Shown here: positions 1 to 64,000 of the stretch, piece by piece
Numbering within the stretch: position 1 is the first letter of the stretch
Layout of the letters: every line of letters begins with the position of its first letter
Assembly (NCBI RefSeq): GCF_000024405.1
Contig: NC_013517.1
Location: 62,001 to 126,000 of the forward strand
Reading direction: 5' to 3'
Length of the DNA stretch: 64,000 nt
From: Sebaldella termitidis ATCC 33386
GTDB taxonomy: Bacteria; Fusobacteriota; Fusobacteriia; Fusobacteriales; Leptotrichiaceae
The notes under the pieces: model-generated
Seen by the model: only the letters and a program-made list of their open reading frames with translations
Databases searched by the model: none
Told to the model about the DNA's origin: nothing
Program-made: the position numbers and the translations under genes

Positions 1-3
1 TTA

Positions 4-32
4 TTGACAAAAAGCAATGAATTTGATAAGAT
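4..32 (+). promoter_or_regulatory. sigma70-type promoter at the left edge
   Basis: TTGACA at 4-9 and TAAGAT at 27-32 are separated by exactly 17 bp. It would drive the Com-like gene at 145. The decamer AAAAAGCAAT directly after the -35 box recurs at 91-100, so a repeated operator is possible. Confidence 0.5.
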
Positions 33-144
33 ATTTTTGAGAATAAAAAAATTTATTGCATATTTTAAATTTTAAGACTGTGTTTTTGATAAAAAGCAAT
101 AAAAATTTTAAGGAAATGATTATATTTAAAAAGTGGGGATGATA

Positions 145-285
145 ATGATAAAAACTAAAATGAGATGTAAAGCCTGCGGGAAATTATACATGGAAATAAA
201 AGTGGAAGGAAAAGCAATATGTGATTTTAAATGTAAAAGATGTAAAACACAGAATGTACAGGTAATTACAGAAAAATTCAATTGA
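145..285 (+). CDS. com: Com-like zinc-finger protein (Mu translational regulator family)
   Basis: A 46-residue protein with a four-cysteine finger: C8-x2-C11, then C30-x2-C33, with an extra C26. The layout RCxxCG...CxRCK-TxN is that of the Mu-like prophage Com family; in phage Mu, Com binds mom mRNA and opens its translation start. The ATG at 145 is chosen because GGGG at 135-138 sits 6 nt upstream; the in-frame ATG at 139 abuts that sequence and the one at 160 is too far away. No mom-like modification gene is visible in the window, so the target is unknown. Too short for many gene callers. Membership rests on the cysteine pattern only; another small zinc ribbon is possible. Confidence 0.75.
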   Translation: MIKTKMRCKACGKLYMEIKVEGKAICDFKCKRCKTQNVQVITEKFN

Positions 286-302
286 ATAAAATCAGCATCC
301 CA

Positions 303-345
303 AGCGGATCTTTTGTATAGAAATATACATTAGATCCGCTTTTTA
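303..345 (+). terminator. intrinsic terminator after the Com-like gene
   Basis: AGCGGATC (303-310) pairs perfectly with GATCCGCT (333-340), followed by TTTTATTT. An inner GTATA/TATAC pairing extends the stem. Confidence 0.85.
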
Positions 346-397
346 TTTAAATTTTTCAGCAGTAAAGATAAAAATTAAAAATTGACAGGAGTAATAA

Positions 398-814
398 ATG
401 AAAAAGCAATATAAAGAGTATAAAGTAATTGATAAAGATTTATCTGGATTTTTACTCTATGATGAAAAAATATCTGATAGTTTTTATGAGATTGAGATAG
501 AAGCTATTGAAGATATATGTGATTTGAAAATCAGTGATTTGAAAAAAATTGTGTGTGAAAAAATAGAGGACGGGAACTTCATTGATTTTATAGAAAGGTT
601 ATGCAGAAACAGACTTTTGAGTATTGTTCCCATGCTTGTATTAGATAAGAGAGAGTTTTTTGTTTACGATTTATTTTATAAAGAGAAAGAAACTCAAAGT
701 GAAATAGGAAAAAAATTAGGAATAACACGACAATCTGTAAATAAAATAGTAAAAAAAATAAATATGAAGTTTGAGAATGCAAGCGGCAATATAATAGAAC
801 ATTATTATAAATAA
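398..814 (+). CDS. phage sigma-region-4-like regulator
   Basis: A 138-residue protein. Residues about 80-130 hold a helix-turn-helix of sigma-70 region 4 type: a D/E-rich helix, then TQSEIGKKLGITRQSVNKIV, a typical 'EIAxxLGIxxxxV' recognition motif. The N-terminal half is acidic and unrecognised. The start has AGGAG about 6 nt upstream. Small sigma-like or ArpU-like proteins in this position of a prophage commonly switch on late genes, so this is a candidate late-gene activator; that role is inferred from place and fold. It stands alone between a terminator and the promoter-like region before 919. Confidence 0.65.
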   Translation: MKKQYKEYKVIDKDLSGFLLYDEKISDSFYEIEIEAIEDICDLKISDLKKIVCEKIEDGNFIDFIERLCRNRLLSIVPMLVLDKREFFVYDLFYKEKETQSEIGKKLGITRQSVNKIVKKINMKFENASGNIIEHYYK

Positions 815-918
815 GGGAGTATATAACAAAGTAAAGTTTTTTGTTGACAGAATTCTATATTATAAACAGAAAGAAAAAAATAGATTTTATCTATTAAAAA
901 TATTATTAAGGAGGAAAA

Positions 919-2232
919 ATGGGAGTAATAAAAGACAGTATAAACAAAGGATTTACAGTTGGTGATGTAACAACAACAGATTTTGATGATGAAGCTAAAA
1001 TAAAAGTAAAAGAATATTACGAGTTGGATAAGCTTGAAAGAAAAAAAATGTTGGAATTAGCTGGAAATGTTGATTTAGAGCTTGCTAAAAGAGATATAAA
1101 AATAGGAATATTGGAAGAAAAAATTGAAAATGTTGGTGAAAATAATGGAGGTTCTTCGGAAACTGAAATGAAAACCTATTACCCGCCATCAGAGAATAGT
1201 TATTATTTATTGTACAGGAAGTTAATAACTAAAGCAGAGCTTGATGAAAAATGCAAATTAACAATGGATAAATATAATAATATGTCAATCTATGAAAAAA
1301 GTAATTTTGATTATACTTTAGGTGACCAGTTTGGATATGAGCTGCCTGTAACACTAGAAAAAATAGAAAAATTTATAAATGGAAAACCAATAGGTGAAGC
1401 GCAAAAAAATCTGATGTATATATGTAAAAATTTTGCAGAATGTATAGATCTAAATACAGATTTAAATCTAGAGTTTTATAAAACGAGCTTTAGTAATGAA
1501 TATATAAATGAAAGCTGGTCATATTATAAATTATTTCTTCCAAAACTAAAAATTTATATAAGTACTGGCGGTGAACTTATATTCTCCGAAAATGAAGCTT
1601 TTGGAGTATGGAAAGTTTCAGATAAAAAAGGAGGCATAGTTTATGAGGGTTCTTCAGGATGTCCTGTTATTATTGGATACATTGCATTTGAAAATGGAGA
1701 TTATGAAATAACAATAAGTCTTAATTCAAATTATAAAAGCCATTATTTGTTGAAGACAAATGTTGAAGCAGAAGAGATAAGTTCTTTACCAAATATGCGT
1801 AAAAATCTTAAACTGCAAACAGAAATCATTTCCACATCAATCTCTTACAATTCAGTATGGGGTTATACTCCAATAAATATAGGACGTTATTTGTCATCAA
1901 TACCGCTTGAAAAGATTCAGGCTTTTAGTATAGATAATACTGTCGGAACACAGGTGAATGAAGTGAATATAAGACTTTGCTTAAAAGAAGATATAACAAT
2001 AACAGCAGACAGCTTTTCAGATAAAAAATTTGAGATATTTAAAAATCTAAGTTTTTCAAATATAAACGAAGTTTTAGATATAGAATTAATAGGAAATAAC
2101 AATGAAATTGTGAAAGGAATGTTAACACGTTTAAACTTATCAATAATAGTACCAAAAGGAGAAAGTCTAACATTAAAAAAAGGAACTACATATAAATACA
2201 GAAAATCATATATAAATACTTTTAAATTATAA
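919..2232 (+). CDS. unrecognised 437-residue prophage protein
   Basis: Strong AAGGAGG ribosome-binding site just upstream. Residues 1-75 are charged and helical (probable short coiled coil with a GENNGGSS linker), residues about 85-150 look globular and helical, and the rest (about 190-437) is rich in beta-strand and aromatic residues, ending in a basic tail. There is no signal peptide or membrane segment. I do not recognise the family. It lies between the sigma-like regulator and the tail genes, where a head-tail or virion protein would be expected, but it has its own flanking non-coding DNA and could be an inserted cargo gene or a receptor-binding protein. Confidence 0.6.
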   Translation: MGVIKDSINKGFTVGDVTTTDFDDEAKIKVKEYYELDKLERKKMLELAGNVDLELAKRDIKIGILEEKIENVGENNGGSSETEMKTYYPPSENSYYLLYRKLITKAELDEKCKLTMDKYNNMSIYEKSNFDYTLGDQFGYELPVTLEKIEKFINGKPIGEAQKNLMYICKNFAECIDLNTDLNLEFYKTSFSNEYINESWSYYKLFLPKLKIYISTGGELIFSENEAFGVWKVSDKKGGIVYEGSSGCPVIIGYIAFENGDYEITISLNSNYKSHYLLKTNVEAEEISSLPNMRKNLKLQTEIISTSISYNSVWGYTPINIGRYLSSIPLEKIQAFSIDNTVGTQVNEVNIRLCLKEDITITADSFSDKKFEIFKNLSFSNINEVLDIELIGNNNEIVKGMLTRLNLSIIVPKGESLTLKKGTTYKYRKSYINTFKL

Positions 2233-2382
2233 AGAAAAAATAAATACAAGATGACATAAAAAAGTAAAATGTTATGCTACAGAGGGTAAATTACTGTGGA
2301 AAATAAGGATATGAAGTTTGGTGTAAATAAAAAGGCTGTCAAATTTCTATATAGTGAGGACAAAAAATTATAGCTTTTCTAA

Positions 2383-2451
2383 AGTGTAAACTTTTAGGTT
2401 AACGAATTACTATAAGGTGAGGAAAGCTTACACTGATATACGGCCGTATAT
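2383..2451. other. hairpin plus 16-bp perfect palindrome in a 303-bp gap
   Basis: The gap 2233-2535 holds no gene. AGTGTAAACTTT (2383-2394) and AAAGCTTACACT (2423-2434) form a 12-bp inverted repeat with one mismatch, followed at once by the perfect palindrome ATATACGGCCGTATAT (2436-2451). This is unusually G+C-rich at its centre for this DNA. It looks like an operator or insertion scar rather than a terminator, as no T-run follows. Confidence 0.5.
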
Positions 2452-2535
2452 TAAATCTATTTATATAAATAGTAATAAAAAATTTTTTCTCAAAAAAATG
2501 CATGCATATAAACCAAAAAAAGGGATTTTAAAATT

Positions 2536-2949
2536 ATGATATTGGAATTATTTAAAGAAAAAATTGAAAAAGCAGACTCTAGAATTCCATGTGTAATTGA
2601 TTTTTTAAAGAATTACGAGTATTCTTCTTCAGATTTTGGGATGTTTTTTCTAGAGCCTGAAACTTTAAAGAGTCAGAGTATAAATTTAAAACATGATAAA
2701 ACTCATGAAAGAACATTAAAACTATTGTATATTGCACCGGTTGATGTTTCCTGGGCACCGGAATTTGATATAAAATATCAGATTACATTTTTGGAAAATT
2801 TGATGAAACAATTGTCAAAAGATGAGGATATATTAAAAGAAATAAAGAATTTGGATTATGTATATGCTTTAAAACCAAGAGAAACTAGTGAAAATTCTTA
2901 TATGAAAGAAATAATATTCGAAATAATAATAACTATAAAGGAGAAATAA
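2536..2949 (+). CDS. phage tail terminator / tail completion-like protein
   Basis: A 137-residue protein directly upstream (3-nt gap) of the tail tube protein gene, the usual position of the tail terminator in siphoviruses. The size and the pattern 'short helical N-terminus, then alternating strands ending in a predicted C-terminal strand' fit small tail-completion proteins, but no diagnostic motif is visible. The ribosome-binding site is weak (AAGGGA about 12 nt upstream). The assignment is positional. The alternative is a minor structural protein without assigned role. Confidence 0.5.
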   Translation: MILELFKEKIEKADSRIPCVIDFLKNYEYSSSDFGMFFLEPETLKSQSINLKHDKTHERTLKLLYIAPVDVSWAPEFDIKYQITFLENLMKQLSKDEDILKEIKNLDYVYALKPRETSENSYMKEIIFEIIITIKEK

Positions 2950-2952
2950 AAT

Positions 2953-3882
2953 ATGAATATTGAAGTATTAGCAGCACTACAGACAGCAAAGGGAACAGCA
3001 AAAACAGATACAATGGCAAAATTATCAGCAACAGATTATGGTGTTTTACCATCTGTAGATAAAAAAGTATCAGAAGCTTTAGGATCAGGAAGATGGGTAA
3101 GAGACGGATTTGTATCAAAGATATCAGTAGCCGGGGATGTTCCGGTAGAATTAACAATGGATCAGTTAGAAATACTACTTGCAGGTGCAGGATTTGAGGG
3201 AAAGGTAACAGGGACAGATTATGTTATGACTTCAGGAGCAAGTATTGACAAGTACTTGACAATAGGAGTAAATGATCTTGACAGTGATATGTTTGAGTAT
3301 TCAAAAGACTGTCAGATATCAAGTCTTGCTTTAAATGTACAATTAGAAGCATTTATAAAAGGAACTGCAAATATAATAGGAATGGATCATATAACAGAAA
3401 ATACAAAATTTTCTGGAACAGCAACAGCAGTGAGAGATGAATCATTAATTTGTCTTGGATCAAAAATTACAGAAAAAACTAATGATATTACATCACAAAT
3501 AGAATCATTAGACCTGACAATAGACAATAAATTAGAAGGAAAAGGAGCATTAAATTCTGTTTACTATAAGTCAATAAAGCAGTCAGACAGAGGAAGTGTT
3601 ACACTTGGATTGACATTCAATGAATTTAATAAAGCAAGCTATATGGATGCTCAGGATCTATTGCTGGCTAACGGAGAATTCAAAGTGGAGACTGAATTTG
3701 CAGAATTACAGGATCCAACAAAAAAAGTAGTATTTGAATTCCCTAAATGTAAAATTTCAAAAAATGAAAGAACAGATCTAGCAGGTGCAGGCGGAATGAG
3801 TAAAGAGCTGGAAGCTTTCTATGATGAAACAATAAAATCACCTGTAAAAATAACATTTAAAAACTATACAAGTGTGCTTTAA
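2953..3882 (+). CDS. phage major tail tube protein
   Basis: A 309-residue protein with features of tail tube proteins of the Phage_tube_2 type: an Ala/Thr-rich start, an early 'GR' segment (GSGRWVRDGF, residues about 46-55), a strand followed by LTMDQLEILLAGAGFEG (about 70-86), and a second beta-rich repeat with LTFNEFNKASY near residues 215-225. The two halves look like two related beta-sandwich domains. AAAGGAG precedes the ATG and the gene is coupled to the one before. A hairpin downstream separates it from the chaperone gene, as expected for a highly expressed structural gene. Function is inferred from pattern and gene order. Confidence 0.65.
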   Translation: MNIEVLAALQTAKGTAKTDTMAKLSATDYGVLPSVDKKVSEALGSGRWVRDGFVSKISVAGDVPVELTMDQLEILLAGAGFEGKVTGTDYVMTSGASIDKYLTIGVNDLDSDMFEYSKDCQISSLALNVQLEAFIKGTANIIGMDHITENTKFSGTATAVRDESLICLGSKITEKTNDITSQIESLDLTIDNKLEGKGALNSVYYKSIKQSDRGSVTLGLTFNEFNKASYMDAQDLLLANGEFKVETEFAELQDPTKKVVFEFPKCKISKNERTDLAGAGGMSKELEAFYDETIKSPVKITFKNYTSVL

Positions 3883-3947
3883 TTAGCTATTTCAGAATTT
3901 AATCATTTCATAAATATTGCTTTTCGGATAACATTTCTGTTTAACAG

Positions 3948-3985
3948 GAAGAATGAGGCTCCAAACCTCTTCTTCTCTGTTTAAA
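3948..3985 (+). terminator. hairpin after the tail tube gene
   Basis: GGAAG... at 3948-3958 pairs with CCTCTTCTTC (3966-3975): ten pairs with one bulged T and a 7-nt loop. The following tract is A-rich then TTTTT (3989 onward), so it is more likely a partial terminator or mRNA-stabilising hairpin than a strong stop. Confidence 0.5.
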
Positions 3986-4019
3986 AAAAATTTTTAGAAT
4001 TCATAAGGAGGATTATAAA

Positions 4020-4505
4020 TTGTCTAAAGATATAAAAGAAACAATACATAAGGATATAAAAAAGGAAATCAAAGAAGAAAATATAAAAGCTGAAAAAATA
4101 ATAGAAGACCAGACTGAAGAATCAGAGACAGTAAGGGATAAATCTGCAACTAAGGTATTAACTTACGGTGCTGACGGGGATTTTATTGTGGTTGAACTGG
4201 TGGCCACTTTCAGAAACCTCTATAATTATTTAAATAAACCACGTCATAAGTATAGATATCATAATCAGGGGAGTATAACAGAAAGAATATCTATTTTTTA
4301 TGAATTGGAAGAAAGCCATGATTTTGAATTGCTCTATAATCAGACACTCAAAATCACTTTAGATAATAAAGAAGCAGACAAAACAATAGATAATTTTGTA
4401 ACTTTTCTAAACAGACAGGGAATAATATTCAAAAAAGCACTTGAAGAATTGTTAGAGGAAAATTCGGTGGGTTTGGAATCACAAATGAGGAATCTGTACG
4501 TATAA
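4020..4505 (+). CDS. tail assembly chaperone, short form (lambda gpG analogue)
   Basis: A 161-residue protein starting at TTG, supported by AAGGAGG at 4005-4011, 8 nt upstream; no ATG fits. The first 40 residues are a Lys/Glu-rich tail, followed by a compact alpha/beta domain. It sits between the tail tube and tape measure genes, the fixed place of the tail assembly chaperone pair that coats the tape measure before tube polymerisation. Near its end lies a canonical -1 slippery heptamer and a long overlapping -1 frame (see the next entry). The short protein is made when the ribosome does not slip. The family is assigned by position and frameshift architecture, not by sequence motif. Confidence 0.75.
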   Translation: MSKDIKETIHKDIKKEIKEENIKAEKIIEDQTEESETVRDKSATKVLTYGADGDFIVVELVATFRNLYNYLNKPRHKYRYHNQGSITERISIFYELEESHDFELLYNQTLKITLDNKEADKTIDNFVTFLNRQGIIFKKALEELLEENSVGLESQMRNLYV

Positions 4506-4762
4506 AATATTACAGAGCAGCTTCTATATTTGTAAATGGCCAGAAAACACCTGACAGAGCATTACAGGAAGTTATTATTGATTTAAATAATTATTTGAGA
4601 TATTTTAGGTTTGACGGAATGTCTGGAAGATATATCCTTACGTTTCTTCCATTTTCAAAATCTTATGACGAACATCCTTACTGGCTTATAGAAAAACTGG
4701 AATTTATAGAAGAGGTTATTAATAAAGCTATTTATGAGAAGAATAACAGGAAGAAGAGATAA
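4020..4762 (+). CDS. tail assembly chaperone, frameshifted long form (gpGT analogue)
   Basis: The -1 product shares 152 residues with the short form and then reads 95 more codons in the -1 frame to TAA at 4760-4762, giving 247 residues. The extension is clearly protein-like (aromatic-rich, including YLRYFRFDGMSGRYILTF and a basic RKKR end) and has no ribosome-binding site or start of its own at the junction. In lambda and many siphoviruses the T extension recruits the tail tube protein to the tape measure. The extension is not annotatable by simple ORF calling, because it begins inside the upstream gene. It ends 112 nt before the tape measure start. Confidence 0.8.
4469..4475 (+). promoter_or_regulatory. 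-1 ribosomal slippery heptamer GGGTTTG
   Basis: Read in the zero frame set by the TTG at 4020 it is G GGT TTG, an exact X XXY YYZ heptamer (compare G GGA AAG in lambda). After slippage the next codon is GGA at 4475-4477. No other heptamer of this class was noticed in the overlap. Confidence 0.85.
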
Positions 4763-4785
4763 TATAAAAAGCTTCTTGTTTAAAA

Positions 4786-4814
4786 GCCACCAAAGAAATT
4801 TCTGGTGGTTTTAT
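4786..4814 (+). terminator. intrinsic terminator between chaperone and tape measure genes
   Basis: CCACCA (4787-4792) pairs with TGGTGG (4803-4808) over a short A/T loop, followed by TTTTATT. Confidence 0.6.
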
Positions 4815-4874
4815 TAATTATGAATAATTATTGAATTATGAGGTGTAATTAATAAAAATATAGAGGAGGAAGAT

Positions 4875-7800
4875 ATGGCTACATTTAAGGAAGTAAAAGG
4901 AAGCTATAATAAAGGGTTAGGATATATAAAAAAAGGAGAAAAATATGCTCTCAAAGGAGATGAATTACAAAAACTTGAGTATAAATTAGAGAAGAGGTAT
5001 GGAGAATTTACTGCTCAAATGATAAAGTGGAGTGAAGAAAAAAGCAAAGAATTGAATCGTCCATATACAGAGATTTTAGAATATTCATTGGTATACGCAA
5101 ATTATTTAGATATGAAAGGATATGATCCAAAAGAAATTAAAGAACTTATAAAAAATCAGACAGAGCTTAAAATTAAAATCATAAATGATAAAGGTTATAA
5201 TCCAACTGATGTTGATGGTCTTATAAAAGGTCTCTATGATCAAAAAATTGAATCATTAAATTTTTTTGGTATTGATGAAAAAGAATTTCAAAAAATGCTG
5301 AAAAAGGATGGTATTATAGAAGTTAATTTAAACATAACAAGTGATTTAAATGAAAAATATAATACTTTTTCAAATAAAACAAGTCTGACCAATGAAAATC
5401 AAATTTTGGATAGTAGAATAAATAGAGAACTAAGACCATATTTAGATGGATTTAACGAAATTTATGTTCCACTTAAGAGTTGGATAAACTCTGGGATAAG
5501 TAGTGCGGAGTTGAATAATGAAATTTCACGTATAGAAGAAAATATAAAAAATATATATCCGTACATATCGAAACTTAAAGATGATGTAATAGAGTTTGAT
5601 TCTTTCAAGCAACAAGAGGATTCAAATCCAGATTTAGCAATGATATCAAATAAAAAATACCAAGAAATAATAATAAAATATCCATTTCTTGAAAATAAAC
5701 TTTTGAATAACTCAGATAGTTCAGGATTATGGGTAAAAAACTGGGCAAATTTAGAAAGTACATTAAAAGAAGCTGCAGAGCAGTCTTTAAAAGACAAATG
5801 GTATGATACTAATTTATTAAAAATAGGGAAAGAACGGGATTATATATTAAATGCAACCGAAAGAAACAGAGAAACACGTTCAAAAAATTTTCATAAATTG
5901 TATCAATATCCAATAGAAGATATTATAAAAGATTCAGATGTAATTTTAGCAGCAAGAGATTATAATGATTTAGAACGAACAGAAAAAGAATATAATAAAC
6001 CAAAAGAATTAAAAAAAATAATTGATGTTCTAATAAAAAATGAAACATTTAAAAGAAAATTTGGGTCTTACAATGAATGGGATGGAAACCCATTAAAACA
6101 GTATGAAAATGAACTTCTTAATACAATAGCTGAAGATGTTGCAATTTTCGTAAAAAATCAAGACAGTGATAATTATGAAATTAGTAGAATAATGGAAAAA
6201 ACAGATGATGAATTGAGAACTTTGAAAAATGGATATGAGAACTATAATCCTCTTTCTGAATATGGAAAATATATTAAAGAAGAGTTTTCACCAAAGTTTT
6301 CAGAACAAATGAATATATTAAAAGAAAGACTTGCATCAGCAGTTAAACCAGTAGAAGAATTCGATTCAAATATGAAAGTTAAATTTGATACACTAATGAA
6401 AGATGATGTGATACGTCAAGATTTGGAGAATTATAAAAAAAGTCAAAAAATTTCAGATTATGAGAAATTGAAAAAAGATTTAAATCAACGGTATGGATTA
6501 GCGGATCCAAAAGGTGGTGGACCCATGCCCGCTGCCTATTTATATGATGTTTATGATAAAAATTTTGATCAGATTCAAACGGCGATTAAAAATATCACAG
6601 AATATGCCGGACAAAGTATTCAGAAAAATTCAACTATGCATATAAAGGCATTTGAAAGTTCTGTTAAAACATCATCAGAACAACGTTATAAAATGGAAGA
6701 AAGAAAAGTAAATGGAAAAACTTACTATATTCCGGTTAAAAAAAATGATATTCCGATGAGTGAAGCAGAAAAGAATTTAATGAAACTTACTCAAAGTTAC
6801 AACAATGTACAAAGAGGGATGGGAAAAAATCCAGCAGCACCTATACAAAAAACGGCAACTCAAACAGTAAAAGTACAAAGGAAAGTTCAGCAGCCACAAC
6901 GAACAGTAACTTATAGAGAACCAACAAAATGGGAAGTAATGTCAAAAGAATTGAAAAAAGCGGTAAAAGATCTGGAATCAAAAGCTGGCAAAATGGGAGA
7001 TGTTATTCTTAAGACAAGTGATAAACTTGCAAAACTGGAATTAGAAAAACTGCATAACTTTTCAGATGTAATGGGAATGTCAGAAAGCGATGTCTTATTT
7101 AGTGAGATAGGAATTTTGGAAAAACAGAGACAAATAGCTTTAGAAGTAGGAAAAAAAGAAAAAGTGGAGTCTTTAACAGCGGAAATAAAAGAGAAAAAGA
7201 AAAAGGCTGAGAATGCGAAGTTTTATGATGATATAAATGGATCATATGAGCAGAAAACTAATCAGTTAAATTTTAAACCGTCGGATGAGCAGTATGATGA
7301 CTTCAAGGAAAAATTCGCAGGTTATTATGATGGTAAGATGGAAAATTTAACAAGATTGCTGGTAAATGGTCTTATAACAAAAAACCAGTTTGAAAAGAAT
7401 TCATTAGATTTAATAGAAGAGAAGATCCAAAGACTGATTGAGATGAAGAAGTATGATGAAGCAGTAAAATTAACAATTGAGAAATATCAGGCAGAATATA
7501 CTAAGATACAGGAAGATGCTCAAAAAGATTTGATAAATATTAGGGAAAAAGGAGAAGTATTTGGATACAGGAAATCAGAGATTATTAATCAAGAGTTGGA
7601 GAGAGAAAAGAAATTAAGATCAGATTCATATGAAAAGAATAAGCAAACAGAAGAAATCCTAAATAAAGAGCTAGAAAATTTAAATGAGAAATTGGAAAAA
7701 GCTATAAAAAATAATGATAAAAATGAAATGAAAAGAATAAGAGAAGAAATAGATGATAAAAAAAAGGAAAAAGAAGAATTAGGTACAGAAGAAAAAGCGA

Positions 7801-10079
7801 AAAAAGATAATGAAAAAATTTCAAAGAAAGAATTAGAATACAATACAGCTAAAATTTTAGAAGCTCTTAGTGACGGGATAAGAGATATTTTTAAGAATAT
7901 AAATCCAAAAGATTTCAGAGGAAGTCTTGCAAATAATATTGACTCTCTCTTTGAGAAACAATTTAATGTCTTGTTAGATGAAAAGAATCCATACAATAGC
8001 TATAAATCTGTAATTGAAGAAAAAATGAAAGAAGCTTTTGAGGGATATCAAGTAACTGGAGATTATGTATTAGACCAATCTGAATACAATAAAAGATTTG
8101 AAGAATTTTTAGACAGGCTAATTGGCACAGGTAATGAGGGGCTTATTAATTTAGCAGGTTCTATGAAAATGGAAAGAGTAAAAACAAGTTTAGATGATTT
8201 GGCTTCTACTTTAAGCCGTGCGGGAAGTGTATTGAAAGATGATTTTTTGACAAATTTATCTGTTACAGCAGAATCTCTTTCAGGTCTGACAAGTATATTC
8301 CAGAATACAAATTTAGCCGGACCAATAGGGGAAAAGATAGGTGGTTTAGGGAACTTTTTATCGCCGTTTACTTCAGTAGTAGGAACAGTTTTTGGAACAG
8401 TAAATGCCGGAGTTTCTTTGTTTCGTTCGTTTGGTATAGGAAGTAATAAAAATAAGAAACATAATGAAGAAGAAAAAAGAAAAGCTAATGAATGGTATGA
8501 AAATAAATCAAAAGAAAATGAGAATTTATTTAGTGAAATAAATACACTTACTAATTCTATACAAAACCTTACAACCAAGTTAATTCAAAATATAGCTTCT
8601 GATACCTCAGATAAGAATATTGCAAAGCAAAAAAGTTATTACAATACATTAATTGGAAAAACAGGAGATCTTTATGAAGGTCAAATAACTGCAACAGGAC
8701 ATTCAAGTAAAAAGAAAGGTCTTTTTGGTGGAAAAAAGAATTCTCACGCTACTTTAAGTCAGGGATTTGATGAATATTTTGGAAGTGTATGGAAAAATAC
8801 AGCAAGAGATTCAGGAAGTTTGCAAAGTTTTTATGATACTTACCTTCAAAACTTCGATTTGAATACTTTAAAGAGAAAGTTAGGAAAAAGTAAGCTTGAT
8901 AATAATAACATAGAAGAAGTGAAACTAAGTTTTTTACGTTTTATTGAAGATGTAAGAGTAATGGAGCAGTATTCTTTAAATTTGCCTAAAAATGGGATAC
9001 TTGAAAGTTTTGAAGGAGTGGAAGTAGCTGATTTATTTGAACTCAGAAATGAATATCAAAAACAGCTTGAGGATATTTATAAAGGGATGGGAAAAGATCC
9101 TGAAAAATATAGAGATGAGATATTAAGCACGGTAAATTCATTAATACAAAATGATCAGGTGATAGTAAGTGCTTTTCAGGATGTTAAATCAAGAACAATA
9201 GAACAATTAAGCAGCGGAAATGACGTGATTTTAGGTCTTGCAACAGGAATGGAAAGTTATTTTAGTAAATTGGAAAGTAATTTTTCAAAAGTATTTTATG
9301 ATATGAAGTTTCAGGGATTTGAAGAGAAATTTTCTAATAAATTTGAAAATTTGACAAATAACCTTGCAGATTTTAGATTATCAGGGAGAAAAGACTTTGA
9401 TAATTTTCTAAATGAGAATCTTAATTTCTGGGATTTATTTACTGATTTAAAAAATACTGAGTATATAGAAAACGATATGAAACACATAATTGATACTTTA
9501 AAAAATCAAGCCCAAGCCTCAGGGTTAAGTGATGAAGTGATAAATGCAATGTTTCCGGATGAGAAAATAAATGAAAAGACAGAGAAAATAAAAAATGTAT
9601 TAGAAAACTCAATAAGAAAAGCTCTGGAAACAAATTCATTTGAACAGTTTTCGATGAGCTTAGGAGAGAGTATTTATAATAATGTAAAGGATAGTCTGGT
9701 TAAAGCATTTTATGAAAGTCAGTCGTTTCAGACACTTGCAGATAAATATTTCCTGACTGAAGATTATAAAAATGCACTTGACGGAGCGGGAAGTTTTAAA
9801 GATGCTTACAGCATAATACAACAGAAGTTAAATGAAGTAGAGTTAAAATTACAGTCAGAAGGAATGGATTTTAGGGGAACAAATGCAGTAGATGGTAATT
9901 ATTATGGAATGTCCGGAAAACAAGAGTATAAGACTTCAGGAATACTTGATAATTCAAAAGGAGTAGAATTCGCAGTAACATTAAATAATTATGGTTTTAT
10001 GTCAAATTCAGAATTTATGAATACTTTAAAAAAGGAAATGAAAGAATTCTTGTATGAATCAGGTAAAGAAGAAGTTTAA
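4875..10079 (+). CDS. phage tail tape measure protein
   Basis: A 1734-residue protein, by far the longest in the prophage region. It is almost wholly helical and charged, with long coiled coils at about 680-1000 (many E/K heptads) and 1030-1110. A Gly/Ala/Phe-rich hydrophobic segment (about 1135-1190, including GPIGEKIGGLGNFLSPF) matches the membrane-active or inner part typical of tape measure proteins. It starts at an ATG behind GAGGAGG. The length of this protein sets the tail length; at roughly 0.15 nm per residue that would suggest a tail in the 250-nm range, which is a rule-of-thumb estimate. It lies directly after the chaperone frameshift pair and before the tail tip genes, the standard order. 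No lysozyme or peptidase motif was recognised. Confidence 0.85.
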   Translation: MATFKEVKGSYNKGLGYIKKGEKYALKGDELQKLEYKLEKRYGEFTAQMIKWSEEKSKELNRPYTEILEYSLVYANYLDMKGYDPKEIKELIKNQTELKIKIINDKGYNPTDVDGLIKGLYDQKIESLNFFGIDEKEFQKMLKKDGIIEVNLNITSDLNEKYNTFSNKTSLTNENQILDSRINRELRPYLDGFNEIYVPLKSWINSGISSAELNNEISRIEENIKNIYPYISKLKDDVIEFDSFKQQEDSNPDLAMISNKKYQEIIIKYPFLENKLLNNSDSSGLWVKNWANLESTLKEAAEQSLKDKWYDTNLLKIGKERDYILNATERNRETRSKNFHKLYQYPIEDIIKDSDVILAARDYNDLERTEKEYNKPKELKKIIDVLIKNETFKRKFGSYNEWDGNPLKQYENELLNTIAEDVAIFVKNQDSDNYEISRIMEKTDDELRTLKNGYENYNPLSEYGKYIKEEFSPKFSEQMNILKERLASAVKPVEEFDSNMKVKFDTLMKDDVIRQDLENYKKSQKISDYEKLKKDLNQRYGLADPKGGGPMPAAYLYDVYDKNFDQIQTAIKNITEYAGQSIQKNSTMHIKAFESSVKTSSEQRYKMEERKVNGKTYYIPVKKNDIPMSEAEKNLMKLTQSYNNVQRGMGKNPAAPIQKTATQTVKVQRKVQQPQRTVTYREPTKWEVMSKELKKAVKDLESKAGKMGDVILKTSDKLAKLELEKLHNFSDVMGMSESDVLFSEIGILEKQRQIALEVGKKEKVESLTAEIKEKKKKAENAKFYDDINGSYEQKTNQLNFKPSDEQYDDFKEKFAGYYDGKMENLTRLLVNGLITKNQFEKNSLDLIEEKIQRLIEMKKYDEAVKLTIEKYQAEYTKIQEDAQKDLINIREKGEVFGYRKSEIINQELEREKKLRSDSYEKNKQTEEILNKELENLNEKLEKAIKNNDKNEMKRIREEIDDKKKEKEELGTEEKAKKDNEKISKKELEYNTAKILEALSDGIRDIFKNINPKDFRGSLANNIDSLFEKQFNVLLDEKNPYNSYKSVIEEKMKEAFEGYQVTGDYVLDQSEYNKRFEEFLDRLIGTGNEGLINLAGSMKMERVKTSLDDLASTLSRAGSVLKDDFLTNLSVTAESLSGLTSIFQNTNLAGPIGEKIGGLGNFLSPFTSVVGTVFGTVNAGVSLFRSFGIGSNKNKKHNEEEKRKANEWYENKSKENENLFSEINTLTNSIQNLTTKLIQNIASDTSDKNIAKQKSYYNTLIGKTGDLYEGQITATGHSSKKKGLFGGKKNSHATLSQGFDEYFGSVWKNTARDSGSLQSFYDTYLQNFDLNTLKRKLGKSKLDNNNIEEVKLSFLRFIEDVRVMEQYSLNLPKNGILESFEGVEVADLFELRNEYQKQLEDIYKGMGKDPEKYRDEILSTVNSLIQNDQVIVSAFQDVKSRTIEQLSSGNDVILGLATGMESYFSKLESNFSKVFYDMKFQGFEEKFSNKFENLTNNLADFRLSGRKDFDNFLNENLNFWDLFTDLKNTEYIENDMKHIIDTLKNQAQASGLSDEVINAMFPDEKINEKTEKIKNVLENSIRKALETNSFEQFSMSLGESIYNNVKDSLVKAFYESQSFQTLADKYFLTEDYKNALDGAGSFKDAYSIIQQKLNEVELKLQSEGMDFRGTNAVDGNYYGMSGKQEYKTSGILDNSKGVEFAVTLNNYGFMSNSEFMNTLKKEMKEFLYESGKEEV

Positions 10080-10104
10080 ATAATCAAAGAAATTAAAATA
10101 AGAA

Positions 10105-10144
10105 AACTTCCTGAAGTCACTATTTGTAATTCAGGAAGTTTTTA
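10105..10144. terminator. bidirectional intrinsic terminator
   Basis: AACTTCCTGA (10105-10114) pairs with TCAGGAAGTT (10131-10140), with T-runs in both directions. It separates the convergent tape measure gene and the reverse-strand secreted-protein gene. Confidence 0.85.
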
Positions 10145-10152
10145 GTTATAGT

Positions 10153-10617
10153 TTATTTAGGGAAAGAGTAATTGAAATCTTCAATATAAAATGTAACTTT
10201 GTCAGGATAAATTTGAATAAGGAATGCTTCACTTTCAGGAAAGCCTGTTAGTGAAATTATGTCATTCGATTTTTTTTCTTCATCTAGGTTATAAGCCTTT
10301 TTGTATCTATCAATTAAATATCTTTTATCGTATCTCATAGTATAAGTTTGTGCTCTCCATCCTGAAAATTGTTTATTTTTATTAAAATAAAAAACAAGAT
10401 CATACATTTCAACATCTAAAAACTTAATATTTTCAAAATTAACCTGAGTATAATCATCAAATTCATAAACAGCATATTCTTTAAGTTTATAAGTTTCCAT
10501 GAGATATTTCTTAGCTTCTTCTCTGGAAGCCCCCCACTTAAGATCGCCAAACCCCCCAATAGTATTAGAAAAACTAATTGTACATAGGAATATTAATAAC
10601 AAAAGTATTTTTTTCAT
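10153..10617 (-). CDS. small secreted protein, probable prophage moron
   Basis: A 154-residue protein with a clean signal peptide (MKKILLLLIFLCTISFS, cut about residue 17-18) and no lipobox. The mature N-terminus has GGFGDLKWGASREEAKK, the 'FGxxxWGxSxEE' opening seen in small exported proteins of unknown function. The gene lies on the opposite strand inside the late tail cluster, with its own promoter (10641-10669) and a terminator shared with the tape measure gene. Such autonomous insertions (morons) are usually expressed from the lysogen and alter the host; that is inferred from layout. No enzymatic motif is visible. Confidence 0.7.
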   Translation of the reverse strand: MKKILLLLIFLCTISFSNTIGGFGDLKWGASREEAKKYLMETYKLKEYAVYEFDDYTQVNFENIKFLDVEMYDLVFYFNKNKQFSGWRAQTYTMRYDKRYLIDRYKKAYNLDEEKKSNDIISLTGFPESEAFLIQIYPDKVTFYIEDFNYSFPK

Positions 10618-10640
10618 TCTCTAAGCTCCTTTTTTTATAT

Positions 10641-10669
10641 ATGATAACCTATTTCATACTAAAAGTAAA
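10641..10669 (-). promoter_or_regulatory. sigma70-like promoter of the moron gene
   Basis: On the minus strand, TTTACT (10669-10664), 17 bp, TATCAT (10646-10641), then AGGAGC just before the start codon. This would allow expression independent of late phage transcription. Confidence 0.45.
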
Positions 10670-10844
10670 ACTAAAAATAAAATTAGCCTAACTGACAACT
10701 TTCAGGTTGACTTTTTACTATATTATGAAGAGAACTGTTTAAAAGTTAAAAGAGTCTGTAAAAGAAAGGAGAAGTTGTGATAAAAATCTAAGATTGGAAT
10801 AAATTAAAAACAGTAAAAAATATCTATGAAAAGGAGGTCATGTA

Positions 10845-13136
10845 ATGGTAGACGAGGAATATATAAAGTGTAGCTATCAAGAGGAAAATAACATAAAACA
10901 TAAGATTACATTTTTTAATATAACTAAAAATATTGATATCACTGATTATGTTGAAAATGAAACCTTGAATATTAACAAATTCATAACCAATGAAAGTAAT
11001 AGTATATCCCCTAATTCTGTTAGTCTTGAATTAAAATTTCCTGATTTTGAAGATATAGATGAAAAGATAATTACTTTCTTTGATGAAAGTGATAAATATT
11101 TTAGTGAACTTGAAGGATATTTTGATGAAAATATTTCAGAAAAGATAAAAAATATAGTTGAAAAAGACGATGAAGTAGTAATATATGATATCTTTAATAA
11201 CACAAAACTTGAACTATTTACAGGGATAGTAAAAAACCCTGTAGTAAGGCAGGAACATCTGTATAAGATTCTGACTGTAGAAATCAAGGATAAGACTGTA
11301 TTAGGATATTATAAAAGATTTGAAAAAGATGAGGTTTACCAGGGACATTATTTCTATAATTCAAGCGATAAAGAACACTCCCTTTTATATAATCTGGCCA
11401 AAAGAATAGGGTTTGATGAAGATAAAATAGAGATAGAAGAGATAAAATATTCTATAGGGGACTATATAAGGGTACCGGTTGCAAAATTTGAGAAAGAGAA
11501 AAAAATAATGGAAGAACTGGCTGAACTTGTAAAAGCAGCGGTAGGTTCTGTATATGTAACAGGAGACGGCACATTGAAAATAACAAGCCTTATAAATCAA
11601 AAAGATACCCGGAAACTTGACTATGAATTAAAGAAAGGGAATGTACTAAGTTATCTTGAGGAATGGATTGATGAAAAAGAAAATAATAAAGTGGAGGTGA
11701 CTTTTTCAGAGAATAAAACGGAGCCGAGGCAGGCAGTTTTTATACTGGCAGGTCAGAACATGGATTATGAAAGAGACGATGCAAAGATAAAAGTTCCTGC
11801 AAATACAACTGAAAATGATATTTATTGGAAAATAGAGTATATGACAGAGTATGTGAATAATCTTGAAACAACGCCGGAAGTAGTCGCCTATAAGGCAAAT
11901 TCAGACGGAACAAAGACTTATGTGAGCTATAATGAATATGATGTTGAACTGACAAATACAGAAGGAAAAGTAAAGTTTTTAAATTCAGACGGAACAGATA
12001 TATTTATCGAAAAATTTAAAATCTATGGGGAGCCTATAAAATTATACGAGAATAATACAGTCTCGTATACTGAAAAAGTCCTTGAGGATCATGAAGTAGA
12101 GCTTTATACATATGAGAACAAATATGTTCAGGAGCTAAGACATGCACAGGAAGTAGCCAAATATCTTTACTATATAAACTGTCGAGAACAAAAACACTAT
12201 AAACTCATAGTAAATGCAGCACCATTTCTGGAGCTTGAAGATGTTGTAAATTTAAAATTTGAAGACAGGGATAAAAAAATACAATTAATTAATATTTCCC
12301 AGACAGGAAGCCAGACAGAAATAGAAGCTGTTGATTTTAATATCTATCAGCCTGCAGCAGAACACTTTGAAACTGAAAAAAGTAATCTTTTTGATAAAGA
12401 TTATTTAAACAATGGATATGTAGAATATGGAAATATAAAGTATCCGACAGATAAACCGCCAGCTCCGATAGGGGTAACACCTGAGCATCAGTTCCTGGGA
12501 TTTGGAGTAAGATGGCAGGCTTTAGAAAGAACAGATATAAAAGAATACGTAATATATGTAAAATCATTGGGAAGTAACGGGCTTCCTGACGGCAGGCTGG
12601 ACACTAAATTTGGATGCGGTAATGCGACATATAAGATAGTGACAGCTGAACCGGGATCTTATGAGGTAAAAGTAGCAGCAATATCACAGGCAGGAATAGA
12701 AGGGGATCTTTCCACAGCAGTAGTTGCAAATTCTATAAAAGTAGACGGGACAGCTTTGAATGTAGATGGTGACAGTATTATTGTGGACACATCAAACCAT
12801 AGTCTTGTTTTAGGAAAAGTATATGCCAAAAATATTACATCAAATTCAATATTGTCAAATATGATTGCTGCCAATCAGATAGATGCCAACCATGTAAAAG
12901 CGAATACAATAACAACAGATAAAATACTATTTGGTGCAGGAGATGCAATACAAAAAGGGCCTGGTGGAGGAATAGTAATAAAAACTCTTGACGGGAATAA
13001 TTTAAGCGTAGTAGGAATGACAAATATATATGGAACAAGTGGATTAACAGTATATAACAATTTAAGTGACGAATCATCAACACATAAAACTGTTATTCAG
13101 GGCGGTCAAATAATTTTTTATGAGCGGTCTCCCTGA
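10845..13136 (+). CDS. tail tip / central tail protein (lambda J-like)
   Basis: A 763-residue protein with a strong AAGGAGG ribosome-binding site. Residues 1-520 are beta-rich and look like the hub and baseplate part of siphovirus tip proteins. Residues about 540-640 form a fibronectin-III-like domain (APIGVTPEHQF ... YEVKVAAISQAGIEGD). Residues about 645-705 carry the hallmark J-type repeats (SNSILSNMIAANQIDANHVK, then ANTITTDKI), and a Gly-rich C-terminus follows. J-like proteins close the tail end and bind the host receptor. The stop overlaps the next gene by 17 nt, so the two are translationally coupled. Confidence 0.8.
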   Translation: MVDEEYIKCSYQEENNIKHKITFFNITKNIDITDYVENETLNINKFITNESNSISPNSVSLELKFPDFEDIDEKIITFFDESDKYFSELEGYFDENISEKIKNIVEKDDEVVIYDIFNNTKLELFTGIVKNPVVRQEHLYKILTVEIKDKTVLGYYKRFEKDEVYQGHYFYNSSDKEHSLLYNLAKRIGFDEDKIEIEEIKYSIGDYIRVPVAKFEKEKKIMEELAELVKAAVGSVYVTGDGTLKITSLINQKDTRKLDYELKKGNVLSYLEEWIDEKENNKVEVTFSENKTEPRQAVFILAGQNMDYERDDAKIKVPANTTENDIYWKIEYMTEYVNNLETTPEVVAYKANSDGTKTYVSYNEYDVELTNTEGKVKFLNSDGTDIFIEKFKIYGEPIKLYENNTVSYTEKVLEDHEVELYTYENKYVQELRHAQEVAKYLYYINCREQKHYKLIVNAAPFLELEDVVNLKFEDRDKKIQLINISQTGSQTEIEAVDFNIYQPAAEHFETEKSNLFDKDYLNNGYVEYGNIKYPTDKPPAPIGVTPEHQFLGFGVRWQALERTDIKEYVIYVKSLGSNGLPDGRLDTKFGCGNATYKIVTAEPGSYEVKVAAISQAGIEGDLSTAVVANSIKVDGTALNVDGDSIIVDTSNHSLVLGKVYAKNITSNSILSNMIAANQIDANHVKANTITTDKILFGAGDAIQKGPGGGIVIKTLDGNNLSVVGMTNIYGTSGLTVYNNLSDESSTHKTVIQGGQIIFYERSP

Positions 13137-13443
13137 CGGTAGATTTGTTATTGTACGCCGGGGAAGGCTCCTTGGGAAAAGCTTATATCCGGAATATATA
13201 GAAGACAGAGGAACAGCTTCTTTTACAAAGGCTTTTAGCTGCAGAACTCTTTCTACCTCTTTTTATATAAGTATTTCTCCGGTTCATATACAGTCTACAT
13301 ATCCTGCCACATCAGTAATTACACCAACACGCTGGGAAGCGAACAGAACTCCTAATGTATTTCAGTTTTGGGCAGAAGCTGTAAACTGCTGTGGATGGTT
13401 TAATTGGGAAGTATATGAAATTCCTGATTCAAAAAAGCTATAA
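13120..13443 (+). CDS. small putative tail-tip accessory protein
   Basis: A 107-residue protein whose ATG lies inside the end of the tail tip gene in the +1 frame. It has several cysteines and aromatics (VNCCGWFNWEVYEIP near the C-terminus) and no membrane segment. There is no recognised family. The position suggests a tail-tip or receptor-binding accessory. Because the overlap occurs in a G/C-rich stretch, a frameshift that would fuse it to the tip protein cannot be excluded. Confidence 0.5.
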   Translation: MSGLPDGRFVIVRRGRLLGKSLYPEYIEDRGTASFTKAFSCRTLSTSFYISISPVHIQSTYPATSVITPTRWEANRTPNVFQFWAEAVNCCGWFNWEVYEIPDSKKL

Positions 13444-13498
13444 ATTTTTTAGTGTTAAGTATTAAAAAAATAAGATAAAAATACTGGAAAGGGAAAAA

Positions 13499-14134
13499 AT
13501 GTCTTGGAGAAAAGTAAATGTTTTAAAGAAAGCTAAAGTTTTTGAAGTGAAAACAGATACTCCATTTAATTTGGCAAATTATACCGGCGGCTGTTTCTGG
13601 GGAGAAACAGTTATTGATTTGGGAATAAGTTCTGTAGAAATGGGATTTAATACAATAGGTTTAAAAACAGAGCTGATTCCATTAGGAGGAAACTGGTACA
13701 AAGGAGAGATATACAGAGTTCCTTTGATTATTGGAAATAACTATAATGAATATACATATAGTACTGCAAATGAAAATGGAAAGGGAGAACGGATTGTAGG
13801 AGATACAAGAAATTTTGGACCTAATTTTGGCGGGGTTAGGTATGTTGTAAAAACAGAAGGCTGTAATCCGGAAACACAAATAATACTAAGATTTAGAATA
13901 TCGACACACAGAAATAATATTGTGAATTATACAGGAGCATTTACTGGGAATGTTACTACAACACCAATTGAATATAAAACTCCGCCAACATTAATAGCAG
14001 ATACTTTTACATGTGCTTCTTTTGAAGTAAAAAATTCATATCAAGGGTATGTGAGCTTTTTTATACAGAATTTTGTAGCAGATTCTGTTCAAAAAGTAGA
14101 CGGGACACTAAATGTCTTAGCATTGGAGGTTTAG
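13499..14134 (+). CDS. putative tail appendage protein A
   Basis: A 211-residue protein, beta-rich and Gly/Asn/Thr-rich, without signal peptide or membrane helices. AAAGGG lies shortly upstream of the ATG. It opens with WRKVNVLKKAKVFEV, similar in kind to the opening of the next gene (WYPVRTMKKVIS), so the two may be diverged copies of one virion-surface module. It is one of a run of five small genes between the tip protein and the holins. No known family recognised. Confidence 0.5.
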   Translation: MSWRKVNVLKKAKVFEVKTDTPFNLANYTGGCFWGETVIDLGISSVEMGFNTIGLKTELIPLGGNWYKGEIYRVPLIIGNNYNEYTYSTANENGKGERIVGDTRNFGPNFGGVRYVVKTEGCNPETQIILRFRISTHRNNIVNYTGAFTGNVTTTPIEYKTPPTLIADTFTCASFEVKNSYQGYVSFFIQNFVADSVQKVDGTLNVLALEV

Positions 14135-14138
14135 TATT

Positions 14139-14759
14139 ATGGGAAATTGGTATCCGGTGAGAACAATGAAAAAAGTTATTTCAAATACTGGAAATAGTGG
14201 AGATATAATAGATTTAAGAGGGTTTTCTGATGGAATACCATGGAAAAATCCACAAATTTTTTTAAGTTTATTTGGTTATTTTCCAGATACAAATATGAAT
14301 AAATATTATACTCAGGTAACAGCTTTAGGGAATGACAGATTTAAACTGGAATGTTATGCTGCGGGTTATACTTATGATACGGCAATATATCCGGGAGATA
14401 GGATGTCGTCAACTATTCTTTACGGAGAAACACATATTTATCAGGGACCGTATTATGGAGTATCTATGGAATATGTTGCAGATAGCAGTTTGGGAACAAT
14501 AGGGCAAACATGCTATGAAAGCGAAAATGCTTTTAAAAGTGTATATACCGGAGTAATGGAGGGCGGACTTTCAAATATTCATGTGGCAACATATACAGCT
14601 AACTTTTTTTCTGAAACTCAAAGAAACGGCTTAATTAAAGTAGTTAATACAGGCCTTACATACGGAGGAAGATTCAGGAATATAGCAGTTATAACAACAC
14701 CAACAAAGCTTCAGTCGGGAATTCCGATTTCCTGGGTTGCAGTGGAAGGAGATTTATAA
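14139..14759 (+). CDS. putative tail appendage protein B
   Basis: A 206-residue, beta-rich, aromatic-rich protein starting 4 nt after the previous stop. It shares size, composition and N-terminal style with the neighbouring gene product, including a 'W..V..MKK' start and many Gly-Tyr turns. A receptor-binding or decoration role is inferred from position only. Confidence 0.5.
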   Translation: MGNWYPVRTMKKVISNTGNSGDIIDLRGFSDGIPWKNPQIFLSLFGYFPDTNMNKYYTQVTALGNDRFKLECYAAGYTYDTAIYPGDRMSSTILYGETHIYQGPYYGVSMEYVADSSLGTIGQTCYESENAFKSVYTGVMEGGLSNIHVATYTANFFSETQRNGLIKVVNTGLTYGGRFRNIAVITTPTKLQSGIPISWVAVEGDL

Positions 14760-14760
14760 A

Positions 14761-15159
14761 ATGGAAAATGAAAAAATTTCAGAATCTATATCTATTGATA
14801 ATCTAATTCTGAAAAAATCTTCTGAAAAAGAAATACCTACAGAAGAATGGAAATATATAACAGAATTAAATTTAGAATATATTGATGTGTTATCTGAAAT
14901 AGCTTATAGAATTTATGATGATAAAATGTTTTTTAAAGGAAAAATAAAGTATAAAAAAATAGAAGATAATGATGATGTATTGTGTGAACTGAAATTATTC
15001 AGAACAGAACCTGTGAATTTAGATGTTTCAGCAGTAAATACAAATTATGGTGAAATTTTTAGCATAAATCGTGATGGCTATATTATAGATAAGACATATT
15101 TGAAAAATTATAACGATGAAAGAGAAATAAATCTTGATTCATTCTGTCTGAATATATAA
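14761..15159 (+). CDS. hypothetical prophage protein
   Basis: The ATG at 14761 is preferred because GGAGA lies 8 nt upstream and it starts one base after the previous stop; an in-frame TTG-type start further upstream would overlap the preceding gene without a ribosome-binding site. The 132-residue product is acidic and beta-rich and lacks recognisable domains. It is part of the same polycistronic run as its neighbours. Confidence 0.5.
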   Translation: MENEKISESISIDNLILKKSSEKEIPTEEWKYITELNLEYIDVLSEIAYRIYDDKMFFKGKIKYKKIEDNDDVLCELKLFRTEPVNLDVSAVNTNYGEIFSINRDGYIIDKTYLKNYNDEREINLDSFCLNI

Positions 15160-15180
15160 TTACCAGGAAAGGAGAAAATT

Positions 15181-15555
15181 ATGAAAACTGTAACTATTAA
15201 TAACAATTGGGTAAAAATAAGCGATTTAATAGAAAAAGACTCTGTTATTTTAGTAAGTGATGGCTCAGAGATAAATATAACAGATAATACAGATACTGAT
15301 ACAGTTAAATTTTCAAAATATAAAAAGCTGGAAAATTTTAAAACATGGAAAAAAAGTAAATTATGGATAAGATCAGGAGGTTTAAATTCAACACTAGATA
15401 TATTTGAATTAAAAACAGAAGCTATTACCAATCCAGAATTGGGAGGAGGATTTCCTTCTGGAGAGACCAGTTATGAAAATATAGGTGAAATTGAAAAAGA
15501 CATTATAAAAATTAATGATAAAATTAATATTTTCAAAATAGACATAGAAGAATAA
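15181..15555 (+). CDS. hypothetical prophage protein
   Basis: A 124-residue acidic protein preceded by AAAGGAG. The central stretch (LWIRSGGLNSTLDIFELKTE) looks like a small beta-domain and the C-terminus is helical, possibly a short coiled coil (about 100-124). There is no recognised family. It directly precedes the holin cassette and may be the last structural or appendage gene before lysis genes. Confidence 0.45.
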   Translation: MKTVTINNNWVKISDLIEKDSVILVSDGSEINITDNTDTDTVKFSKYKKLENFKTWKKSKLWIRSGGLNSTLDIFELKTEAITNPELGGGFPSGETSYENIGEIEKDIIKINDKINIFKIDIEE

Positions 15556-15838
15556 TTGGATTTAAAATTTAAGAAAATACTTTAGAAAAAAGGAAGAAGA
15601 GGATTTATATTTAGTGTAATTAATCTAGCAATATTTGTTATTATTTTATTGTTTATGTTTCTACTGTTTAAATATAAAAAATTAGAAACTATAGCAATTT
15701 TAGCAACACTTAAAGCGGAAGGAATAAGTATGATGTCAGGCTCAAAAAAAACTTGAATATGCTGTCGAATGGATTTATAATCAAAAATTATTTAGAGATA
15801 CTTTTTTATCATTAATTCCAAAAAATTTTACAAAATAG
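15556..15838 (+). pseudogene. broken LLH-like holin gene
   Basis: In one frame the sequence reads a membrane helix (INLAIFVIILLFMFLLF) followed by KYKKLETIAILATLKAEG, the layout of LLH-type holins. That frame has a TAG at 15583-15585 near its start and ends at TGA just after an 8-A run (15744-15751). The +1 frame continues convincingly as KLEYAVEWIYNQKLFRDTF to TAG at 15836-15838. No canonical start with a good spacing follows the in-frame TAG. At least one stop and one indel in the A-run are therefore inferred. Slippage on the A-run is possible but would not cure the 5' defect. Confidence 0.6.
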
Positions 15839-15926
15839 TTTATTAATATGGTATTTAATCATCAAAAATTTTTGATAGAAAAAGAAGGTAATAGTAATAA
15901 AATTTAAAATATATAGGGAGATTAAT

Positions 15927-16076
15927 ATGGATATTGCAAAATTAACAGATTTTGGAATTATAGGTATTGTACTCAGCTATTTTATCTGGAAAGATATGAA
16001 AACTTTTGAAACATTTAAAGAATTAAAGGAGTTGAATATCCGTATTGAAAAATTAGAAGATGATAATAAACAATGA
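15927..16076 (+). CDS. BhlA/UviB-like holin
   Basis: A 49-residue protein with AGGGAG 6 nt upstream. A single N-terminal membrane segment (FGIIGIVLSYFIW, about 9-21) is followed by a charged amphipathic helix (residues 24-49, K/E heptads), the standard plan of BhlA/UviB-type holin-like proteins. It lies just downstream of the broken LLH-type holin, where it may be the sole functional holin. No endolysin gene was found beside it. The size is below usual gene-calling cut-offs. Confidence 0.7.
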   Translation: MDIAKLTDFGIIGIVLSYFIWKDMKTFETFKELKELNIRIEKLEDDNKQ

Positions 16077-16188
16077 AACGAACTTATGAAGTATTAAAAG
16101 TGTTGTTTTTCATGGATTTTAAAGTTTTAATAAAAAAATGCAGATAAAATCATAAAAACTGATATAAAATAAAAGGAGGAGAAATGGA

Positions 16189-16626
16189 ATGGCAGTAAAA
16201 AAAGGTACTTTAAAAAGAGAAAATGAAGCAGGAACCTATGATGAAATAAATTTAAAGACATCAGCAAATCAGGTAAAAATGACAGATGGGACAACAGTAC
16301 AGGACTTTCTTGATAGTTTATCATCAGCTGGAGGTTCAAATGTAAAAATAGTGTCTGATATACAAGCAAGAGATGCATTAATTTCAGAAAAGGGGCAAAT
16401 AGTATATGTAGAGGATGCTACAGGTGATAGTACAGTAACAAAAGGAAGCTTAGCTTATATTTATGACGGAATTAATTGGAGAAAAGTAGCAGAAGTTGAA
16501 ACTCAGGGTGATGTATTCGAATGGGCAAATATTTTGAATAAGCCTGATATTGTGGATATCAAAGTATCAACAATAGAGCCGGTCGGACAGATAGACGGAG
16601 ATATTTGGATAGAAGAGATTGTGTAG
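16189..16626 (+). CDS. putative phage appendage protein
   Basis: The ATG at 16189 lies 9 nt after AGGAGG; an earlier ATG at 16184 is out of frame. The 145-residue protein opens with KKGTLKRENEAGTYDEINLK, a lysine/glycine 'virion-attachment' start found in many phage fibre-like proteins, then has SANQVKMTDGTTVQDFLDSL and a Gly/Asp-rich beta segment (GQIVYVEDATGDSTVTKGS) typical of fibre heads. Its N-terminus resembles that of the next gene, suggesting both dock on the same virion site. Role inferred. Confidence 0.55.
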   Translation: MAVKKGTLKRENEAGTYDEINLKTSANQVKMTDGTTVQDFLDSLSSAGGSNVKIVSDIQARDALISEKGQIVYVEDATGDSTVTKGSLAYIYDGINWRKVAEVETQGDVFEWANILNKPDIVDIKVSTIEPVGQIDGDIWIEEIV

Positions 16627-16636
16627 GTGATTAAAT

Positions 16637-17086
16637 ATGGCAAATGTGAAATTAAAAAGGAAAAAGACAAATGGATATGAACAGCTTTATCCACAGACTC
16701 TAGCAAAAAATGTAATAACAGGGACAGGTAATGTAGATACAGATATACTGCAACTGAGACAGAGAATAAACGGTCTGGAATACTTAAAACCACCTGTTAT
16801 TATAGAAGTATTAGCAAAAGATTTTAGTGGAGATTATCAATATTATGATGCATATGGTTGGGAAGCGACTAAATTCTACAATACAGAAGCAAATTTAAAG
16901 ATTGTATTTAATTCAACAAATCAGGCTAAATATATAGTAATAGATGCAACAGATGACATGGGGATGACCATGAATCATGAAATACATGCAGGACTTTATA
17001 ACAATGAATTTGAAAAGAATGAAATAGAGCCTGGCAAAATATATGATCTTTTATATTATAATTATCAATATTATTTAATTTATTAG
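16637..17086 (+). CDS. putative phage appendage protein, paralogue-like
   Basis: A 149-residue protein. The opening KLKRKKTNGYEQLYPQTLAK and the following NVITGTGNVDTDIL mirror the opening of the preceding gene product, while the C-terminal 90 residues differ (aromatic-rich, YYNYQYYLIY end). It is the last intact prophage gene before a terminator and the IS remnant. The module 'shared docking start plus variable body' suggests alternative fibre tips. Confidence 0.5.
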   Translation: MANVKLKRKKTNGYEQLYPQTLAKNVITGTGNVDTDILQLRQRINGLEYLKPPVIIEVLAKDFSGDYQYYDAYGWEATKFYNTEANLKIVFNSTNQAKYIVIDATDDMGMTMNHEIHAGLYNNEFEKNEIEPGKIYDLLYYNYQYYLIY

Positions 17087-17138
17087 ATTAAATCAAAGAT
17101 CAAAATTATGTAAATAAAAAAAATAATGTATAAAAAAA

Positions 17139-17176
17139 TACCTTTTCTATAAATAAAGTTAGAAAAGGTATATTAA
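17139..17176 (+). terminator. intrinsic terminator at the end of the prophage late cluster
   Basis: TACCTTTTCT (17139-17148) pairs perfectly with AGAAAAGGTA (17161-17170); TATT and an A/T tract follow. Confidence 0.75.
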
Positions 17177-17360
17177 ATTTAAAACACAAGCGTGGTTATC
17201 GGAAGTTAATTTTCATTAGAATAGAGTTTAAATTTTTGGTCTGATTACAGGATAAATTTTTCTGTAGAAAACAAAGTTTTTCAACTGGTGTTACACTAAA
17301 GACTTGGACAAAAATAGCTTGCTGATGTAAGATAAAAAATTAAGGAGCTGAGTCCAAAAT

Positions 17361-17560
17361 GAGAGAACAAAAGAATTATCACCTGAATATCTTGTTCCTA
17401 CACAAAGTATAGGAGTTTGGAAAAAAGGATCAAAAAAAATAGAAACATAAAAAGGGAAAGACATAACATACGAAGAATTACTGGAATTAAAAAAAAGTAA
17501 AAGATCTGGAACGTGATAATGATATCTTAAAAAAGGTTTAGCCATATTTGCCCAGTTACA
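17361..17560 (+). pseudogene. IS3-family orfA remnant
   Basis: The first frame gives IGVWKKGSKKIET, a helix-turn-helix end, then a stop. Another frame gives LERDNDILKK, and a third gives LKKGLAIFAQLQEKE, the leucine-zipper-like end of IS3 orfA. Several small indels have therefore broken the gene. The N-terminal part of the usual orfA is missing or unrecognisable. Confidence 0.6.
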
Positions 17561-17569
17561 AGAAAAAGA

Positions 17570-18389
17570 ATAATTCGTTCACTAGATATCAGGAAAATAA
17601 ATATAAAAAGAAACTGTGAGCTATTAGGGGTAGGGAAAAGCAGCTATTACATATATAAAAATAAAAAAGAGAGTAAGAGGAGTAAAAAGAGAAGAGAAGA
17701 TGTAATGAGGATAAGGAAGACATTTGAATCAAGCAAGAGAAGATACGGAGCTCCTAAAATAAAGAAAAAGCTGGAATACAGAGGGATAATGATAGGATTA
17801 AACAGGGGTAAGCAGATTAATGAGGGAAGAAGGAATGAAAAGTATAATATTGAAGAAATACAGAGCCTTGAATAAAGTGGAGGAAGTGGGAGGATTGAGT
17901 AATAAATTAAATCAGGATTTTAAAAGTGAAAAATATGGAGAAAAAATATCAGGAGATATAACGTATATAAAAACAAAGGACAGAGGTTGGTGCTATTTAT
18001 CAAGTTACATGGATTTATACAATAATGAGATATTAGCATGGAATTTTAGTCCGAGTATGAATGTAGAGCTGGTATTATCGACATACCTAAAAAGCATTTG
18101 AAAGCATAGTGCATACAGATAGAGGAAGTCAGTACACGAGTAGAGAAATGAGGGAAAAACTAAGAGAATAATCCTATAGCAAAAAAGAAAATTCATATGA
18201 TAATGCGTGTATAGAATCATTTCATGCTACTTTAAAAAAGGAATTAATATATAACATAGAAGAAAAATCCAATGAAGAAATGAGAGGATTACTATTTGAA
18301 TCCATAGAAAGCTGGTATAACAATGAGAGAATATAAAAAAGACTGAGATATTTATCGCCAACAGAATATTTAAAAAAATCTTCATAATA
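17570..18389 (+). pseudogene. IS3-family orfB (DDE transposase) remnant
   Basis: Segments in different frames line up as one transposase: a start with CELLGVGKSSYYIYK and RRYGAPKIKKKL, a shift near 17805-17820 to LMREEGMKS and GDITYIKTKDRGWCYL (first D), a shift near 18095 to HTDRGSQYTSREM (second D), and YDNACIESFHATLKKELIY (catalytic E), ending with YLSPTEYLKK. Stops interrupt 'LRE*SYS' and 'NERI*KRL'. All three DDE residues survive, but the reading frame does not. Confidence 0.8.
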
Positions 18390-18419
18390 AACAACTAAAA
18401 GTAAATTATTTTTGTCCAA

Positions 18420-19149
18420 TTTATTGACTTAATACCAATAAAAGAGATAACGAAAAAGTGGACAGGCAAGGTTTGAAACTGGGGACAAATAGTATCACAT
18501 CTATCAATCTATTTTGAGGGCAGAATATAAAAACAGAGATAAAAATCCCTGTATCTATTAATTTTATTAAATTTTCTAGAGTTCACACAGAAATTGGGAC
18601 ACTCTCGCTTGGAATTTATAGAGGGGAAGATCACAAAGATTACTAGTTATTTCAAGCACTCTTTAAGGATTGAATTCTGTATTGTACAGGACTCAGTCCT
18701 TTTATTTTCTTACTTATTATAGTAATTTATATATTTCTCATATTAGGATTTATTTATTCTTTATTCATAATCAATACTGTAACATACAGACTTGTTTGTT
18801 ACTTCAGCTAATTGTATCAGAATTATTGATAATAATACCTAAATAAATATATTATTGATATAAAATAAAGTTTTTCAATATCTTAGAAAGAAAGCAGGGG
18901 TATGTTTAAACTATATATTAAACAGAAATTTTTTTCTTTCTTAGGCCGGGTTTTTGTCTAAAAAGCATTGACTAGTGGCTTATCCAGCGTAATTATTCTT
19001 TACAGGCTGAAACCCGTGAAATTATGAAGCTCAAAAAAAGTCCTTCATAGGGTGAGAATTATGAGAAGATGATAATCTGTAAGCAATATAAAAAAGAACT
19101 ATATCAAAGAATGAATTCTGATATAATTCCTTATTTTAGTATAATAAAT
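18420..19149. other. 730-bp gene-free region with three hairpins at its end
   Basis: No plausible gene. At 18885-18942, AGAAAGAAA pairs with TTTCTTTCT around an inner TGTTTAA/TTAAACA stem. At about 18947-19017, CGGGTTT pairs with AAACCCG around a 57-nt interior holding TGGCTTATCCA. At 19023-19049, TATGAAG pairs with CTTCATA. I could not match this to a riboswitch class. It may be an RNA element or the end of another decayed mobile element. Confidence 0.4.
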
Positions 19150-19632
19150 TTATAAAGACCCGAGAATTCTTCCCATGAATGATCCATCATTGTGAAGAAG
19201 GTCTCTTGAGATATTTTTTGATTTTATATTTGATATAATTATTATGTAATTTTGATCTTCGTGTGAACTGAGAACTTCACACTCTATAGAAACTTTACAA
19301 ATATCCATAAGCGGGGCATTTATTGTATCAGATTTTGTGTATAAAAAATTCTGTGAATAAAATCTGTTTACATCAAAGCTGCTGTCAGGACTGCTGTTTT
19401 CAAATTCACGAAGCAGTTCTTTTTCAGGAATATTAACACAAAAACTATTGGAAAATTTTATGGATTCCGCAGCACTGGAAGTCTTAGCTAAGCCCAGTAC
19501 AAGCATGTTTCCGAGGACAAAAACCGAATTACTGACAAGACAGCCGGGTTCATTATTTTTGTCATAAAAACTTAATAAAACAGTGGGAAATCCATAATAT
19601 AATTTTTCATATTCAGCATTTATATTTTCCAT
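19150..19632 (-). CDS. flavin reductase-like FMN-binding protein
   Basis: A 160-residue protein of the flavin-reductase-like split-barrel family: an N-terminal strand YGFPTVLLSFYDKNNEPG, the conserved 'N..F.LG..LVLGLAKTSSAAESI' region (about 35-60) with FCVNIPEKELL, and a C-terminal IECEVLSSHEDQNY...IIISNIKS strand pair. Members bind FMN and reduce it or act as flavoenzyme partners. GGAGG precedes the ATG. It is a single gene, transcribed in the same direction as the ribosomal operon but separated from it by that operon's terminator. Substrate not deducible. Confidence 0.75.
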   Translation of the reverse strand: MENINAEYEKLYYGFPTVLLSFYDKNNEPGCLVSNSVFVLGNMLVLGLAKTSSAAESIKFSNSFCVNIPEKELLREFENSSPDSSFDVNRFYSQNFLYTKSDTINAPLMDICKVSIECEVLSSHEDQNYIIIISNIKSKNISRDLLHNDGSFMGRILGSL

Positions 19633-19647
19633 ATTACCTCCACTTTA

Positions 19648-19691
19648 TAAAAAAATCAAATCCCGTATCTTGTCTAAAGCAGGGATTTGAT
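19648..19691 (-). terminator. intrinsic terminator of the rpsB-tsf-pyrH-frr operon
   Basis: ATCAAATCCC (19655-19664) and GGGATTTGAT (19682-19691) form a 10-bp perfect stem; in the minus direction seven T follow. Confidence 0.9.
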
Positions 19692-19738
19692 GTTAGTGCA
19701 GTGTCTTATTTATAAAGATGAACCTGACACTATACTGT

Positions 19739-20296
19739 TTATACTGTAGTAAGTTCTTTTTCTTTTTTATCCAAAGCTTCGTCAACAAGTTTTGTAAATT
19801 TATCAGTTAGTTTTTGAACACTGTCTTCTCCTGATTTTAAATCATCTTCAGTTATTTCACTGTCTTTTTCTGATTTTCTCAGTTTGTTATTTACATCTTT
19901 TCTGATATTTCTGATAGCAACCTTACCTTCTTCAGCTTCTTTTCTTACCATTTTTACATATTCTTTTCTTCTTTCTTCAGTTAACTCAGGAACGGATAGT
20001 CTTATGATTCTTCCGTCATTCGAAGGATTAAGCCCCAGATTAGCCTGCTGTATAGCTTTTTCTATAGCAGGAATTAATGATTTATCCCATGGATCAATAG
20101 TCAGAAGTCTTGCTTCAGGAGCTGATAATGTACCAATCTGTGATAAAGGACTCGGAGCCCCGTATGCATCTACAGTGATACCGTCTAACATAGAAACATT
20201 GGCTCTTCCAGCTCTTATACTGGCAAATTTGTCCTTTGTACTCTCCACGGCTTTTTCCATTTTGGTTTCAGTTTCTTTTAAAAAAGTGTCTACCAT
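19739..20296 (-). CDS. frr: ribosome recycling factor
   Basis: 185 residues, exactly the usual family length when started at the ATG at 20296 (AAAGGTGA upstream); a longer start at 20314 would add six unsupported residues. It shows the family signature from ASIRAGRANVSMLDGITVDAYG (about 23-44) through LTIDPWDKSLIPAIEKAI and the C-terminal ..EITEDDLKSGEDSVQKLTDKF. The protein splits post-termination ribosomes together with EF-G. It follows pyrH in the very common order rpsB-tsf-pyrH-frr and ends at a strong terminator. Confidence 0.97.
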   Translation of the reverse strand: MVDTFLKETETKMEKAVESTKDKFASIRAGRANVSMLDGITVDAYGAPSPLSQIGTLSAPEARLLTIDPWDKSLIPAIEKAIQQANLGLNPSNDGRIIRLSVPELTEERRKEYVKMVRKEAEEGKVAIRNIRKDVNNKLRKSEKDSEITEDDLKSGEDSVQKLTDKFTKLVDEALDKKEKELTTV

Positions 20297-20329
20297 TATA
20301 ATTTCACCTTTCATATTAATATAAATTAT

Positions 20330-21040
20330 TTAATTTTTTACAATTGTTCCGATTTCTTCGCCGTTTACCATTCTTTTAACATTACCGTCTTCCAGAATAT
20401 TAAAGACTATAACAGGAAGATCGTTCTCCCTGCAGAGTGATAAAGCAGCGGCATCCATTACTTTGAGATTTTTTGTCAGAGTTTCGTCAAAACTGATATT
20501 ATCATATTTTACGGCATCTGCAAATTTTTGCGGATCTTTATCATAAACACCGTTTACTTTAGTTCCCTTTGCCAGAATATCAGCACCAATTTCCAGAGCT
20601 CTTAATGCACCGCCTGAATCTGTGGTAAAATAAGGATTCCCCGTTCCGCCGGCAAGAATGATAATTCTTCCTTTTTCCAAGTGTCTTATTGCTCTTCTTC
20701 TTATGTATGGTTCTGCAATTTCCGGCATTTGCACAGCAGTGAGAACCCTTGTGGGAACACCCATTTTTTCTATTGAATTCTGTAATGCTATGGCATTCAT
20801 AATTGTGGCAAGAATACCGAGTGTATCTCCGGTAGCTCTGTCGAATCCCTGCTCCTGTCCGGCTATGCCTCTGAAAATATTTCCTCCGCCTATAACAATA
20901 GCCAGCTCAACGCCAAGATCGTGAACTTCTTTCAGCTGTCTTGCAAAATTATCAAGAACATCGCTTGAAATACCGAATTTTTGATTGCCGGCAAGTGCTT
21001 CTCCGCTTAACTTTAATAATATCCTTTTATATTTTAACAT
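20330..21040 (-). CDS. pyrH: uridylate kinase (UMP kinase)
   Basis: 236 residues from the ATG at 21040, which has AGGAGG 3-4 nt upstream; an upstream in-frame start would include this ribosome-binding site. Signature features: KRILLKLSGEALAG at the start, the GGGNIFRG phosphate loop (about 53-60), GRIIILAGGTGNPYFTTDS (about 125-143) and the C-terminal KRMVNGEEIGTIV. It phosphorylates UMP to UDP and is a hexamer in bacteria. It is third in the operon, 51 nt after tsf, with an intrinsic hairpin between the two. Confidence 0.97.
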   Translation of the reverse strand: MLKYKRILLKLSGEALAGNQKFGISSDVLDNFARQLKEVHDLGVELAIVIGGGNIFRGIAGQEQGFDRATGDTLGILATIMNAIALQNSIEKMGVPTRVLTAVQMPEIAEPYIRRRAIRHLEKGRIIILAGGTGNPYFTTDSGGALRALEIGADILAKGTKVNGVYDKDPQKFADAVKYDNISFDETLTKNLKVMDAAALSLCRENDLPVIVFNILEDGNVKRMVNGEEIGTIVKN

Positions 21041-21061
21041 AAAACCTCCTAAATATCTCAA

Positions 21062-21093
21062 AAAAATAAGGGTAAGAATTTACCCCTATTTTT
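21062..21093 (-). terminator. intra-operon hairpin between tsf and pyrH
   Basis: GGGTAA (21070-21075) pairs with TTACCC (21080-21085); the stem extends through an A/T flank with one mismatch, and the minus-strand 3' side runs into TTATTTTTT. It is placed directly after the tsf stop, so it probably reduces transcription into pyrH-frr relative to rpsB-tsf. Confidence 0.65.
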
Positions 21094-21976
21094 AATTTCC
21101 TGCTATTTGTGCTGCAACTTCAGCTGCAAAGTCAACGTCACCTTTTTCAATACCTTCTCCCACTTTGAATCTTGTAAATCCATTGATAGTTAGAGGTTTG
21201 ATGAAGTCTTCTATAGACACGCTGTCGTCTCTCACATATTTTTGCTTAACCAGAGTATTTTCTTCATAGAATTTTCTCATTTTTCCTTCTAAGATTTTTT
21301 CTATTATATTAGCCGGTTTTCCTTCTTCTTCTAATTGCTTTTTAGTTATTTCCTTTTCTCTTTCAAGATCATCTGTAGTAACCTGATCAGGTGACAGATA
21401 TCCAGGATCCATAGCTGCTATATGCATAGCAACACCTTTTGCTTTTTCTATATTTTCAGGAGTAGCTTCTCCGTTCATTTCCAGTAATACTCCTATTTTT
21501 CCCCCAAGGTGGATATATGTTTCTACAAAACCTTCAGTTTTTACTGCCGTAAGTCTTCTAAGGTTCATATTTTCCCCTATTTTTGCAATCAGTTCGTTAA
21601 TTACTTCATCTATTGATTTTCCTTCTAATTGAACGGCTCTTAATTCATCTTCACTTGAAACATCATGAGTTAGCGATAATTCTACAAGTTTTTCTCCAAA
21701 ACTTTTGAATTCATCATTTTTAGCAACAAAGTCTGTTTCGGAATTAAATTCAAGCACAACACCTTTTTTTCTGTCAGAAGATACTGCACCGAAAACTAAT
21801 CCTTCTGCTGCAACTCTTCCAGATTTCTTAGCGGCTTTGGCAATTCCTTTTTCTCTTAACCAGTCAATTGCTTTTTCTATATCTCCGTTGTTTTCTTCCA
21901 GAGCTTTTTTGCAGTCAAGCATTCCTGCTCCTGTTCTTTCTCTTAATTCTTTAATTAAAGCTGTGGTTACTGCCAT
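21092..21976 (-). CDS. tsf: translation elongation factor Ts
   Basis: 294 residues. The N-terminal UBA-like domain contains [19 protein letters not shown]-type sequence (residues 8-27 here), followed by [16 protein letters not shown] and the core motif [15 protein letters not shown] (about 75-89). The C-terminal dimerisation part contains [10 protein letters not shown]. It exchanges GDP for GTP on EF-Tu. The gene follows rpsB by 47 nt with its own GGAGG ribosome-binding site. Length and motifs are ordinary. Confidence 0.97.
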
Positions 21977-22023
21977 TTTTTACTCCTCCGTTTTCTTTAA
22001 GATTATAATTCCTATTTATTATA

Positions 22024-22815
22024 TTATTCAGTCGCTTCTTTAATACCTTCAGCCATAGTTTCTACAGCGATTTCATCTTCATTAACCGGCATATCTCCAG
22101 ATGCTGCAGCGTTAGCTTCTGCTGCTTCCTGTCCGTTATTTCCTTCTATTATAGCATTAGCCATAATTTCTGAGAATAATTTTACAGATCTGATAGCATC
22201 GTCATTTGCAGGTATTTTATATGTTACAAGATCAGGATCCACATTTGTATCGATTAATGCTACTACAGGAATTCCAAGCTTTTTAGCTTCTTCAAGGGCA
22301 AGAAATTCTTTTTTGATATCAACAACGAAAAGTGCTGCAGGAACTTTGTTCATTTCCTTTATTCCACCTAAGTTTTTAGATAATTTTGCCATTTCTTTTC
22401 TTAAAAGTCCTGCTTCTTTTTTAGTGTATGATTCGTCAAGCATACCGTTCTGATCCATCTCTTCAAGATCTTTTAGTCTTTGTACTCTTGTTTTGATAGT
22501 GTTAAGGTTAGTTAACAGTCCACCAAGCCATCTGTTATTTACATAAAATCCTCCGGCTCTTACAGCTTCTTCTCTTATAGCTTCCTGTGCCTGTTTTTTA
22601 GTTCCTACGAAAAGTACTTTTCCACCTTGTGATGTAATGTCTCTTATAAAGTTATAAGCTTTTTCTGTAGAATCTAAAGTCTGGTGTAAATCCAGAATAT
22701 GGATACCGTTTCTTTCTGTAAAGATATAAGGTTTCATTTTTGGGTTCCATCTCTTTGCCTGGTGCCCGAAGTGAGCTCCTACTTCTAATAATTGTTTCAT
22801 TGAAACTACTGCCAT
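22024..22815 (-). CDS. rpsB: 30S ribosomal protein S2
   Basis: 263 residues starting [19 protein letters not shown], with [29 protein letters not shown] and the late signature [20 protein letters not shown] lies 6-8 nt before the ATG. It is the first gene of the operon, preceded by a structured leader (22851-22913) and a near-consensus promoter (22930-22958). The C-terminus is an acidic Ala/Glu-rich tail, common for S2. Confidence 0.98.
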
Positions 22816-22850
22816 TTTGTTCCTCCTAAATTTTTTTGGTTTTTGTCATC

Positions 22851-22913
22851 CATTTTCCTGATTCGGACAAACCTGATATTTCAGGCACCCTATCCAAACC
22901 CAGCAGGAAAATG
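22851..22913 (-). promoter_or_regulatory. structured rpsB leader, candidate S2 autoregulatory RNA
   Basis: In the transcript, CATTTTCCTG pairs with CAGGAAAATG (10 bp, positions 22904-22913 with 22851-22860); inside it TTTGGAT pairs with GTCCGAA (with G-U pairs), and a terminal CCTGA/TCAGG hairpin sits on top. Purine-rich internal loops (CTGGG, AGGGTG) separate the helices. S2 represses its own operon through 5' leaders in several bacteria; that this one works the same way is inferred. Confidence 0.65.
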
Positions 22914-22929
22914 TGATAATCATCAGAAT

Positions 22930-22958
22930 ATTTTATCATTCACGGAGGATTTTGTCAA
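22930..22958 (-). promoter_or_regulatory. promoter of the rpsB operon
   Basis: Minus strand: TTGACA (22958-22953), 17 bp, TAAAAT (22935-22930). Transcription would begin shortly before the leader structure. Confidence 0.85.
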
Positions 22959-23032
22959 TGAAATAGTGTAAATAAAATGCAGAGCAGAATGTAGTTATAC
23001 AGTTGAAAACACATACATTAAAAAAACAAATT

Positions 23033-23096
23033 AAAAAAGCCGTCGGCATGAACCGACGGCAGGGGGTTATGAAGAAAAATATTCTTTTATTGGTAT
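23033..23096 (-). ncRNA. repeated csRNA-like small RNA, copy 1
   Basis: Transcript of about 64 nt inferred from TATAAT (23108-23103) to the T-run after the hairpin (GCCGTCGG 23039-23046 with CCGACGGC 23053-23060, perfect 8 bp, then six U). The middle holds a small AAGAA/TTCTT hairpin and CUUCAUAACCCCCU, complementary to a ribosome-binding site plus AUG. It is one of seven copies. The 5' end is estimated. Confidence 0.75.
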
Positions 23097-23102
23097 GTAG
23101 TA

Positions 23103-23157
23103 ATTATAAAAAAATATACTTAGAAATTTCTTATTTAAAACTTTTTATAGCCTTAGA
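23103..23157 (-). promoter_or_regulatory. sRNA copy 1 promoter with four phased AAG hexamers
   Basis: Minus strand: TCTAAG, AAAAAG, AATAAG, TCTAAG (proximal at 23124-23119), each separated by exactly 5 bp, then 10 bp, then TATAAT (23108-23103). No TTGACA-like -35 box exists, which suggests activation by a response regulator. Confidence 0.7.
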
Positions 23158-23251
23158 ATATTTATCTAAAGATTAGTTATTTCTTTTAGAGGTACATTAT
23201 TAAAGGGATTGACTATAGATTTTTTTTAGATTTTAAATTAGTTAAGTTAAT

Positions 23252-23319
23252 AAAAAAACCGCCGGTTATAAAACCGACGGCAAGGGGGTTATGAAGAAAA
23301 ATATTCTTTTTATTGGTAT
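23252..23319 (-). ncRNA. repeated csRNA-like small RNA, copy 2
   Basis: Same layout as copy 1. The terminator hairpin is the least regular (CCGCCGGT 23259-23266 with ACCGACGG 23273-23280, one mismatch) but is followed by seven U. The anti-ribosome-binding-site segment CUUCAUAACCCCCUU is intact. Confidence 0.7.
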
Positions 23320-23325
23320 GTGTTA

Positions 23326-23369
23326 ATTATAGGAAATACAGCTTAGAATACTCTTTTTTAGAACTTAGA
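23326..23369 (-). promoter_or_regulatory. sRNA copy 2 promoter with three phased AAG hexamers
   Basis: TCTAAG (23369-23364), AAAAAG (23358-23353), TCTAAG (23347-23342), N5 between each, N10, TATAAT (23331-23326). Confidence 0.7.
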
Positions 23370-23532
23370 TTTATATTTCAGATGAAAAAAATCCAAGGAA
23401 ACTAAAATAAAAATGCCGGATACATAGATATTTAACCGCTCCTGTTGAATATAAAAAAATGTCAAAGAATTTGTATAACATAAATGTTTTTTAAAATTTT
23501 TAAAAGTTCCTGAAATCTTGGGATGATGAAAT

Positions 23533-23601
23533 AAAAAAAGCCGCCGATGTTAAGTCGGCGGCAAAGGGGGTTATGAAGAAAAATATTCTTTTTATTGGTA
23601 T
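23533..23601 (-). ncRNA. repeated csRNA-like small RNA, copy 3
   Basis: The terminator stem is GCCGCCGA (23540-23547) with TCGGCGGC (23555-23562), then seven U. Compared with copy 1 both sides of two base pairs have changed together, evidence that the hairpin is under selection as RNA. The anti-ribosome-binding-site segment is intact. Confidence 0.75.
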
Positions 23602-23607
23602 GTGTTA

Positions 23608-23651
23608 ATTATACGTAATACAACTTAGAATATTCTTTTTTGATACTTAGT
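23608..23651 (-). promoter_or_regulatory. sRNA copy 3 promoter with three phased AAG hexamers
   Basis: AACTAAG-type distal box (23651-23646), AAAAAG (23640-23635), TCTAAG (23629-23624), N5 spacing, N10, TATAAT (23613-23608). Confidence 0.7.
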
Positions 23652-23860
23652 TTTATATTTCATATTTGTCATTTTTTTATATAATAATTCCATATAAACA
23701 TGGAAAATAAATAATTACGGCAGAATGGCGAAAATAGAAATAAAATCAGAATGTTTAATAATAAAGATTTATATTATAAAAAAATATAATTTTTTTTGTT
23801 TTAATATTAAATAATATCATCAAAAATAATATGTATACTTATCAATCGGAATTTTAAAAA

Positions 23861-23927
23861 AATAAAAGCCGTCGGTGTGAAGCCGACGGCAAGGGGGTTA
23901 TGAAGAAAAATATTCTTTTATTGGTAT
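23861..23927 (-). ncRNA. repeated csRNA-like small RNA, copy 4
   Basis: Stem GCCGTCGG (23868-23875) with CCGACGGC (23883-23890), perfect 8 bp, then UUUUAUU. Identical core to the other copies. It is the first sRNA downstream of the YkvI-type transporter gene in the minus direction. Confidence 0.75.
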
Positions 23928-23933
23928 GTGTTA

Positions 23934-23988
23934 ATTATACGCAAAACATCTTAGAATATTCTTAATTGATTCTTTTTATAATCTTAGA
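23934..23988 (-). promoter_or_regulatory. sRNA copy 4 promoter with four phased AAG hexamers
   Basis: TCTAAG, AAAAAG, ATTAAG, TCTAAG (proximal 23955-23950), all separated by exactly 5 bp; then N10 and TATAAT (23939-23934). This is the clearest array of the set. Confidence 0.75.
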
Positions 23989-24100
23989 AAAAACAATTAA
24001 ATAAAATTAAATGTTTTAAATTTTCAAGAGATTTTTATTTTTTATGTTTAAATTAATAAATTTAGACATTTTATTATAATAAAATTCTTTATTTAATATA

Positions 24101-25204
24101 TTAAGATACTTTTTTGATCTCGACTGACGGGACTTCCTTTTTCTTTAGCTGTGTTTTGAGGATACAAAGCATTAAAATAATACCGAAGTAGCCGGAAATC
24201 GGATAAAGAGAATTTACCAGGGCTGAGAAAGAAAATTGTCCGCCGATAAATGCTATAATAGTTAAAATTAATGCAAGAATTTTGAATTTTTTGTCTTTCT
24301 CATCGGAAACAAGCCTGTTACAGCTGAGCCAGAGCATAGGAACAGCTGTAGTATAAATTCCGGCGAATAAAATAACAGAAAATAGGATGCCTATTGCCGG
24401 AAACATCTTATCAGCAATAAAAAGTGAAGGTACATCTTTATTATATAAATCCCCTATACTTGCCATAAGTCCGTAGGCCATAACCATAACAGCCGCGGCA
24501 AATGCAAATCCCCCTATAAAACCGCCGGTTTTTGCTTCTTTTTTGCTTCCGGCTTCTTTTCCCAGCTGAGCCAGAAATGGAGCCAGCATAATACATCCCA
24601 TGGCAGGAAATATTATTCCGGAAATCAGCCAGTTTGAAGCAGCTTTGGTTACCTTTATAGAAGCCATTGTTTCATTAGCTTTGGCAAGACCTGACGGATT
24701 CATTACAATATTTCCTATTCCTACAATAACAGCAAAAATAATAATAGCAGGACCGATTTTTGATACGATGCTGACCAGTCCGTCCAGACCTAAAATGACT
24801 GTGCCAAGAGCCAGAACAGCCATAATAATTCTTCCTGTCTGCGGATTCAAACCATAGTATTCATTGAGTGTAGCACCGGCACCGGCGATCATAACAGAGA
24901 ATACCAGAAACAGAAAAATCGGAGTAAAAATTTCAAAAAATTTACCAAGATATCTGCCGCAGTAATAGGTAAAAATTTTATTTGCAGAATCAAGCTGCAG
25001 TCTTCGCCCGTCTTCCATAATAACCGAGCTGAACCAGATATATAAAAGCAGTGTAATTATAACAGCACCAAAACAGCCGGCAGGACCATAGGCAGTAAAA
25101 AACTGCATGGCTTCCTGACCGGATGCAAAGCCGGAACCAATCAGATATGCTACAATTGCCCCGGCAAAGGTGAAAACTTTACTCCAGCGGAATAACTCAT
25201 TCAT
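24101..25204 (-). CDS. YkvI-type membrane transporter (LeuT-fold)
   Basis: A 367-residue, very hydrophobic protein with about ten membrane segments. The first helix carries IGSGFASGQEAMQFF (about 22-36), the broken-helix motif that defines the YkvI family of putative amino-acid/organic-cation transporters of LeuT fold. The hydrophilic C-terminus (KKKEVPSVEIKK) is cytoplasmic. GGAGG precedes the ATG. It follows the opine-dehydrogenase gene by 247 bp in the same direction; that gap has a CTGTACT/AGTACAG hairpin (25345-25362). A shared role in uptake of an opine or its amino acid is inferred from adjacency. Confidence 0.75.
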   Translation of the reverse strand: MNELFRWSKVFTFAGAIVAYLIGSGFASGQEAMQFFTAYGPAGCFGAVIITLLLYIWFSSVIMEDGRRLQLDSANKIFTYYCGRYLGKFFEIFTPIFLFLVFSVMIAGAGATLNEYYGLNPQTGRIIMAVLALGTVILGLDGLVSIVSKIGPAIIIFAVIVGIGNIVMNPSGLAKANETMASIKVTKAASNWLISGIIFPAMGCIMLAPFLAQLGKEAGSKKEAKTGGFIGGFAFAAAVMVMAYGLMASIGDLYNKDVPSLFIADKMFPAIGILFSVILFAGIYTTAVPMLWLSCNRLVSDEKDKKFKILALILTIIAFIGGQFSFSALVNSLYPISGYFGIILMLCILKTQLKKKEVPSVEIKKVS

Positions 25205-25451
25205 TAAAATACCTCCAGGATTTATAAAAAACTTTTTCCGGTAAAACCGGTATTTGAGAGAAGAATATTTTTGTAAAAAAGAGTCAGGGAAAAATAAATA
25301 TTATTAAGAAGTTTCTATTTATGTTTTCCCGGCTCTGAAATAATCTGTACTTTTTAGTACAGGAAAATGCAATTTTTGATTTGAATATTATCTGTTATAT
25401 GAATATAAATTAAGCAGTATTTTCATAAAATACTCAGTTTTAGTGAGAAAA

Positions 25452-26537
25452 CTATTTTTTTCCGGTTTTTACATATTTTTTTATGCTTTCCAGATCCATG
25501 CCTTCAAGCCCGAGATCCTTTACAGTAGAGCCTCTTTCTCTCCAGTCGGTTTCGTGTATTATATTATAAAGACTGATTACTGCATCAATAGTAGGTGTGG
25601 GAATACCTATGGCCTTCCCCAGACTGCTCCATGGAACCAGACCGAAAGGGGCATCTTCAGTAAGATAACGGTTATTTATATCATTTGGTCCTGAAATAGG
25701 AGTAAGTGAAATAGCTCCGTGTGTAGCCCTGTAAAGCTCTTCCCATGTGTAGCCTTCGTTTAGACCGCTGAAATCCTCGATAGGAGTAAGGTGATAACCA
25801 AGCTGTTTTCCTACGGCTTTTCTTTCATTATCCAGAACAATATCTATTTTCGCAGCTGAAGGTGTAAATCCGTGCTCATACAGATAGAAGTCCACATGCG
25901 GTGATTCTATATTACTTATATTTAAAAGGCACGGACCTGAATGCAGTGCGGGATTCACAATTCCCAAGCCGCATTCCAGAACATCAGTGTAAATTTTTTC
26001 AAAAGGAAACAAATCTTCCCTCAGCATATCAATAAGCTCTGCTCCTTTTTCAGCCGGCAGGAATGCAATATTTATTTTGTTTCTTCCAAAAAGAGTTACT
26101 TTACACGGTGAAGTCAGTCTTGCATCATAAGGCAGATTATTGGCATCGGCAATAACCGGACAGCTGTCGCTGCCAAGTATATTTTTGAATATTAATGCGG
26201 CAAATGCACCGGGAAAAACTACAATAATCTGATTCTCGACTACATTTCCTTTTAAAAGTTCCGCATAGCCTTTATGGGCAAAGGCAGGGGTTACCACAAG
26301 AATATAGTCAGCTCCGTCTACGGCTTTTTTGATGTCATCTGTGACCATATCTACTTTGACTTTTTCTTTCATTATACCAGAAACTTCTATAGTCTGTGTA
26401 TTAAATAACTGTGTAACATTCTCCTTAAATTCCGGCATTTCATACATACGAACTTCATGTCCTTTTACTTTCATATCGACAGCCATCATATGACTTCCGT
26501 TTCCTCCGCCTAAAATTGCGATTTTTTTCTTTTTCAT
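25452..26537 (-). CDS. opine/octopine-family NAD(P)-dependent dehydrogenase
   Basis: A 361-residue protein with N-terminal Rossmann fold IAILGGGNGSHMMAVDMKVKGHEV (residues 6-29) and the C-terminal opine-dehydrogenase domain containing HSGPCLLNISNIE (about 217-229) with the conserved His, and ISGPNDINNRYLTEDAPFG (about 280-298). These enzymes reversibly couple an amino acid to an oxo acid by reductive amination. Substrates cannot be read from the sequence. Neighbours: a YkvI-type transporter downstream and a two-component system with ANTAR domains upstream, in the same direction. Confidence 0.8.
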   Translation of the reverse strand: MKKKKIAILGGGNGSHMMAVDMKVKGHEVRMYEMPEFKENVTQLFNTQTIEVSGIMKEKVKVDMVTDDIKKAVDGADYILVVTPAFAHKGYAELLKGNVVENQIIVVFPGAFAALIFKNILGSDSCPVIADANNLPYDARLTSPCKVTLFGRNKINIAFLPAEKGAELIDMLREDLFPFEKIYTDVLECGLGIVNPALHSGPCLLNISNIESPHVDFYLYEHGFTPSAAKIDIVLDNERKAVGKQLGYHLTPIEDFSGLNEGYTWEELYRATHGAISLTPISGPNDINNRYLTEDAPFGLVPWSSLGKAIGIPTPTIDAVISLYNIIHETDWRERGSTVKDLGLEGMDLESIKKYVKTGKK

Positions 26538-26651
26538 ACGGGTCTCTCCTTTATTTATAATATTTTAACCGTGTTTATGACGGTTTAAAGAATTCCAAAA
26601 ATAATTTTTTGTTATTTTTCAAACATTCATAGTTTTCTTTTTCAAAAATAA

Positions 26652-26711
26652 AAAAGGCAGAATAAAATGCCATATCCTGATTAGGGGATATGAGCGGCTA
26701 TTCTGCCTTTT
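26652..26711 (-). terminator. compound terminator between kinase and opine dehydrogenase genes
   Basis: The outer stem AAAAGGCAGAATA (26652-26664) with TATTCTGCCTTTT (26699-26711) encloses a CATATCC/GGATATG hairpin. The minus-strand transcript then reads TTTTTTATTTTT. The nested structure is more elaborate than a plain terminator and could be an antitermination target. Confidence 0.85.
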
Positions 26712-26735
26712 TTAAAATACTCTGTTGTATTTTAG

Positions 26736-28148
26736 CTATTTAATTTTAATGCTGAATTCTGTGACAGTTCCGGATTTACTGGAATGAATCCGGATTTTTC
26801 CGTTAAGTTTATCTTTTACAATGGCTTTTACTATATTCAGTCCAAGTGATTCAAAATTAGTCTTTTGTTGAAAACCGTCTCCGTCATCGGTAATTGTAAA
26901 TATTGCAAAAACTTCTTCATTGGAAATTCTAATATTGATATTACCTGACTTTTTGGTGCGGAAGCCGTGCTCCAGTGAATTGCTGAGCAGTTCATTTATT
27001 ACAAGCATAACACTTGATGCGGTATCGGCATTTACCAGAACAGTATCACCGGTTGTGGCAATTTTTATATTTCTGGTGTCTGAGGAAGAGTAATTCAGTA
27101 TAGCAGAGCTTAGCTTCTGTATAAGCTGTTTTATATCAATATCCTCGAATCCCTGTTCTGCAAGTATCTCATGAACAGCTGCAATACTGTCAATATACGA
27201 AACATTTTCGTTCAGGATCTTTTTCATATTAGAATCGTCGATCCGGCGTGCCTGCATGGAAAGTATACTGGCTATGGTCTGAAGATTATTTTTTACACGG
27301 TGGTGGATTTCTTTTACTGCCACTGACTTCAGAATAAGCTCTTTTTCTTTGTTTCTCATTTCTGAAATATCGGTAATGATCATTACAGTACAGTTATTTC
27401 CGGCAATATTAAGGCATACATATCTTATTTTTAAGGTAAAATCACCGATTGATATTTCGTTCTCAAAGCCGTTTCTGTCTTCGTTCAGCTGACAATAGTG
27501 GTTTTTATTAAGAATAAGATTTTTCATATGAATTTTTTGAATATTTTCAATATAACCAAGATTTTTATACAGTGTTCTTGCCTCGGGATTAGCGTACACA
27601 ACCTGTCCGTTATGATCAAAAATAATTACAGACTGATTAATATGCTCTGTCAGTATTTCAGGGTTATTTTTCAGATATTCCAGATTATCACGGAGTTTTT
27701 TCTGAGTCTGCTCCAGAAGCTTTATCTGCTTATTCTTATTTACCTGCTTGGTAACATCATGCTCGCTTACAAGCACACCAATAATTTTTCCTGTGGAATT
27801 AGGAATAGGAGCAACAGTTTCATAAACGGATTTTTTGTCCTGTGTAAAGGCTTTCAGCTTTTTTGAAGTAATTCCTGTTTTTAAAGTTCTGATAACAGCC
27901 GGTTCGGTTTCCCTGCCTACAATAACTCCCAATACTGAATTTTTAAACAATGTAGGACTGTCAACAGGTCTTTGCTGGTAAACAACAACAGCATAATCAC
28001 TGTTAGGGATAAGGCAGTCTATAAAAAGATCGGTATCTGTGAATTCTGCAAAGACAGAGAGCTTTTTAGCGTAATCTTCAAGCTCGGCAATATCACTGTC
28101 ATCAAGGTCTGTATATTTTTTACATAATTCCCTCAGAATAAAAAACAC
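26736..28148 (-). CDS. sensor histidine kinase, EutW-like (HisKA_2)
   Basis: 470 residues, GTG start immediately after the response-regulator stop (TAG-GTG). Domains: H_kinase_N-type sensor (about 10-150, with FIDCLIPNSDYAVVV), PAS (about 170-265), HisKA_2 with HHRVKNNLQTIASILSMQ (about 283-300; the phospho-accepting His is in this motif), and HATPase with NELLSNSLEHGF (N-box), TDDGDGF and LGLNIV. No membrane segment, so it senses a soluble ligand. Kinases of this class pair with ANTAR antiterminators, as EutW does with EutV in ethanolamine use. The ligand here is unknown; the adjacent opine genes are candidates for the regulon. Confidence 0.9.
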   Translation of the reverse strand: MFFILRELCKKYTDLDDSDIAELEDYAKKLSVFAEFTDTDLFIDCLIPNSDYAVVVYQQRPVDSPTLFKNSVLGVIVGRETEPAVIRTLKTGITSKKLKAFTQDKKSVYETVAPIPNSTGKIIGVLVSEHDVTKQVNKNKQIKLLEQTQKKLRDNLEYLKNNPEILTEHINQSVIIFDHNGQVVYANPEARTLYKNLGYIENIQKIHMKNLILNKNHYCQLNEDRNGFENEISIGDFTLKIRYVCLNIAGNNCTVMIITDISEMRNKEKELILKSVAVKEIHHRVKNNLQTIASILSMQARRIDDSNMKKILNENVSYIDSIAAVHEILAEQGFEDIDIKQLIQKLSSAILNYSSSDTRNIKIATTGDTVLVNADTASSVMLVINELLSNSLEHGFRTKKSGNINIRISNEEVFAIFTITDDGDGFQQKTNFESLGLNIVKAIVKDKLNGKIRIHSSKSGTVTEFSIKIK

Positions 28149-28877
28149 CTACTTTCCTGCATTATTTAATATTTCAGCTGCCGCTTCAGAGAGTGAAAGT
28201 TTCTTTTCGCTGCTTAGCCGTTTTATGCGCAGATAGGCGGCCTGTTCTGATAGTTCATACTTTTTCATCAGGTAAACCTTGGCTTTTTCGGTAAAAGCCT
28301 TTGCAGAATCCTGACTCAGGATAGATTCGGCAATTTTTGCCATGGAGCATCTTTTGTCCATACTCAGCTTTCTCAGTTTTTCATAAGCTTCCTTTTCGGA
28401 AATATCTGAGGAAGATGCCAGTAAATATTTGGCTCTTTCTATTATTTTAGCATTTTTGGTATCTTCTTCCATTTTAGTCATTTTATTTTTCATACTTCTG
28501 ATTTCAAGACTTTTGGCAAGAGCCATCTCTACTGCGGGTATAAGAACTTTTTCCCTTACGGGCTTTATCAGATAATTCATAACACCGGCATGTTTTGCCT
28601 TTTTGAAAAATTCCTTGTCATTATAAGCAGAAACAAGAATAACACAGTCTGAAAGTCCCTCGGAAAGAATAACTTCAGCAGCACTGAGACCGTCGAATAC
28701 AGACATCTTTATATCCATGATAACAAGATCAGGCTTTTCACGCCTGCATAATTCCACTGCATCAAAGCCGTCGGCTGCTTCCCCGGCAACGAAGTAGCCG
28801 TTTAATGTGAGTATTTCTCTGAAATCCATGCGGATTACAGGCTCATCATCAACTATAACTATGCGGTTTTTCCCCAT
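28149..28877 (-). CDS. response regulator with two tandem ANTAR RNA-binding domains
   Basis: 242 residues from the ATG at 28877, behind AAAGGAG; an upstream in-frame start lacks a ribosome-binding site. The receiver domain (1-120) has IVIVDDE, the phospho-acceptor in VIMDIKM, VSAYND and YLIKPV. Two ANTAR domains follow: about 137-185 (IIERAKYLLASSSDISEKEAYEKL..) and about 190-240 (FTEKAKVYLMKKYELSEQAAYLRI..). EutV-type proteins have one ANTAR domain and dimerise to bind paired hairpins; two in one chain is unusual. Its transcript has a long leader with two hairpins and a terminator. Confidence 0.9.
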   Translation of the reverse strand: MGKNRIVIVDDEPVIRMDFREILTLNGYFVAGEAADGFDAVELCRREKPDLVIMDIKMSVFDGLSAAEVILSEGLSDCVILVSAYNDKEFFKKAKHAGVMNYLIKPVREKVLIPAVEMALAKSLEIRSMKNKMTKMEEDTKNAKIIERAKYLLASSSDISEKEAYEKLRKLSMDKRCSMAKIAESILSQDSAKAFTEKAKVYLMKKYELSEQAAYLRIKRLSSEKKLSLSEAAAEILNNAGK

Positions 28878-28904
28878 AACAATCTCCTTTATTGGTTTTT
28901 GGAT

Positions 28905-28994
28905 AAAAAAATAGCGTGCCAATCACAGCATGATAAAAAAATCATACTTTCCAGCAAGCTATTTCGACTGCTAAAACAGACTCTATTGTCTGTT
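28905..28994 (-). promoter_or_regulatory. two-hairpin plus terminator leader, candidate ANTAR antitermination site
   Basis: In the transcript: hairpin P1 (28994-28975), stem AACAGAC/GTCTGTT with six-base loop AATAGA; 2 nt; hairpin P2 (28972-28953), 7-position stem AGCAGTC/GCTTGCT with one mismatch and six-base loop GAAATA; then a terminator AAATAGC (28964-28958) with GCTATTT (28915-28909) and U7. P2 and the terminator share bases and exclude each other. The architecture is that of ANTAR substrates, but the loops lack the published A1/G4 pattern. Confidence 0.55.
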
Positions 28995-29075
28995 TATTAT
29001 ATAAAGTTAATAAAAAAAACATATTTAGGCATAATTTATGATCCAAATAAGCCTTAAGTACTATTTAGTATTTTG

Positions 29076-29103
29076 ATTATACCCTGATTTAAGATTTAGT
29101 CAA
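29076..29103 (-). promoter_or_regulatory. promoter of the ANTAR regulator-kinase operon
   Basis: Minus strand: TTGACT (29103-29098), 16 bp, TATAAT (29081-29076). It gives a leader of nearly 200 nt before the regulator's ATG. A second TATAAT-like sequence near 29000 lacks a -35 box. Confidence 0.65.
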
Positions 29104-29312
29104 TAGGTTGCGGAAAAAAATATTTTGAATAATAATATTTTTCCCCTGATTAAAAAGGATTTCACATAAATGAAAATTAATGTTATTATTAACCGGATAA
29201 GTATGAAATAACATAAAATTTATGAAGGAAAGTAAATAGAGCTGAGAGATTATATTTCTTGCCGGCTTTTATTTTTCTGCTGAAGATTAATAAAAAAATA
29301 ATGGAGGAAAAT

Positions 29313-29960
29313 ATGAAATTATACAGACCTGTGGGCTTACAGGAATTAGAAAAAATACTTAACTTTGGGTCGGAAAAATTTCCGGACAGACAGGTATGGC
29401 AGCCTATACTGTATATTGTGGAGAACTATGGCTATGCCGAGCAAATATCAACAATGTGGAATCTGAAAGATGAAAATTCCGGCTTTTCAGGATATATACT
29501 GGAATTTACAATATCTGATGATTATATGAAGAATTACGATATAAAGCAGGTAGGAGATAAAACACATCTGGAATATTGGATACCTGCGGAGGATACAAAA
29601 AAGTTCAATAACAGCCTCACAAGTAAAATAAAAATTATAAATGCTTTTTACGGGGAAAAATACAGGGGTCTTCCGTTTGACGGAACGGTTTTGGAAGGCA
29701 GGGAACCTGATAAGCAAATCAGAGAACTGGCTTTACTAATGGAAAATTCTTATGAAAAATTTGAAGAGACAGTAAAGAAATGTAAAATTCAGATATTGCC
29801 GAATCTGATATACTGGCTGAGAATGATTTCTGATCTCGCCGGTGCAGGTAAAAAAGAAAAAGAGAAAGTGATATATGAAATTGAAAAGGTTTTGTCACAA
29901 ACCTATGAAGATTATAACGATATTGTCATAGATATAAAAAGCTGGAAAAGCGGCAGATAA
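29313..29960 (+). CDS. conserved hypothetical protein
   Basis: 215 residues from the ATG at 29313, which has GGAGG 6 nt upstream; an earlier in-frame start lacks one. It opens with KLYRPVGLQELEKILNFG and has FPDRQVWQPILYIVENYGYAEQI and MWN (about 17-48), a pattern I have seen in uncharacterised bacterial proteins, with a charged helical C-terminus. No membrane segment or catalytic motif identified. It stands alone between two regulators on opposite sides. Confidence 0.6.
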   Translation: MKLYRPVGLQELEKILNFGSEKFPDRQVWQPILYIVENYGYAEQISTMWNLKDENSGFSGYILEFTISDDYMKNYDIKQVGDKTHLEYWIPAEDTKKFNNSLTSKIKIINAFYGEKYRGLPFDGTVLEGREPDKQIRELALLMENSYEKFEETVKKCKIQILPNLIYWLRMISDLAGAGKKEKEKVIYEIEKVLSQTYEDYNDIVIDIKSWKSGR

Positions 29961-30056
29961 CATGAAAAATCTTCTGCTGTTTCATATATGTACCTGATAT
30001 GCACAGCAAAATATTTTAAGATTCTATATAATTAATATGCAGAGGAGGTGAAGATA

Positions 30057-30998
30057 TTGGATAATACAAAAAGGGTAAATATGGTTCTTGATTATATTGA
30101 ACAGCAGCTTTGTCATGAACTGGACGAGGAAGCTGTATCAAGGATAGCATGCTGTTCTTTTCAGCAGTTTTTACGTATATTTTCATATATGACCGGAATA
30201 TCACTGCATGAATATATACGCAGACGAAAGCTGTCAGCTGCAGCAGAGGAGCTTGTCAAAAACCGGCGGAATATTCTGGATACAGCTGTCAGCTATGGGT
30301 ATGATACGCATTCAGGATTTTCACGGGCATTTAAAATGCACCATAATGCGACTCCCACGGAAATAATTGAAGGAATCAAAGAACCGCAGTTATTTGAACG
30401 TTTGTTTTTTCTGAGTCCGTCTTCTGCTGAAAATAAAACATACAGGATAGAAAAAGGAGATTTGAAAATGGCAAAGCTTACAAATATTGGATTTAAATCA
30501 TTTGGTCCGTACAGATTAATAGGACGTGCCGTGGATACAAAGCTGATGAGCAATGATATTGCCATGCTGTGGGGGAAATTTTTTGCAGACGGGAGTTTTC
30601 ATTCTCTGCTGGATTTATGCAGAAATAAGGAGAATCTTACCGAATTGCCGGATGGTGTAGCAGGAATTATGCATAATTTCGGAGAGGGCGGCAGTATAAG
30701 ATATCTGGCAGGGATAATATTTTCGTCAGCAGCGGAAGTTCCGGAAGGATTTGACAGCTTTGAGCTTCCGGCGGGAATAATTGCCGAGTCACAGATAACA
30801 GGCGAAGAATATGAAATATATTCACAGGGACACGAGCTTACTGTATCAGCAATAGAAAGCAGCGGGTATATCATTGACCGGGAAAATTTTTATCAGTGTG
30901 AAGCATATACTGACGAACGTTTTTCGAATCCGAAGAAAGACGGAGAAACTATTCTGACCTTAGATTACTATATTCCTGTTTTGGAAAAGAAGAAATAA
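30057..30998 (+). CDS. AraC-family regulator with GyrI-like effector domain
   Basis: 313 residues from TTG at 30057: GAGGAGGTG (30042-30050) sits 6 nt upstream, whereas the in-frame GTG at 30048 lies inside it. The AraC/XylS double helix-turn-helix spans about 10-105 (SFQQFLRIFSYMTGISLHEYIRRRK, then YDTHSGFSRAFKMHHNATP). Residues about 155-310 form a GyrI/AraC_E_bind-type small-molecule-binding domain (LPAGIIAESQITGEEYE). This Rob/BmrR-like plan reacts to drugs or metabolites. No operon partner is present; it may control the preceding gene or itself. Confidence 0.88.
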   Translation: MDNTKRVNMVLDYIEQQLCHELDEEAVSRIACCSFQQFLRIFSYMTGISLHEYIRRRKLSAAAEELVKNRRNILDTAVSYGYDTHSGFSRAFKMHHNATPTEIIEGIKEPQLFERLFFLSPSSAENKTYRIEKGDLKMAKLTNIGFKSFGPYRLIGRAVDTKLMSNDIAMLWGKFFADGSFHSLLDLCRNKENLTELPDGVAGIMHNFGEGGSIRYLAGIIFSSAAEVPEGFDSFELPAGIIAESQITGEEYEIYSQGHELTVSAIESSGYIIDRENFYQCEAYTDERFSNPKKDGETILTLDYYIPVLEKKK

Positions 30999-31043
30999 GT
31001 TTTTGTATCTCTTAAATTTAGGGAAAAGAATATAAAAAGATAA

Positions 31044-31077
31044 CTACGTCAGGTATTTTATATCAGACGTTTTTTTA
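31044..31077 (+). terminator. terminator after the AraC-family gene
   Basis: ACGTC (31046-31050) with GACGT (31066-31070) and further A/T pairing inside, then seven T. Confidence 0.65.
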
Positions 31078-31097
31078 TGCCGGATTTTAGAGGTATT

Positions 31098-31117
31098 GCA
31101 GTTTCACGTGAAACTGC
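31098..31117. promoter_or_regulatory. parS: parS-like ParB-binding site
   Basis: GCAGTTTCACGTGAAACTGC is a perfect 20-bp palindrome whose central 14 bases, GTTTCACGTGAAAC, equal those of the widely conserved bacterial parS site (TGTTTCACGTGAAACA). It lies in non-coding DNA, as ParB-loading sites often do. Only one was noticed in the window. Confidence 0.75.
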
Positions 31118-31165
31118 GGCAATAGAGAGTGGATAAACAAAGCGGAAGAAAAATGCTGCAGAAAT

Positions 31166-31231
31166 AAAAAAGCCGCCGATGTGAAGTCGGCGGCAAAGGG
31201 GGTTATGAAGAAAAATATTCTTTATTGGTAT
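31166..31231 (-). ncRNA. repeated csRNA-like small RNA, copy 5
   Basis: Stem GCCGCCGA (31172-31179) with TCGGCGGC (31187-31194), then six U; same compensatory variant as copy 3. The anti-ribosome-binding-site segment is intact. This is the only isolated copy, 50 bp from the parS-like site. Confidence 0.75.
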
Positions 31232-31237
31232 GTTTAA

Positions 31238-31292
31238 ATTATAATAAACTATACTTAGAAATATCTTATCTGGAACTTTTCTTGTTCTTAGA
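31238..31292 (-). promoter_or_regulatory. sRNA copy 5 promoter with four phased AAG hexamers
   Basis: TCTAAG, GAAAAG, GATAAG, TCTAAG (proximal 31259-31254), 5 bp apart, N10, TATAAT (31243-31238). Confidence 0.75.
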
Positions 31293-31491
31293 GATTACAG
31301 ATTTTATGGGATAAATTTAAAGGACAGGTTATACTAAATTTGAAAAGAATAGAAATATTCAGTGATTATGGGAAGCAGATTCAATAACCAGATTATTGGT
31401 TAAGCCCTTGATATCTCAGGAATAACGGGGTCTGAAAAAGCTGTCCGAATTTTAGCTGCTGTTCTGGTATATTTAATTATAATAAATTAAA

Positions 31492-31567
31492 ATGAAGACT
31501 ATCAAAAGCTCTTATAAAGCACTTTCCTTTAAAACGAGCAGTCATATAGTCTTCATCTTTTTTTGTT
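31492..31567. terminator. intrinsic terminator after the triple-RidA gene
   Basis: ATGAAGACTAT (31492-31502) pairs with ATAGTCTTCAT (31546-31556), 11 bp perfect. T-rich on the plus side (eight T after one C) and TTTTAATTTATT on the minus side, so it can act in both directions; the minus-strand RidA gene ends 30 bp away. Confidence 0.75.
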
Positions 31568-31596
31568 TACATTAATATATAAATTTTTTTATAATA

Positions 31597-32865
31597 CTAC
31601 TTTATTGGCGGTGTTCCTTCTGCGTTTCCTAAAATTGCATCAATTTGAATTAAAGCATTTTTTTGTAAAGCTGATACACCGACTATTCTTCTTGCAGGAG
31701 TACCGTTTGGATAGAATTTTGCATAAATTTCATTTACAGCTTCTATATCCTCAATGTTTTTAAGGAATATATTTATTTTTACTGTATCTTCCAGAACATG
31801 ATCGACACTTTCTACAATTGCCTTGATATTTTTTAAACACTGCTCTGTCTGCTCTTTGATTCCGCCTGCTACTATTTCATTAGTTTTGGGATCAACAGGC
31901 AGCTGAGCTGAGATATTGTTATAATGAGAAAAAGCAACTGTTTGTGTAGATAAAGAACATTTTGGCGCATTTTCTGTATTATTTGCCTCTATAATGAGTC
32001 CGTGTCTGTCTTCAATAGCCTGTGGAGGCGTACCGTCTCCGTGTGATACCACTGCTTCGATTTGTACTAAAGCTCCCATAGGCAGATCCGAAACTGCGAC
32101 TACTGTTCTTGCAGGTACATAAGCTACAGCTCTGGCAATTGATGAATCCGGAAAGAAAGTAGAATAAACTTCATTTACAGCTTCAAGGTCTGAAAAATCT
32201 TTAAGGAATACTGTAATTTTTACGATATCATCAAAAGGAACATCGATACTTTCTAAAATTGCCTTAATATTCTTTAAACACTGTCTCGCCTGCTCGGTAA
32301 TGCCTCCAATTACCAGTCTGCCAGTTTTTGGATCAATAGGCAGCTGAGCTGAAATATTATTATAATGAGAAAAAGCAACTGTTTGTGTAGAGAGAGAACT
32401 CATTGGTGCATTTTCTGTGTTATTTGTAAGTTTTATAAGGTCTCCTGCCTGCGGTGCACCCGGAATTGTACCTTCACCGTTTGAAACAAGTGCTTCAATC
32501 TGCACTAAAGCATTCATAGGTAAGGCATCAACCGCTACTATTGTCTGTGTAGGCAGATAGCTTGAAAAAAATGTTTTATAAACCTCGTTTACAGCGTCAA
32601 CATCCTTGATATTTTTAACAAATACAGTGATTCTAACAATATCATTCATAACATGGTCAATGCTGTCAACAATTGCCTCGATATTTTTAAAGCATTGTTC
32701 TGCCTGCTCTTTGATTCCGCCTGCTACTAATTTACCAGATTTCGGGTCAACAGGTAGTTGGGCTGAAAGGTTGTTATAGTGAGAAAAAGCAACTGTTTGT
32801 GAATATAGAGAATTTATTGGTGCTTTTTCCGTGTTTCTTGCTAATACTGCGTTATTATTACTCAT
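31597..32865 (-). CDS. triple-domain RidA (YjgF) fusion protein
   Basis: 422 residues from the ATG at 32865 (AGAGGAG upstream). Three complete RidA/YjgF domains follow one another at about 1-138, 145-285 and 292-422, each containing 'SQTVAFSHYNN.SAQLPxDP', 'GGIxEQxxQCxKNIxAI' and 'NALVQIxAI' type blocks. RidA normally is a 120-130-residue homotrimer that hydrolyses 2-iminoacids from PLP enzymes, with sites at subunit interfaces. Here the three subunits are one chain. The arginine that holds the substrate carboxylate is present in domains 2 (PARTVVAV) and 3 (PARRIVGV) but replaced in domain 1 (PTQTIVAV). Single gene with terminator. Confidence 0.9.
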   Translation of the reverse strand: MSNNNAVLARNTEKAPINSLYSQTVAFSHYNNLSAQLPVDPKSGKLVAGGIKEQAEQCFKNIEAIVDSIDHVMNDIVRITVFVKNIKDVDAVNEVYKTFFSSYLPTQTIVAVDALPMNALVQIEALVSNGEGTIPGAPQAGDLIKLTNNTENAPMSSLSTQTVAFSHYNNISAQLPIDPKTGRLVIGGITEQARQCLKNIKAILESIDVPFDDIVKITVFLKDFSDLEAVNEVYSTFFPDSSIARAVAYVPARTVVAVSDLPMGALVQIEAVVSHGDGTPPQAIEDRHGLIIEANNTENAPKCSLSTQTVAFSHYNNISAQLPVDPKTNEIVAGGIKEQTEQCLKNIKAIVESVDHVLEDTVKINIFLKNIEDIEAVNEIYAKFYPNGTPARRIVGVSALQKNALIQIDAILGNAEGTPPIK

Positions 32866-33195
32866 AATATTACTCCTCTTTTCTTTCAAATATTGGTTTT
32901 TGTCAGCATTTCCACATAGAAACTGCTATAGTGACATGACTACTTTCAGTCTACAGTAATAATATACACTAAGTATTATTTAATATATAATATCACTACT
33001 TCGATAAATTATAATTCATTAAATGAAAAAAATCAATAAAAATATAAAATATTAAAAAAATTACTGATGTAGTTTCCGGATAAAAATTAATTTATGACTG
33101 TTCACGACATTTTTTCTCCCATATTCAAAACAAAGAAATTTCTGATCTAAATATGATAAAATAATACTATAAAAATATATTCTAAGGTGAGAAAA

Positions 33196-33909
33196 ATGCT
33201 GAAAATATTTAGAAATGCGGATATCTCAAAAAGATATACGGAAATTTCTTTGAAAGGCAATGAAAAATATGGTGATATTATAAAGCTGGAAGGATTTGAA
33301 AACATAGTGTCAGACGGTTACTACGGCGGAGCACAGGAATGGTACAGACAGAACAGAGAAGCAAGGGCATGGGATGAGAAAAGGGCGGAAAAAGCTTCAG
33401 ACAGCGGCTGTGGTTTTGTATCTGTCGCTAATTGTTTTGCATATTACATTTATAAAAATAACAAAGAAGCTTTTTCAAATTCAAAAGAAGATTTTCTTAG
33501 ATTGATGACAGATATTTATGATTTTAAAGGAAGGATTTTTCTGAAATTCGGTCTTTTTGAATCAGGGCTGCGGAAAGCTGCACGAAATTTTTCTAAGCAT
33601 ACAGGTTATAGCGTAAAATTTCAAAAAGCTTTATTTTTTGAAAACAAAGCGGAATTTTTAAAGGAAAGTCTTAGGAATAAAAGACCTGCTGTACTTTTGT
33701 TCGGATGGGGAAAGGGGCTTCCCTTTACGGAACACTGGGTGACAGTGACGGAGATTACTGAGATAAAAGATATTGAAAATAACAGGATTTCTGATCATAT
33801 AATTTCAGTTTCCAGCTGGGGAAAAAAGTATTATTTCAGATTGTCGGAAACAGAAAAATGGCTCTTGAACACTCCGGTAAGTCTGATTTTTCAAAAAAAC
33901 AGTAAATAA
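33196..33909 (+). CDS. C39-like cysteine-peptidase-fold protein
   Basis: 237 residues from the ATG at 33196, 5 nt after AAGGTGA; the in-frame GTG at 33187 lies within that sequence. SDSGCGFVSVANCFAYY (about 70-86) supplies a Cys in a 'GCGxxSxAN' helix start, HWVTVTEI (about 185-192) a His, and SSWGKKYYF (about 212-220) the third block: the order Cys-His-(Asp/Asn/Ser) of papain/C39-like domains. No signal peptide, so probably cytoplasmic. Real protease activity is not certain; the third catalytic residue is not clear. Confidence 0.6.
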   Translation: MLKIFRNADISKRYTEISLKGNEKYGDIIKLEGFENIVSDGYYGGAQEWYRQNREARAWDEKRAEKASDSGCGFVSVANCFAYYIYKNNKEAFSNSKEDFLRLMTDIYDFKGRIFLKFGLFESGLRKAARNFSKHTGYSVKFQKALFFENKAEFLKESLRNKRPAVLLFGWGKGLPFTEHWVTVTEITEIKDIENNRISDHIISVSSWGKKYYFRLSETEKWLLNTPVSLIFQKNSK

Positions 33910-33973
33910 AAAGCCGTCGGTATAAAACCGACGGCAAAAGGGGGTTATGAAGAAAAATATTCTTTATTGGTAT
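33908..33973 (-). ncRNA. repeated csRNA-like small RNA, copy 6
   Basis: Stem GCCGTCGG (33913-33920) with CCGACGGC (33928-33935), then five U. The terminator abuts the stop of the convergent peptidase-like gene. Copies 6 and 7 share extra flanking sequence (ACAGTAAATAAAAAGCCGTC), pointing to a recent tandem duplication. Confidence 0.75.
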
Positions 33974-33979
33974 GTGTTA

Positions 33980-34012
33980 ATTATAGGAAGAATGTATTAG
34001 AATAAACTTATT
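33980..34012 (-). promoter_or_regulatory. sRNA copy 6 promoter with two phased hexamers
   Basis: AATAAG (34012-34007), N5, TCTAAT (34001-33996), N10, TATAAT (33985-33980). The proximal box ends in T instead of G. Confidence 0.6.
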
Positions 34013-34106
34013 TTTTGTATATAAAAATGTTTTATGAGAATAAACTGAAAAAATCAGGATATTTTTATAAATATCAGGAAGTATTTTTTCGAATAAAACA
34101 GTAAAT

Positions 34107-34173
34107 AAAAAGCCGTCAGTATGAGAACCGACGGCAAGGGGGTTATGAAGAAAAATATTCTTTTTATTGGTAT
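34107..34173 (-). ncRNA. repeated csRNA-like small RNA, copy 7
   Basis: Stem GCCGTC (34112-34117) with GACGGC (34130-34135), slightly shortened, then five U. The anti-ribosome-binding-site segment is intact. Confidence 0.7.
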
Positions 34174-34179
34174 GTGTTA

Positions 34180-34223
34180 ATTATAGTTATATATGATTAG
34201 AATAATCTTTTTTTCTTCTTATT
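34180..34223 (-). promoter_or_regulatory. sRNA copy 7 promoter with three phased hexamers
   Basis: AATAAG (34223-34218), AAAAAG (34212-34207), TCTAAT (34201-34196), N5 between them, N10, TATAAT (34185-34180). Confidence 0.65.
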
Positions 34224-34404
34224 TTTTTATTTATTACAAAACAAAATTATAAGCATTATTTATCAAAATACTTCTCTGAACTGATTCGGAAAGCTTATGA
34301 TTACTATACTGCAATAGATAATTCAGAGAAGCAGGAATTAGCTTTGCAGGATAAAATTATATTTTTTGCATTTTTAATGTCGAAAAAAAATAAAAATATT
34401 TTAA

Positions 34405-35082
34405 TTATCCCCTTTTATTTTTTCTAAAAGGGATGTATAATAAAATGATTATCAAAATAAAAGCGGTTATAAGTATTCCAATATAAAGACTAAATGGTTT
34501 TATAAAATCAAGAAAAGGAACGATGTATACTTTTAAGAACATAAAATTCGTTCCAAATTTGTTGTTATATAAATATGAAGTCAGAAAGAGAATAAGTACC
34601 GTAATAATAGAAACCGTCATTCCACTGAATGTCGGCTTTGATTTTAACCATATAAAACCGTACAGCATAGCAATTACTACAGTAGCATGACTAACCATAA
34701 ACAGCACAAAAAACAGCTGATGATAATAAGTATTAACGCCGGGAAGTATCAGGGCCATAACGGCACCGAAACTAAAAAAATAAGTAATATTAAACAGGAT
34801 ATTACTTTTTGTAATAAGATAAAGACCGCATATTATCATTGTAAAATTGCAGAAATGCAGCGGCAGCGATTCGGGCAGTGTAAAGTGCTCATATTTTATT
34901 CTGTATATAGTTTCAAAAATTTTCAAAAATAAAATAAGATAACCAAGTACAGTACCAAATTTATTTACATTTATTTTTGTATATTTTGGAAATCCGAGAA
35001 TTATAAGTCCCAAAACTAAACAAAGAATAAGGTTTATAATATGTTCATAATTGTAATACGAAAAAGAATATGCTGGATTCAT
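34405..35082 (-). CDS. YwaF/TIGR02206-like integral membrane protein
   Basis: 225 residues with about six or seven membrane helices. ESLPLHFCNFTMI (about 69-81) matches the 'LPLHLC' signature of the YwaF/TIGR02206 family, and GVNTYYHQLFFVLFMVSHATVV (about 115-136) its conserved His-rich loop. Function of the family is unknown. Single gene, divergent from mfd across 76 bp; GGAGG precedes the ATG. Confidence 0.75.
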   Translation of the reverse strand: MNPAYSFSYYNYEHIINLILCLVLGLIILGFPKYTKINVNKFGTVLGYLILFLKIFETIYRIKYEHFTLPESLPLHFCNFTMIICGLYLITKSNILFNITYFFSFGAVMALILPGVNTYYHQLFFVLFMVSHATVVIAMLYGFIWLKSKPTFSGMTVSIITVLILFLTSYLYNNKFGTNFMFLKVYIVPFLDFIKPFSLYIGILITAFILIIILLYIPFRKNKRG

Positions 35083-35158
35083 AATTTGTATACCTCCGAT
35101 TAAGTTATAGACTATTATATAGCGAAAATAAAAAAAAAGAAAGTTTTAGAGGAAAAAA

Positions 35159-38113
35159 ATGAAAGATTTAGATATAGAATTAAATAAGAATAAACTCTAT
35201 AGAGGAAGCATCCCTTCATTTTTATCAGATGGTAAAAATAAGAAAATAATATATATTTCCACATCTAACCGTAATCTGGAAAATTATCATTACTCTCTTG
35301 ATAAAGATTACAAAGGAAACCTGAATTTATTTGAAAATATATCCAGCAATGCTGAAGATATGGTAGGGATAAACATAAACCTGCTGAATATTCTGAAAAA
35401 CGATAAAGAATATCTGATGCTGGTAAATCTGCAGATAGCGTTAAGTTCGTTTTTTGAGGATATCAGGAAAGAGGAATTTCAGGTGGGAAAAACATACAGC
35501 ATAAAGGAGATATCTGATTTTCTCACAGAAAATAACTATGATTATAATTATATGCTGGAAAAAAAGGGCGAGTGGAGCAAAAGAGGAGATATAGTGGATA
35601 TCTTCCCGCCAAGCTATGAAAATCCTGTAAGAATGGAATTTTTTGATGATGAGCTGGAAAGCATAAGATTTTTTGATATAGATACCCAAAAGTCAATATC
35701 AAAAACAGATAGAATAGAAATATACTCTAATATCCCCCAAGAGGGGCGTTTTGAGTTTATAGAGCTGCTTGATGAAATAAAGGCCGAAGATGTACTTGTG
35801 TATCTTGAAAATGACGAGCTGATAGAATACAAGATAGAGGAGTACATTTTGCTGAACAGGGACAATGAAGATCAAATAAGAAAAAGATATACGAATCTTC
35901 TGGAAAAAGGTGAAATCATAAATCTGATGAATTTTTCCCATGAACAGCTAAAGACTTTTCAGGATAAAGATAAGCTTATAAAGCTTTCCGAAAAAGCAGA
36001 TGTGGAAATTCACACATTAAATACGAAAAAATTAAAGGAAGTATATAAAGGAACAAAGATAAAGGTCGTGGAAGAAGAGCTTCTGGAAGGGTATATTGCA
36101 GACGGAAAATTTGTTCTTACAGAAAGAGAGCTTGACGGAGTAGTAGTACAAAAAAAAGTAAATACTAAAAAACAGATAAAATATAAGGATCTGAACCAGA
36201 TAAGAGAAGATGATTATGTAATACATGAACAGTACGGAGTAGGGAAGTACAAAGGGATAGAACAGATGAACAACAGGGATTATCTGAAAATCAAGTATGC
36301 AGACGAGGATATACTATTTATACCTATAGAGCATCTGGACAGACTGGAAAAATATATTTCCTACGGGGAAGAGCCAAAGGTATATAAGCTGGGAACCAAA
36401 GGATTCAAGTATAAGAAAAAGAAGCTGGAAGAAGAAATAAGGGCATTTGCAGAAGAGCTGGTAAAGATTCAGGCAATAAGAGCTTCGAATCAGGGATTTG
36501 TGTATTCCAAAGATACAGTCTGGCAGGAGGAATTCGAAGAGGAGTTTCCTTTTGTGGAAACCGAGGATCAGAAACGGGCAATAGAAGATGTAAAAAATGA
36601 TATGGAATCAGATAAGATAATGGACAGGGTTATATGCGGGGATGTAGGCTACGGAAAGACAGAAGTGGCTATGAGAGCTGCTTTTAAGGCAATCGTAGAC
36701 GGTAAACAGGTAGCCCTGCTTACACCTACTACTATTCTTGCCGAACAGCATTATGAAAGATTTAAACAAAGATTTTCAAAATATCCCATGACAATAGAAA
36801 ATTTATCAAGACTGAGTGATACAAAAAAAGTAAGAGAAATTCTGCATAAACTGGAAACGGGAGTTCTTGACATGGTTATAGGAACTCACAGAATACTTAG
36901 TGAAGATGTGAAATTCAAAAACCTTAACTTATTGATAATAGATGAAGAGCAGAAATTTGGGGTAAAATCTAAGGAAAAACTAAAGAAAAAAAGAGAAAAA
37001 ATTGATATACTAACATTAACAGCTACACCTATTCCAAGAACACTGAATCTGACTTTACTCGGAATAAGGGATATTTCGGTAATAGAAACCCCGCCGGTAA
37101 ACAGGGTTCCTATAGAAACAATAATAGAAGAGCAGGGTCTGGATATAAAAAGAGCGGTGCTAAAAGAGCTGGCAAGAGACGGACAGATTTTTTACATTTA
37201 TAATAATGTAAAATTCATGGAAGATAAAATGAAAGAGCTGAAAAGCCAGCTTCCTGAATTCGTAAAAATAGATTATATACACGGTCAGCTTCCTCCGAAA
37301 CTGATAAAGGAAAGAATAAAGAAGTTTGAAAACGGGGAATATGACATACTTATGGCTACTACAATCATAGAAAACGGTATAGATATCTCAAATGTAAATA
37401 CTATTTTTATAGAAAATTTTGACAAGCTCGGGCTGTCTCAGGTATATCAGCTGCGCGGAAGAGTGGGAAGAAGCAACAGACAAAGTTACTGTTATCTTAT
37501 AAAAAGTTTGATTTCTACGAAAAAAAGTAAAAAGAGAGAGGAAACTTTTGATAATATAGAAGACGCTACAGCAAGCGGAATGCAGCTGTCACTGGAAGAT
37601 CTGAAGATAAGGGGTGCGGGTGAAATACTCGGTGAAAAACAGCACGGAACGATAGAAACCTTTGGATACGATCTTTATGTAAAAATGCTGAGAAAGGAGA
37701 TAGAAATTCAAAAAGGAACTTATGTAGAAGCAGCACCTGATGTTAATATAGAGCTGAAAGACAAGGGATTCATTCCTGACAGCTATATAGAAGCGGATGA
37801 GAAGCTGAATATATATAAGAGGTTTATCATGCTTAACAATGAAAAGGATCTTGCCGGTCTTCTTGATGAAGTAAAGGACAGATTCGGAAAATTCCCTGAA
37901 GATTTTGAGCGTTTCGTGGATTATATGAGACTTAAGATATTTGCTCAAAATAATAACATAAAAAAACTCAGAGAAAAAGACAATATGATAGAAATAGAAT
38001 TTTCAAAAAATATTTCACAAGAGCACATAAATGTGCTATTATTGGAAGATAGTAAATTAAACAGAAAAACATTAAAAATAAACAAAAATAAATTATTAAA
38101 AAAAATAACATAG
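35159..38113 (+). CDS. mfd: transcription-repair coupling factor
   Basis: 984 residues. The UvrB-homology region has GEWSKRGDIVDIFPPSYENPVR (about 138-159). The RNA-polymerase-interacting domain begins at DDYVIHEQYGVGKYKGIEQM (about 350). The RecG-like helicase follows: Walker A GDVGYGKTEVAMRAAF (about 493-508), DEEQ (about 595), TATPIPRTLNLTLLG, and YQLRGRVGRS. A C-terminal UvrA-masking domain completes it. It releases stalled RNA polymerase and recruits UvrAB. It is shorter than E. coli Mfd (1148) mainly at the N-terminus. The start has AGAGGA; a lipoprotein gene follows by 9 nt. Confidence 0.97.
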   Translation: MKDLDIELNKNKLYRGSIPSFLSDGKNKKIIYISTSNRNLENYHYSLDKDYKGNLNLFENISSNAEDMVGININLLNILKNDKEYLMLVNLQIALSSFFEDIRKEEFQVGKTYSIKEISDFLTENNYDYNYMLEKKGEWSKRGDIVDIFPPSYENPVRMEFFDDELESIRFFDIDTQKSISKTDRIEIYSNIPQEGRFEFIELLDEIKAEDVLVYLENDELIEYKIEEYILLNRDNEDQIRKRYTNLLEKGEIINLMNFSHEQLKTFQDKDKLIKLSEKADVEIHTLNTKKLKEVYKGTKIKVVEEELLEGYIADGKFVLTERELDGVVVQKKVNTKKQIKYKDLNQIREDDYVIHEQYGVGKYKGIEQMNNRDYLKIKYADEDILFIPIEHLDRLEKYISYGEEPKVYKLGTKGFKYKKKKLEEEIRAFAEELVKIQAIRASNQGFVYSKDTVWQEEFEEEFPFVETEDQKRAIEDVKNDMESDKIMDRVICGDVGYGKTEVAMRAAFKAIVDGKQVALLTPTTILAEQHYERFKQRFSKYPMTIENLSRLSDTKKVREILHKLETGVLDMVIGTHRILSEDVKFKNLNLLIIDEEQKFGVKSKEKLKKKREKIDILTLTATPIPRTLNLTLLGIRDISVIETPPVNRVPIETIIEEQGLDIKRAVLKELARDGQIFYIYNNVKFMEDKMKELKSQLPEFVKIDYIHGQLPPKLIKERIKKFENGEYDILMATTIIENGIDISNVNTIFIENFDKLGLSQVYQLRGRVGRSNRQSYCYLIKSLISTKKSKKREETFDNIEDATASGMQLSLEDLKIRGAGEILGEKQHGTIETFGYDLYVKMLRKEIEIQKGTYVEAAPDVNIELKDKGFIPDSYIEADEKLNIYKRFIMLNNEKDLAGLLDEVKDRFGKFPEDFERFVDYMRLKIFAQNNNIKKLREKDNMIEIEFSKNISQEHINVLLLEDSKLNRKTLKINKNKLLKKIT

Positions 38114-38122
38114 GAGGAAACA

Positions 38123-39043
38123 ATGAAAAAAGCACTAGCAGGATTATTAATATTACTAGGATTGGTGTCTTGTACGGGGGATAGCAATAGACTGACTACA
38201 GGAGAAGTAGTTTTTGAATCAAAGGATAAAAAAGTAAAAGTATTTAAAGAAGAAGTGGATTTTGTTATAAATCAGAGCATGGATCCTGAAATGCTGGATC
38301 AGGTACCAAAGGAACAGCTTGATGCTCAGAAAAAAGCTATAATAAAACAGCTTGCTTTCTATAAATCTATAGCTTTATCACCTGAAGCTGCTAAGCTAAA
38401 AGCAACTAAGGATTACAAAATGGCACTCGGGTTACAGGAAGATACTTTACTGACTGGATTATTCCTGAAAGATAAAGTAAAAGACATAAAAGTAACTGAC
38501 GAAGAAACTAAAAAATTCTATGATGATAATAAATCTGCATTTACAAGACAGGATAATATAGCTGACCTTCAGTTGATCTACTTGCCATACAGAAGTGACG
38601 ACGAAAAAGCACAGGCAGACAGAGTTCTTGCAGAAGCTAAGCAAAACAAGGATAAATTCGGAGATCTTGCTAAGCAGTACTCAGCTGATAAGACATCAGG
38701 AGCAAACGGAGGAGTTACAGGACCGCTTCCACTGGATAAATTAGGAGCAGATTTTGCACCGATCAAGGATGCTGCTATAAACGGAGCAGTTAATGAAGTA
38801 GCACCGAATCTTGTAATATTAGGCGGAGATACTGCTGTTATCGTAAAAGTAAACAAAAAAGAATTAAAAGGTGAAGTAGTAAAATATGAGGATGTTCAAA
38901 AGAACATTGCATTCCAGCTAAAACAGAAGAAAATAGCAGAAGAACAGGCTAAAATAGAAAAAGAAATAGTGGATAAATATGATTTGAATTCTATAGATCA
39001 GTTAAAATTAGAAGAAAAAGCAGCAGATAAAGACAAAAAATAA
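38123..39043 (+). CDS. PpiC-type (parvulin/SurA-like) lipoprotein
   Basis: 306 residues. A lipoprotein signal with lipobox LVSC (Cys 17), then a helical N-terminal region (FKEEVDFVINQSMD), and a parvulin domain about 130-245 with FGDLAKQYSADKTSGANGG and PLPLDKLGADFAPIKDAAI. This is a peptidyl-prolyl isomerase/chaperone of exported proteins, expected on the periplasmic side of a membrane. AGGAGG precedes the ATG. It lies 9 nt downstream of mfd and is probably cotranscribed. Confidence 0.88.
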   Translation: MKKALAGLLILLGLVSCTGDSNRLTTGEVVFESKDKKVKVFKEEVDFVINQSMDPEMLDQVPKEQLDAQKKAIIKQLAFYKSIALSPEAAKLKATKDYKMALGLQEDTLLTGLFLKDKVKDIKVTDEETKKFYDDNKSAFTRQDNIADLQLIYLPYRSDDEKAQADRVLAEAKQNKDKFGDLAKQYSADKTSGANGGVTGPLPLDKLGADFAPIKDAAINGAVNEVAPNLVILGGDTAVIVKVNKKELKGEVVKYEDVQKNIAFQLKQKKIAEEQAKIEKEIVDKYDLNSIDQLKLEEKAADKDKK

Positions 39044-39365
39044 ATACAATGAAATAGAAAAGAAAAGGGGCTGGGCAAAGTAATTTTTGATTGGCCCCGC
39101 TCTAATACATTGGCAAATCTGGTTTATCAGATCATACAGATGTACTGGAGTACTTGTGCTTTGGAATCCGGGTCTGTCAGTACTGTACAGTATTGATGCC
39201 GGATAATAATTTTAGCAGTCGAATTATTAGATTATGTTAATATTCTGATCTGTTTATACTTATAATAATTTGAATCAGAAGCGAGTACAAGTGTTTTGGC
39301 ATGACGGTTATTGGTTATTTTAAAATATAAGTTGGACAAAATACTGGAAAAGTGGTGGTGTAAGA
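39044..39365. other. 322-bp gap with two hairpins
   Basis: No gene. A GGGGC/GCCCC hairpin lies near 39067-39098, without a T-run. ATCCGG/CCGGAT encloses AGTACT/AGTATT near 39169-39205. Similar sequences GAGTACTTGTGCTTTGG and GAGTACAAGTGTTTTGG occur before and after. No function assigned. Confidence 0.35.
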
Positions 39366-40703
39366 ATGAAAATATTAAAATATCTGCTGATATTGATTTT
39401 ATTTTTGATAGTTGTTACGATAGGTGTATTGTTTTTTTCTGGAAAAATTATAGAATCAAAATTAAATACAAAAGAAACACAGATAGAAAATTTTAAGTTT
39501 TCTCTCGGGAAGCGTGAAATAACATTTGATAATATTTCCATAAACGGGAATAAAATGGGACCGGGACGTGCAACAATAAGTCTCAAAAGATTTTTTGGAA
39601 ATATGTTTGATAAGGAAATATATCTTAATGAAGTAGAGTTTAGCAATGTTGATTTTAACACATTGTTTGCTGCTCCTGATGAAAATATTGATAAGTTTAT
39701 AAGTAAGATACAGGTGCCGGCCGAGAAGACAGAGGCCGGGGCAGCGGATAATATATCAGAGGAAATTTCCAGTCTCGAATCAGGTACAAATGATGTGCTG
39801 AATTTTGATTTTATTACACAGATGGAAGATTTGGAAAAGCTGAAAAGAGAATTTTCAGATACACAGGATTTGGATACAAAGATAGCAAAATTAAAAGAAA
39901 TTTCTGAGAAATCCGAAAAGATAAAAAAAGATATTACGGATAAAAAAATATTGATCAATGAGAAAATCGCGGAATTGGACAGTGAGAATATAAAAGCACT
40001 AAATACATATACAGACCAGCTTGAAGAGCTGAACAATACAATAAAAGCCGGAAATGTAGATAATATTAAGAAAATAACATTTATAGACAGAGGAAGAGAT
40101 ATAGTTCAAGATTTGAATATTTCCCTGAAAACGGCTAAGGTAGCGGAAGATTTTTATAAAAGTAATATATCAGCAAAAAAAGTTATTTTGATATCTGCGG
40201 ATCAGAGAATGGAGATATTTAATACAGGACCTGATTTAGGAAGCACTACAGCAGACTATAAAAGTAAAGATGCGGCTTATAAGATCACTAAAGCCGAAAA
40301 CTCCGAGCTCTACAAAATAGCCGTAACAAGAGATAAATTATCAGAGGAAATTCTTTACGAAAATGATAAAATAACAGCTGATATAAAATATACAAAAATA
40401 AATTTTCTTCCTGATGTTTCAGATATTGTAATTGAGACGAAATTATCATATAATAATGATATATTAAATATTGCCTCAAATAATTCCGTGACAGATGAAC
40501 AGGAAAATTTTATAAAAGAGAGTATAGAAAAGATAAAGCAGGAAAGACTGGCAGCATTAAGCGAAAAATATAACACGGAAAATACAAGAATAAATGACAT
40601 ACTGGATCAGCTTAATGAAAAGGAAAAGGAACTGGATGCCCAGATTTCCAAGTTAAAGGTATTAACAACTTCATCTAATATAATTAATACGTTAGGAGAA
40701 TAA
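39366..40703 (+). CDS. membrane-anchored, coiled-coil protein (TIGR03545/AsmA-like)
   Basis: 445 residues. One N-terminal membrane anchor (ILKYLLILILFLIVVTIGVLFF, 3-24) followed by an AsmA-like opening (ESKLNTKETQIENFKFSLG...ITFDNISINGNKMGPGRATI), in which beta strands outline a lipid-transfer-like start. A long coiled coil at about 150-240 and another at 380-440 follow. This combination resembles the uncharacterised TIGR03545-type proteins. It precedes an S4-domain gene by 5 nt. Role in envelope lipid or protein handling is speculative. Confidence 0.6.
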   Translation: MKILKYLLILILFLIVVTIGVLFFSGKIIESKLNTKETQIENFKFSLGKREITFDNISINGNKMGPGRATISLKRFFGNMFDKEIYLNEVEFSNVDFNTLFAAPDENIDKFISKIQVPAEKTEAGAADNISEEISSLESGTNDVLNFDFITQMEDLEKLKREFSDTQDLDTKIAKLKEISEKSEKIKKDITDKKILINEKIAELDSENIKALNTYTDQLEELNNTIKAGNVDNIKKITFIDRGRDIVQDLNISLKTAKVAEDFYKSNISAKKVILISADQRMEIFNTGPDLGSTTADYKSKDAAYKITKAENSELYKIAVTRDKLSEEILYENDKITADIKYTKINFLPDVSDIVIETKLSYNNDILNIASNNSVTDEQENFIKESIEKIKQERLAALSEKYNTENTRINDILDQLNEKEKELDAQISKLKVLTTSSNIINTLGE

Positions 40704-40708
40704 AGGAA

Positions 40709-40957
40709 ATGAGACTTGATAAGTTTCTTAAGGTAACGAGAATAATCAAAAGAAGAACTATCGCAAAAGAACTTGCTGATAATGGAAATATCCAGATAAA
40801 CAACGAGGAAAAAAAATCATCTTACAGTGTCAAGGCAGGAGATGTACTTGATATAAAATATTTTAACAAAAATATAAAAATAAGAGTAAAAGAAGTGCCC
40901 AGCGAAAATCTGAGAAAAGAAGATATAGAAAATTACATCGAGGTGCTTTCATCATGA
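40709..40957 (+). CDS. S4-domain RNA-binding protein, RqcP/YlmH-type
   Basis: 82 residues, nearly all an S4 domain: MRLDKFLKVTRIIKRRTIAKELADN at the start and VKAGDVLDIKYFNK after it. Stand-alone S4 proteins of this size (RqcP/YabO, Hsp15-like) bind stalled 50S subunits and help add C-terminal tails to failed peptides. The gene overlaps ispE by 4 nt (ATGA). Confidence 0.8.
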   Translation: MRLDKFLKVTRIIKRRTIAKELADNGNIQINNEEKKSSYSVKAGDVLDIKYFNKNIKIRVKEVPSENLRKEDIENYIEVLSS

Positions 40958-41811
40958 TATATTCGAACTGTAAGATCAATCTGGGATTGAATATCCTGAA
41001 AAAAAGAGAAGACGGGTATCATGAACTGGATATGGTAATGATGCCTGTGGATTTTAACGATGTGTTGAAATATGAAGATTACGGGGAAAAAGGCGACCTG
41101 ATACTGGAAGTCAGTGATACAAGAATACCGATAGATGAAAAAAATATAGTGAGAAAAGCATATAATCTGTATTTTGATAACTCTAACACCCCGAGACAAA
41201 AAATAAAAGTATTTTTGGATAAAAAAATACCGCATGAAGCCGGACTCGGCGGAGGCAGCTCCAATGCAGCTTTTATACTCAGAAAGCTGAATGACAAGTA
41301 TAAGCTGTATACTAATGAAGAGTTGGAAAAAATAGCTCTAAAGGTAGGAGCAGACGTACCGTTTTTTATAAGAAATAAAAGTGCAAGGGTAACAGGGATC
41401 GGCGAAAAAATAGAAGAGATAGAAAATAATCTGTCATCAGAAATACTTCTTATAAAACCGCAGCAGGGGATGTCAACAGGGCAGGTCTACAGTTATTACA
41501 AAGATAATAAAAAAGATCTGAAAATGGCGGATATTATGAGTATAGTAAAGGCTCTGAAAGAAAATAACCTGACTCAGCTTTTAAAAAATATAGAAAATTC
41601 ACTGGAACAGCTTATCTTTAAAAAAGACAGCAGCTTCAGAGATTTGAAAAATGAATTGGAAGATGCTTTGGCCAAAAAGATATTTTTATCAGGAAGCGGA
41701 AGCTGCTTTTTTGCATTTTGCGAAAACGGAAATTTTGATACAAGTAAACTTGATAAAAAAAATGTTTTTTATCAAAAAACGAACAGGCTAGTGCAAAATT
41801 ATGGAAAATAA
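40954..41811 (+). CDS. ispE: 4-diphosphocytidyl-2-C-methyl-D-erythritol kinase
   Basis: 285 residues. GHMP-kinase motifs: NCKINLGLNILKKREDGYHEL near the start, the ATP loop PHEAGLGGGSSNAAFILR (about 91-108), DVPFF (about 133) and the C-terminal SGSGSCFFAF. It phosphorylates CDP-methylerythritol in the MEP isoprenoid pathway. Translationally coupled to the S4 gene. Confidence 0.96.
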   Translation: MIYSNCKINLGLNILKKREDGYHELDMVMMPVDFNDVLKYEDYGEKGDLILEVSDTRIPIDEKNIVRKAYNLYFDNSNTPRQKIKVFLDKKIPHEAGLGGGSSNAAFILRKLNDKYKLYTNEELEKIALKVGADVPFFIRNKSARVTGIGEKIEEIENNLSSEILLIKPQQGMSTGQVYSYYKDNKKDLKMADIMSIVKALKENNLTQLLKNIENSLEQLIFKKDSSFRDLKNELEDALAKKIFLSGSGSCFFAFCENGNFDTSKLDKKNVFYQKTNRLVQNYGK

Positions 41812-41936
41812 ACTATTGTTTAAAAATTATAGCTGATCCCTCTGGAATATGCTGTTAACAAATTTCTTCTATTTTTTATTTATTTATAATTTAATAACTT
41901 AAAATTATTTTACAATAAAAAAAGGGTAAAAAAAGG

Positions 41937-41964
41937 TTGATTTTTGAAAAATATAAGGTATACT
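41937..41964 (+). promoter_or_regulatory. promoter of spoVG
   Basis: TTGATT (41937-41942), 16 bp, TATACT (41959-41964). It overlaps what would be an upstream in-frame start of spoVG, confirming the downstream ATG at 42012. Confidence 0.65.
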
Positions 41965-42011
41965 ATATGGAAGTAAAACTTCAAATACAACTAGAGAAGG
42001 GGTGCTGTAGC

Positions 42012-42311
42012 ATGAAAATAACAGACATCAGATTAAGATTAGGAAGAGGCGCAGAGGATGGGGGAAAACTGAAAGCGTACGTAGATGTAACTTTTGATGA
42101 GAGTTTCGTAATTCATGGACTGAAAATTATAGAAGGACAGAACGGACTGTTTGTGGCTATGCCATCAAGAAGAATGCCAAATGGTGAATTCAAGGATATT
42201 GCCCATCCAATAACTCCGGAATTAAGAAATGAACTAACAGATTTCATAATTAAGAAATTTGAGGAAGAAAAAGTAAATCTTGAAGCGGCTGCGGCTACAA
42301 CAGCAGAATAA
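42012..42311 (+). CDS. spoVG: SpoVG family regulator
   Basis: 99 residues from the ATG at 42012 (AAGGGGTG upstream). Diagnostic: MKITDIRLRL, LKAYVDVTFDESFVIHGLKI and GLFVAMPSRRMPNGEFKDIAHP (about 51-72). SpoVG proteins bind DNA and RNA and modulate many genes, including division and virulence functions; they occur well outside spore formers. Monocistronic with its own promoter and terminator. Confidence 0.97.
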   Translation: MKITDIRLRLGRGAEDGGKLKAYVDVTFDESFVIHGLKIIEGQNGLFVAMPSRRMPNGEFKDIAHPITPELRNELTDFIIKKFEEEKVNLEAAAATTAE

Positions 42312-42340
42312 TCTAAAAATCCTAAAAGTCTAAAAAGAGT

Positions 42341-42386
42341 CTCTCTTTATTAATGAACATCATGTTTGTTTAAAGAGAGTTTTTTA
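42341..42386 (+). terminator. terminator of spoVG
   Basis: CTCTCTTTA (42341-42349) pairs with TAAAGAGAG (42371-42379), then six T. Confidence 0.9.
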
Positions 42387-42479
42387 TTTATTATATGGTT
42401 AATTATCTGGTGTAGCGACCTGTTTAAAATTTTACAATTAGCTGCAGATACAAAAAATATTAGAAGAGGAAGTGTTCAA

Positions 42480-43043
42480 ATGACTGAGAAAGAGAAACGA
42501 CTGCTGGGACTGCCCCATTATTTATTTAAAGAGCCGGAAATATCCGAAGAAATAACAAGAACTAAAGAGCTCTGTTATGAATATAACCAGCTGAGACCGA
42601 GCGATAAAGAAGGACAGGAAGAAATGCTGGTAAGAATTTTTCAGAAGGAGTTTAAAAATATAAAGATATGGGCCCCGTTTCAATGCTTTCACGGGAAAAA
42701 TATTACATTGGGAAAAAATTTTTTTGCAAATCATAATTTTATAGTGATAGATATGTGTGAAGTAATAATAGGCGATGATGTTATGATAGGACCAAACGTA
42801 ACGATAACTACAGCCAGTCATCCGAAAAGTCCGCGTCAGAGAAAGGAAAATATAGAATTCGGAGCAAAAGTGATAATAGAGGACGGAGTGTGGATATCAT
42901 CAGGTGTTACGATATGTCCCGGTGTAACAATAGGGAAAAATTCTATAATAGGTGCAGGAAGTATAGTAACAAAAAGCATTCCGGCAAATGTAGTAGCCTA
43001 TGGAACTCCGTGCAGAGTGACTGAAAAAATTAAGGAAAAATAG
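42480..43043 (+). CDS. maltose/galactoside O-acetyltransferase-like hexapeptide protein
   Basis: 187 residues from the ATG at 42480 (AGAGGA upstream). The N-terminus ETRMLxGxxY-like region is KEKRLLGLPHYLF (Mac domain). Left-handed beta-helix repeats run from about residue 70, with VMIGPNVTITTASHP (catalytic His in this motif) and IGAGSIVTKSIPANVVAYGTPCR at the end. It transfers acetyl from acetyl-CoA to a sugar hydroxyl; the sugar is unknown. Stands alone before pth. Confidence 0.88.
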   Translation: MTEKEKRLLGLPHYLFKEPEISEEITRTKELCYEYNQLRPSDKEGQEEMLVRIFQKEFKNIKIWAPFQCFHGKNITLGKNFFANHNFIVIDMCEVIIGDDVMIGPNVTITTASHPKSPRQRKENIEFGAKVIIEDGVWISSGVTICPGVTIGKNSIIGAGSIVTKSIPANVVAYGTPCRVTEKIKEK

Positions 43044-43126
43044 AAAAAAATCTTGCTGTTTCTTATAAAAAATATTAGAATATCATTGGCAGATATACAA
43101 AGAGTAAAATTTACAAGGAGAAAAAA

Positions 43127-43699
43127 ATGAAACTAATAGTAGGCTTGGGAAATCCCGGTGAAAATTATAAAATGACGAGACATAATGCGGGGTTTATCTA
43201 CGTGGACGAATACCTGAAGGAAAACGGATTTAGAAGCAGGGATTATAAAAATAAGTTTAAAGGCGAAATAGCAGAGCTGAACAAACTGGGAAAAAAGGCA
43301 CTGTTCCTGAAGCCGCTTACATTTATGAACCTAAGCGGGGAATCAGTGAGAGAAGCCGTAAACTTTTATAAACTTGACCCTGCTCATGATTTATTTGTGA
43401 TATATGATGATATGGATCTGGAACTAGGACGTATCAAAATAAGAAAAAACGGAAGACCCGGCGGACATAACGGTATAAAGTCAATAATAAGCCATGTAGG
43501 GCCTGAATTTATCAGAATAAAGTGTGGAATCGGGCGTCCCGGAGGAAGAACAGATGTGGTAAATTATGTTCTGGGAAAGCTTACCGATGAGGAGAAAGAA
43601 GTATTAAAGGAGAACAGAGAAAGAATAAACAGCTTAATAGATGATATTATCGACGGAAAAGATGCAGATCAGCTTATGGCTGTTTATAATCAAAAATGA
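43127..43699 (+). CDS. pth: peptidyl-tRNA hydrolase
   Basis: 190 residues. MKLIVGLGNPGENYKMTRHNAGF carries the catalytic His region, followed by LKPLTFMNLSGESV (about 64-77) and the DDMDLxxGxIRxxxxGxxGGHNG block. It releases peptides from drop-off tRNAs. AAGGAGA precedes the ATG. Confidence 0.97.
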   Translation: MKLIVGLGNPGENYKMTRHNAGFIYVDEYLKENGFRSRDYKNKFKGEIAELNKLGKKALFLKPLTFMNLSGESVREAVNFYKLDPAHDLFVIYDDMDLELGRIKIRKNGRPGGHNGIKSIISHVGPEFIRIKCGIGRPGGRTDVVNYVLGKLTDEEKEVLKENRERINSLIDDIIDGKDADQLMAVYNQK

Positions 43700-43732
43700 G
43701 AAAAAGTACATTAGCATAGGAGGTAACAGCAA

Positions 43733-44422
43733 GTGATAGAATTGGTAAACATAGAAAAGCGTTTTGGGAACAAAAGGGTGCTGAGAAATATTAACCTGAA
43801 CCTGCAGGAGGGGAAGGTATACGGCTTATTTGGACCTAACGGTGTAGGGAAAACAACACTTCTGAAAATTATGGCAGGATATAATAAAAAAACATCAGGA
43901 GAATATAAGATAAACGGATTAGATTTTACTTATGAAAATAAGGATCATATAACATTTATTTCTGACAAGGAAATCTTTTACGGCTGGATGAAGATAAAAG
44001 ATGCTGTGAAATATTATAAGGATTTTTTTACAGATTTTGATGAGGAGAAATGTCTGCGGCTGGTAAAAATGATGAAGCTCGAGGCAGATGATAAGATAAA
44101 TGTGCTTTCCAAAGGAATGAAGGCACGTCTTAAAGTAGCTCTGGCAATAAGCAGAAATGCAAAGCTTTATCTTTTGGACGAACCGCTTGGGGGACTGGAT
44201 CCCGTATCAAGAAAAATAATTCTGGATACAATAAAAACATTGATGAATCAGAACGGAATATTAATTATAACAAGTCATCTTGTGAATGATGTGGCAGATA
44301 TAATAGACCATGTTTTATTTATTTCTGAGGGAGAAATAATACTGGATACTGAAAAATCAAAACTGGATCTGGAAAATTATAAATTAGAAGACTACTATGT
44401 AAAGGAGTACTTAAATGTTTAA
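43733..44422 (+). CDS. ABC transporter ATP-binding protein
   Basis: 229 residues, GTG start 8 nt after AGGAGG. Walker A GPNGVGKTT (about 34-42), signature LSKGMKARL (about 122-130; LSGGQ variant), Walker B LYLLDEPLGGLDP (about 142-154) and the switch His (TSH). YtrB/CcmA-like subfamily that works with a six-helix permease. The stop overlaps the permease gene by 8 nt, so the two form one exporter. Confidence 0.93.
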   Translation: MIELVNIEKRFGNKRVLRNINLNLQEGKVYGLFGPNGVGKTTLLKIMAGYNKKTSGEYKINGLDFTYENKDHITFISDKEIFYGWMKIKDAVKYYKDFFTDFDEEKCLRLVKMMKLEADDKINVLSKGMKARLKVALAISRNAKLYLLDEPLGGLDPVSRKIILDTIKTLMNQNGILIITSHLVNDVADIIDHVLFISEGEIILDTEKSKLDLENYKLEDYYVKEYLNV

Positions 44423-45269
44423 AAAATTAATGAAATATGAATTGAGAAAAGGTATTATTCCTTATATAATTATTATGGTAAGTCTGATAGTGGCTTTTAT
44501 TATAATAGCAGTGCAGTGTTCTTTTATAGATTTCGATTCATTTAACAGTCGCAGTGAAAACCAGTTTGTTATTCTTATGATGGGTATTTTTCTCGTTGTA
44601 GGAATGGCCTATATACTTATGATAGTAGGCGGAGTATTTAATTTTGTACAGGGGATAATGTATCTTGCCGATGAATTTTTCAGGGAAAAAGGATATCTGA
44701 CTTTTTCTACGCCTAATTCGTCATATAAAATAATAGCTTCAAAGCTTCTGGCATATTTTATAAGAAATTTTGTATATTTTATGGTAATTCTGGTTTCGGT
44801 ATTAGGAGTTTTATCTATAGTTTTCAGAGAAAATAATGAATTTTTTATGATAATGGAGTTTATCAGAAAAAATCCTTTGCTGATAATTTTGGTATTGATT
44901 TATGCTATTTTAGGGCAGTTAATTCATATGATATTTATATATTTTATAATGACGCTGAATGTAACAGTTATCGACTTTAAACATAAAATTCTTTCATCGT
45001 TTCTGATGTATTTCGGAGTTACGATTTTTCTGCGTATAATATACTTTTTTTTACAGCTTTACATACAGTTTAATATTAATACAACAGGATTTTTGATTTT
45101 TTACAAATCAATAAGCATGAATGTTCCTGTGTATATGCCGGAATACGCCGGAGGAAATTATGAGTTTATTCCTTTGCCGGTTTTCCCTGTTTTGATTATT
45201 TTTCTGGGAGTATTTTTTGTATTATATTTTTCAGTCTGCAAGCTGATAGATAAAGGGGTAAATATTTAA
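44415..45269 (+). CDS. ABC transporter permease
   Basis: 284 residues with six membrane segments (about 17-37, 54-78, 107-135, 157-182, 193-214, 256-276) and a short cytosolic start (FKKLMKYELRK), the plan of ABC-2-like export permeases. A substrate cannot be inferred. Overlaps the ATPase gene and ends at a terminator. Confidence 0.88.
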   Translation: MFKKLMKYELRKGIIPYIIIMVSLIVAFIIIAVQCSFIDFDSFNSRSENQFVILMMGIFLVVGMAYILMIVGGVFNFVQGIMYLADEFFREKGYLTFSTPNSSYKIIASKLLAYFIRNFVYFMVILVSVLGVLSIVFRENNEFFMIMEFIRKNPLLIILVLIYAILGQLIHMIFIYFIMTLNVTVIDFKHKILSSFLMYFGVTIFLRIIYFFLQLYIQFNINTTGFLIFYKSISMNVPVYMPEYAGGNYEFIPLPVFPVLIIFLGVFFVLYFSVCKLIDKGVNI

Positions 45270-45292
45270 GAACTTTTTTGAATATAATTATA

Positions 45293-45325
45293 AAAAGACA
45301 ATCAATGATCGGTTGTCTTTTTTTT
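45293..45325 (+). terminator. terminator of the ABC exporter operon
   Basis: AAAAGACAA (45293-45301) pairs with TTGTCTTTT (45313-45321), then a T-run. Confidence 0.9.
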
Positions 45326-45408
45326 GTTATTTAAAGAATAAAGGTACCATAATTAACAATTGTATATTTTTTTGATTTAATAAGGTATTCTGTCAGTAGA
45401 GAAAATCT

Positions 45409-45585
45409 TTAAAATAATTTATAAATTAACTTGTTGAAAAGTAATTTTAGGTGCCCATCAAAATCCATATCTGTATCAGCATCAAATTCCGGGCTTTCGC
45501 CCCCTATTCCAATAAGCGTCAGTATAACCTGAATCACTAAAATAACAGTGGAAAATATACCGGTATAAAAGAGTAAATTAGTCAT
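45409..45585 (-). pseudogene. truncated YuaF/NfeD-like membrane protein
   Basis: 58 residues from the ATG at 45585. One membrane helix (LLFYTGIFSTVILVIQVILTLIGIGG) then an Asp-rich stretch (ESPEFDADTDMDFDGH), the opening of YuaF-type proteins that normally continue into a beta-barrel domain and precede a flotillin gene. Here the reading frame ends after an unrelated-looking LKLLFNKLIYKLF. Read as a 5' remnant. The ribosome-binding site is GGGGGTG, which could pair with the C5 segment of the repeated sRNAs. Confidence 0.5.
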
Positions 45586-45603
45586 TATTGCACCCCCGTT
45601 CAA

Positions 45604-46083
45604 AAAATTTATTTTAAAGCTGTAAATTACTGTTAATAATAAAAAAATTTATATCCTTCGATTATGTCAGAGGTGAAGTGTATAATTTTCAGAATAACAA
45701 AATCATTGAAAATCAGTATCGAATAAATTTTTTTATGCTTAAAATAATACAGGAAAATCAAATAATTTTGAAAGTAAATTATTAATTTTCTTCCATATAA
45801 ACTTATTGTATTTTGTTAATATCTGACGAACATATAATTTAACTGAAAATCAATTGTAATTATAGGCTTAAAATGAAGATTTGTCAAGCCAATGTTAGAT
45901 TTTATTTGCTTTTGAAGCAGATGGTTTTAAGAAAAATTTTTACATAATAAAATATTCATATAGTTTTCTTTTTTTCTGCTGACAGATAAAATATTCAGTG
46001 CTGTATAACAAAAATAGATGCAGATACTACACTGTAAAAGAAAAACATATACCATACTTATGGAAAAAATATAAAAACTATAT
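45604..46083. other. 480-bp AT-rich gap
   Basis: I see no gene, repeat or RNA here apart from scattered stop codons in all frames. Confidence 0.5.
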
Positions 46084-46112
46084 TTTACTTAATAGATGAT
46101 ATTTGATAATAT
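46084..46112 (+). promoter_or_regulatory. promoter before the Leu/Val/Ile-rich leader ORF
   Basis: TTTACT (46084-46089), 17 bp, TAATAT (46107-46112), about 35 bp before the leader ORF. It is the likely start of the branched-chain amino acid operon transcript. Confidence 0.5.
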
Positions 46113-46147
46113 AAATGTATAATAAAAGATAAAGGAGATTACAAAAT

Positions 46148-46309
46148 ATGGAATTATTAGTATTATCAGTCATATTACTGGTTGTCATTATAGAACTCAT
46201 TGGACTCAGCATTAATAAAGAAGCACTTTTTAATTTCTATAATACGTTTCCATCGTGTGAAGATTATTCTGATAATTTTGCATATGGAGCCGGTAATAAT
46301 AAACTATAA
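46148..46309 (+). CDS. 53-residue Leu/Val/Ile-rich leader peptide or small membrane protein
   Basis: Starts at an ATG behind AAAGGAG. Residues 3-22 (LLVLSVILLVVIIELIGLSI) contain 16 Leu, Val or Ile, comparable to ilv leader peptides such as that of E. coli ilvGMEDA. It is followed by an intrinsic terminator (46403-46436) directly before ilvD. Both facts suggest a leader peptide for attenuation. Against this, the ORF continues for 31 further polar residues, and the run would also serve as a membrane helix of a one-pass small protein. I found no convincing antiterminator partner for the terminator stem. Confidence 0.55.
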   Translation: MELLVLSVILLVVIIELIGLSINKEALFNFYNTFPSCEDYSDNFAYGAGNNKL

Positions 46310-46402
46310 TACTAACGGTAAATGTCCTTTATGTATTTAGGCCATAATAGTTTTGTAGGTGATATTTTATAAATATTTATTTTAATTATAGAGATTAGAG
46401 GG

Positions 46403-46436
46403 TGATTCTAAAGATTTTTTAGAATCATTTTTTTTT
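46403..46436 (+). terminator. terminator/attenuator directly upstream of ilvD
   Basis: TGATTCTAAA (46403-46412) pairs with TTTAGAATCA (46418-46427), loop of 5, then nine T. It is only 26 bp before the ilvD start, so transcription from 46112 must pass it to reach ilvD. Confidence 0.85.
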
Positions 46437-46461
46437 ACAAATTTATTGAGAGGTGAAGATA

Positions 46462-48120
46462 ATGAGAAGTGATAATTTGAAAAAGGGAGACAGAAGAGCA
46501 CCGCACAGATCCCTGCTTAAGGGATTAGGTTTTGTAAATGAGGAAATGGACAAGCCTATTATAGGAATTGCCAATTCATTTAATGAGATAATACCGGGAC
46601 ATGTCCATCTGCAGACTCTTGTACAGTCTGTAAAAGACGGTATAAGAATGGCAGGAGGAGTTCCTATGGAATTTAATACGATAGGAATCTGCGACGGGCT
46701 GGCAATGAATCACATAGGAATGAAATATTCGCTGGTAACAAGACAGATAGTGGCTGATTCGATAGAAGCTACTGCGATGGCAACACCATTTGATGCTATA
46801 GTTTTTATACCAAACTGTGATAAGGTAGTTCCCGGAATGCTTATGGCAGCAGCAAGACTGAATATACCAAGTATATTTATAAGCGGAGGAGCAATGCTCG
46901 CAGGTGTCTATAAAGGGAAAAAAATAGGATTAAGCAATGTTTTTGAATATGTTGGGCAGTTTGAATCAGGGAAAATGACTGCAAAAGAACTGAATATGGT
47001 AGAAGATATGGCGTGTCCTACATGCGGGTCATGTTCGGGAATGTACACTGCAAATACAATGAACTGTCTGACTGAAGCTCTGGGAATGGGACTGCCCGGG
47101 AACGGAACTGTGCCTGCGGTATTTTCGGAAAGACTCAGACTTGCTAAAAAAGCAGGAATGCAGATACTGGAAATACTAAAAGCTGATCTGAAACCAAAAG
47201 ATATAATGACAAAGGAAGCATTTGTAAATGCAGTGGCAGTGGATATGGCACTCGGAGGATCTACAAATACAGCACTTCATCTGCCGGCAGTAGCACATGA
47301 TGCAGGAGTAAAACTTACTATAGATGATTTTAACGAAATTGCGGCGAGAGTACCTCAGCTGTGTAAGCTGTCACCTTCAGGAGAGTATTTCATAGAGGAT
47401 TTATACAGAGCAGGCGGAGTTACTGCGGTAATGAGAAGACTGCTTGAAAACGGAGAGCTGGATGGAACTCAGAAAACAGTTGCACTGAAAACACAGGAAG
47501 AGCTGTGTAAGGAAGCATATATAAATGACGAGGATGTAATAAAGCCGTGGGATAAGCCGGCGTATGCAGGCGGAGGACTGGCAGTGCTGAAAGGAAATCT
47601 TGCCGAGCTGGGATCAGTGGTAAAAGCCGGGGCAGTGGCAGATGAAATGCAGGTACATTCAGGACCGGCAAAGGTGTATAATTCTGAAGAGGAGGCCGTG
47701 GACGGAATTCTCGGCGGAAAAGTAAAAAGCGGAGATGTAGTGGTAATAAGATATGAAGGACCTAAAGGCGGACCGGGAATGAGAGAAATGCTTACTCCGA
47801 CATCTGTAATAGCAGGTATGGGACTGGATAAAGAAGTAGCACTTCTTACTGACGGAAGATTTTCAGGGGCGACAAGAGGAGCTTCAATAGGGCATGTGTG
47901 TCCTGAGGCAGCAGTAGGAGGAACTATAGCAGTAGTAAGAGACGGGGATATTATAGAAATAGATATACCAAACAGAACTCTGAATGTAAAACTAAGCGAC
48001 GAGGAAATTGCAGCCAGAAAAGCCGAGCTGAAACCATATGAGCCTGAAGTAACAGGATATCTGAAAAAATATGCACTGCATGTAGGATCGGCAGTTAACG
48101 GAGCAATAGAAGAATATTAA
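46462..48120 (+). CDS. ilvD: dihydroxy-acid dehydratase
   Basis: 552 residues from the ATG at 46462; the in-frame GTG at 46453 overlaps the AGAGGTGA ribosome-binding site. Signatures: SLLKGLGF start, [13 protein letters not shown], the cluster-ligand motifs ..[10 protein letters not shown] and [18 protein letters not shown], and the C-terminal [13 protein letters not shown]. It dehydrates dihydroxy-isovalerate and dihydroxy-methylvalerate with an iron-sulphur cluster. First enzyme gene of the cluster. Confidence 0.97.
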
Positions 48121-48188
48121 ACTGCACCAGAAGAATTTTAAAGATTATTTTTGAAATATAAAAGACAGATACTTTCAAAGGAGAGAAA

Positions 48189-49394
48189 ATGCTAACATTA
48201 TGTGACTTTGTGGAAGCAAAGGAAAGATTATCAAATGTACTGGTAAAAACCAAGCTTATATACAGTTCCACATTTTCAAAGGAATTCGGGAACACAGTTT
48301 ATATAAAGCCGGAAAACCTTCAGAGAACCGGATCATTCAAAATCAGGGGAGCATATAACAAAATATTTATGCTTTCCGAGGAAGAAAAGAAAAAAGGACT
48401 TATAGCCTCATCAGCGGGAAATCATGCTCAGGGAGTGGCATTTGCCGCACAAAAGCTGGGCGTCAAGGCAACTATAGTTATGCCGAAGCATACCCCCCTC
48501 ATAAAAGTCGAGGCAACTGCAAGATTCGGTGCAGAAGTGGTTCTGCACGGTGAAGTTTATGATGAAGCATATGAGAAGGCAAAGGAGCTTCAGGAAGAAA
48601 AAGGATATATTTTTGTACATCCTTTTGATGATGATGCTGTGATTGCGGGTCAGGGAACAATTGCGCTGGAAATCTTGAAAGAGCTTCCCGATGTGGATAT
48701 AATAATGGTTCCTCTTGGAGGCGGAGGACTGATATCCGGAATAGCAGCAGCGGCAAAACTAAAAAATCCGGAGATAAAAATAATAGGTGTAGAGCCTGAA
48801 GGGGCAGCCAGTGCCATAAAGTCACTAAATGAAGGTAAGGTAACAGAGCTTTCGGAGTCATATACAATAGCAGACGGAGCAGCAGTAAAAAGAATAGGAG
48901 ATACTACTTTTGAATATATAAAAAAATATGTTGATGAAATAATAACGGTTTCTGATTATGAACTAATGGAATCATTTCTGATACTGGTAGAAAAGCACAA
49001 GCTGATAGCTGAAAATGCCGGGATTTTATCTCTGGCCGGACTGAGAAAGATAAAAGAAAAAGATAAGAAGATAGTTTCTGTATTAAGCGGAGGGAATATC
49101 GACGTTTTGACAATTTCTTCAATGATAAGCAAGGGACTTATTTCAAGAGGGAGAATATTTAGTTTTTCTGTTCAGCTTCCGGATAAGCCGGGACAGCTTC
49201 AGATGGTGTCGGATATACTGACAAGGCTAAATGCCAATGTAATAAAACTGGATCATAATCAGTTCAAAAATCTTGACAGATTTCACGAAGTGGAGCTTCA
49301 GGTAACTGTAGAAACTAACGGAGAAGAACATATACAGAAAATAATAAAAGAATTTAAGAATTTTGGCTATGAAATTCTGAGAATAAATATATAA
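48189..49394 (+). CDS. ilvA: threonine ammonia-lyase (threonine dehydratase)
   Basis: 401 residues. PLP-lysine motif ENLQRTGSFKIRGAYN (about 38-53), SAGNHAQGVA, and PLP phosphate loop VPLGGGGLISGIA. The C-terminal ACT-like domain begins about residue 320 (FSVQLPDKPGQLQMVSDIL). This single-ACT class includes catabolic and some biosynthetic enzymes; the cluster context argues for isoleucine synthesis (2-oxobutyrate). Confidence 0.95.
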   Translation: MLTLCDFVEAKERLSNVLVKTKLIYSSTFSKEFGNTVYIKPENLQRTGSFKIRGAYNKIFMLSEEEKKKGLIASSAGNHAQGVAFAAQKLGVKATIVMPKHTPLIKVEATARFGAEVVLHGEVYDEAYEKAKELQEEKGYIFVHPFDDDAVIAGQGTIALEILKELPDVDIIMVPLGGGGLISGIAAAAKLKNPEIKIIGVEPEGAASAIKSLNEGKVTELSESYTIADGAAVKRIGDTTFEYIKKYVDEIITVSDYELMESFLILVEKHKLIAENAGILSLAGLRKIKEKDKKIVSVLSGGNIDVLTISSMISKGLISRGRIFSFSVQLPDKPGQLQMVSDILTRLNANVIKLDHNQFKNLDRFHEVELQVTVETNGEEHIQKIIKEFKNFGYEILRINI

Positions 49395-49507
49395 ATAAAC
49401 AGAGTCGGCAAAATTGTCAATGCCTGAGGATCTATCACTGCAGAAAAGGAGCTTCTTTGCAAAAAGCAGGCAGTGGTCGAATGACAGGAAAATCGGGAGT
49501 GATTCAA

Positions 49508-49993
49508 ATGAAAAAGTATGAAATTTTAATAATAGCGAAGAATACTGACGGAATAATAGCAAGAATAATGTCGCTTTTTAACAGAAGAGGATATCATGCC
49601 CTGAAAATGACAGCGGGAGTAACTAACAAACTGGGATATACAAGACTTACACTTACGGTGGAAGGTGATGATAAAATACTTGATCAGATACAAAAACAGG
49701 TATATAAAATAACTGATGTGGTAAAGGTAAAGATATTTCCTAAGGAAAATGTCATAAGAAGAGAGCTTATGCTTTTGAAAGTAAAGGCAAATATAGAAAC
49801 AAGGGCTCAGATAGTACAGATTGCCGAGATCTACAGAGGTGAAGTGGTAGATGTTTCTCCTGACTCGGTAACAATGGAGCTTACCGGGGACAGTCAAAAA
49901 TTAGGAGGATTCGTAGATATAATGGAAAGCTACGGTGTTCTGGAAATAGCAAGAACAGGTGTTCTGGCTATGAGCAGGGGAGAAAAACTGTAA
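49508..49993 (+). CDS. ilvH: acetolactate synthase small subunit, first copy
   Basis: 161 residues from the ATG at 49508 (GGGAGTG upstream). N-terminal ACT domain (EILIIAKNTDGIIARIMSLF, RLTLTVEGDD) and C-terminal ..RRELMLLKVKANIETRAQ..LTGDSQKLGGF. It controls IlvB and confers feedback inhibition. A second, roughly 78% identical copy (by eye) lies after ilvB. Confidence 0.94.
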   Translation: MKKYEILIIAKNTDGIIARIMSLFNRRGYHALKMTAGVTNKLGYTRLTLTVEGDDKILDQIQKQVYKITDVVKVKIFPKENVIRRELMLLKVKANIETRAQIVQIAEIYRGEVVDVSPDSVTMELTGDSQKLGGFVDIMESYGVLEIARTGVLAMSRGEKL

Positions 49994-50053
49994 CTTTGGG
50001 AATGAAATATTCCGAAAAATATAAAATCTGTAATAAATAAAGGGTGATAAAAG

Positions 50054-51760
50054 ATGGAAGATAAGATGATAAGCGGGGCCAGAATAATACTGGAATGCCT
50101 CAGCAGACTAGGAGTAAAAAATATATTTGGATATCCCGGCGGAAGCGTGATTCCTATTTATGATGAATTATACAGTTTTAAGGGTCTTAATCATTATTTT
50201 TCAAGACATGAACAGGGAGCGGCACATGAAGCTGACGGGTATGCAAGGGTTTCTGGAGAAGTAGGTGTGTGTCTTGCCACTTCAGGACCGGGAGCTACCA
50301 ATTTGGTAACAGGAATAATGACTGCACATATGGACTCTATACCTCTTCTCGCCATTACAGGACAGGTAGTAAGCAACCTTTTGGGAAAAGATGCATTTCA
50401 GGAAAGTGACATAGTGGGGATAACAGTACCTATTACAAAAAACAATTATCTGGTTCAGAATATAAAGGATCTGCCGCATATGATGAAGGAGGCCCATTAT
50501 ATAGCAAGAACCGGAAGACCGGGACCTGTACTCATAGATGTGCCCAAAGATATACAGCTGGCAAAGATTCCTTTTGCAGAATTTGAAAAACTGTATAATC
50601 AGGAAATAGAGCTGGAAGGATATGAACCTACATATCACGGGCATCCTATGCAGATCAAAAAAGCCGTAAAAGAAATACAAAATGCAAAAAAGCCGTTAAT
50701 TATAGCAGGAGCCGGAATATTAAGGGCAAATGCAAGTGATGAGCTGAAAGAACTGGCTGAAAAAATGGATATACCTGTGACTATGACTCTTCTGGGTCTC
50801 GGAGCTTTTCCTTCAAGCAATGAATTATCGCTGGGAATGCTCGGGATGCACGGAACAGTTTATGCAAACTACGCTACTGCAGAAGCTGATCTGATAATAG
50901 CGGCAGGAATCAGATTTGACGATAGAATTACAGGAAATCCTGATAAATTTTGTAAAAATGCAAAAATAATACATATTGATATAGATCCTGCGGAGATAGG
51001 AAAGAATAAAAAGCCGGATATACCAATAGTAGGAGATTTGAAAAATATACTGACGGAAATAAACGGAAAGCTGAAAGATAAAAATAACAAGGAATGGCAT
51101 GAAAAAATAAAGGAATGGAAAGAAGAATACCCGCTGATTTACAAAAAACAGGATGAATCAAAGCTGTGTCCTCAGGAGGTTCTGGAAAAGATAAACAGCA
51201 TAGTAAAAGGAGAAGCAATAATAGTAACCGATGTAGGTCAGCATCAGATGTGGGCGGCACAGTATCTCGACTATGAAAAGCCGAACACAATATGTACTTC
51301 CGGGGGAGCCGGAACAATGGGATTCGGACTGCCGGCAGCAATCGGGGCACAGGTGGCAAAGCCGAAAGAGAAAGTAATAACAATAGTAGGCGACGGCGGA
51401 GTACAGATGAATATTCAGGAGCTGATGGTAGTAAAGCAGTATAACCTTCCTGTCAAAATAGTAATTTTGAATAACTCTTATCTGGGAATGGTAAGACAGT
51501 GGCAGGAAATGTTTAATGAAAAAAGATACTCTTTTGTAGATCTTGAACATAACCCTGATTTTGTAAAGCTGGGTGAAGCCTATGGAATAAAATCAGTAGA
51601 GCTGTCAAAGCCGGAAGATCTTGTTCAGATGGAAGAGCTTTTGAATACAGACGGGCCTGTTCTGATAAACTGTATAGTTGAAAAAGAAGAGAATGTCTTT
51701 CCGATGATCCCCTCAGGAACAAGTGTTGATCAGATGGTAGGGAAAAAGGGGGAGATTTAG
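50054..51760 (+). CDS. ilvB: acetolactate synthase large subunit
   Basis: 568 residues. N-terminal FGYPGGSVIPIYDEL, catalytic Glu in RHEQGAAHEADGYAR (about 49-63), and the thiamine-diphosphate motif GDGGVQMNIQEL...NNSYLGMVRQWQ. It makes acetolactate and acetohydroxybutyrate. Its TAG is immediately followed by the ATG of the second small subunit. Confidence 0.97.
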   Translation: MEDKMISGARIILECLSRLGVKNIFGYPGGSVIPIYDELYSFKGLNHYFSRHEQGAAHEADGYARVSGEVGVCLATSGPGATNLVTGIMTAHMDSIPLLAITGQVVSNLLGKDAFQESDIVGITVPITKNNYLVQNIKDLPHMMKEAHYIARTGRPGPVLIDVPKDIQLAKIPFAEFEKLYNQEIELEGYEPTYHGHPMQIKKAVKEIQNAKKPLIIAGAGILRANASDELKELAEKMDIPVTMTLLGLGAFPSSNELSLGMLGMHGTVYANYATAEADLIIAAGIRFDDRITGNPDKFCKNAKIIHIDIDPAEIGKNKKPDIPIVGDLKNILTEINGKLKDKNNKEWHEKIKEWKEEYPLIYKKQDESKLCPQEVLEKINSIVKGEAIIVTDVGQHQMWAAQYLDYEKPNTICTSGGAGTMGFGLPAAIGAQVAKPKEKVITIVGDGGVQMNIQELMVVKQYNLPVKIVILNNSYLGMVRQWQEMFNEKRYSFVDLEHNPDFVKLGEAYGIKSVELSKPEDLVQMEELLNTDGPVLINCIVEKEENVFPMIPSGTSVDQMVGKKGEI

Positions 51761-52249
51761 ATGACTAGAAGACATGAAATTTTGATAATAGCCAAAAATA
51801 AAAACGGGATAGTATCAAGAATAATGTCGCTTTTTAACAGAAGAGGTTATCAGGTTCAGAAAATGACAGCAGGTGTTACAAATAAAGAAGGATATGCAAG
51901 ACTGACCCTTACTGTGGAAGGTGATGACAAAACACTTGATCAGATACAAAAACAGGTATATAAAATAATAGATGTAGTAAAAGTAAAGGTATTTCCCGAA
52001 GAGGGCGTTATCAGAAGGGAGCTTATGCTTCTGAAGGTAAAGGCAAATCATGAAACAAGAGCACAGATAGTACAGATAGCTGAGATTTACAGAGGAAAGG
52101 TGCTGGATGTTTCGCCGACATCGCTTACTATAGAATTAACAGGAGATGTACAAAAATTAAGAGGATTTATAGATATTCTGGATAACTACGGTATACTTGA
52201 AATAGCAAAAACAGGAGTATTGGCAATGAGCCGCGGGGAAAAAATGTAA
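51761..52249 (+). CDS. ilvN: acetolactate synthase small subunit, second copy
   Basis: 162 residues, start directly after the ilvB stop. Same two-domain plan as the first copy, differing mainly at the N-terminus (TRRHEILIIAKNKNG), around residues 30-33 (QVQ for HAL) and in scattered surface residues. Arose by duplication; the two copies flank ilvB. Confidence 0.93.
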   Translation: MTRRHEILIIAKNKNGIVSRIMSLFNRRGYQVQKMTAGVTNKEGYARLTLTVEGDDKTLDQIQKQVYKIIDVVKVKVFPEEGVIRRELMLLKVKANHETRAQIVQIAEIYRGKVLDVSPTSLTIELTGDVQKLRGFIDILDNYGILEIAKTGVLAMSRGEKM

Positions 52250-52272
52250 GATACCAACAAAGGAGGAAGTTA

Positions 52273-53790
52273 ATGACTAGAAAAATAAAGATATTTGATA
52301 CCACATTAAGAGACGGGGAGCAGACACCCAGAGTAAATCTGAATTCGCAGGAGAAGCTGAGAATAGCAAAACAGCTGGAATCATTAGGGGTAGATATAAT
52401 AGAAGCAGGATTTGCCATTTCATCTCCGGGAGATTTTGAAGCTGTAAGCACAATAGCTGAGCATGTAAAGGATTCTACAATAGCCAGTCTGGCAAGAGCT
52501 GTAAAGAAAGATATAGAAACAGCAGCAAGAGCATTAGAAAAGGCAAATAAAAAGAGAATACATATTTTTCTTGCTACTTCACCGTTACACAGAGAATATA
52601 AACTGAAAATGGGCAAGGAAGAAATTCTGGAAAAGATATATGAAGCAGTAAAATACGGAAAAACATTAATGGACGATATACAGTTCTCGGCAGAGGATGC
52701 TATGAGAACAGAGCCTGAATATCTTGCAGAAGCATATAATGCTGCTATAGCGGCAGGGGCTACTACAATAAATGTTCCGGATACTGTGGGATACAGAACT
52801 CCTACGGAAATTTTTGAGAGAATAACGTATTTAAGGGAAAATGTAAAAGGAATAGACGGAGTGGATATTTCTACACATTGCCATAATGATCTGGGACTTG
52901 CTGTGGCAAATTCAATAGCAGCAGTAGAAGCAGGTGCAACACAGATAGAGTGTACTATAAACGGTCTTGGAGAAAGAGCGGGAAATACATCTCTTGAAGA
53001 AGTGGTTATGATTCTTGCTACAAGAAAAGATAAATATGAAAATCTTACTACAAGAATAGATACAAGACAAATCTATCCTACAAGTAAGATGGTCAGTCTT
53101 CTTACAGGTGTAGCAACACAGCCTAACAAAGCAATAGTGGGAGCAAATGCATTTTCTCATGAGTCTGGAATTCATCAGCACGGGGTGCTGGCTAATCCTG
53201 AAACATATGAGATAATAACTCCGGAGAGTGTAGGAAGAGATACAAACAGCCTTGTACTTGGTAAATTATCAGGAAAACATGCTTTTGTTGATAAAATGGA
53301 AAAGCTTGGATTTTCTATGGATAATGAAAAAATAGATGAATTATTTGCAGAGTTTAAAAAGCTTGCAGATAAGAAAAAATATATTCTTGATGAAGATATT
53401 ATATCTCTTGTAACTGGTGACGCTGGTAAATTCGAGGGAAGAGTAAAGCTGGAAAGTTTCGAGATTACAAGAAGAGAAGGAAAACCAAAAGCAGAGGTTA
53501 CTATTACCATAGATAATAAAGAACAAACTATGACAGCAATAGGTGACGGACCGGTAGATGCCGCATATCATGCAATAAATAACATGCTTGGGAATAGTTA
53601 TGACGTGGCTGAATACAAACTGGATTCCATCACAGGCGATACAGATGCACAGGCTCAGGTAGTAGTGATAATAGAGAAAAACGGCGAAAGACATATGGGA
53701 AGAGGACAAAGCACGGATATAGTGGAAGCCAGTATCATAGCGTATATAAATGCCGTAAATCGGCTCTATAAAGGAGAAGAAAATGATTAA
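52273..53790 (+). CDS. leuA: 2-isopropylmalate synthase
   Basis: 505 residues. TTLRDGEQTPRVNL (residues 10-23) at the start, metal-binding STHCHNDLGLAVANS (about 203-217), HQHGVLANPETYE and the C-terminal LeuA regulatory domain from about residue 390. Committed step of leucine synthesis. GGAGG precedes the ATG; its end overlaps cimA by 8 nt. Confidence 0.96.
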   Translation: MTRKIKIFDTTLRDGEQTPRVNLNSQEKLRIAKQLESLGVDIIEAGFAISSPGDFEAVSTIAEHVKDSTIASLARAVKKDIETAARALEKANKKRIHIFLATSPLHREYKLKMGKEEILEKIYEAVKYGKTLMDDIQFSAEDAMRTEPEYLAEAYNAAIAAGATTINVPDTVGYRTPTEIFERITYLRENVKGIDGVDISTHCHNDLGLAVANSIAAVEAGATQIECTINGLGERAGNTSLEEVVMILATRKDKYENLTTRIDTRQIYPTSKMVSLLTGVATQPNKAIVGANAFSHESGIHQHGVLANPETYEIITPESVGRDTNSLVLGKLSGKHAFVDKMEKLGFSMDNEKIDELFAEFKKLADKKKYILDEDIISLVTGDAGKFEGRVKLESFEITRREGKPKAEVTITIDNKEQTMTAIGDGPVDAAYHAINNMLGNSYDVAEYKLDSITGDTDAQAQVVVIIEKNGERHMGRGQSTDIVEASIIAYINAVNRLYKGEEND

Positions 53791-55372
53791 AGTTGAAGTC
53801 TTTGATACAACTTTAAGAGATGGTGCACAGGCGCGGGGAATATCATTTTCAGTAAAGGATAAAATAGCTGTAACTCAGGCTCTTGATGCTTTCGGAATAG
53901 ACTATATCGAGGCCGGGAATCCCGGTTCCAATCCAAAGGATCTGGAGTTTTTTGAACTCGTCAAATCTGTGGAGCTGAAGCATTCAAAGCTTGTAGCCTT
54001 TGGCAGTACAAGAAGAAAGGACGTGGCTCCCGAGGAGGATCAGAATCTTATTTCACTGCTGCAGGCAGGAACGGAATATGTTTCCATATTCGGAAAAAGC
54101 TGGGATTTTCATGTTACGGATATTATAAAAACAACACTTGAAAATAATCTGGAAATGATAAAGGATACACTGTTATTTTTAAAATCAAAAGGAAAGAAAG
54201 TTATATTTGATGCAGAGCATTTTTTTGACGGGTATAAAAATAATCCGGAATATGCATTAGAGGCTCTAAAAGCTGCAAAAGACGGCGGAGCAGAGATACT
54301 TACCCTTTGTGATACAAACGGGGGATGCTTTCCTGAAGAAATTTCAAGAATAACAAAAGAAGTAAAAGAAAAACTTGGTGATATAAAAATAGGAATTCAT
54401 GCACATAATGATATGGGCTTCGGAGTGGCGAATTCTATAGCAGCAGTGGAAGCAGGAGCCCTGCAGGTACAGGGGACATTTCTCGGATACGGCGAAAGAT
54501 GCGGAAATGCTAATTTATCTACAATAATAGCTAATTTGCAGCTGAAAAAAGATTATGAACTTGTTCCACGTGAAAAGCTGGGTCTTCTTACAAGCACTGC
54601 AAGAATAATAGCAGAGATTTCAAATATAACAATAGAAGATTCCATGCCTTATATAGGGAAAAATGCTTTTGCACATAAGGGTGGGATGCATATAGACGGT
54701 GTCTCCAAAGCCTCACACTCTTTTGAACATATAAATCCCGAGCTGGTCGGAAATGAAAGAGAGTTTCTTCTTTCGGAGGTATCAGGAAGGTCAACTATTC
54801 TTGAGGAAATCAGGAGAGTGGATAAGGATATACAGAGAGATTCGGAAGCTACAGCTGGAATTATAGAAAGACTTAAGGAGCTGGAATATCAAGGCTATCA
54901 ATTTGAAGGGGCAAAGGCTACATTTGAGCTTGTCATAAGAAAGTATCTGGGTAAATATAAACCGTTTTTTGATCTGGTGTATTTTGATGTAAAGGGTAAC
55001 TATATCGGGAAAAAATATTATTCCACAGCTGTGGTAAAAGTAAAGGTAAAGGATCAGATAGAGCTTACTGTTGCTGAGGGCGACGGGCCTGTAAATGCGC
55101 TTGACCAGGCACTTAGAATAGCTCTTGAGAGATTTTATCCCGAATTGAAAGAGATGCATCTGATTGATTACAAGGTTAGGGTATTGAAGGGTGAGGAAAA
55201 TGCTACAGCTTCAAAAGTAAGGGTTCTTATAGAATCGGCTGATGCCAAAAATTCATGGACAACTATAGGAGTTTCTACTGACATAATAGAAGCCAGCTGG
55301 ATAGCTCTTGTAGATTCCATAGAGTACAAGCTGATACAGGAAACGCTGAAAAGGCTCGAGGATTTTGGATAA
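53783..55372 (+). CDS. cimA: citramalate synthase
   Basis: 529 residues, in the isopropylmalate/citramalate family but of the CimA branch: TTLRDGAQARGISFSVKDK start, IEAGNPGSNPKD, IHAHNDMGFGVANSIAA, and a C-terminal domain continuing past 500. It condenses pyruvate and acetyl-CoA to citramalate, the first step of the threonine-independent route to isoleucine. Overlaps leuA by 8 nt. Confidence 0.92.
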   Translation: MIKVEVFDTTLRDGAQARGISFSVKDKIAVTQALDAFGIDYIEAGNPGSNPKDLEFFELVKSVELKHSKLVAFGSTRRKDVAPEEDQNLISLLQAGTEYVSIFGKSWDFHVTDIIKTTLENNLEMIKDTLLFLKSKGKKVIFDAEHFFDGYKNNPEYALEALKAAKDGGAEILTLCDTNGGCFPEEISRITKEVKEKLGDIKIGIHAHNDMGFGVANSIAAVEAGALQVQGTFLGYGERCGNANLSTIIANLQLKKDYELVPREKLGLLTSTARIIAEISNITIEDSMPYIGKNAFAHKGGMHIDGVSKASHSFEHINPELVGNEREFLLSEVSGRSTILEEIRRVDKDIQRDSEATAGIIERLKELEYQGYQFEGAKATFELVIRKYLGKYKPFFDLVYFDVKGNYIGKKYYSTAVVKVKVKDQIELTVAEGDGPVNALDQALRIALERFYPELKEMHLIDYKVRVLKGEENATASKVRVLIESADAKNSWTTIGVSTDIIEASWIALVDSIEYKLIQETLKRLEDFG

Positions 55373-55396
55373 AAATTATAGAAAGGCTGAATTCCT

Positions 55397-56254
55397 ATGC
55401 TTACAAAAATGATGAAAACAACATTCCTGATATTTATAGCTGCTTTAACAGTAATTATTCTCTGTTATTTTTATGCATGTTATGAGTTTGGAAATATAAA
55501 GATAAAAGAAATAGAGATAGCTTCAGCAGATATTCCCGAGAGCTTTGACGGTATGAGAATCATGTATGCTGCAGATTTTCAGTTCGATGCAAGAAACAGC
55601 TTTAATAAAAAGGCTCTTAACAAAGCAATTGATATCATGAATAATACTGATAAGGATATAATTCTGCTGGGCGGTGATTATACTAACTGGGAAGGAAAAG
55701 TAATTCCGTTTTTTACTGAATTTCAAAAAGTGAAAAAACCTGAATACGGAATATATTCGGTAACAGGTAATCACGATTATTCCAACCATACACTGGTATT
55801 GGAAATGATTGAAAAAACTGGAATAAAAAATCTTGATAATGAAAAAACCGAAATAGAGAAAAACGGTCAGAAAATTATTATTGCCGGTGTGGAGGATTTA
55901 TGGTTTGGAAACCCTGATGCAAAAATGGTTTTGGAAGATGCAGATAAAAAAGATTTTGTGATATTCCTTTCGCATAATCCTGATTATTTTGAAGAAATGG
56001 CTTCTAGTGAAAAAGAGAAGGCAGATATAACACTTTCAGGACATATTCATGCGGGACAGGCGAGTTTTTTCGGGTTGTTCTCTCCGTTTACCGGTTCTGT
56101 AACAAGATACGGGGAAAAATACAGATATGGAATGAAAAACTTTGATAACCATAAAATATACATAACATCAGGACTCGGGGGCAGTGTTTTTGGTCAGTAT
56201 GTCAGATTTTTCGCACAGCCTGAAATAGTAATAGTGAAATTAAAAAAAATATAA
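55397..56254 (+). CDS. membrane-anchored metallophosphoesterase
   Basis: 285 residues. One N-terminal helix (TTFLIFIAALTVIILCYFYA), then calcineurin-type metal motifs: YAADFQFD, GGDYTNWEG, VTGNHDYS (about 124-131), LSHNPDYF and SGHIHAGQ (about 214-221). YkuE-like family. No known link to amino acid synthesis; it is an insert in the cluster between cimA and leuC. Confidence 0.88.
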   Translation: MLTKMMKTTFLIFIAALTVIILCYFYACYEFGNIKIKEIEIASADIPESFDGMRIMYAADFQFDARNSFNKKALNKAIDIMNNTDKDIILLGGDYTNWEGKVIPFFTEFQKVKKPEYGIYSVTGNHDYSNHTLVLEMIEKTGIKNLDNEKTEIEKNGQKIIIAGVEDLWFGNPDAKMVLEDADKKDFVIFLSHNPDYFEEMASSEKEKADITLSGHIHAGQASFFGLFSPFTGSVTRYGEKYRYGMKNFDNHKIYITSGLGGSVFGQYVRFFAQPEIVIVKLKKI

Positions 56255-56263
56255 TAAAAAAAG

Positions 56264-56291
56264 TTAATATGAAACTCAAATATGATATACT
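56264..56291 (+). promoter_or_regulatory. possible internal promoter before leuC
   Basis: TATACT at 56286-56291 with a weak -35 (TTAATA, 56264-56269) 16 bp upstream, in the 97-bp gap before leuC. Confidence 0.35.
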
Positions 56292-56351
56292 AAATATATA
56301 AGCGAAAAATTATTATAAATGTAATTAAAAGATAAAGAGGAGGAACCATTA

Positions 56352-57659
56352 GTGGGAATGACAATTGTAGAAAAGATTTTAGCCAAAAAATCCGGAAAGG
56401 ATGAGGTCAAGCCCGGGGAGAATATCTGGGTAAATGTGGATGTTTTAATGACACATGATGTAACAGGACCGGGAAGTATGGCAATTTTTAAGAAAAATTT
56501 TGGTGAAAATGCAAAGGTTTGGAACAATGAAAAAATAGTACTTGTACCAGATCATTATATTTTTACTAAAAATGAACATGCTATGAGAAATATAGAGTAT
56601 GTAAACCAGTTTGCGGTAGAACAGGAATTAAAGTATTTTTATCCGCCGTTTACTAATAAATACAAAGGAGTATGCCATACTGCACTTGCGCAGGAAGGAC
56701 ATACAAGACCGGGAGAGGTTCTTTTCGGAACAGATTCGCATACTTGTACAGCAGGAGCCTTCGGGGAATTCGCCACAGGAATAGGAAATACAGATGCGGC
56801 TTTTATTCTCGGGACAGGAAAACTCTGGGTGAAGGTGCCGGAAACTATGAGATTTACATTTGAAGGAAAGTTTCCTGAATATGTAATGGGAAAAGATGTA
56901 GTGCTGAAAGTAATAGGCGACATCGGCTTTGACGGTGCTACATATAAGTGCATGCAGTTTGACGGGGATGCAATTCACGGATTTAACATGGAAGAAAGAA
57001 TGACAATCTGTAATATGGCAATTGAAGCAGGAGGAAAATGCGGAATTATAGAGCCTGACGAAATAACTGTGGAATATGTTACGGAAAAAACTGATAAGCC
57101 TTTTGAATTGATTTATTCAGATAAAGACGCTGATTATTCGGCAGAATATAAATATAATGCCAATGAAATGGAGCCTATAGTGGCTAAGCCTTTTAATCCA
57201 GGAAATACAGACCTTGCGAAAAACCTTGGTGATGTAAAGCTGGACAGAGCATACATAGGTTCTTGTACAGGAGGAAAAACTACGGATTTCGTGGCAGCGG
57301 CAAAAATACTAAAGGGAAGAAAGGTAGCTATAGAAACATTTATAGTTCCGTCTACCGTAAAAGTAGAGGAAGCTCTTTCAAAGATAATAATAGACGGGGA
57401 AACTTGCATGGAGATATTTGAAAAAGCAGGATGCAAAATAGGACCGCCTTCATGTGCAGCTTGTCTTGGAGGACCTGTAGATACTTTCGGAAGAACACAT
57501 GCAAATGAAGTGGTAATATCTACTACAAACAGAAACTTCCCGGGAAGAATGGGATCTATGGATTCACAGGTTTATCTGGCATCACCTTATACTGCGGCAG
57601 CTTCAGCAGTAACAGGGCACATTACTGATCCGAGAGAATTCTTAGGTTGGGAAAAATAA
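56352..57659 (+). CDS. leuC: 3-isopropylmalate dehydratase large subunit
   Basis: 435 residues. GTG start at 56352, 8 nt after GAGGAGG (the ATG at 56358 would be 14 nt away). Aconitase-fold features: GTDSHTCTAGAFG (about 126-138), IGSCTGGKTTDF (about 300-311; cluster Cys), GPPSCAACLGG (about 367-377; two more cluster Cys). Archaeal/HacA-like size. It probably also handles citramalate in the CimA route. Confidence 0.95.
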   Translation: MGMTIVEKILAKKSGKDEVKPGENIWVNVDVLMTHDVTGPGSMAIFKKNFGENAKVWNNEKIVLVPDHYIFTKNEHAMRNIEYVNQFAVEQELKYFYPPFTNKYKGVCHTALAQEGHTRPGEVLFGTDSHTCTAGAFGEFATGIGNTDAAFILGTGKLWVKVPETMRFTFEGKFPEYVMGKDVVLKVIGDIGFDGATYKCMQFDGDAIHGFNMEERMTICNMAIEAGGKCGIIEPDEITVEYVTEKTDKPFELIYSDKDADYSAEYKYNANEMEPIVAKPFNPGNTDLAKNLGDVKLDRAYIGSCTGGKTTDFVAAAKILKGRKVAIETFIVPSTVKVEEALSKIIIDGETCMEIFEKAGCKIGPPSCAACLGGPVDTFGRTHANEVVISTTNRNFPGRMGSMDSQVYLASPYTAAASAVTGHITDPREFLGWEK

Positions 57660-57690
57660 AGAAAAATCATTTGATCAGGGAGGATTGCCG

Positions 57691-58008
57691 GTGAAGGTAA
57701 AAGTAAATAAAAAACATGTGTCAGAAGGTAATTTTCCTTTATTTAAGGCAGGAAGCACTATTTTGCTAAAAGATGAATGCAATGAATTTTTTGCATGGTA
57801 TAGCTGTGAAATAGAAGGTTACAGTACTTATATACATGAGGATTACTTTGAAAACGGGAAACTCACTGCTGATTATAATCCTACAGAGCTGGATGCAGAA
57901 TCCGGGGATATTCTGGAGGTACTGCTGATAAAAAATAACTGGCTTTACTGCAGAACACAAAATGAATCTTACGGCTGGATTCCCGGCGATAATGTAAAAA
58001 CAATTTAA
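57691..58008 (+). CDS. SH3-like small protein
   Basis: 105 residues from GTG at 57691, 6 nt after GGGAGGA; the in-frame TTG at 57685 touches that sequence. Two weak SH3-like repeats are visible: GSTILLKDECNEFFAWYSCEIEGYSTYIHEDYF and the later GDILEVLLIKNNWLYCRTQ...GWIPGDNV. The second ends like bacterial SH3 'GWIP' modules. No signal peptide, so the role is unclear. Inserted between leuC and leuD. Confidence 0.6.
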   Translation: MKVKVNKKHVSEGNFPLFKAGSTILLKDECNEFFAWYSCEIEGYSTYIHEDYFENGKLTADYNPTELDAESGDILEVLLIKNNWLYCRTQNESYGWIPGDNVKTI

Positions 58009-58247
58009 GAAAGTATCTTAGATGATTCCGGCTGGTTTTACAAGGGATAAAATATATATTATGAACCGCTGAAAATAATGATTGAAATTCTAATGACGAA
58101 CATAGAAAAAAGTAGTATACTATAAAGGTACAAAAGTGAAAAAAGAATATGTGGGTTTGAAGATGTGATTTTGGAATATTTATTGCTTTGAAAGATAATA
58201 TAATGTTTGTAACAAATTTATATAAATAAAATATTATGGAGGAAGTG

Positions 58248-58715
58248 ATGACTATGAAAAAGGTAATCTTAACACTGTTTATATGTCTGTCAGCTATATT
58301 TTATGCAGCATGTAACGTAGAACCAACAGATTATTTTAAGAATGCATTTGGGGAAGACACGACAGACTCTATGTTTTTTGTGGAATTAAGACAGTACAAT
58401 GAAAGAAATATCATGTTCATTAAGGACGGGAAATTATATATCAGAGGAAAAGAATTTACTGGTATTGATCCTACGAAATTTAATTCTTTGGATTACGGCT
58501 ATTATGCAATTGATAATGCTGTTTACTATCTGGATAAGAAATTAATGGACTACAGCGGTAAAATTGATAATTTAAGAACTTATGAAGTACACAATACTAA
58601 AATCGACAATAAGAATCCTGACTGTAAAGGTGAAGATATCGGAATGAACGATTTTTATCTAAAAGTATTAAATGGAAGAGTACTTTATAAAAACGGAAAT
58701 GCACTGGGTAAATAA
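58248..58715 (+). CDS. small DKNYY-type putative lipoprotein
   Basis: 155 residues from the ATG at 58248 (GGAGG 5 nt upstream). Signal peptide with lipobox YAAC (KKVILTLFICLSAIFYAAC); the mature part contains AIDNAVYYLDKKL, the DKNYY-style repeat. Function unknown; inserted in the leu operon. Confidence 0.65.
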   Translation: MTMKKVILTLFICLSAIFYAACNVEPTDYFKNAFGEDTTDSMFFVELRQYNERNIMFIKDGKLYIRGKEFTGIDPTKFNSLDYGYYAIDNAVYYLDKKLMDYSGKIDNLRTYEVHNTKIDNKNPDCKGEDIGMNDFYLKVLNGRVLYKNGNALGK

Positions 58716-58835
58716 GTAAATAATTGATAAAATCTTTCCGGGCTTATCATAATGAAAGGATATTATTCCCGGATTTGTGATAAGCGGGGAAGAGAAAGAA
58801 AGATAAAATTAATAAAATATGGAACGGAGGAAGAA

Positions 58836-59381
58836 ATGGAGAAAGTAATAAAAGGAAAAGTATACGTATTAGGTGATAATATTGATACAGACCAGATTAT
58901 TCCGGCAATGCATCTGGTATATAAAATTGATGATCCTGAGGAAGTAAAATTATACGGGAAGTATGCCATGTCAGGACTGCCTGCTGATATAGCAGGAGAT
59001 AAGCCGTTTATAAAAGATGGTGAATATACTTCCGAGTATGTTGTTATGGTAGCAGGTAAAAATTTCGGCTGCGGATCGTCAAGAGAGCATGCACCTTTAG
59101 CTTTGGAAAAAGCAGGAATAAAAGCAGTAGTAGCAGAAGATTATGCAAGAATTTTTTATAGAAATTCTGTTGACGGAGGATTTTTAGTTCCGTTTGAAAC
59201 ACCTGCTTCAATAAAAGAAAGCTTTGCTACTGATGATGAAGTGGAAATAGACGTGGAAAAAGGAACGATAACTAATATTACAAAGGGACAGACTTTCGAG
59301 CTTAGAAGTCTGGGAGATGTAAAAGATATCATCGAAGCCGGCGGTTTATTTAATTATGCGAAAAATAATAAAAATATCTAA
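58836..59381 (+). CDS. leuD: 3-isopropylmalate dehydratase small subunit
   Basis: 181 residues from the ATG at 58836 (CGGAGG upstream); longer starts lack a ribosome-binding site. [21 protein letters not shown] start, [17 protein letters not shown] (about 73-89), C-terminal [18 protein letters not shown]. Partner of LeuC; short archaeal-type small subunit. Confidence 0.95.
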
Positions 59382-59404
59382 TTATAATCAGGAAAGGAGA
59401 AGAA

Positions 59405-60463
59405 ATGGACTTTAAAATAGCTGTTTTAAAAGGTGACGGAATTGGTCCGGAGATAGTAAATGAGGCGATAAAAGTCTTGGATAAAATAGGTGAAAAGTTT
59501 GGACATAAATTTAATTATGAACAGGGATATCTGGGAGGGGAATCAATTGATAAATTCGGTAAGCCTCTGACAGATGAAACTGTAGAATTATGTAAAAACA
59601 GTGATGCTGTACTCTTAGGTGCAGTAGGAGGGCCTAAATGGGACGTTATCGATCCGGCTATAAGACCGGAAAAAGGTCTTTTAGGGATAAGAAAAGCTCT
59701 TGAGCTTTATACTAACCTGAGACCGGCTATTTTATACAATGCATTAAAGGATGCAAGCCCTTTAAAGCCTGAAATAATCGGAGACGGTCTGGATATGATG
59801 GTAATAAGAGAGCTTACAGGAGGACTTTACTTCGGTAAGAAAGAGCTTACAAAGGATTATGCATACGACACTATGTATTATACAAGAGGAGAAATAGAGA
59901 GAATAGTAAAAAAAGGTTTTGAAATAGCAAGACTAAGATCAAAAAAACTGACAAGCGTAGAAAAGGCAAATGTATTAGACAGTTCAAAATTATGGAAAGA
60001 AGTAGCAATAGAGATGGGGAAAGATTATCCAGATGTGGAACTAATCCATATGTATGCTGATAATGCAGCGATGCAGCTAGTTATAAATCCAAGACAATTC
60101 GATACAATAGTAACTGAGAATACTTTTGGAGATATACTTTCCGATGAGGCAAGTATGCTGACTGGATCGATAGGAATGCTGCCTTCTGCAAGCCTGGGAG
60201 ACGGAAAAGTGGGATTATATGAGCCTATACATGGATCAGCTCCAGATATAGCCGGGAAAGGAATTGCCAATCCTATAGCAACTATACTGTCAGTGGCAAT
60301 GATGCTTAGATACTCATTTAACTTAACAGAAGAGGCAGATACAATAGAGAAAGCCGTAGAAGCAGTTCTGAATGAAGGCTACAGAACAGGAGACATATAT
60401 AGTGAAGGAACTAAAAAAGTAGGAACTGTGGAAATGGGAGAATTAATAAAAGAAAGATTATAA
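59405..60463 (+). CDS. leuB: 3-isopropylmalate dehydrogenase
   Basis: 352 residues. [35 protein letters not shown] (about 135-145), [23 protein letters not shown] (NAD-binding region) and [19 protein letters not shown]. Oxidises isopropylmalate, and in the CimA route methylmalate. Confidence 0.97.
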
Positions 60464-60480
60464 GAAAGAAGGCGTAAAGA

Positions 60481-61671
60481 ATGAATCTGAGATTCGCAGA
60501 CAGAATGAACAATGCGCAAAAATCATTCATAAGAGAGATCCTGAAAGTAGTGGGGAATCCCGAGATAATATCGTTTGCCGGAGGTCTTCCGAATCCTATT
60601 TCATTTCCCATAAAAAAGATACAGGAAGCAACAGACAAGATACTGGAAGAAGATGGGGAAAATATTCTTCAGTACAGCACTACAGAAGGGTATCTTCCGC
60701 TCAGGGAATATATATCAGAAAGATATTTGAAAAATTCAGGTGTAGTAGTACCTCCTGATGAAATACTTATAACAAACGGATCACAGCAGGGTCTGGATCT
60801 TATAGGAAAAGTATTTCTGAATAAAGGCGACTGCATGCTTATGGAGGAGCCGGGATATCTCGGGGCAATACAGGCATTTTCAATGTTTGAGCCTGAGTTT
60901 AAGACAGTTCTCATGAACCATGACGGAGTAGATACTGAAAAATTGAAAGAAAGCATAGAAAAATATAATCCGAAATTATTTTATGCAGTACCGAATTTTC
61001 AAAATCCGTCAGGTATTACATATTCTGAGGAAAACAGAAAACAGATAGCTGGTTTTATGAAAGGCTCTGATACGATACTCATAGAAGATGATCCTTACGG
61101 AGAATTAAGATTTATGGGCAGCAGAGTTCCGTCAATGAAAAAATATATGAATGATAATGTTATTCTGCTCGGTTCTTTTTCCAAGATAGTTTCTCCGGGA
61201 ATGAGACTGGGATGGATACATGCCGGTCATGAAATTATGGAAAAACTAATAATTGCCAAGCAGGGAGCAGATTTGCACAGTAATTATTTTTCACAGAGAG
61301 TTGTTTATGAATATCTGAAAGAAAATAATATAGAAGTGCATATAGAAAAAATCACTGATCTCTACAAAAAACAAAGAGACTGTATGGTTAATTCAATAGA
61401 AAAGTATTTTCCAAAAGAAGTACAGACTACAAAGCCAGAAGGCGGAATGTTTATATGGGTAACACTTCCTGAAAAATATTCTTCAATGGATTTGTTTAAT
61501 ATAGCAATAAAGAAAAAAGTAGCCTTTGTACCGGGAGATCCGTTTTATACGGGTAAAGAAGGGGTGAATGCTTTCAGGCTAAATTATACAAACAGTACTG
61601 AGGATAAGATAGAGGAAGGTATAAAAATACTGGCAGAGGGAATAAAAGAGCTTTTGTCGGAAAAAAATTAG
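60481..61671 (+). CDS. PLP-dependent class I aminotransferase (LysN/MocR-type)
   Basis: 396 residues. ISFAGGLPNPISFP start, NGSQQGLDLIGKVFLNKGD, PNFQNPSGITYS, DDPYGELRF, and the PLP-lysine motif GSFSKIVSPGMRLGW (about 236-250). This is the 2-aminoadipate/branched-chain type, not the fold-IV IlvE. With no ilvE in the cluster it probably performs the final transamination of the three oxo acids. Confidence 0.88.
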   Translation: MNLRFADRMNNAQKSFIREILKVVGNPEIISFAGGLPNPISFPIKKIQEATDKILEEDGENILQYSTTEGYLPLREYISERYLKNSGVVVPPDEILITNGSQQGLDLIGKVFLNKGDCMLMEEPGYLGAIQAFSMFEPEFKTVLMNHDGVDTEKLKESIEKYNPKLFYAVPNFQNPSGITYSEENRKQIAGFMKGSDTILIEDDPYGELRFMGSRVPSMKKYMNDNVILLGSFSKIVSPGMRLGWIHAGHEIMEKLIIAKQGADLHSNYFSQRVVYEYLKENNIEVHIEKITDLYKKQRDCMVNSIEKYFPKEVQTTKPEGGMFIWVTLPEKYSSMDLFNIAIKKKVAFVPGDPFYTGKEGVNAFRLNYTNSTEDKIEEGIKILAEGIKELLSEKN

Positions 61672-61685
61672 CAAACACAGGATAG

Positions 61686-62810
<1,125 letters not shown>

Positions 62811-62823
62811 TAACTATATAAAG

Positions 62824-62850
62824 GTCGTATCTTAGGATACGGCTTTTTTA
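62824..62850 (+). terminator. terminator of the branched-chain amino acid cluster
   Basis: GTCGTATC (62824-62831) pairs with GATACGGC (62836-62843; one G-U), then six T. Confidence 0.9.
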
Positions 62851-63225
62851 GTGATATTTTTATGGTATTGTAAATCAAGGAAAGAAACAAAAAAATAAAG
62901 ATAAACATTATAAAAAAGACCTGTATTCAGTATTTATGTCTAGATACAGCTCAGTTTTTACTGATAATTTGATTTTTACTCTGCATAAAAAGTCGGCTTA
63001 TTATTTCCTCAATAGTGTAAACAAGATGTCGTGTATACTTGTGAAATTACTGGAACTCTGATCCTGATCTTAGGGAATTACAGCTCTGCTTTTCCGGACT
63101 GTCTGTTCCAGAATGTAGTATTTTAACAGTTAGTTTTCCAGTGAAACCTGTATTAGTTTAGAAGCAAAGATAATCTATCAGAGTTTTCTCACAAGTAAGA
63201 AAAATAAAAATGTGGAAAATAATTT
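62851..63225. other. 375-bp gap, no gene seen
   Basis: A/T-rich with no ORF of note and no strong hairpin. Confidence 0.5.
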
Positions 63226-63885
63226 TTATATTTTAATATCTTCTTTTTCCAGATCACTAATAAAGTGTATTTTACTATCAAATTTTAATAACCAGCGAAC
63301 GTGTAAAAAAATATCAGTGGTATTTCTTGTGCAGACACCTGAGACTATCAGATCATCTCTCATTCCGCCGGTATTTTCATCCTGCATGTAGCCGATTACT
63401 TTAAGACCTTCACGCAAAAGAACAGGATTTCCCCAAAAATCAGATTTAACACTATTTTGTGACAGCAGCACACAGTCATCAGATATAATTTCATTAAAAT
63501 CGACATATAAACAGGGATATTTTGAGGTAAAGGCATATGAATCTATTTTATAATCAGGCAGCTCGCCTTTTCTTTTCAGACGCTTTTCTCTTTTAGTCAG
63601 TTTTTCTTCTTTTTCCTGAAATTCTTTAGGAAGCCATACAGGCTGAAACCCTGATACACATAAAGCTATTTGTTCTGTATCCGAAATAATTATTGAATGC
63701 TGTAAATCATCCCACCCTTCTGCATCATAAGCTACTTCCCAGATTGGTTCGTCACTGTAAAGAGAAGGTGAAGGAGAGAATCGTATAAATTGAAATTTAT
63801 ACTCAGGGAATCCTTTATGTAATTTATATTTTTTTATATATTCTTCGGCTAAGTTAATAACAGATTTCTCGTCCAGTTTAGGCAA
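63226..63885 (-). CDS. hypothetical protein
   Basis: 219 residues from TTG at 63885, supported by GGGAGG 8 nt upstream; the ATG between them (ATGATTGCCTAA) stops after three codons. It has FRFSPSPSLYSDEPIWEVAYDAEGWDDLQ near residues 34-62, a basic helix KLTKREKRLKRKGELP (about 93-108), and an acidic end. No known family recognised; no signal or membrane segment. Cytoplasmic. Single gene. Confidence 0.6.
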   Translation of the reverse strand: MPKLDEKSVINLAEEYIKKYKLHKGFPEYKFQFIRFSPSPSLYSDEPIWEVAYDAEGWDDLQHSIIISDTEQIALCVSGFQPVWLPKEFQEKEEKLTKREKRLKRKGELPDYKIDSYAFTSKYPCLYVDFNEIISDDCVLLSQNSVKSDFWGNPVLLREGLKVIGYMQDENTGGMRDDLIVSGVCTRNTTDIFLHVRWLLKFDSKIHFISDLEKEDIKI

Positions 63886-64000
63886 TCATATATCCTCCCT
63901 TGTATAATAATTCAGATTATATCATATAAATTTTATAATTTGCGAAAGATATAAAAATAATTTTCAAATGAATTATTTTCAAATTAACTTGCTTTTTTAT

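Follow-up and report, generated by a model that had tools for sequence, protein, structure and literature searches.

Antitermination at dual hexaloops is the mode of action of the ANTAR proteins AmiR and NasR. For EutV, the structure with RNA revealed how a loop is read: the G at loop position 4 (G4) is stacked on Y164 and held by bonds from R142, K149 and E160, the opposite chain adds contacts to the loop through K143 and K147, and the substitutions M172A and N173A/R175A/R177A each abolish RNA binding (Walshe et al. 2022, PMC8934654). On the basis of this structure, each hexaloop was argued to take up one ANTAR dimer, and a dual hexaloop two. The hairpins seen in the crystal belong to different RNA molecules, and support for the 2:1 model is indirect (PMC8934654). 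The EutV work raises the question of how a pair of ANTAR domains divides one or two hexaloops between its members, and the "two ANTAR domains" of that paper (PMC8934654) are the two subunits of a dimer, not a tandem in one chain. The related regulator Rv1626 is described there as monomeric (PMC8934654). Known ANTAR RNAs have been described with A1 and G4 (PMC3369931; PMC8164766), with a conservation of A1/G4 of only >50% in actinobacterial ANTAR RNAs (PMC8164766).

The window analysed here (the whole stretch of DNA, 64 kb, both strands) encodes a response regulator whose receiver is followed by two ANTAR domains, D1 and D2 (Table 1). Its open reading frame runs on the minus strand from an ATG at 28877-28875 to a stop codon ending at 28149, and by sequence all residues of the receiver phosphorylation pocket are there (D10, D11, D55, S83, K105). 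As isolated peptides, D1 reached 56.7 bits (E 2e-15) and D2 38.4 bits (E 1.1e-9) against Pfam ANTAR (PF03861), each above the curated cut-off of 27.3 bits, and a six-frame ANTAR search of the whole genome returned them as two separate hits with the boundaries listed in Table 1. An AlphaFold model of the monomer, built with 20 sequences and numbered from protein residue 2, has a mean pLDDT of 90.7 and a pTM of 0.60, so that the relative placement of its domains is uncertain. The solved structure closest to aa 1-190 of the model is EutV, both free (Z 24.0, 3.0 A) and RNA-bound (Z 23.7, 2.5 A). A long helix (H108-155) occupies the coiled-coil position, and over model residues 178-206 the last helix of D1 continues as the first of D2. 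Folded alone, D2 adopts a three-helix fold (mean pLDDT 92.6) whose top PDB neighbours are all known ANTAR proteins, namely Rv1626 (0.8 A over 49 columns), EutV, AmiR, PAL and NasR, with Foldseek E-values that are individually weak (0.04-0.9) for this query of 53 residues.

Table 1. Features of the double-ANTAR locus, in window coordinates
Feature	Position	Strand	Basis
Response regulator, receiver plus two ANTAR domains, 242 aa	28149..28877	-	Pfam, ORF, genome ANTAR search
Receiver domain, aa 6-116	28530..28862	-	Pfam Response_reg, 86.5 bits
ANTAR domain 1 (D1), aa 136-187	28317..28472	-	Pfam, whole-genome ANTAR search, residue alignment
ANTAR domain 2 (D2), aa 196-237	28167..28292	-	Pfam, whole-genome ANTAR search, alignment, models
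Sensor kinase: GAF_PdtaS, PAS, HisKA_2, HATPase (EutW/PdtaS type)	26736..28148	-	Pfam
Octopine/nopaline-dehydrogenase-family gene, presumed regulated gene	25452..26537	-	Pfam Octopine_DH, 147 bits
Membrane protein	24101..25204	-	ORF; no Pfam or NCBIfam hit
P1 hairpin taaaatac-AACAGA-gtatttta, loop position 4 = A	26713..26734	-	Scan, fold; identical in G001
P2 hairpin ggc-AGAATA-gcc, loop position 4 = A	26696..26707	-	Scan, fold
Intrinsic terminator (5' strand GGCAGAATA / TATTCTGCC plus U-run) of the dehydrogenase leader, overlaps P2	26651..26713	-	Sequence, fold
P1-like hairpin aaacagac-AATAGA-gtctgttt in the regulator's own leader	28974..28995	-	Scan, fold
Possible P2-like hairpin agc-AGTCGAAATA-gct, 10-base loop, not a hexaloop	28957..28972	-	Truncated-leader fold; weak
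Terminator in the regulator's leader	28905..28964	-	Fold; pairing kept in G001 with changed bases

A preliminary description of this gene, with these same coordinates, had proposed two tandem ANTAR domains after the receiver, both keeping the conserved alanines and aromatic residue of ANTAR helices. This picture is borne out, as both domains exceed the Pfam cut-off and D2 folds as ANTAR, and A148, A163, Y164 and A182 (EutV numbering) are present in both domains of the window protein; the D2 of one double-ANTAR family member has V at position 148. The regulator of a relative of the same genus (G001) has the same tandem and is 91% identical to the window protein. Between these two, dN/dS is 0.077 for D2 and 0.071 for the linker plus D1; the two values are close, so that D2 is not decaying, and it is under purifying selection. 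The tandem is therefore real and selected rather than a product of chance.

Searches for such regulators, as proposed in the preliminary description, brought their number to five of the same layout, with the order receiver-D1-D2 in all five: two from Sebaldella-type genomes (the window genome and G001) and three from Bacillota (G098, G393 and G505). The tandem occurs in 2 of 98 Fusobacteriota genomes, which are the two Sebaldella-type ones, and the other full-score ANTAR regulators in these 98 genomes are single-domain proteins with open frames of ~192-209 aa. A two-row D1-D2 profile recovered the doubles of G098 and G393 and a four-row profile that of G505, giving doubles in 2 of 398 genomes of the phylum of G098 and in 2 of 391 of the class of G105 (overlapping sets). 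Profile searches returned no double in 297 Desulfobacterota genomes, and no double ANTAR was found in a plasmid collection. A contig scan found single-ANTAR neighbours only; one of their genomes, when searched whole, carried a double. D1-D2 is free of internal indels in the four doubles aligned, and a GAF_PdtaS/HisKA_2 kinase gene follows the regulator in 4/4 doubles checked (window, G001, G393, G505), the contig of G098 being too short to enter this count.

A single branch separates the five doubles from all others in a tree of 58 receiver+D1 sequences (95/86; 93% of bootstrap trees), and 0 of 500 shuffles clustered them as tightly. This single branch implies that the tandem arose once among these proteins, followed by cross-phylum spread or wide loss. 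Among the genomes sampled, double-ANTAR regulators are rare and form one clade. A literature search that was thin on subscription journals turned up no description of tandem ANTAR domains in one chain, and earlier notice of them, for example in Pfam architecture lists or in Figure 1 of PMC3369931, is possible.

To compare the RNA-contact residues, the five D1 and five D2 domains were aligned with 73 distinct single-ANTAR domains. Position 172 is Met in 71/73 singles and 5/5 D1, and in 0/5 D2, where it is A, S, T, K and K. R175 is found in 66/73 singles, 4/5 D1 and 0/5 D2, and R142 in 72/73 singles and 1/5 D1. K149, E160, A163 and Y164 are near-invariant in singles, D1 and D2, with a single Arg at position 149 in D1 as the exception; the loop-facing K149, E160 and Y164 survive in 5/5 D2 across two phyla. 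In the window protein, D1 keeps K149, E160, Y164, R168, M172 and R175 and has Ala in place of R142; D2 keeps A148, K149, E160, A163 and Y164 and has Ser and Lys in place of M172 and R175. With respect to the EutV RNA-contact set (R142, K149, E160, Y164, M172, R175), D1 thus lacks R142 only and D2 lacks M172 and R175. The preliminary description had staked its reading of the second segment on an ANTAR score and on RNA-contact residues; the score holds, and the key contacts M172 and R175 are absent. The one double-ANTAR D1 with R142 is that of G505, and the loss of R142 tracks the family imperfectly. The residues are thus unequally divided between the domains: D1 has the methionine plug but mostly not the G4-contacting arginine, and D2 has the stacking tyrosine without the plug.

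The kinase gene begins immediately past the stop codon of the regulator and is separated by 198 bp from the dehydrogenase gene. In this gap, read on the coding strand, P1 is followed after 5 nt by P2 and by a terminator that overlaps P2. The leader (26651-26734, minus strand) thereby has the features of an EutV-type target, a dual hexaloop with P2 overlapping an intrinsic terminator, and the dual-hairpin target implied by the preliminary description is present as an adjacent dual hexaloop (26696-26734, minus strand). The full leader folds as P1 plus terminator (-34.7 kcal/mol), and the leader cut before the 3' strand of the terminator folds as P1 plus P2; in these folds P2 and the terminator are predicted to be mutually exclusive, as in ANTAR leaders. 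The P1-P2-terminator block is nearly identical in G001, and the surrounding non-coding DNA is less conserved. Scanned on both strands, the window holds exactly one dual hexaloop with overlapping terminator, the one in this gap, and 40 dinucleotide shuffles of the window gave none by the same criteria, which were fixed for the scan and had been settled after the first motif was seen. Relative to the canonical target with A1 and G4, both window loops keep A1 and have A at position 4 (A4), and the P2 loop AGAATA departs from the AAYAGR pattern. No Rfam family matched the window at the gathering threshold.

The leader of the regulator gene itself carries a P1 with an 8-bp stem and the loop AATAGA (AACAGA in G001). 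Because its P2 loop has 10 bases, this leader is only a probable target. The genome contains 11 copies of the P1 core ACAAYAGAGT, of which only those in the two leaders of this locus have an 8-bp stem; one further copy has a 6-bp stem and looks coding on inspection. A third leader, in the gap between the dehydrogenase and the transporter (25205-25451, minus strand), was rejected as a target, as no conserved dual hexaloop is found there. Its hairpin CTGTAC-TAAAAA-GTACAG is present in the window genome and absent in G001, and a long imperfect terminator-like stem with a U-run in the window genome has lost the U-run in G001.

The four genes regulator, kinase, dehydrogenase and membrane protein stand in the same order in G001. 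The membrane protein is presumably a YkvI-like transporter, and one might guess from the opine-dehydrogenase family that the metabolite concerned is an amino-acid conjugate. In G001 the transporter gene reads as a pair of ORFs of 117 and 241 aa that lie in different frames (L026:12243-13345), through either a frameshift or an assembly error. Elsewhere in the window, a 430-aa ORF (31597-32889, minus strand) contains three tandem RidA/Ribonuc_L-PSP domains. Four tandem units at 23027-23989 (minus strand), spaced 222-327 bp, each consist of a TATAAT-like box, a near-constant core of ~40 nt ending in ACCCCC and a GC-rich terminator, and match Rfam RF02846 Ref84 below threshold (43.5 bits; gathering 52). 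The units look like an array of small RNA genes, and a further identical core lies at 34138-34180 (minus strand).

Loop position 4 was compared between regulator types in a scan that fixed the P1 closing pair and the P2 inner stem and imposed no rule on any loop base. Near single-ANTAR regulators the scan located 38 distinct dual hexaloops, each with an overlapping terminator, and all of their P1 loops (38/38) and P2 loops (38/38) have G at position 4. In the four dual hexaloops near doubles (window, G001 and two in the G098 locus) position 4 is A in 8/8 loops (Fisher 9e-6 by leader; 1.3e-3 when two lineages are counted), and the linkers between their hairpins are 2-5 nt. The sites in G098, a Bacillota MAG, have the loops AATAGG/AATAGG and AATAGG/AATAAG with terminators; one precedes an operon of a DHDPS-family gene, an FAD oxidoreductase and a TRAP transporter, the other a gene that we take to encode an FGGY-type kinase, and these two are the only A4-pattern matches in that genome. 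A tight A4 pattern matched 10 of 391 clostridial genomes. Among these, only G098 has a terminator together with P1 and P2 stems of 6-8 and 5 bp, respectively; P1 stems are shorter in the other nine, where several matches look like coding sequence. The short contigs of G393 and G505 yielded no A4 site, and a looser A4 pattern gave just short chance stems there among the matches that could be checked. The visible targets represent only two independent lineages. The eut leader of the window genome (L027, about 9200-9290) has a canonical P2 (GAGC-AAAGGA-GCTC) and a P1 loop, ATATAG, without G4; it falls outside the 38, since its P1 closing pair is G-C and not C-G. A changed loop specificity in the double-ANTAR family is supported by the association in two lineages.

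The sequence gives good support to the view that the protein is a response regulator that works by antitermination at the dehydrogenase leader. We further propose, with a probability of about 0.58, that it is a variant two-component antiterminator of the EutVW type in which D2 is a tethered partner of D1 and the module reads A4 loops. The kinase would phosphorylate the receiver, the regulator would dimerise via receiver and coiled coil, and the ANTAR module would bind the dual hexaloop in the kinase-dehydrogenase leader. Bound P2 would stay folded, the overlapping terminator could not form, and the dehydrogenase, possibly with the transporter, would be switched on; the regulator's own leader would be a second, weaker site. 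D1, with its methionine plug, would be the main loop reader, and D2 most likely replaces the second ANTAR domain that a normal dimer supplies to one hexaloop. A built-in partner of this kind is favoured because in the EutV crystal one hexaloop is fully read by one ANTAR and touched by its neighbour, and D1 and D2 match these two unequal roles. One phosphorylated dimer, with four ANTAR domains, could then hold both P1 and P2, and the family would read A4 instead of G4 hexaloops in step with the loss of the G4-contacting R142 from D1. The suggested role of D2 draws on residue patterns and leans on a debated reading of the EutV crystal; the cause of the G4-to-A4 change is likewise inferred.

The preliminary description offered a different division of labour, in which a monomer spans the dual hairpin with D1 and D2 on one loop each and dimerisation is unneeded. 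D2 does keep A148, K149, E160, A163 and the base-stacking Y164, and dual hexaloops with short linkers of 2-5 nt do exist at double-ANTAR loci. However, the picture of two equal readers is doubtful, because all five D2 lack the methionine that is obligatory for RNA binding in EutV (M172A abolishes it; PMC8934654), and R175 is gone from all five as well. With the methionine missing in every member, one hairpin for each domain becomes less likely. The receiver, the kinase and the long helix at the coiled-coil position, all retained, would also be superfluous without a dimer. The premise of one domain per hairpin in a dimer is itself dated, as the 2022 structure argues against it and against one two-ANTAR unit on both hairpins (PMC8934654), and we regard the monomer as improbable. 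Alternatively, D2 may no longer touch RNA and could be a degenerate repeat that serves packing, dimerisation or autoinhibition, with D1 dimers acting as in EutV. The same losses at M172 and R175 in 5/5 D2 and the low identity between D2 and its own D1 (23-29%) would fit this, and in NasR a neighbouring domain is known to autoinhibit ANTAR (PMC7496416). Yet K149, E160 and Y164 are kept in 5/5 D2 across two phyla, D2 is under purifying selection, and a drift of Y164 and E160 would be expected if the fold alone mattered, which makes a D2 without RNA contact rather unlikely.

A4 could be a neutral change in an ordinary ANTAR element, or unrelated to the regulator, with the tandem a mere duplication; G4 is indeed not universal, given the conservation of only >50% in actinobacterial ANTAR RNAs (PMC8164766). 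In the relevant relatives, however, G4 stands in 76/76 loops against A4 in 8/8 at double-ANTAR loci from two phyla, and of the 10 pattern-matching clostridial genomes out of 391 the only one with P1 of 6-8 bp, P2 of 5 bp and a terminator is the double-ANTAR genome G098. This reading seems improbable.

A tentative extension, which we hold to be somewhat less probable than an even chance, is that tandem-ANTAR regulators form a separate, horizontally spread class with an A4 code, in which a covalent ANTAR pair serves each loop, one dimer suffices where EutV would need two, and the system is insulated from single-ANTAR systems of the same cell. If it is causal, the G4-to-A4 change would amount to a natural code of specificity in ANTAR-RNA recognition, of which none is described in the accessible literature. 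It would also let a cell run two ANTAR systems side by side (the window genome also has a canonical EutV), and searches that demand G4 would miss A4 regulons. Two covalent, unequal ANTAR domains with a matching natural RNA make the sharing of hexaloops testable by mutations in one domain.

All components of the regulator are of known kinds, and the tandem makes it a variant of the EutV type rather than a plain EutV. With EutV/EutW of Enterococcus faecalis (PDB 6WSH, 6WW6), the closest solved structure, it shares the receiver, the coiled-coil helix, ANTAR, the adjacent kinase gene and a dual hexaloop in which P2 overlaps an intrinsic terminator. Unlike EutV, it has a second ANTAR domain, A4 loops and a D1 without R142, and it lies outside a eut operon in a genome with a separate single-ANTAR EutV. 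PdtaR (Rv1626)/PdtaS of Mycobacterium tuberculosis resembles it in the receiver-ANTAR arrangement (the second-best PDB sequence match) and in the GAF_PdtaS/HisKA_2 kinase, whereas PdtaR has one ANTAR domain. AmiR and NasR share the three-helix ANTAR fold, which the D2 model matches in both; they differ in that AmiR lacks a functional receiver/kinase pair, NasR has a NIT sensor, and each carries one ANTAR domain per chain.
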